A DNA stretch of 15,603 nucleotides from Boothiomyces macroporosus (lineage: Eukaryota > Chytridiomycota > Chytridiomycetes > Rhizophydiales > Terramycetaceae). Of this stretch, positions 1-15,603 are shown piece by piece (the stretch's first letter is position 1; every line of letters begins with the position of its first letter). The position numbers and the translations under genes are program-made. Location of the stretch: NCBI GenBank assembly GCA_027604185.1, contig JADGKB010000197.1, forward strand, positions 1 to 15,603, given 5' to 3'. A model generated the notes under the pieces. That model saw only the letters and a list, made by a program, of their open reading frames with translations, did not search any database and had not been told where the DNA came from.

Positions 1-525
1 GGTGGAGGTGGAGTTACTACCTTTGGAGGCGGAGGTGGTGAATTTACAACAGCTGGCTTATTTCCAGAATCAACAAGAAGTTGCTTTAAATTGGATAGAC
101 TTGCGACGGAGCTTGGAATAGATCCTGTCAATTTGTTGTTTTTTAGGTTTAGCATTTGGAGGTTCTGCAGGTTACTCCATTGGGTTGGGACATTTCCAGT
201 AAATCCATTATTCGATAAATTAATACTTTGGCAGCTTTTCAGGTTTCCAAGTTCAGGTGGAAGTTTGCCATTTAGCCCATTTCCAGACAAATCTATGGAA
301 TTGAGTTTAGTTAGTTTGCTAATCGAGGCTGGTAAACTTCCGACGATTAATGGGTTGTCTGTAATTGACCTTTAGTTAAATAATTGCTTACACATGGAGG
401 ATATTCTTGTTTGAATCACATGTCACGAAGCTGTTTGTACAGCATTCAAGTAAATCCGAGGTAACGGATTCATCAGTCATCGATGGTATAACTTCATTCA
501 ACCATACATTGCAATCCACAGACAT
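1..525 (-). CDS. Plant-type leucine-rich-repeat protein with proline-rich tail (3' end outside window)
   Basis: The minus strand encodes a protein that starts at the ATG at 525-523 and stays open to the window edge, so the C-terminus is missing. Exon 1 is 392-525; a 22-nt intron at 370-391 (GTAAGC...AAAG) restores the frame into exon 2 (369 down to 1). The N-terminal cap has paired cysteines (ECC and TCD), followed by repeats of the plant/extracellular LRR type: GSLPASISKLTKL, LSGNGLNGKLPPELGNL, LSNNGFTGNVP and LKNNKLTGSIPSSVASL. After the repeats the chain becomes proline-rich (SPPPPPK, VTPPP). Such LRRs usually bind proteins or glycans at the cell surface, but I see no signal peptide from this start, so an upstream exon or a cytoplasmic location remains possible. 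A palindromic TATA box (558-569) lies 33 bp upstream of the ATG and supports this start. LRR assignment is secure; function is unknown. Confidence 0.82.
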
Positions 526-557
526 TTTCTTTTTTGAAAGTAGAAGCCCTTTTCTTT

Positions 558-569
558 GTATTTAAATAC
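558..569 (-). promoter_or_regulatory. TATA box of the LRR gene
   Basis: GTATTTAAATAC is a perfect 12-bp palindrome containing TATTTAAA, 33 bp upstream of the LRR gene's ATG (minus strand). At the usual TATA-to-start distance, transcription would begin almost at the start codon. It is palindromic, so orientation is taken from the neighbouring gene. Confidence 0.5.
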
Positions 570-889
570 AATGGGCGTTTTTTGGGTGAGCCTAAAACCA
601 TGACAGAGCCTTGCCTTTGGCACACAGGGCTGTACAGAATGAATTACGACAGTGGACCGGGTCAAGAATGATGCAAATAGAAATTGTTTAAAAATTATCA
701 GTTATGTCCAAATACTTGTTTCTATCTTTGGCGTGGTAATTTGATCCATTGATTTTTGATGTCCACACGAGACTAATGGCAATCATCTATGCAGTTTACT
801 CGGAAAAACAATTCGCAATGCAAATCGGAGCCCTTATGACTTATTTACAACCTGGTAGCGGGGATATTGTGCAGGTAGGTTTGAAATAA

Positions 890-970
890 TTTGTTGAATT
901 GAGTGTGGGGTTATCATTTGTTGAATGGAGTGTGGGGTTATCATATGTTGAATGGAGTGTGGGGTTGAAG
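890..970. repeat. Tandem repeat, 3 x 27 bp
   Basis: Three head-to-tail 27-bp units at 890-916, 917-943 and 944-970 share the core TGTTGAATGGAGTGTGGGG. Units 1 and 2 differ by one base (T/G); unit 3 departs at its second base and over its last four. It lies 60-140 bp upstream of a TATA box at 1029, so it may sit in a promoter region; there is no evidence that it is coding. Confidence 0.9.
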
Positions 971-1028
971 TTTCTACATGGGCAATTTATAAACCATTCA
1001 AGCAAGAAATTCTCTTTGAATTCCAAGC

Positions 1029-1036
1029 TATAAAAG
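1029..1036 (+). promoter_or_regulatory. TATA box, plus strand
   Basis: TATAAAAG is a textbook TATA box. The next long coding frame on this strand starts at 1273, which would give a leader of roughly 210 nt containing two short upstream open frames (1115-1135 and 1154-1258). Confidence 0.45.
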
Positions 1037-1153
1037 ATAGAAGCACTCAAAAAACACTCTATTAGATATCATTTCGAGGTCAACCAATACTTTAGATCAC
1101 TCATCAACCGCGACAATGAATACAACTACAAGGTAAATAACTACCGTTATCAT

Positions 1154-1258
1154 ATGGATTCCCGAAAGTGGTTTATGCGAATAAAGTTTCCTGATAATTA
1201 TCAGTTTCTCTGGTTACCATTTTGGGATCGCCTAGTCATCACTAAGCCACCAAAGTAA
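1154..1258 (+). pseudogene. Possible remnant of an upstream beta-repeat unit (or uORF)
   Basis: An ATG-started frame of 34 codons ends in TAA 14 nt before the ATG of the two-repeat protein, in a different frame. Its end, WDRLVITKPPK, resembles WDLVIITNPDW within repeat 1 of the downstream protein (5 of 10 positions identical, others conservative). I could find no 18-25-nt intron that joins it in frame to the downstream ORF. It could be a broken extra copy of the repeat, an upstream ORF in the leader, or chance. Confidence 0.3.
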
Positions 1259-1272
1259 ACTTTGAAATTTCA

Positions 1273-1863
1273 ATGCAAGTGTTTACTGATCAGTACCCCA
1301 ATAGAATATCGATAACGAATAATTACAGTAAACCCATCCAGGTATCATTGCTCTCCTCCTCTGACGCAGAGAACCTTAATCCGGGCCAAACGCACCAATG
1401 GAAAATTGATGAATGGGACTTGGTAATCATTACAAATCCAGACTGGCTTAAAGAAGCAATAGGTGTAGAGGGAAAGCTTGGAGTATATGTAGAAGCTGGA
1501 TCCATTTTGTTTTTCAATGAGCCAATAATTTCGATACCTAATAATGTAAAAATTTTAAACGGGAGAGACTCTAGGATTACTGTACATAACAAAACTGCCG
1601 AACATATCAAAATTTGGCTGACGTCTTGGTCTCAAGGAAAGCCGGCTGAAATCAAGCTAAATGGGATGCACTCAGAAACCTTCAAGAGAACTGGACCGGA
1701 ATTCATAGTAATTAAAGATTCTAAAGGGGTTAAATTTGGTTTTTTAATCGCTTCTGGAAGTGAAGTATTGATTAGTGACCAAATAGATATAGAAGAAAGA
1801 AAGCTGAAACGAGCTCCTTCTAGAATATTTCAACTTTTCAAATCGGCCTTTTCGGTTCGATGA
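1273..1863 (+). CDS. Unknown protein of two similar beta-rich repeats
   Basis: A 196-residue protein with no recognised catalytic motif, signal peptide or membrane segment. It contains an internal duplication: residues about 11-82 begin RISITNNYSKPIQV, and residues about 101-168 begin RITVHNKTAEHIKI. Each unit then has a Gly-rich turn, a second strand pair with W/F (EWDLVIITN versus EFIVIKDS), and a G-V/F-x-V/A-x-G-S strand (GVYVEAGSILF versus GFLIASGSEVL). This pattern predicts two small beta-sandwich domains. The C-terminus is basic (ERKLKRAPSR) and partly amphipathic. The ATG at 1273 is chosen because an in-frame TGA lies just upstream. The AATAAA poly(A) signal (1863-1868) overlaps the TGA stop. 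It is followed 92 bp later by an F-box gene on the same strand. Function unknown; a ligand- or lectin-like role would be a guess. Confidence 0.75.
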   Translation: MQVFTDQYPNRISITNNYSKPIQVSLLSSSDAENLNPGQTHQWKIDEWDLVIITNPDWLKEAIGVEGKLGVYVEAGSILFFNEPIISIPNNVKILNGRDSRITVHNKTAEHIKIWLTSWSQGKPAEIKLNGMHSETFKRTGPEFIVIKDSKGVKFGFLIASGSEVLISDQIDIEERKLKRAPSRIFQLFKSAFSVR

Positions 1864-1955
1864 ATAAATAGGTTACTTGTAATTGCTTTTCGTAGGCTTT
1901 GTTATGAAACAATTTGAAGCAGTCATAAATGGCATGACGAGGCACTTTTTCCCAG

Positions 1956-2774
1956 ATGATTAGTCAGCTTCCATACGAATTGCTAGAGGGATATATCTTT
2001 TATTACTTGAATGGAAGGGATTTGGTGAACTTATCAAACACCTGTCAAACACTGAAAGAACGACTTTACTCTATATCAATACTTGGTTCACTCCATATCA
2101 AAGCAGATGATATTTGGCCCTGCCTCACTATTACCCATCTTGGAGATAATTATACAGACCTGGCAATGATCAACTTGAAATTTCCTAAAATCTCAATCAC
2201 ATCAGTGTGGTACCCAAAGGTTTTTGACTACCTTCCATCATATTGCTTTTTGGAATGTATTTTAACGGAAACCCATTTTGAACAATTCCATCCAATAGAA
2301 AAGTTTGTGTGTCATAAACTGGTATGTAAAGAACTGTGGAACAACAACCTTGAATTGATGATGAACATGAAGCATTTGCAACAGTTGACAGTACATGCTA
2401 GTTTGGCTAATGATTCGCTCCATATACAGCAAAACATTGGTAAGATATCAAGTTTGGAAATTGATGGATTTGCTGAATGTGATTTCATTAGTCTTTGTCC
2501 ACACCTGTCAAAACTAACCACATTGAAAATCAGACACACATTGACTGATGCAGGCGCAATGGTACTTGCTGAGCATTTGCCATTCTTTCAGCTAGAATCA
2601 CTATTATTAGAGGGAAATTATCTCACTAAAGATGGACTTGCAGCAATTTCTCAAATATTAAAGAAAACAAAATTAAAGGAATTGAACCTGGTAGGAAACG
2701 AATTCGATATCACCGATCTAGAGATCCTTTTTAATGTTTTACCGTCAACTGGCCTGAACAGAGTACTAGTTTAA
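1956..2774 (+). CDS. F-box / leucine-rich-repeat protein, short form
   Basis: A 272-residue protein. Residues 1-40 are F-box-like (start MISQLPYELLEGYIFYYL, then DLVNLSNTCQTLK), the part that binds Skp1 in SCF ubiquitin ligases. After a divergent middle, residues about 185-265 form ribonuclease-inhibitor-type LRRs (LTTLKIRHTLTDAGAMVLAEHL, LESLLLEGNYLTKDGLAAI, LKELNLVGNEFDITDLEILF). The C-terminal LRRs would select the substrate; that role is known for the family, not shown here. The gene at 5941-7641 is a paralogue with the same MISQLP start and the same LRR style but 566 residues, so this copy ends soon after the LRR block. No in-frame continuation is visible before the convergent GH16 gene 16 bp downstream, so it is a short family member rather than an obvious truncation. 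AATAAA at 2777-2782 follows the stop. Confidence 0.82.
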   Translation: MISQLPYELLEGYIFYYLNGRDLVNLSNTCQTLKERLYSISILGSLHIKADDIWPCLTITHLGDNYTDLAMINLKFPKISITSVWYPKVFDYLPSYCFLECILTETHFEQFHPIEKFVCHKLVCKELWNNNLELMMNMKHLQQLTVHASLANDSLHIQQNIGKISSLEIDGFAECDFISLCPHLSKLTTLKIRHTLTDAGAMVLAEHLPFFQLESLLLEGNYLTKDGLAAISQILKKTKLKELNLVGNEFDITDLEILFNVLPSTGLNRVLV

Positions 2775-2790
2775 AGAATAAAATTGTAAA

Positions 2791-3814
2791 TCACACTCCT
2801 TTATAGTATTTGATTGAATTTACCAAAAAATATGCTGAATTAAATGCAGACTGGTTCTTTGCAAGATAGTCTGTACACGAGCCAGATATCCAAGGACAAT
2901 CAGCTTGAAAGTTTTGCATTGCCCATCCACCGCAGAAATTCAAGTTCAAAATCATTTGATGGCCACTAAAATATGAAGAATCACAATTCTGGCCGAACGA
3001 GTAGTGTATAAATGAACCGTTTGTTGGCCACGTTAATGGGTGTGGGTTGTTGCTACTGAGGTCAGCGGGAATATTGCTCCTTGGAAAAAACCATACTTTG
3101 ATACCTCCCTCGTTATTCGGCACCCATTCCATTGCATATATACCACCTTGATTTTTGTTGAATGGATCGCCATAAGTGATTGGGTTATTCATACTAGATC
3201 CACATCCTTGCTGCTGCCTATTACAATCAACCAACTTGTTATTGATTTGCACATAGCATCCAGGGTTTGTATGCAGGGTAACTGTATTTCCTCCGTAGCC
3301 ATTTATCCCTTCTAATATATCAATTTCACCATTCGTAGGCCACTAGATTAGCAGAAGTTTACGTTGGCACCGACACTCCAAAAGGCTGGCCAAGTACCAC
3401 ATCCACTAGGAATGTGAGAGCTAAATCAAATAAAATGTACCTGTCAAACAGCCACAACCCACCAGTGAATCTTTCAGGCGTATACAATCTTATGCTATTA
3501 GGGCTACCGTTCATTACTTGCTGTGCTCCAATATACAACTGGTTGTCCTGTACTTTGAACATTCCAAGTGATAATGCCTGGCTGCGTGAAACATAGTTTG
3601 CACTTCCTTGTGATAGATCTGACGGATTTGTGGTTGTAAACTGCCAATCGCTTCCATTGAAAATGCTGTTGGCATCATAGGATCTGTAGAGATAGTAATT
3701 GCGCACAGTATACCTTGATCTCCCAAGATAAAAGACTGCGCCGATCAGTAGCGATAATGAAAATAATATTAAGATGGTAATCCACACTTTGTAATTTGTT
3801 TGCTTTTTAACCAT
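2791..3814 (-). CDS. GH16 endo-1,3(4)-beta-glucanase, N-terminal membrane anchor
   Basis: Three exons on the minus strand, 3441-3814, 3363-3420 and 2791-3342, separated by two 20-nt introns (3421-3440 GTACAT...ATTTAG; 3343-3362 GTAAAC...ATCTAG), give 327 residues. Splicing restores the conserved fungal GH16 core: SGCGTWPAFWSVG, WPTNGEIDILEG, TLHTNPGCYV, and later GGIYAMEW, IKVWFFPRSNIPADL and FCGGWA. The catalytic ExDxxE motif is intact (E150, D152, E155: nucleophile, assisting acid and acid/base in this family). Residues about 9-30 form one hydrophobic segment after a lysine-rich start, most likely a type II membrane anchor, so the enzyme would act on cell-wall or external beta-glucans from the membrane or after secretion. 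ATG at 3812-3814; stop TGA. It is divergent from the transporter gene with 55 bp between start codons and convergent with the F-box gene. Confidence 0.93.
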
Positions 3815-3869
3815 CGTTGAAGTTGAGTGATAATCGCCACTTGAAGCTTAATTTTTTTCGTAAAAAGAA
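3815..3869. promoter_or_regulatory. 55-bp divergent intergenic region (GH16 / DASS transporter)
   Basis: Only 55 bp separate the two start codons, so both 5' leaders and core promoters must lie here or inside the opposite coding regions. The strip is T/A-rich near the transporter start. I see no clear TATA box. Confidence 0.45.
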
Positions 3870-5488
3870 ATGGACAGTGAAACGAGTCCTCTGCTTCCCA
3901 ATATTACACACACAACGGTAAAAAATAGGAGAATTAGAGATTATTTAATGAAGCATTTGGATGATATTAGACTAGTGTGTTGCGTTATTTTAGCAGCCGT
4001 AGTGTGGAATTTGGAAATTGAAGGGTTGCATCCTAGTGCGGTGCAAACCTTGGCTGTATTCTTGTCTGTTATGGTTTCAATAATGGTTACGGACTACCCA
4101 ATAGCGATATTGACAGGGTTGGCGCTGTGTGTGTTGGTACTTGGAAAAGCTATGGATTGCGAAACCATGGAAGGAAAATGGGTAGAATGTAAAATGTGTG
4201 GTATAGAAAATTGTGATCCTTATGAAGTGATTATTGTTTAATTTAGGCTGGATTTAAAACAGCTTTGTCTGGGTTTGGACATCCTATTGCCTGGATGATT
4301 TTATGTGCCTTTCAATTGGGGCAGGCAGTTGAAGTATATTAGTATTAAACTCAAGAGCACACTACTTGGAAGGAGAATCGCGCTGGTTTTGATGCGATAT
4401 ATGGGAAACAAACTATACAGCTTGGGATTAGCAATATTCCTCTCAGAGTTTCTCCTTGCTCCATTTGTTCCTTCAAATACAGCAAGAGGAGGGGGTATAA
4501 TATTGCCAATTGTAATGTCACTTGTCAACTCTTTGGAATCATCTCCTGTTCATAAACCAGAGATTGGAAGGTATCTAATCCTTTGTGGAGCTCATGCTAA
4601 TTTATTAATCTCATCATTTTTCGTAACTGGAGCTTCGCCCAATCCAGTAATTGTAGGAACTGCGCATAAAGTGCTCAATATCAACTTCAACTTTTTTACT
4701 TGGACGCTGGGAGCATTTGCACCTGGGATAGTTAGTTTAATTGCAGTTTCATCATATATTTATTGGACAATTAACGCAGAGTATGATGGAGAAAGAGTGG
4801 TTGAAGAGGCTGGAGCTCAGTTGGAGCGAATGGGTCCTCTCTCTCTAAAAGAAACACAGTTGATCTTTGTGTTATGCTCTTCCCTAATTTTGTGGATGAC
4901 TGGGAGCTGGACGGATATTCCAGAAACTTTTGTTGCATTTTTAGCGCTAGTCACTCTTTTATTATTAGGAACACTTGGATGGGACGAAGTTTGCAAAAAC
5001 TATAAAGGTATTTTTAGATTTATATAGCCTGGGACTGCTTCTTTTGGCTGGCTGCAATGTTGGTGATGGCTGAGCAACTAGCCCAGCTCGGTGTTGCTAC
5101 TTACCTTGGATCAACTTGTGCTTGGCTTATAGGACATGTTACCAGCTCTCCCATTGTATCAGCAATGCTACTAGCCAGTTTGTATTTCATTACAATGTAC
5201 TTTTTTTCTTCAATAACTGGCCATGCAGTAGCACTCAGCGGACCGTTTTTAGCAGCGGGACATTCAATGGGATGTTCCCCTTGGCTAACAACGGCATTAT
5301 TAGCTTACTTTTCATCCTTATCTGCAACATTAACACACTTTTCAACTGGCACTGTTGTATTGTACTTTGCGCAAGGCTACTTTACTACCACAAAGTGGTT
5401 TTCAATTGGAACAGTAATTGCTGTTATATATTTAGGTGTATACTTTACGGTGGGAATGGTTTGGTGGAAGTTGCTGGATTTCTACTAG
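3870..5488 (+). CDS. DASS-family (CitT / SLC13-like) di- or tricarboxylate transporter
   Basis: Four exons, 3870-4226, 4247-4333, 4356-5007 and 5028-5488, are separated by introns of 20, 22 and 20 nt and encode 518 residues. Each join restores a family motif: AGFKTALSGFG, VE-STLLGRRIAL, and AWDCFFWLAAMLVMAEQLAQLG. The first substrate/sodium signature is PSNTARGGG (S188-N189-T190). The second half carries SATLTHFSTGTVVLYFAQGY and ends GMVWWKLLDFY, the pattern of bacterial CitT and plastid oxoglutarate/malate translocators rather than animal SLC13. Multiple hydrophobic segments fit an 11-14-helix membrane protein exchanging or co-transporting carboxylates such as citrate, succinate or malate; substrate and membrane cannot be read from the sequence. 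The N-terminus has a dileucine-like SPLLP before the first helix. An unusual Cys-rich loop (CETMEGKWVECKMCGIENC) precedes intron 1. The stop TAG is followed by AATAAA at 5491-5496. Confidence 0.92.
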
Positions 5489-5715
5489 ATAATAAATTAA
5501 GGATTACTAATGAATATAAAGAATCATTTATTAATACTTTCTTTTGATTGTATTTGATTTGTTATTTCTAGGTTGAAATCCGATTGAATCGTAGCAGAAA
5601 GAGCCGAGAAATTCTATTCAAACTATTTTGATCCAAGAAATTCAAGTATAACAACACATTCAGCTTAAATAAATTACAATTTAGTTGATATAGCGCTAGC
5701 CAAATGGCTTTCCAA

Positions 5716-5787
5716 GCCCGGCTAGCTCAATGGTAGAGCGTGAGACTTTTAATCTCAAGGTTGGGGGTTCGAGTCCCCCGTCGGGCT
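5716..5787 (+). tRNA. tRNA-Lys (anticodon UUU)
   Basis: A complete intronless cloverleaf: acceptor GCCCGGC pairs with GTCGGGC (one G-U), D arm GCTC/GAGC, anticodon stem TGAGA/TCTCA around loop CTTTTAA (anticodon TTT), T arm GGGGG/CCCCC around TTCGAGT, discriminator T. The internal A box (TAGCTCAATGG) and B box (GGTTCGAGTCC) for RNA polymerase III are present. CCA is not encoded, as usual in eukaryotes. Confidence 0.96.
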
Positions 5788-5793
5788 AGCTTG

Positions 5794-5803
5794 TTTTTTT
5801 TTT
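5794..5803 (+). terminator. RNA polymerase III terminator of tRNA-Lys
   Basis: A run of ten T residues begins 6 nt after the discriminator base of the tRNA, the standard Pol III stop signal. Confidence 0.85.
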
Positions 5804-5940
5804 CAAATGCTTGTTGAACTGTAGAAAGACTTTTTATGGAAACTTTAATAATCTCAAGGAAAGCATGGTTCCAACCAATTAATCGAACTTACCCTTAATT
5901 TTTACTTTATCGCCGAAAAAGTTGACTTTGCAATCTACAA

Positions 5941-7641
5941 ATGATCAGCCAACTTCCACCCGAAATCTTGTACGCCATAATGGAATACGTTGAAGGACCG
6001 GATTTGCTCTTCTGGTCATTGGCAAACAAATTGTTTTACCAAAAGTTTTCGTTATTCCGAAAGTTGCACAACTTAAAAGTTACCAAATTCTGGCCCTCAC
6101 TCCATCTGTATTGCGACCCCAGTTCGAAATATTACTTTATGTACCCGGATTCTGATAAGGACAATAGGAAGTTACTGATTCAGCTTTTTGATATATTTGA
6201 TCACTGTCCATTCATTTTCCATCACGTTTATATTGGCTCGCAAATGTTCATCAAAGTAGCAGACCGATTACCAAGAAATAAATACCTCCATCTGGTGATT
6301 GAAACCAACACCGATTATGAAGAGCTGGGCAATGTTTTGGAAAAGGATGTCGTGTCACACATATTTATCAATGAATACTTTGAAGATAACGAAACAATGA
6401 TAATTTTACGACATATGCAAAAGCTAAAGAGGTTGAATACTTTAGAACTGGACTATTACCTACCATATGGAGGGGGATACGATGATGAAACAGATATCGA
6501 TTCAAAGATATTGAAGGATTTGATCCCGCATTCATCAATCAAACAGCTGTCGCTCGTAGAACGATGCGTGTCAGAATACGGAGCCTCCCTGCTCGCTTCT
6601 CAACTTCAATTTACATTGATAACCAAGCTGGATTTGACTGGAAATTGCATCAAAGACCAAGGTGCAATAGCAATTGCCAAAGAGTTACCCCGCACTTTTA
6701 TTACTGACTTGAAGTTGGGCAGTAACCATATTACAGGGCAAGGTGCTACGGCTATTGCTGAAGTGCTCCATCAGTCATCGGTAATCGAATTAAATCTTTC
6801 TTCCAATGAAATTAGTAGTGCAGGATTAAAAAGTCTTGCAGGATCATTAAAAAAATCCAAACTAAAGCGTCTATTCATCTATGACAACCAATTTTCGACG
6901 GATCAACTTTATATCTTGTTTGAAAGTCTACCTGGATCTCAAATTGAATATCTAAGCTTTTCAGAATTCAAAGACCAAAAGACTATTGATTCCTTTAACG
7001 CTAATCTCTGGAAATCGAATTTGAAGACCATTCATTATCAAACTGCTACAAATGGTTTAAAAGAACTTTTGGAATCAGCTTGCAAATCAAAGTTGGAAGT
7101 CATGTCCATTCAAGGTAGTGAAATCAAATATGGAGACGAAGAAGCAGCAATTATTGGCAATTACATCAATAAGCTTCCAATACATACACTTAACTTGCAT
7201 AATTCGGCAATGAGCACCAATGGATTGAATTTTTTGTTTAAAAATCTGACATCCAAGACACTCAAAACGCTAAGGATAAACCAAAGGGAATATGACCGGT
7301 TCGATTCGGCGGGTATTCATGAAGTTTTTAAGCATTTGGGGCATACCCATTTAACCAACCTTTCAATAGAGGGAACGGCTCTTGATGATGAATTTCTTTG
7401 TGGAATCGCGGACGGGATAATCGGATCTCGTCTTCGTCAGCTAAGTTTATCTAGGAATGCTGGATTTACCGTGCAGGGTATTTTGAATTTTACAAAATTA
7501 ATGTTAAAATCAAAACTATCCATACTTTTATTTGACTATTGTATTCAACAGAAAGCAGTGGATGATGAAACCAAAAAGAAACTCAGGGAGATATTGTTTG
7601 GGTCTAATTTGCATTTCAGAGGATTATTCATCAATAAATAA
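5941..7641 (+). CDS. F-box / leucine-rich-repeat protein, long form
   Basis: An intronless 566-residue protein. Residues 1-40 are F-box-like (MISQLPPEILYAIMEYVEG, DLLFWSLANKLFYQ), followed by a lineage-specific stretch and then ribonuclease-inhibitor-type LRRs: about 197-320 (ITKLDLTGNCIKDQGAIAIA, ITDLKLGSNHITGQGATAIA, VIELNLSSNEISSAGLKSLA) and a second, more degenerate block at about 400-520 (IHTLNLHNSAMSTNGLNFLF, LTNLSIEGTALDDEFLCGIA, LRQLSLSRNAGFTVQG). By family knowledge it is a candidate substrate receptor of an SCF ubiquitin ligase, with the F-box contacting Skp1. The paralogue at 1956-2774 shares the start and LRR type but lacks about 290 C-terminal residues. The last two codons AAT AAA (7633-7638) form an AATAAA signal abutting the stop. 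The substrate is unknown. Confidence 0.85.
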   Translation: MISQLPPEILYAIMEYVEGPDLLFWSLANKLFYQKFSLFRKLHNLKVTKFWPSLHLYCDPSSKYYFMYPDSDKDNRKLLIQLFDIFDHCPFIFHHVYIGSQMFIKVADRLPRNKYLHLVIETNTDYEELGNVLEKDVVSHIFINEYFEDNETMIILRHMQKLKRLNTLELDYYLPYGGGYDDETDIDSKILKDLIPHSSIKQLSLVERCVSEYGASLLASQLQFTLITKLDLTGNCIKDQGAIAIAKELPRTFITDLKLGSNHITGQGATAIAEVLHQSSVIELNLSSNEISSAGLKSLAGSLKKSKLKRLFIYDNQFSTDQLYILFESLPGSQIEYLSFSEFKDQKTIDSFNANLWKSNLKTIHYQTATNGLKELLESACKSKLEVMSIQGSEIKYGDEEAAIIGNYINKLPIHTLNLHNSAMSTNGLNFLFKNLTSKTLKTLRINQREYDRFDSAGIHEVFKHLGHTHLTNLSIEGTALDDEFLCGIADGIIGSRLRQLSLSRNAGFTVQGILNFTKLMLKSKLSILLFDYCIQQKAVDDETKKKLREILFGSNLHFRGLFINK

Positions 7642-8678
7642 CTTGTAACTTTACATAACCAACACGTGGTGAATTAATTTGGGGATGTAGGGTCAGTCTC
7701 TGGCAGTCAGATGATTAAGTCTTGGACATCGTAAATATCTGCATGCTAATGAACCGTACTGAAATCAAAGACTGATCAATCAAATACAGATATCCAAGCT
7801 GTGTTGTTAATCTGATTTATTTACTGTAAAATTTTTGTTTTCGAGAAACGGGTGTTGGAACGTGCAACGAAACGTTTTTCATATATCTATAAAACTGTAA
7901 AAGATGGGGCCAGGCCGTCTGGAAAGTCGGGATACAACGAATCTTGAAGCTGCTAAATCTTGAACAACTCAATATTTATTCGATTCGTTTTGTAAAGTTG
8001 TTTCCAATCAGTAGTGTAAATAGTAAAAGTGCTTTTCATTACATCCATACAGTTTATTACTTCTTTTAGATCAAAGTCTTGTGAGGCTGTACACTCTGCC
8101 GTGGTCTCTTGAAATGGAAGCGGGAACAACGCATACTACCACAAGTGTCTGTTCTTGGCTAACTGAATACGGCTGTTCACAATTTTTTAATAGTGATACA
8201 AGATTCAAGAAATATTGTTTAAATATTTGACAATTCAAGACATATTATCATGATGATATGCCTATAATGACTTTGCAAATACTGTTTTTATCAAGTCTGT
8301 GCATAGAGCCCAGGCCATGCAGTAATTCATCCCCTCGATAAAAATCTAGGGCAATCTCTTTGGTAAGATCTGGGTTCATTGGATGACCTACCGCGAGAGT
8401 CTAACCCACGCTCCACAAGACTTGGATTTTCATACAAATGTTGATGTTAAACTCTATACTTTGAAATTTATATGGTAAAAACAAAAATGTCATACTCAAA
8501 ATGTACAGCATTCATAGGGAAAATCAATGATAAATTGATCATAAAGAGATCTCTGTTCTAATTAGGAGACCCGTACTTTTTTCAGGTATCTGGGTAACAT
8601 TGAAGAAACGTGGACGGTGAACAGAAACGTTTACAAGGAATCCACATATTTAAAGAGCTGGATTTCCCAATTCTCACA
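7642..8678. other. About 1 kb without a recognised gene
   Basis: This is the longest non-genic stretch in the window. I checked both strands and recognise no protein family, tRNA or repeat array. Open stretches exist (for example 8027-8230 on plus, 67 codons with an ATG only at 8114) but carry no motif. AT-rich palindromic sequence (AAATATT...AATATTT) occurs near 8210-8228. The right end holds the TATA box of the RNase T2 gene. A non-coding RNA or fast-evolving small gene cannot be excluded. Confidence 0.55.
8647..8654 (+). promoter_or_regulatory. TATA box of the RNase T2 gene
   Basis: TATTTAAA lies 32 bp upstream of the RNase T2 ATG (8679). With normal spacing, transcription would begin within a few bases of the start codon, giving a very short leader. 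Confidence 0.55.
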
Positions 8679-9240
8679 ATGCTCACTCTTCTCTTTTCTT
8701 CTGCTCTAGCTATCCCATCTACTTTAGTCAAGCGCAACTACATGGATTGCTCATCTGCTCCATACTGCGGGTAATTATTATTAATCTAGTCTCCTTGTAT
8801 TGGAAACTGGAAATGGAAGTGGAAATTACAACCATCCTACTCCAGCTGTTCATGGATTATGGCCTGAAACTGGTCGTTATGGTAACTCTGGATGTGTTGG
8901 TGGTTCAAAGAGTGCTAGTATCCCAAATGTATCTTGCTACAATGACTACAGCTTCCAAGAACATGAATGGACTGCTCATGGTGTTTGCGCAGCTGCTGAT
9001 CCAGATACTTTTTTCAACACTGTTTGCAATTTGAGCAGTGCTCCACTTCAAATGATGGCTGACTTGAACAGCCAAGGTTACAGCATTGACGACATTGCTT
9101 CTCAATTGGGTAGCAATGGATATCCTGTCTTTAACATTGATTACAACAATGCTCAAATTGAACTCTCTGTCTGTGCTGGTAGTGATGCCGTATGGCAAAT
9201 CGCTGATGTATCTCAATTTGACAGCGTTTGCAACTATTAA
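8679..9240 (+). CDS. Secreted ribonuclease T2
   Basis: Two exons, 8679-8770 and 8790-9240, separated by a 19-nt intron (GTAATT...AATCTAG), encode 180 residues. The N-terminus MLTLLFSSALA is a short signal peptide, followed by a Lys-Arg (residues 18-19) that could be a Kex2-type processing site. Both catalytic blocks of the family are present: CAS I VHGLWPE (H52) and CAS II HEWTAHGVC (E90, H94). RNase T2 enzymes cleave single-stranded RNA through 2',3'-cyclic phosphates and act in vacuoles or outside the cell. Seven cysteines remain in the mature region, in line with a disulfide-bonded secreted enzyme. At 180 residues it is smaller than typical fungal T2 enzymes (about 220-280). The start is the only ATG giving a signal peptide. 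AATAAA (9239-9244) overlaps the stop. It is convergent with MRPL16. Confidence 0.93.
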
Positions 9241-9412
9241 TAAACCATCTAGAATTTATTTTCTATTGACAAGTGAGCCTTTATTAGGCTTAGAGAAGGA
9301 ATTCCATCTTCATCTCGCGTACAGACCTGTAATTGTACCGATAAACAATAATTCACACAATGAACTCATTAAACCTTTTGCACTCAAATTCCAATCAATA
9401 GTAAACAAATAT

Positions 9413-10005
9413 TTATTTCAATTCTTTAATCTTTTGCTGATATTCATTCTCCTTCAATCTGTTGAGTATAAAGGAAGGTAAAACTCTTGGCGCCATTCTC
9501 ATTTCATCTTTCTTGACAATTCTAGTTCTAATTGGCAAGAACTGCTTTGCAATATCCAACGCTTTCTCGGCCAATTCTGGTCTAGCTCCTTTTACTTCAA
9601 ACAAGACTCTTCCTTCCGCAATCCACTGTGCGAAATAATCAACAGGTCCTTTTGTTAGAAATGAATACCTTTTCCTTTACCCATACGCACTTCTAGTGGT
9701 TTAGCTGTGACTGGTCTGTCTGGAAATACTCTCATTATTAGTGACGCTGTCTTTTCCTGTTTCAAAAATCTGCGAAGTGCTTGGCGAACAACATCCATTT
9801 GCTTATCACTTAACCTTCCGCCTTCAATAGCTTGTAATCCATAATCACCAAAGTATACGGTTGTTGATTTGATAGAGTCTGTTGGAGAACGGAATATTCC
9901 TTTGAATGCTTTCTTGTTTTTTAGTTTCTTTGGTCTGTAGTTGGCTACCGCTGTTCTGATTTGCGAAAATGTCGGTTGAAATAGCTTTACTCTGAGGTTG
10001 AACAT
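9413..10005 (-). CDS. MRPL16: Mitochondrial large-subunit ribosomal protein uL16m (L16)
   Basis: Two exons on the minus strand, 9669-10005 and 9413-9648, separated by a 20-nt intron (9649-9668, GTATTC...ACAAAAG), encode 190 residues. The join restores the hallmark EVRMGKGKGPVDYF, and other L16 signatures are STTVYFGDYGLQA, RRFLKQEKTASLIMRVFPD and GRVLFEVKGARPELAEKAL. The protein binds 23S-type rRNA near the peptidyl-transferase centre of the mitochondrial ribosome. Residues 1-35 (MFNLRVKLFQPTFSQIR, then KKLKNKK) are basic and free of acidic residues, as expected for a mitochondrial targeting sequence. ATG at 10005-10003 is chosen; the frame stays open to about 10047 but with no ATG there. AATAAA (9412-9417) overlaps the TAA stop. 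A 13-bp tandem repeat begins 45 bp upstream of the start. Confidence 0.94.
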
Positions 10006-10049
10006 TTTCTGATTGTTGAAATTTTTTTTTGGAAATGCAACATACAAAC

Positions 10050-10097
10050 GTGAGTCGCTTTGGTGAGTTGCTTTGGTGAGTTGCTTTAGTGTGTTGC
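10050..10097. repeat. Tandem repeat, about 3.7 x 13 bp, upstream of MRPL16
   Basis: Units GTGAGTCGCTTTG (10050-10062), GTGAGTTGCTTTG (10063-10075), GTGAGTTGCTTTA (10076-10088) and a partial GTGTGTTGC (10089-10097). It begins 45 bp upstream of the MRPL16 start codon, so it would lie in the leader or core promoter of that minus-strand gene. Confidence 0.85.
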
Positions 10098-10210
10098 ATT
10101 GATGTGATTAGAATTACATACTAGGGATAATGATTCAGGTGAGCTTTTGAAATTGTAATTATTGATTGGTGAACAAAGTAAACAAGATAATTGAATATTG
10201 ATTTCTATCT

Positions 10211-10543
10211 TTATTGATTAACCCAACACCTATTTACAATCGCCATTGGAACATCCTGGTATTCCCCTCCATCAAACTCCTTTTCCAACTTGATTTCGTT
10301 TTCTTCCAACCCAGGAGTGATCATGAGATTATAACTGCAATAGAATAAGATAGTGAACGGAATGAGCAGAAACAAATAAAGCGGCACCGTAATTGCATAA
10401 ATTTTGCTTGGGTAGTAAGTGGTGATTTGGTTCAAATAAATACTGGGAACAAAAGCCCAGACCAGGTAAAAAATCAAGAGCATGATTGTAGAGACGTACA
10501 GAATGAACCCATAGCTCTCCCTAGCAGAGGTTTGTTCTTCCAT
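10211..10543 (-). CDS. PIG-P / Gpi19, subunit of GPI-GlcNAc transferase
   Basis: An intronless 110-residue membrane protein with the PIG-P domain: ESYGFILYVSTIMLLIFYLVWAFVP forms the first transmembrane helix, and TTYYPSKIYAITVPLYLFLLIPF plus FYCSYNLMITPGL forms the second with the conserved YYP motif between. The C-terminal YQDVPMAIVNR matches the family's short terminal motif. PIG-P belongs to the endoplasmic-reticulum complex that transfers GlcNAc from UDP-GlcNAc to phosphatidylinositol, the first step of GPI-anchor synthesis; it is a non-catalytic subunit. Length fits the small fungal forms. The ATG at 10541-10543 is only 18 bp from the divergent AP-1 sigma ATG. The AATAAA signal (10210-10215) contains the stop codon. 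Confidence 0.93.
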   Translation of the reverse strand: MEEQTSARESYGFILYVSTIMLLIFYLVWAFVPSIYLNQITTYYPSKIYAITVPLYLFLLIPFTILFYCSYNLMITPGLEENEIKLEKEFDGGEYQDVPMAIVNRCWVNQ

Positions 10544-10561
10544 AAAAAATTCAATCGCGAA
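10544..10561. promoter_or_regulatory. 18-bp divergent start-codon spacer (PIG-P / AP-1 sigma)
   Basis: Only 18 bp separate two start codons pointing away from each other. Both starts are supported by family alignment ([14 protein letters not shown] for sigma, short N-terminus for PIG-P). The transcripts must therefore either be nearly leaderless or overlap each other's coding sequence. Confidence 0.6.
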
Positions 10562-11048
10562 ATGGCGATAAAATTCTTGCTGCTAGTATCAAGACAAGGG
10601 AAAATCAGGTTGACGAAATGGTTTACTTCCGACTGGTCGATAAAGGAAAAGACCAAAGTCGTTAAAGATGTTTCAACAACTGTTCTGCAACGAAAGACGA
10701 AAATGTGTAATGTGCTGGAATTCAAAGAGTTTAAAGTGGTGTATAGAAGGTAGGATTGTCTAACAAGGTATGCGAGTTTGTTTTTTATCGCTGGAACCGA
10801 TGTTGACGAGAATGAATTGTTGGCGTTGGAGGTAATTCACAGATACGTGGAAGTGCTTGACAAGTGGTTTATGAATGTATGTGAACTGGATATAATTTTT
10901 AATTTTCAACAAGCGTATGCGATCATTGATGAAGTGTTGATTGCTGGTAAAATGCTTTAATTTAGGTGAATTACAAGAGAGCAGCAAGAGGGTTGTGTTG
11001 AGTACGTTAAAGAGACAAGACGAAACTATAAAGGAAGCTAATCAATAA
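10562..11048 (+). CDS. AP-1 clathrin adaptor complex, sigma subunit
   Basis: Three exons, 10562-10749, 10768-10946 and 10966-11048, separated by introns of 18 nt (GTAGGATTGTCTAACAAG) and 19 nt (GTAAAATGCTTTAATTTAG), encode 149 residues. The protein follows the sigma-adaptin pattern throughout: [80 protein letters not shown] and [13 protein letters not shown]. It is a small subunit of the AP-1 complex that recruits clathrin at the trans-Golgi and endosomes. [11 protein letters not shown] and the KVVYRRYAS block favour AP-1 over AP-2, AP-3 or COPI zeta, though AP-2 sigma is the main alternative. Exon 3 is small and ends about 8 residues earlier than animal homologues. AATAAA (11044-11049) contains the stop codon. 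Confidence 0.94.
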
Positions 11049-11073
11049 AGCATTTATTTGTAAGATCATATCT

Positions 11074-11243
11074 TTAATTGCGTGCAAATCTGACTGCCAC
11101 AATGAAATTCTCAATGAGATCTTGGGCTGCATTAGTAGTTGATGACTGAACTCTTCCTGCCAAAAAATGTCTACTTGTCAAATTAGTAATGCAAGTGGGG
11201 ATGCAGAGTAGTTTACATCTGTAACATTCTCATATCAATAGTT
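11074..11243 (-). pseudogene. 3' remnant (or last exon) of a paralogue of the secreted helical protein
   Basis: An open minus-strand frame ends in TAA at 11076-11074. Its last 19 residues, NAAQDLIENFIVAVRFARN, match the C-terminus of the gene at 11387-12031 (EAGQDLIDKLIVGVKKARQ) with 10 identities, and the nucleotides agree over about 60 bases including the stop region (CAAGATCT, ATTGA, ATTGT, GTCA). Upstream of that the frame (CIPTCITNLTSRHFLAG) no longer matches, and an in-frame TGA closes it at about 11244. No ATG-started gene is visible, so this is most likely a decayed tandem copy; a terminal exon of a spliced gene is a weaker option. Confidence 0.55.
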
Positions 11244-11386
11244 CAAATGCAAATTCTTTATTCAACCTATCTACGAGCATAAATTACTCCAGCGATAAAG
11301 TTGTATGGATAAGTGTGAGAAATTGAAGTACACGTATGATACTTCAATAGCGATCTATTCAAATAAATAGTAACAGTAAATCGGAT

Positions 11387-12031
11387 TTATTGTCTTGCTT
11401 TTTTGACACCTACAATAAGCTTGTCAATCAGATCTTGACCAGCTTCAATATGCTGTTCGTACTTGGCTTTTCCAAAGCTTTCACATTCTTCCAGTAAAGA
11501 ACTGCCAGCTATGACTTGGTCAATAATACGGTTGTCATAGTAGTTTCTACTGAGAATATTGCCACATTCTTTAGCAGACCTTGGCAAGTATACGTACAAA
11601 CTTTCCAAGATATTTAGAGGAGGTTCTTGAACCATTACAATCGAATTTTTGAGTTTATATTGAGGTGAAACATGATGAATTTGAATATCCTTTTTTTCCA
11701 AGTCATTCAAGAACCATTTAGCTTGTTGAAGCATCGCTGGGTTTGGCCATTTGCTGTTTGACATTTCTTCAATATTGTTCCTGACCAACTCTACAAACTT
11801 TGCATCAAAATTAGCCTTGAATTCTTCTACAGTTTTTGCGGCAAGGTTATCAAAATCTTGAATATCCTGTTTTGCTTTGATTCTGAATTGCTTGAGCTTT
11901 TCCAATTCGATTTCTTCAAAGCTTGGAATATTCGGTTCAGTAGCCGCAGTTGCCATGTTGGAGCTGCCAGCAAGCAACTGCTGTTGGTGAGCAAGGACGG
12001 ATAAAATTAAGAGTGCTAGCTTTTGAAACAT
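11387..12031 (-). CDS. Secreted helical protein of unknown family
   Basis: An intronless 214-residue protein with a clear signal peptide (residues 1 to about 22: MFQKLALLILSVLA..., cleavage probably after LLAG). The mature part is acidic/basic mixed and strongly helical: residues about 36-90 (EEIELEKLKQFRIKAKQDIQDF, VEEFKANFDAKFVELV) look like a coiled coil or helical bundle. There are two cysteines (C156, C183), compatible with one disulfide. I do not recognise the family and see no catalytic motif. A 3' remnant of a second copy lies just downstream at 11074-11243, so the family has duplicated locally. The gene is divergent from the GNAT gene, with 159 bp between starts. AATAAA (11386-11391) overlaps the stop. 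A secreted effector or wall-associated protein is conceivable but unsupported. Confidence 0.75.
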   Translation of the reverse strand: MFQKLALLILSVLAHQQQLLAGSSNMATAATEPNIPSFEEIELEKLKQFRIKAKQDIQDFDNLAAKTVEEFKANFDAKFVELVRNNIEEMSNSKWPNPAMLQQAKWFLNDLEKKDIQIHHVSPQYKLKNSIVMVQEPPLNILESLYVYLPRSAKECGNILSRNYYDNRIIDQVIAGSSLLEECESFGKAKYEQHIEAGQDLIDKLIVGVKKARQ

Positions 12032-12190
12032 TTTGGGTAAAGAATACCAAGCACTAATGAAAATGGATTCAAATAAGAAAATTTGGATCAGTTAATTGAA
12101 TAAGCAAGACAATTAGTGTACTACTTACCGATTACCAATATAATAGGTGAGCCAACCACTTTGCAAACCGGCTCCGAAAGTTTACAAAAA

Positions 12191-12733
12191 ATGTCCACAG
12201 TCGCAGTACAATTAGCTCAAGAAAGACACTTGCCTCAAATCCTTCAATTATCAAAGATCAATAATAAAAACAATTTAACACCAGAAGAACAGTCCGAAGG
12301 ATTCACAACTGCAGAATACTCTTTGGATTTCATGAAGCAACTACACGCAGAGACTCCAGCAATAGTAGCGCTAGACAACGATAAAGTAGTTGGATATGTG
12401 ATTGCCGTTCCTAAACACTTGGCTGCTCATCATCCGCTGTTAGAAGACATGGTAAATCAAATCGATCAGAACCAATACAAGGATTTTAAAAATATGGATT
12501 ATATTGTTGTTGGACAATTGTGTGTCGCTAAAGATTACCGTGGAATGGGATTAGTGCCAAAAATGTACAGCCAATTAAAGACTGAGTATCAGCGATATGA
12601 TTGCGCTGTTACCGATATTGATCAGAGGAACATTAGATCAAAGAAAGCTCACTTGAAATCAGGGTGGAAGACCTTTGGAGAGATTACGTTCAGCGGTATT
12701 CAATTTGAATTGATTATCCAAGAATTTCACTAA
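12191..12733 (+). CDS. GNAT-family N-acetyltransferase, copy 1
   Basis: A 180-residue intronless protein with the GNAT fold: beta-strand IVALDNDKVVGYVIAVPKH, then VVGQLCVAKDYRGMGLVPKMY, where YRGMGL (residues 116-121) is the acetyl-CoA pyrophosphate-binding loop (motif A, R/Q-x-x-G-x-G/A), and a C-terminal NIRSKKAHLKSGWKTFGE block typical of the beta6-beta7 region (N-x-x-S-x-x-x-H-x-x-x-G-W/F). The enzyme should transfer an acyl group from acyl-CoA to an amine; the acceptor is unknown. The ATG at 12191 is chosen because it aligns with the start of the downstream paralogue; the frame is open to 12116 but has no earlier ATG. AATAAA (12732-12737) overlaps the stop. It forms a tandem pair with 12984-13520, with roughly 55 percent identity by eye. 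Confidence 0.9.
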   Translation: MSTVAVQLAQERHLPQILQLSKINNKNNLTPEEQSEGFTTAEYSLDFMKQLHAETPAIVALDNDKVVGYVIAVPKHLAAHHPLLEDMVNQIDQNQYKDFKNMDYIVVGQLCVAKDYRGMGLVPKMYSQLKTEYQRYDCAVTDIDQRNIRSKKAHLKSGWKTFGEITFSGIQFELIIQEFH

Positions 12734-12818
12734 TAAAAACAATCGAGATTTGAGGCATCGGATTATTTAGTACTGCCTTTTAAACACATTAGATTGGCTC
12801 TATTTAATGATTACAAAA

Positions 12819-12954
12819 GTAGTTTCTATATACCCACTTTATTCAATTCCTAGTAGTTTCTATATAACCACTTTATTCAATTCCTAGTAGCTTCTATATA
12901 ACCACTTATTAAATTGCTAGTGGTTTCTATATATAACCCCTTATTCAATTTCTA
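12819..12954. repeat. Tandem repeat, 4 x about 34 bp, each with a TATA-like core
   Basis: Four units at 12819-12852 (34 bp), 12853-12886 (34), 12887-12919 (33) and 12920-12954 (35). The core reads GTAGTTTCTATATAACCAC, followed by TTTATTCAATTCCTA. Every unit contains TATATA or TATATAA. The array lies between the two GNAT genes and ends 29 bp before the ATG of copy 2, so it occupies that gene's core promoter. Confidence 0.92.
12928..12936 (+). promoter_or_regulatory. Best TATA box candidate for GNAT copy 2
   Basis: TATATATAA in the last repeat unit lies 56 bp upstream of the ATG at 12984. The three upstream repeat units carry similar TATATA(A) cores that could serve as alternative start-site selectors. 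Confidence 0.45.
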
Positions 12955-12983
12955 TTTGAAAAAAGTTTCCAAATCTCTTTGAA

Positions 12984-13520
12984 ATGAGTCAAATTGGAAA
13001 AGCTCAACCTCACCATTTACCCCAAATCCTACACTTGTCTTTTATCAATAACAAAAAGAATTTATCTCCAGAAGAATTAGCAGGAGGCTTTACTACTGCA
13101 GAATACAGTCTAGAATTCTTACAGCAACTACAAAAAGAAACTCCCCCAATCGTAGCCCTAGATAATGACACAGTAGTAGGGTATATAATTGTAAGTCCAA
13201 AGCATTTATCCAACGGCCATCCTTACTTGATTGAATTTGTGGATAAAATTGAAAACAAGGATTACAAGGATTTCAAAAAACTGCAATATCTTTTAATTGG
13301 TCAGCTGTGTATAGCAAAAGAATTTAGAGGAAAAGGACTGGTGAATAAAATGTATGCTGCAATGGAAGAGGAGTACAAGGATTTTGATTGTGCTATTGCT
13401 GATGTCGATTTGAAAAACGAACCGTCTAGAAGGGCTCATTATAAAGCTGGATGGAAAGTATTTGGAGAGGATATGTATGGTGGTGTTCCTTGTGAGTTTA
13501 TCATTAAAGAATTTCATTAA
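12984..13520 (+). CDS. GNAT-family N-acetyltransferase, copy 2
   Basis: A 178-residue intronless paralogue of the preceding gene. It shares HLPQILHLS, GFTTAEYSLEF, IVALDNDTVVGYIIVSPKHL, the CoA-binding loop FRGKGL (residues 114-119) in LIGQLCIAKEFRGKGLVNKMY, and the EPSRRAHYKAGWKVFGE block. All structural landmarks of an active GNAT enzyme are present; the acceptor is unknown. The two copies differ mainly between residues 75 and 100 and after the motif A helix, where acceptor specificity often lies in this fold. Unlike copy 1 it lacks an AATAAA at the stop codon, and its promoter consists of the 34-bp TATA-bearing tandem array, so the copies are probably expressed differently. Confidence 0.9.
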   Translation: MSQIGKAQPHHLPQILHLSFINNKKNLSPEELAGGFTTAEYSLEFLQQLQKETPPIVALDNDTVVGYIIVSPKHLSNGHPYLIEFVDKIENKDYKDFKKLQYLLIGQLCIAKEFRGKGLVNKMYAAMEEEYKDFDCAIADVDLKNEPSRRAHYKAGWKVFGEDMYGGVPCEFIIKEFH

Positions 13521-13940
13521 TATACTCTTGTTTGGGTCTGTATTCCATAAGACAAAAATTGAACGTTCACGGGCTGAATCAACTCAGCTCGACCCATTCT
13601 GTTGTATCCTTTTACTTTGACTTTATGCTTATAATTTGATTAGGTGCTTGTAATAATCAGCAGGCCGGATGCTGGATGGGGATTGCCACAGTCCCCACTA
13701 CCCTTAAAATTGGGATAACCGAGCCCAAAAAAGCCAAAATTACTTTGTAAAAATACTGGCAATCGAACGGCGTCCGAATCCCACACAATTACCTGGTATA
13801 CTATAAAACAGCTCGAATAAGCAGAGTTCATCTAACACTTTGACAAAGAATATTTGAACCCTTAAGTCGCCTCAAAATGTTTCATTAAAACGCCAAAGGC
13901 TTCACATAAATACGAATGATCAAGATTGATATTAATCTTG
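13521..13940. other. Intergenic region before GPCR copy 1
   Basis: Contains a small hairpin GGGGA...TCCCC (about 13677-13695), a TATAAA at 13802-13807, and the 14-base GTCGCCTCAAAATG (13866-13879) that recurs upstream of GPCR copy 2. A 63-codon minus-strand frame (13640-13831) has no recognisable domain and is not called. Confidence 0.5.
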
Positions 13941-13942
13941 AT
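13919..13942 (+). promoter_or_regulatory. Perfect inverted repeat overlapping the GPCR start codon
   Basis: ATCAAGATT (13919-13927) and AATCTTGAT (13934-13942) are exact 9-bp inverted arms with a 6-base loop. The right arm includes the A and T of the ATG at 13941, so an RNA hairpin would bury the start codon. It is AT-rich and therefore weak. Confidence 0.45.
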
Positions 13943-14924
13943 GGCTTTCACTGCAAACCAACTTGAAATCCTTAACGTCATAGTAAAGATATCAGCGTCA
14001 TTGGGTGTGATTGGATTTACCCTTGTATCTTATCAGTTTATAAAGTATAACAGTGAATTCAAATCTGCGATGGGAAAAATAGTGATCGTATTGGCTTTAG
14101 GAGATTTGATGGATTCTTGTGTTAAAGCTATTGGGCCCATAGGATACTCGTGGGGAACAGAAACTGCACTTTGCCAGTTTCAAGGTAGTGTGATTCTATT
14201 CGCAAACAACTCTTCAATATTCAATAGTTTAACGATTGGCTTATGGGCTGTATATCTAACGTACTTTAATGGTGATGTAAAGTACATTTTACGGAACGAT
14301 TATAAATTTATTGGGGTTAATCTATGTATTGCTTGCACATTCGCACTCTTGGCTGCACTACTACCTCCAAGCTCATACCAAAGTAAAACACACATGATTG
14401 GAAATGCGGACTTATGGTGCTTTATCAGTAGCAAGTTTGTATTCTATCAAATGTTTCTGCAGTTCATCTGGGTATTCATTGTCACTTTCTTGAACACAAT
14501 CTTTATCTTACTGACATGGAGGTTTTCAGCCTGTACACACATGGGGCAAAGATCTAGACACACCAAAGCATTCATAACAAGACTGCTATATTATCTAGCA
14601 GCGTTCTTGATTGTATGGATTCCCATTACCATTAACCGAATGGTGGTTGCAGCTACTGGAAACAGTTATTTCATACTAGCAGTCATTCAAGCAATGGTTT
14701 CTCCATCTAGAGGATTTTACTACGCGCTTGCGTTTATTCTATCAAAGGGAGCATCGTCCGCTCCCACACTGAATGAATCGACGTCACAAATTAGTAAAGC
14801 AAACGAGTCAAGCTACCCAAACTCAAGTAGAATTGTAGATGTAAATAATCCAGATAACAGTGCTGTTGAACAGTACGAAAATATCTTTGAAATTGACCAG
14901 TACTTTAATAAACCATTTGTATAA
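13941..14924 (+). CDS. Seven-transmembrane receptor, cAMP-receptor-like (class E-like GPCR), copy 1
   Basis: A 327-residue intronless protein with seven hydrophobic segments: about residues 8-34, 43-65, 78-106, 122-141, 165-195, 215-240 and 248-270. Family-type landmarks are LALGDLMDSCV in TM2, a cysteine (ALCQFQG) before TM3 and the DLWCFIS segment before TM5 (likely disulfide partners), a basic loop (GQRSRHTKAF) before TM6, IVWIPITINR in TM6 and SPSRGFYYALAFIL in TM7, resembling Dictyostelium cAR and related fungal receptors. The cytoplasmic tail is Ser/Asn-rich, suited to phosphorylation. It should signal through heterotrimeric G proteins; the ligand is unknown. The first ATG in frame is at 13941. 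A second copy begins at 15372. AATAAA (14907-14912) lies inside the last codons. Confidence 0.87.
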   Translation: MAFTANQLEILNVIVKISASLGVIGFTLVSYQFIKYNSEFKSAMGKIVIVLALGDLMDSCVKAIGPIGYSWGTETALCQFQGSVILFANNSSIFNSLTIGLWAVYLTYFNGDVKYILRNDYKFIGVNLCIACTFALLAALLPPSSYQSKTHMIGNADLWCFISSKFVFYQMFLQFIWVFIVTFLNTIFILLTWRFSACTHMGQRSRHTKAFITRLLYYLAAFLIVWIPITINRMVVAATGNSYFILAVIQAMVSPSRGFYYALAFILSKGASSAPTLNESTSQISKANESSYPNSSRIVDVNNPDNSAVEQYENIFEIDQYFNKPFV

Positions 14925-15371
14925 TGCAAAGCTCAGCAAAGAGTACCGAGAAATAATGTGTAATCTTTGCAAGAGTGGATTATGATAAAATATGTTCACT
15001 TTGGCACGACCTATATTAAAGGTGCAATTAACATCAATCTGTTTGGAATGTGACCAATTCAATATGATCATAAGTTACTTGTACATTCACCGCCACCATC
15101 CCAATCTAAGCTGTGGGGGTTACCAGTAGAAAGCCAAAGATGGGCTGAATCGGCCGTTGGAAAAATACCTAGATTGTCGTAATTGTGCGCTGCATCCAAT
15201 CGCGATCGTCAAAACTGGCAAAAAGATATTACATTTTCAATGCTGTAAAAGTTTAACATCATTCTTATATTTGATAATCTATAATTGCACAATAAAAGTT
15301 TGGGTAAAGTTTTTGCCACATGTCGCCTCAAAATGGGTTTCATATATATAGCACCCATCTTAATCTAGGGC
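14925..15371. other. Intergenic region between the two GPCR genes
   Basis: No gene is recognised on either strand. It contains the 14-base GTCGCCTCAAAATG (15322-15335) followed by TTTCAT and a TATATATA run (15343-15350) shortly before the ATG of copy 2. The shared 14-mer also lies 60-75 bp before the ATG of copy 1, so the two promoters probably share ancestry. Confidence 0.5.
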
Positions 15372-15603
15372 ATGGGATTTACAATCCAAGAAGTCCAGGC
15401 ACTAAACATTATTGTAAAAATATCTGCCGTGCTGGGTATATCTGGTTTCTGCATGCTTCTCCATCAGTTTATTCATTACCGCCACGAGTTTCAATCTGCA
15501 ATGGGGAAAATAGTGATTGTACTGGCTTTAGGAGATTTGATGGATTCCTGTGTTAAAGCTATTGGGCCCATAGGATACTCGTGGGGAACAGAAACTGCAC
15601 TTT
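15372..15603 (+). CDS. Seven-transmembrane receptor, copy 2 (3' end outside window)
   Basis: The frame opens at the ATG at 15372 and runs off the right edge, covering 77 codons: the N-terminus, TM1 (LNIIVKISAVLGISGFCMLL) and TM2 (AMGKIVIVLALGDLMDSCV). The first 45 or so residues are only moderately similar to copy 1 (for example GISGFCMLLHQFIHYRHEFQ versus GVIGFTLVSYQFIKYNSEFK). From SAMGKIV onwards the two proteins are identical to the window end, and the DNA differs at only five synonymous positions, with the last 55 bases identical. This abrupt change suggests gene conversion after tandem duplication. Function as for copy 1; whether the missing remainder is intact is unknown. Confidence 0.85.
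   Translation, partial: MGFTIQEVQALNIIVKISAVLGISGFCMLLHQFIHYRHEFQSAMGKIVIVLALGDLMDSCVKAIGPIGYSWGTETAL

Follow-up and report, generated by a model that had tools for sequence, protein, structure and literature searches.

The ten very short introns described here are, at a probability of roughly 0.95, ordinary U2-type spliceosomal introns of the nucleus of a Boothiomyces-like chytrid, whose introns appear to have shrunk throughout the genome to a length distribution that peaks sharply at 19-22 nt. The source is a Boothiomyces-like chytrid, judging by protein identity to named Terramycetaceae (97% and 96% with Boothiomyces sp. JEL0838 and 84% with Terramyces sp. JEL0728), and its genome is 15.2 Mb. 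The preliminary description of the window, the whole stretch of 15,603 nucleotides that was analysed, had spoken of a fungal-type nuclear gene set, and the gene set is indeed fungal. It had also listed ten introns of 18-22 nt that begin with GT and end with AG. Scripted excision at their coordinates bore out all ten, with lengths of 22, 20, 20, 20, 22, 20, 19, 20, 18 and 19 nt, and an open reading frame was regained in each of the six genes of the window.

Deposited proteins of relatives, whose models may themselves be computed, skip the same segments that are short introns here. The DASS (Na_sulph_symp) gene on the forward strand carries three (4227-4246, 20 nt; 4334-4355, 22 nt; 5008-5027, 20 nt), and homology spans all three junctions, both to Pfam PF00939 (residues 35-515) and to a 97% identical protein of Boothiomyces sp. 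JEL0838 (P0001) in which the segments are identically skipped. Both 20-nt introns of a GH16-type glucanase gene on the reverse strand (intron 1 at 3421-3440, intron 2 at 3343-3362) are crossed by contiguous sequence in a Terramyces protein (P0241, 84% identical). The GH16 protein itself has no Pfam match at E 0.001, though its relatives are annotated PF26113 and several are named endo-1,3(4)-beta-glucanase. Contiguous alignments likewise span the one intron of a presumably mitochondrial uL16 gene (9649-9668, reverse strand, 20 nt), with a uL16 chain, and both introns of the AP-1 sigma adaptin gene (10750-10767, 18 nt, and 10947-10965, 19 nt, forward strand), with chain Q of 1w63. The claim that each excision restores the frame together with a conserved family motif therefore stands for the frame in ten of ten cases and for homologous alignment across the junction in eight. 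In the other two, the 22-nt intron of an LRR protein gene that is partial at the window edge (370-391, reverse strand) and the 19-nt intron of an RNase T2 gene (8771-8789, forward strand), the regained frame and the splice signals argue for an intron; the Pfam match of the RNase T2 product (residues 76-127) lies downstream of the junction and stops short of it, and the product has no PDB match at E 0.001.

A further segment near the N-terminus of the DASS gene (3918-3953, forward strand) may be a 36-nt intron. It is in frame and free of stops, its 12 residues are missing from the deposited Boothiomyces protein, and with it also excised 501 of 506 residues are identical to P0001. The list of ten may thus miss an eleventh, longer intron, and the statement that no gene needs a longer one, while true within the window, has to be read with this candidate in mind.

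The introns follow the consensus GTAA..YTRAY-N-AG, and the putative branch A lies 5-6 nt from the intron end. Among 97 distinct introns, the ten included, 62% match GTR + YTRAY-N(1-5)-AG, compared with 4.9% of 6,678 GT..AG stretches of 18-22 nt that were taken without selection. A YTRAY close to the 3' end is found in 65%, compared with 7.3% of these controls, and 15 of the 97 lack a recognisable branch motif of any form. At the 5' site, A occupies position +3 in 87% and +4 in 67%, and the site is complementary to U1. By this match, by their GT-AG ends and by a branch motif complementary to the GUAGUA of U2, the introns are classed as U2-type spliceosomal.

We infer that these segments are spliced in the cell, and we propose the following route. 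U1 would pair with the GTAA(G/T) that opens the intron, and SF1, then U2, would bind the YTRAY motif, making the branch A intron nucleotide 14-15. The 3' AG would be chosen 5-6 nt past the branch A, too close for a pyrimidine tract to fit in between; a T-rich stretch between the 5' site and the branch may substitute for it. The resulting lariat would have 14-15 nt in its loop and 5-6 nt in its tail. The unusually compact spliceosome geometry proposed in the preliminary description, and an active site that would hold so tight a loop, are suggested by this intron anatomy; the recognition sequences of U1, U2 and U6 are canonical.

U1, U2, U6, U2AF2, SF1, Cwc25 and Isy1 are all present in the genome. 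U1, found with ACUUACCUG and with AUACUUACCUG as its 5' end, scores just under the gathering score; U2 contains GUAGUA (GUGUAGUAUC) at two of two loci, and U6 carries ACAGAGA. By their sequences, then, the examined splicing RNAs look ordinary. The U2AF2 match of 230.7 bits is under the curated cut-off of 310.3 bits, the gene having been scored unspliced, and the SF1-HH match is above its cut-off. RED_N had no match, and the search's own controls likewise had none anywhere. A match to LisH_TPL, as in SMU1, is present.

A tight loop might be accommodated by the route proposed for Stentor, in which the branching factors that project into the active site are remodelled, here via the N-terminus of Isy1. 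The Boothiomyces-type N-terminus (MAPKTLAQKQE-ANILKKYD) does diverge in alignment from the standard form MARNEEK-QSML-RFR, which is found in P0123 (JGI code Hompol, presumably Homolaphlyctis), Fimicolochytrium, Thoreauomyces and Basidiobolus. The Isy1 N-terminus of Stentor is described as non-conserved too in PMC9505925. However, the first exons of Isy1 are uncertain, our gene model and the deposited one differing by 9 residues, and the Globomyces N-terminus (MANNQKEKQKSVVHRFRE) also departs in part from the standard form. The GGG plug of Cwc25, lost in Stentor, is intact here (MGGGDLNLKKSWHP) and identical to that of the CWC25 homolog of 5yzg, which we take to be human. Moreover, less remodelling may be needed here, because the putative loop is 14-15 nt compared with 10-11 nt in Stentor. 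On balance we consider this route unlikely.

Introns of about 20 nt also occur elsewhere in the genome, in the genes for U2AF2 and Cwc25 and in an L24-like gene. Alignments cross such junctions in three further genes (four introns in farnesyl-PP synthase, three in importin beta and two in alanine-glyoxylate aminotransferase), and the genome total is estimated at thousands. The length survey covered the window together with 20 kb from the start of each of ten other contigs, 216 kb in all and about 1.4% of the genome. A motif-free gene finder that allowed 12-30 nt placed 88 of its 106 introns at 19-22 nt; when given false splice sites, it placed only 11 of 52, 8 of 61 and 9 of 52 there. The gene finder missed every one of the ten introns of the window, which points to a low sensitivity. 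A frame-blind motif count had 24 matches at 19 nt, 30 at 20 nt and 11 at 21 nt, as against none at 18 nt and three at 23 nt, and the 19-22 nt spike is absent with false splice sites also under a flat length prior. In this sample, the suggested mode near 20 nt is upheld. A motif-based gene finder placed 62 of 90 introns at 18-23 nt with the true donor and the real branch motif, 27 of 44 and 17 of 45 with the motif reversed or complemented, and 5 of 71, 1 of 48 and 3 of 68 with false donors; the frame-blind count fell from 69 matches to 30 with the altered motif. Because the short-intron signal survives alteration of the branch motif, either the motif is loose or its altered form still catches true introns.

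A mixed population, in which the short introns lie beside a large class of ordinary 50-100 nt fungal introns that the window lacks by chance, would account for several longer candidates. ISY1 needs a 46-nt intron and its deposited model also excises one of 49 nt, 36 nt are missing from the deposited DASS protein, and nine introns of 36-50 nt were picked with the true donor and motif as against three and five with altered motifs (15, 5 and 12 with false donors). Yet under a flat prior of 12-300 nt, true sites yielded 22 introns of 41-100 nt, fewer than each of three false-site pairs (44, 40 and 48), and 100 of 101-300 nt as against 77, 109 and 96. Strict-motif matches at 33-60 nt were no commoner than in four controls (8.0 per five lengths as against 10.2-16.8), and some long picks enclose a verified short intron, one example being the 44-nt pick made in farnesyl-PP synthase. 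Longer introns bearing the motif were also sought by local coding score, but this test had too little power to add to the comparison (18-23 nt accounted for 10 of its 19 hits, and for 0 of 12, 7 of 16 and 6 of 24 in the controls). With no clear excess above 23 nt in the flat-prior, motif-based and frame-blind runs, we reject a large long-intron class as highly improbable. The 36, 46 and 49 nt introns of deposited models nonetheless suggest that a minor class of 36-49 nt probably exists. Thus the earlier description of all introns as ultra-short fits the ten listed but is too strong beyond them. Likewise, a fungal gene set with a mode near 20 nt across 216 kb was rightly described, but calling it an entire gene set with such introns overstates the case because of the probable minor class.

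That the segments are instead unspliced assembly indels, pseudogene frameshifts or recoding sites we reject as next to impossible, since every one runs from GT to AG, a branch motif is common to most of the 97 introns, the lengths peak sharply at 19-22 nt, conserved housekeeping genes are interrupted, and a 97% identical protein of a different strain lacks the three DASS segments.

Compact U2-type introns of this kind have known counterparts. The lengths here are among the shortest known. Tiny-intron genomes are reported among ciliates, algal relict nuclei and mikrocytids (PMC9505925, PMC10245619). The heterotrich ciliate Stentor coeruleus (15-16 nt; PMC9505925) is alike in its uniform tiny A+T-rich GT-AG introns with a GTA start, its conserved U2 and U6 recognition sequences and its branch A 5 nt before the intron end. 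The introns described here differ in their length of 19-22 nt, in the position of the branch A (nucleotide 14-15, as against 10-11 in Stentor), in a clearer YTRAY, in the intact Cwc25 plug and in a host that is a fungus. Chlorarachniophyte nucleomorph introns, at 18-21 nt as cited in PMC10245619 and PMC12316389, have an almost identical length range but sit in the relict nucleus of an endosymbiont, with about 300 genes, not in a 15.2-Mb fungal genome. Mikrocytos mackini similarly packs many introns into a very narrow range (16-17 nt), but it is a parasite with a highly reduced spliceosome (PMC10245619), whereas the seven components listed above were found here, U4, U5 and most other proteins being outside the search. 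Trichomonas, with a shortest intron of 23 nt, also has short introns with a branch motif near the 3' end; T. vaginalis has 63 active introns in its genome (PMC12316389), compared with the thousands estimated here.

Among fungi the contrast is one of length. A mean of 63 bp in Cryptococcus neoformans is called 'relatively short' in PMC8476143, compared with about 20 nt here, and intron counts for Batrachochytrium and its relatives are given in PMC5364385. Among the matches listed in our literature search, mostly open-access, there was no report of introns of about 20 nt in a fungus. We tentatively propose that nearly all of the thousands of introns of a chytrid lineage may have shrunk to about 20 nt, with the recognition sequences of U1, U2 and U6 still canonical, U2AF2 and SF1 retained and the Cwc25 plug intact. 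This would make it the first fungus of its kind, one in which the splicing of tiny introns evolved without the plug loss of the Stentor type, perhaps via the Isy1 N-terminus. Other fungal introns are also U2-type GT-AG, those of relatives are thought to be ordinary, and chytrids are culturable and some transformable. With such a fungus, the smallest geometry that splicing allows could be tested beside its relatives, in terms of loop, tail and the need for U2AF, Cwc25 and Isy1. A practical consequence is that many genes of this chytrid will be missed or broken by aligners and gene predictors whose minimum intron is set at 20-30 nt.

The ten segments of the window proposed as introns (370-391, 3343-3362, 3421-3440, 4227-4246, 4334-4355, 5008-5027, 8771-8789, 9649-9668, 10750-10767 and 10947-10965; in that order 22, 20, 20, 20, 22, 20, 19, 20, 18 and 19 nt) all begin with GT and end with AG when cut out by script. 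As the preliminary description had claimed, their removal leaves open frames in six genes, encoding a partial LRR protein, a GH16-type glucanase, a DASS symporter, RNase T2, uL16 and AP-1 sigma. The spliced proteins match the Pfam families LRR, Na_sulph_symp, Ribonuclease_T2, Ribosomal_L16 and Clat_adaptor_s; the GH16 protein matched no Pfam family at E 0.001, and its homologues carry the annotation PF26113, several being named endo-1,3(4)-beta-glucanase. Conserved family sequence, said to be restored at every junction, was recovered by alignment at eight of ten, in AP-1 sigma, uL16, DASS and GH16 (the last against the Terramyces protein P0241), while the LRR and RNase T2 junctions have reading frame and splice signals only. 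The deposited DASS protein of Boothiomyces sp. JEL0838, a possibly computed model from a different strain, reads NCDPYE-AGFKT, GQAVE-STLLG and CKNYK-AWDCF across the three DASS intron sites, the same as splicing here.

Protein identities place this DNA near Boothiomyces, a chytrid of the Rhizophydiales (Terramycetaceae). Along its full length the spliced DASS protein shares 97% identity with HDV04_000311 of strain JEL0838 (second-best match Globomyces pollinis-pini, 62%); Isy1 shares 96% with its counterpart in that strain, and the GH16 protein 84% with one from Terramyces sp. JEL0728. The assembly comprises 15.2 Mb in 216 contigs; window 1-952 is 100% identical to positions 20853-21804 of another contig, C169, which may reflect an unmerged contig end or overlapping haplotypes.

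The short lengths extend well beyond the window. We surveyed the window together with the initial 20 kb of ten other contigs (215.6 kb in total). When open frames of 60 codons or more were joined over GT..AG, 43 matches fell at 20 nt, compared with 2-16 in five false-site controls. A small motif-free gene finder, which uses GT, AG and coding statistics only and is insensitive (it recovered 0 of the 10 window introns), placed 88 of 106 chosen introns at 19-22 nt when 12-30 nt were permitted, against 11/52, 8/61 and 9/52 with false sites. When the limit was raised to 300 nt, its picks included 54 introns of 18-23 nt (controls 5, 6 and 5), and long ones showed no excess, either at 41-100 nt (22; controls 44, 40 and 48) or at 101-300 nt (100; controls 77, 109 and 96). 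A frame-blind count of GTAA..YTAAY-N(2-4)-AG gave 24, 30 and 11 at 19, 20 and 21 nt, with none at 18 nt and 3 at 23 nt; over 18-22 nt it totalled 69, and four altered patterns totalled 30, 12, 9 and 6, the highest of these coming from the one that retains the true donor. Requiring both donor and branch motif put 62 of 90 chosen introns at 18-23 nt, compared with 5/71, 1/48 and 3/68 for false donors and 27/44 and 17/45 for altered branch motifs. As rough extrapolations, the approximately 79 introns above control per 215.6 kb in the 12-30 nt run correspond to about 5,500 genome-wide, and the frame-blind count (about 8 background, with a strict motif that fits 28 of 97 introns) to roughly 15,000. 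Density in the 12-30 nt run, 88 introns in 119,880 coding bases, is at least 0.7 per kb.

Homology at junctions on other contigs points the same way. The introns of farnesyl-PP synthase (four), importin beta (three) and alanine-glyoxylate aminotransferase (two) are all 19-21 nt, and alignments to solved structures cross all nine junctions, without gaps at the four of farnesyl-PP synthase and with gaps of 1-3 residues lying no more than about five residues from one importin beta and both aminotransferase junctions. On contigs C2 and C49, outside the sampled stretches, the U2AF2 gene requires introns of 19, 20, 19 and 19 nt (a fifth, N-terminal, is possible), an L24-like gene introns of 19 and 20 nt, and the Cwc25 gene a single one of 21 nt.

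The ten window introns and 87 predicted ones make up a set of 97 distinct introns of 18-22 nt. In this set A occupies +3 in 87% and +4 in 67%, and interior G+C is 23%, versus 39% in unselected GT..AG stretches. YTRAY lies 1-5 nt from the AG in 65%, versus 7.3% of 6,678 unselected stretches; 15 introns lack a recognisable branch motif. Of the 68 introns with full YTRAY, 55 have the putative branch A at nucleotide 14 or 15, and in 57 it lies 5-6 nt ahead of the last base. Between the 5' site and the branch the sequence is rich in T (38-54% at each position); downstream of the putative branch a pyrimidine tract would not fit. Since the branch A of the ciliate Stentor is nucleotide 10 of 15 (PMC9505925), the tail here would be as long as Stentor's and the loop about 4 nt longer.

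Most of the splicing components searched for are recognisable. U1, with 5' start AUACUUACCUG, scores 68.8 bits, slightly below the gathering score of 69.5; two diverged U2 genes (L023 on C80 and L024 on C178) both keep the canonical branch-recognition sequence GUAGUAUC, and U6 has ACAGAGA. SF1, Cwc25 and Isy1 exceed their cut-offs, and U2AF2, one continuous protein once spliced, scores 230.7 bits against 310.3, presumably because it was scored unspliced. RED had no match in a genome search run without a working control. Cwc25 matches of equal score occur at L030 (C49) and L031 (C100), which may be haplotype copies or the result of a recent duplication. Cwc25 retains the GGG plug at its N-terminus (MGGGDLNLKKSWHP), and the plug matches the human homolog in 5yzg exactly. 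Stentor lacks this plug (PMC9505925); it is intact here, and therefore the solution proposed for Stentor is not required in this genome. The Isy1 N-terminus is diverged from other chytrids in alignment, as Stentor's is reported to be, although the first exons here are uncertain: the first intron was 22 nt in the initial model, and the deposited protein fits 49 nt.

Some introns are probably longer. ISY1 (L033, C39) requires a 46-nt intron, GTAAGT...CTAATGTTAG, to maintain frame, and splicing with 46-nt and 49-nt introns reproduces 240 of 241 residues of the deposited JEL0838 protein. In DASS, the 36 nt of window 3918-3953 (+) run from GT to AG, contain no in-frame stop and carry TTAAT close to the 3' end; the deposited protein lacks the corresponding 12 residues, and removing the stretch as well gives 501 of 506 identical residues. 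It may be an in-frame intron invisible to frame-based reading, a kind hard to spot without RNA. Because of these cases, a minor class of 36-49 nt probably exists. The earlier statement that all ten detectable introns are ultra-short holds for the listed segments; 'all' is too strong beyond them, and the idea of an entire gene set with introns of about 20 nt, supported by the survey's length peak, needs the same qualification.

A 2025 paper describes an intron of 23 nt as 'among the shortest known', and the only comparable cases it names are Stentor (15) and Bigelowiella (18) (PMC12316389); mikrocytid introns are given as 16-17 nt (PMC10245619). A survey of 644 fungal genomes regards 63 bp, as a mean, as 'relatively short'; for Chytridiomycota (two species) it gives 3.9 introns per kb (PMC8476143), against the lower bound of 0.7 per kb here. 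We found no report of introns of about 20 nt for a fungus in the literature searched. Boothiomyces-type introns belong to the ultra-short kind, in an unexpected lineage; since they are implicit in deposited gene models, the data are already public, even if the fact is absent from that literature.

Named by eye, two tandem acetyltransferase-like genes occupy window 12190-13520, with a 'tagtttctatataaccactttattcaattcc'-like unit in direct repeat between them (about 12815-12950), and a tandem pair of seven-helix receptor-like genes lies at 13941-14924 and 15300-15603, the second truncated where the window stops; near-identical DNA is common to about 14070-14175 and 15500-15603. A tRNA gene at 5716-5787 (+, 72.4 bits) has, by eye, the anticodon loop CTTTTAA, which suggests lysine (TTT).
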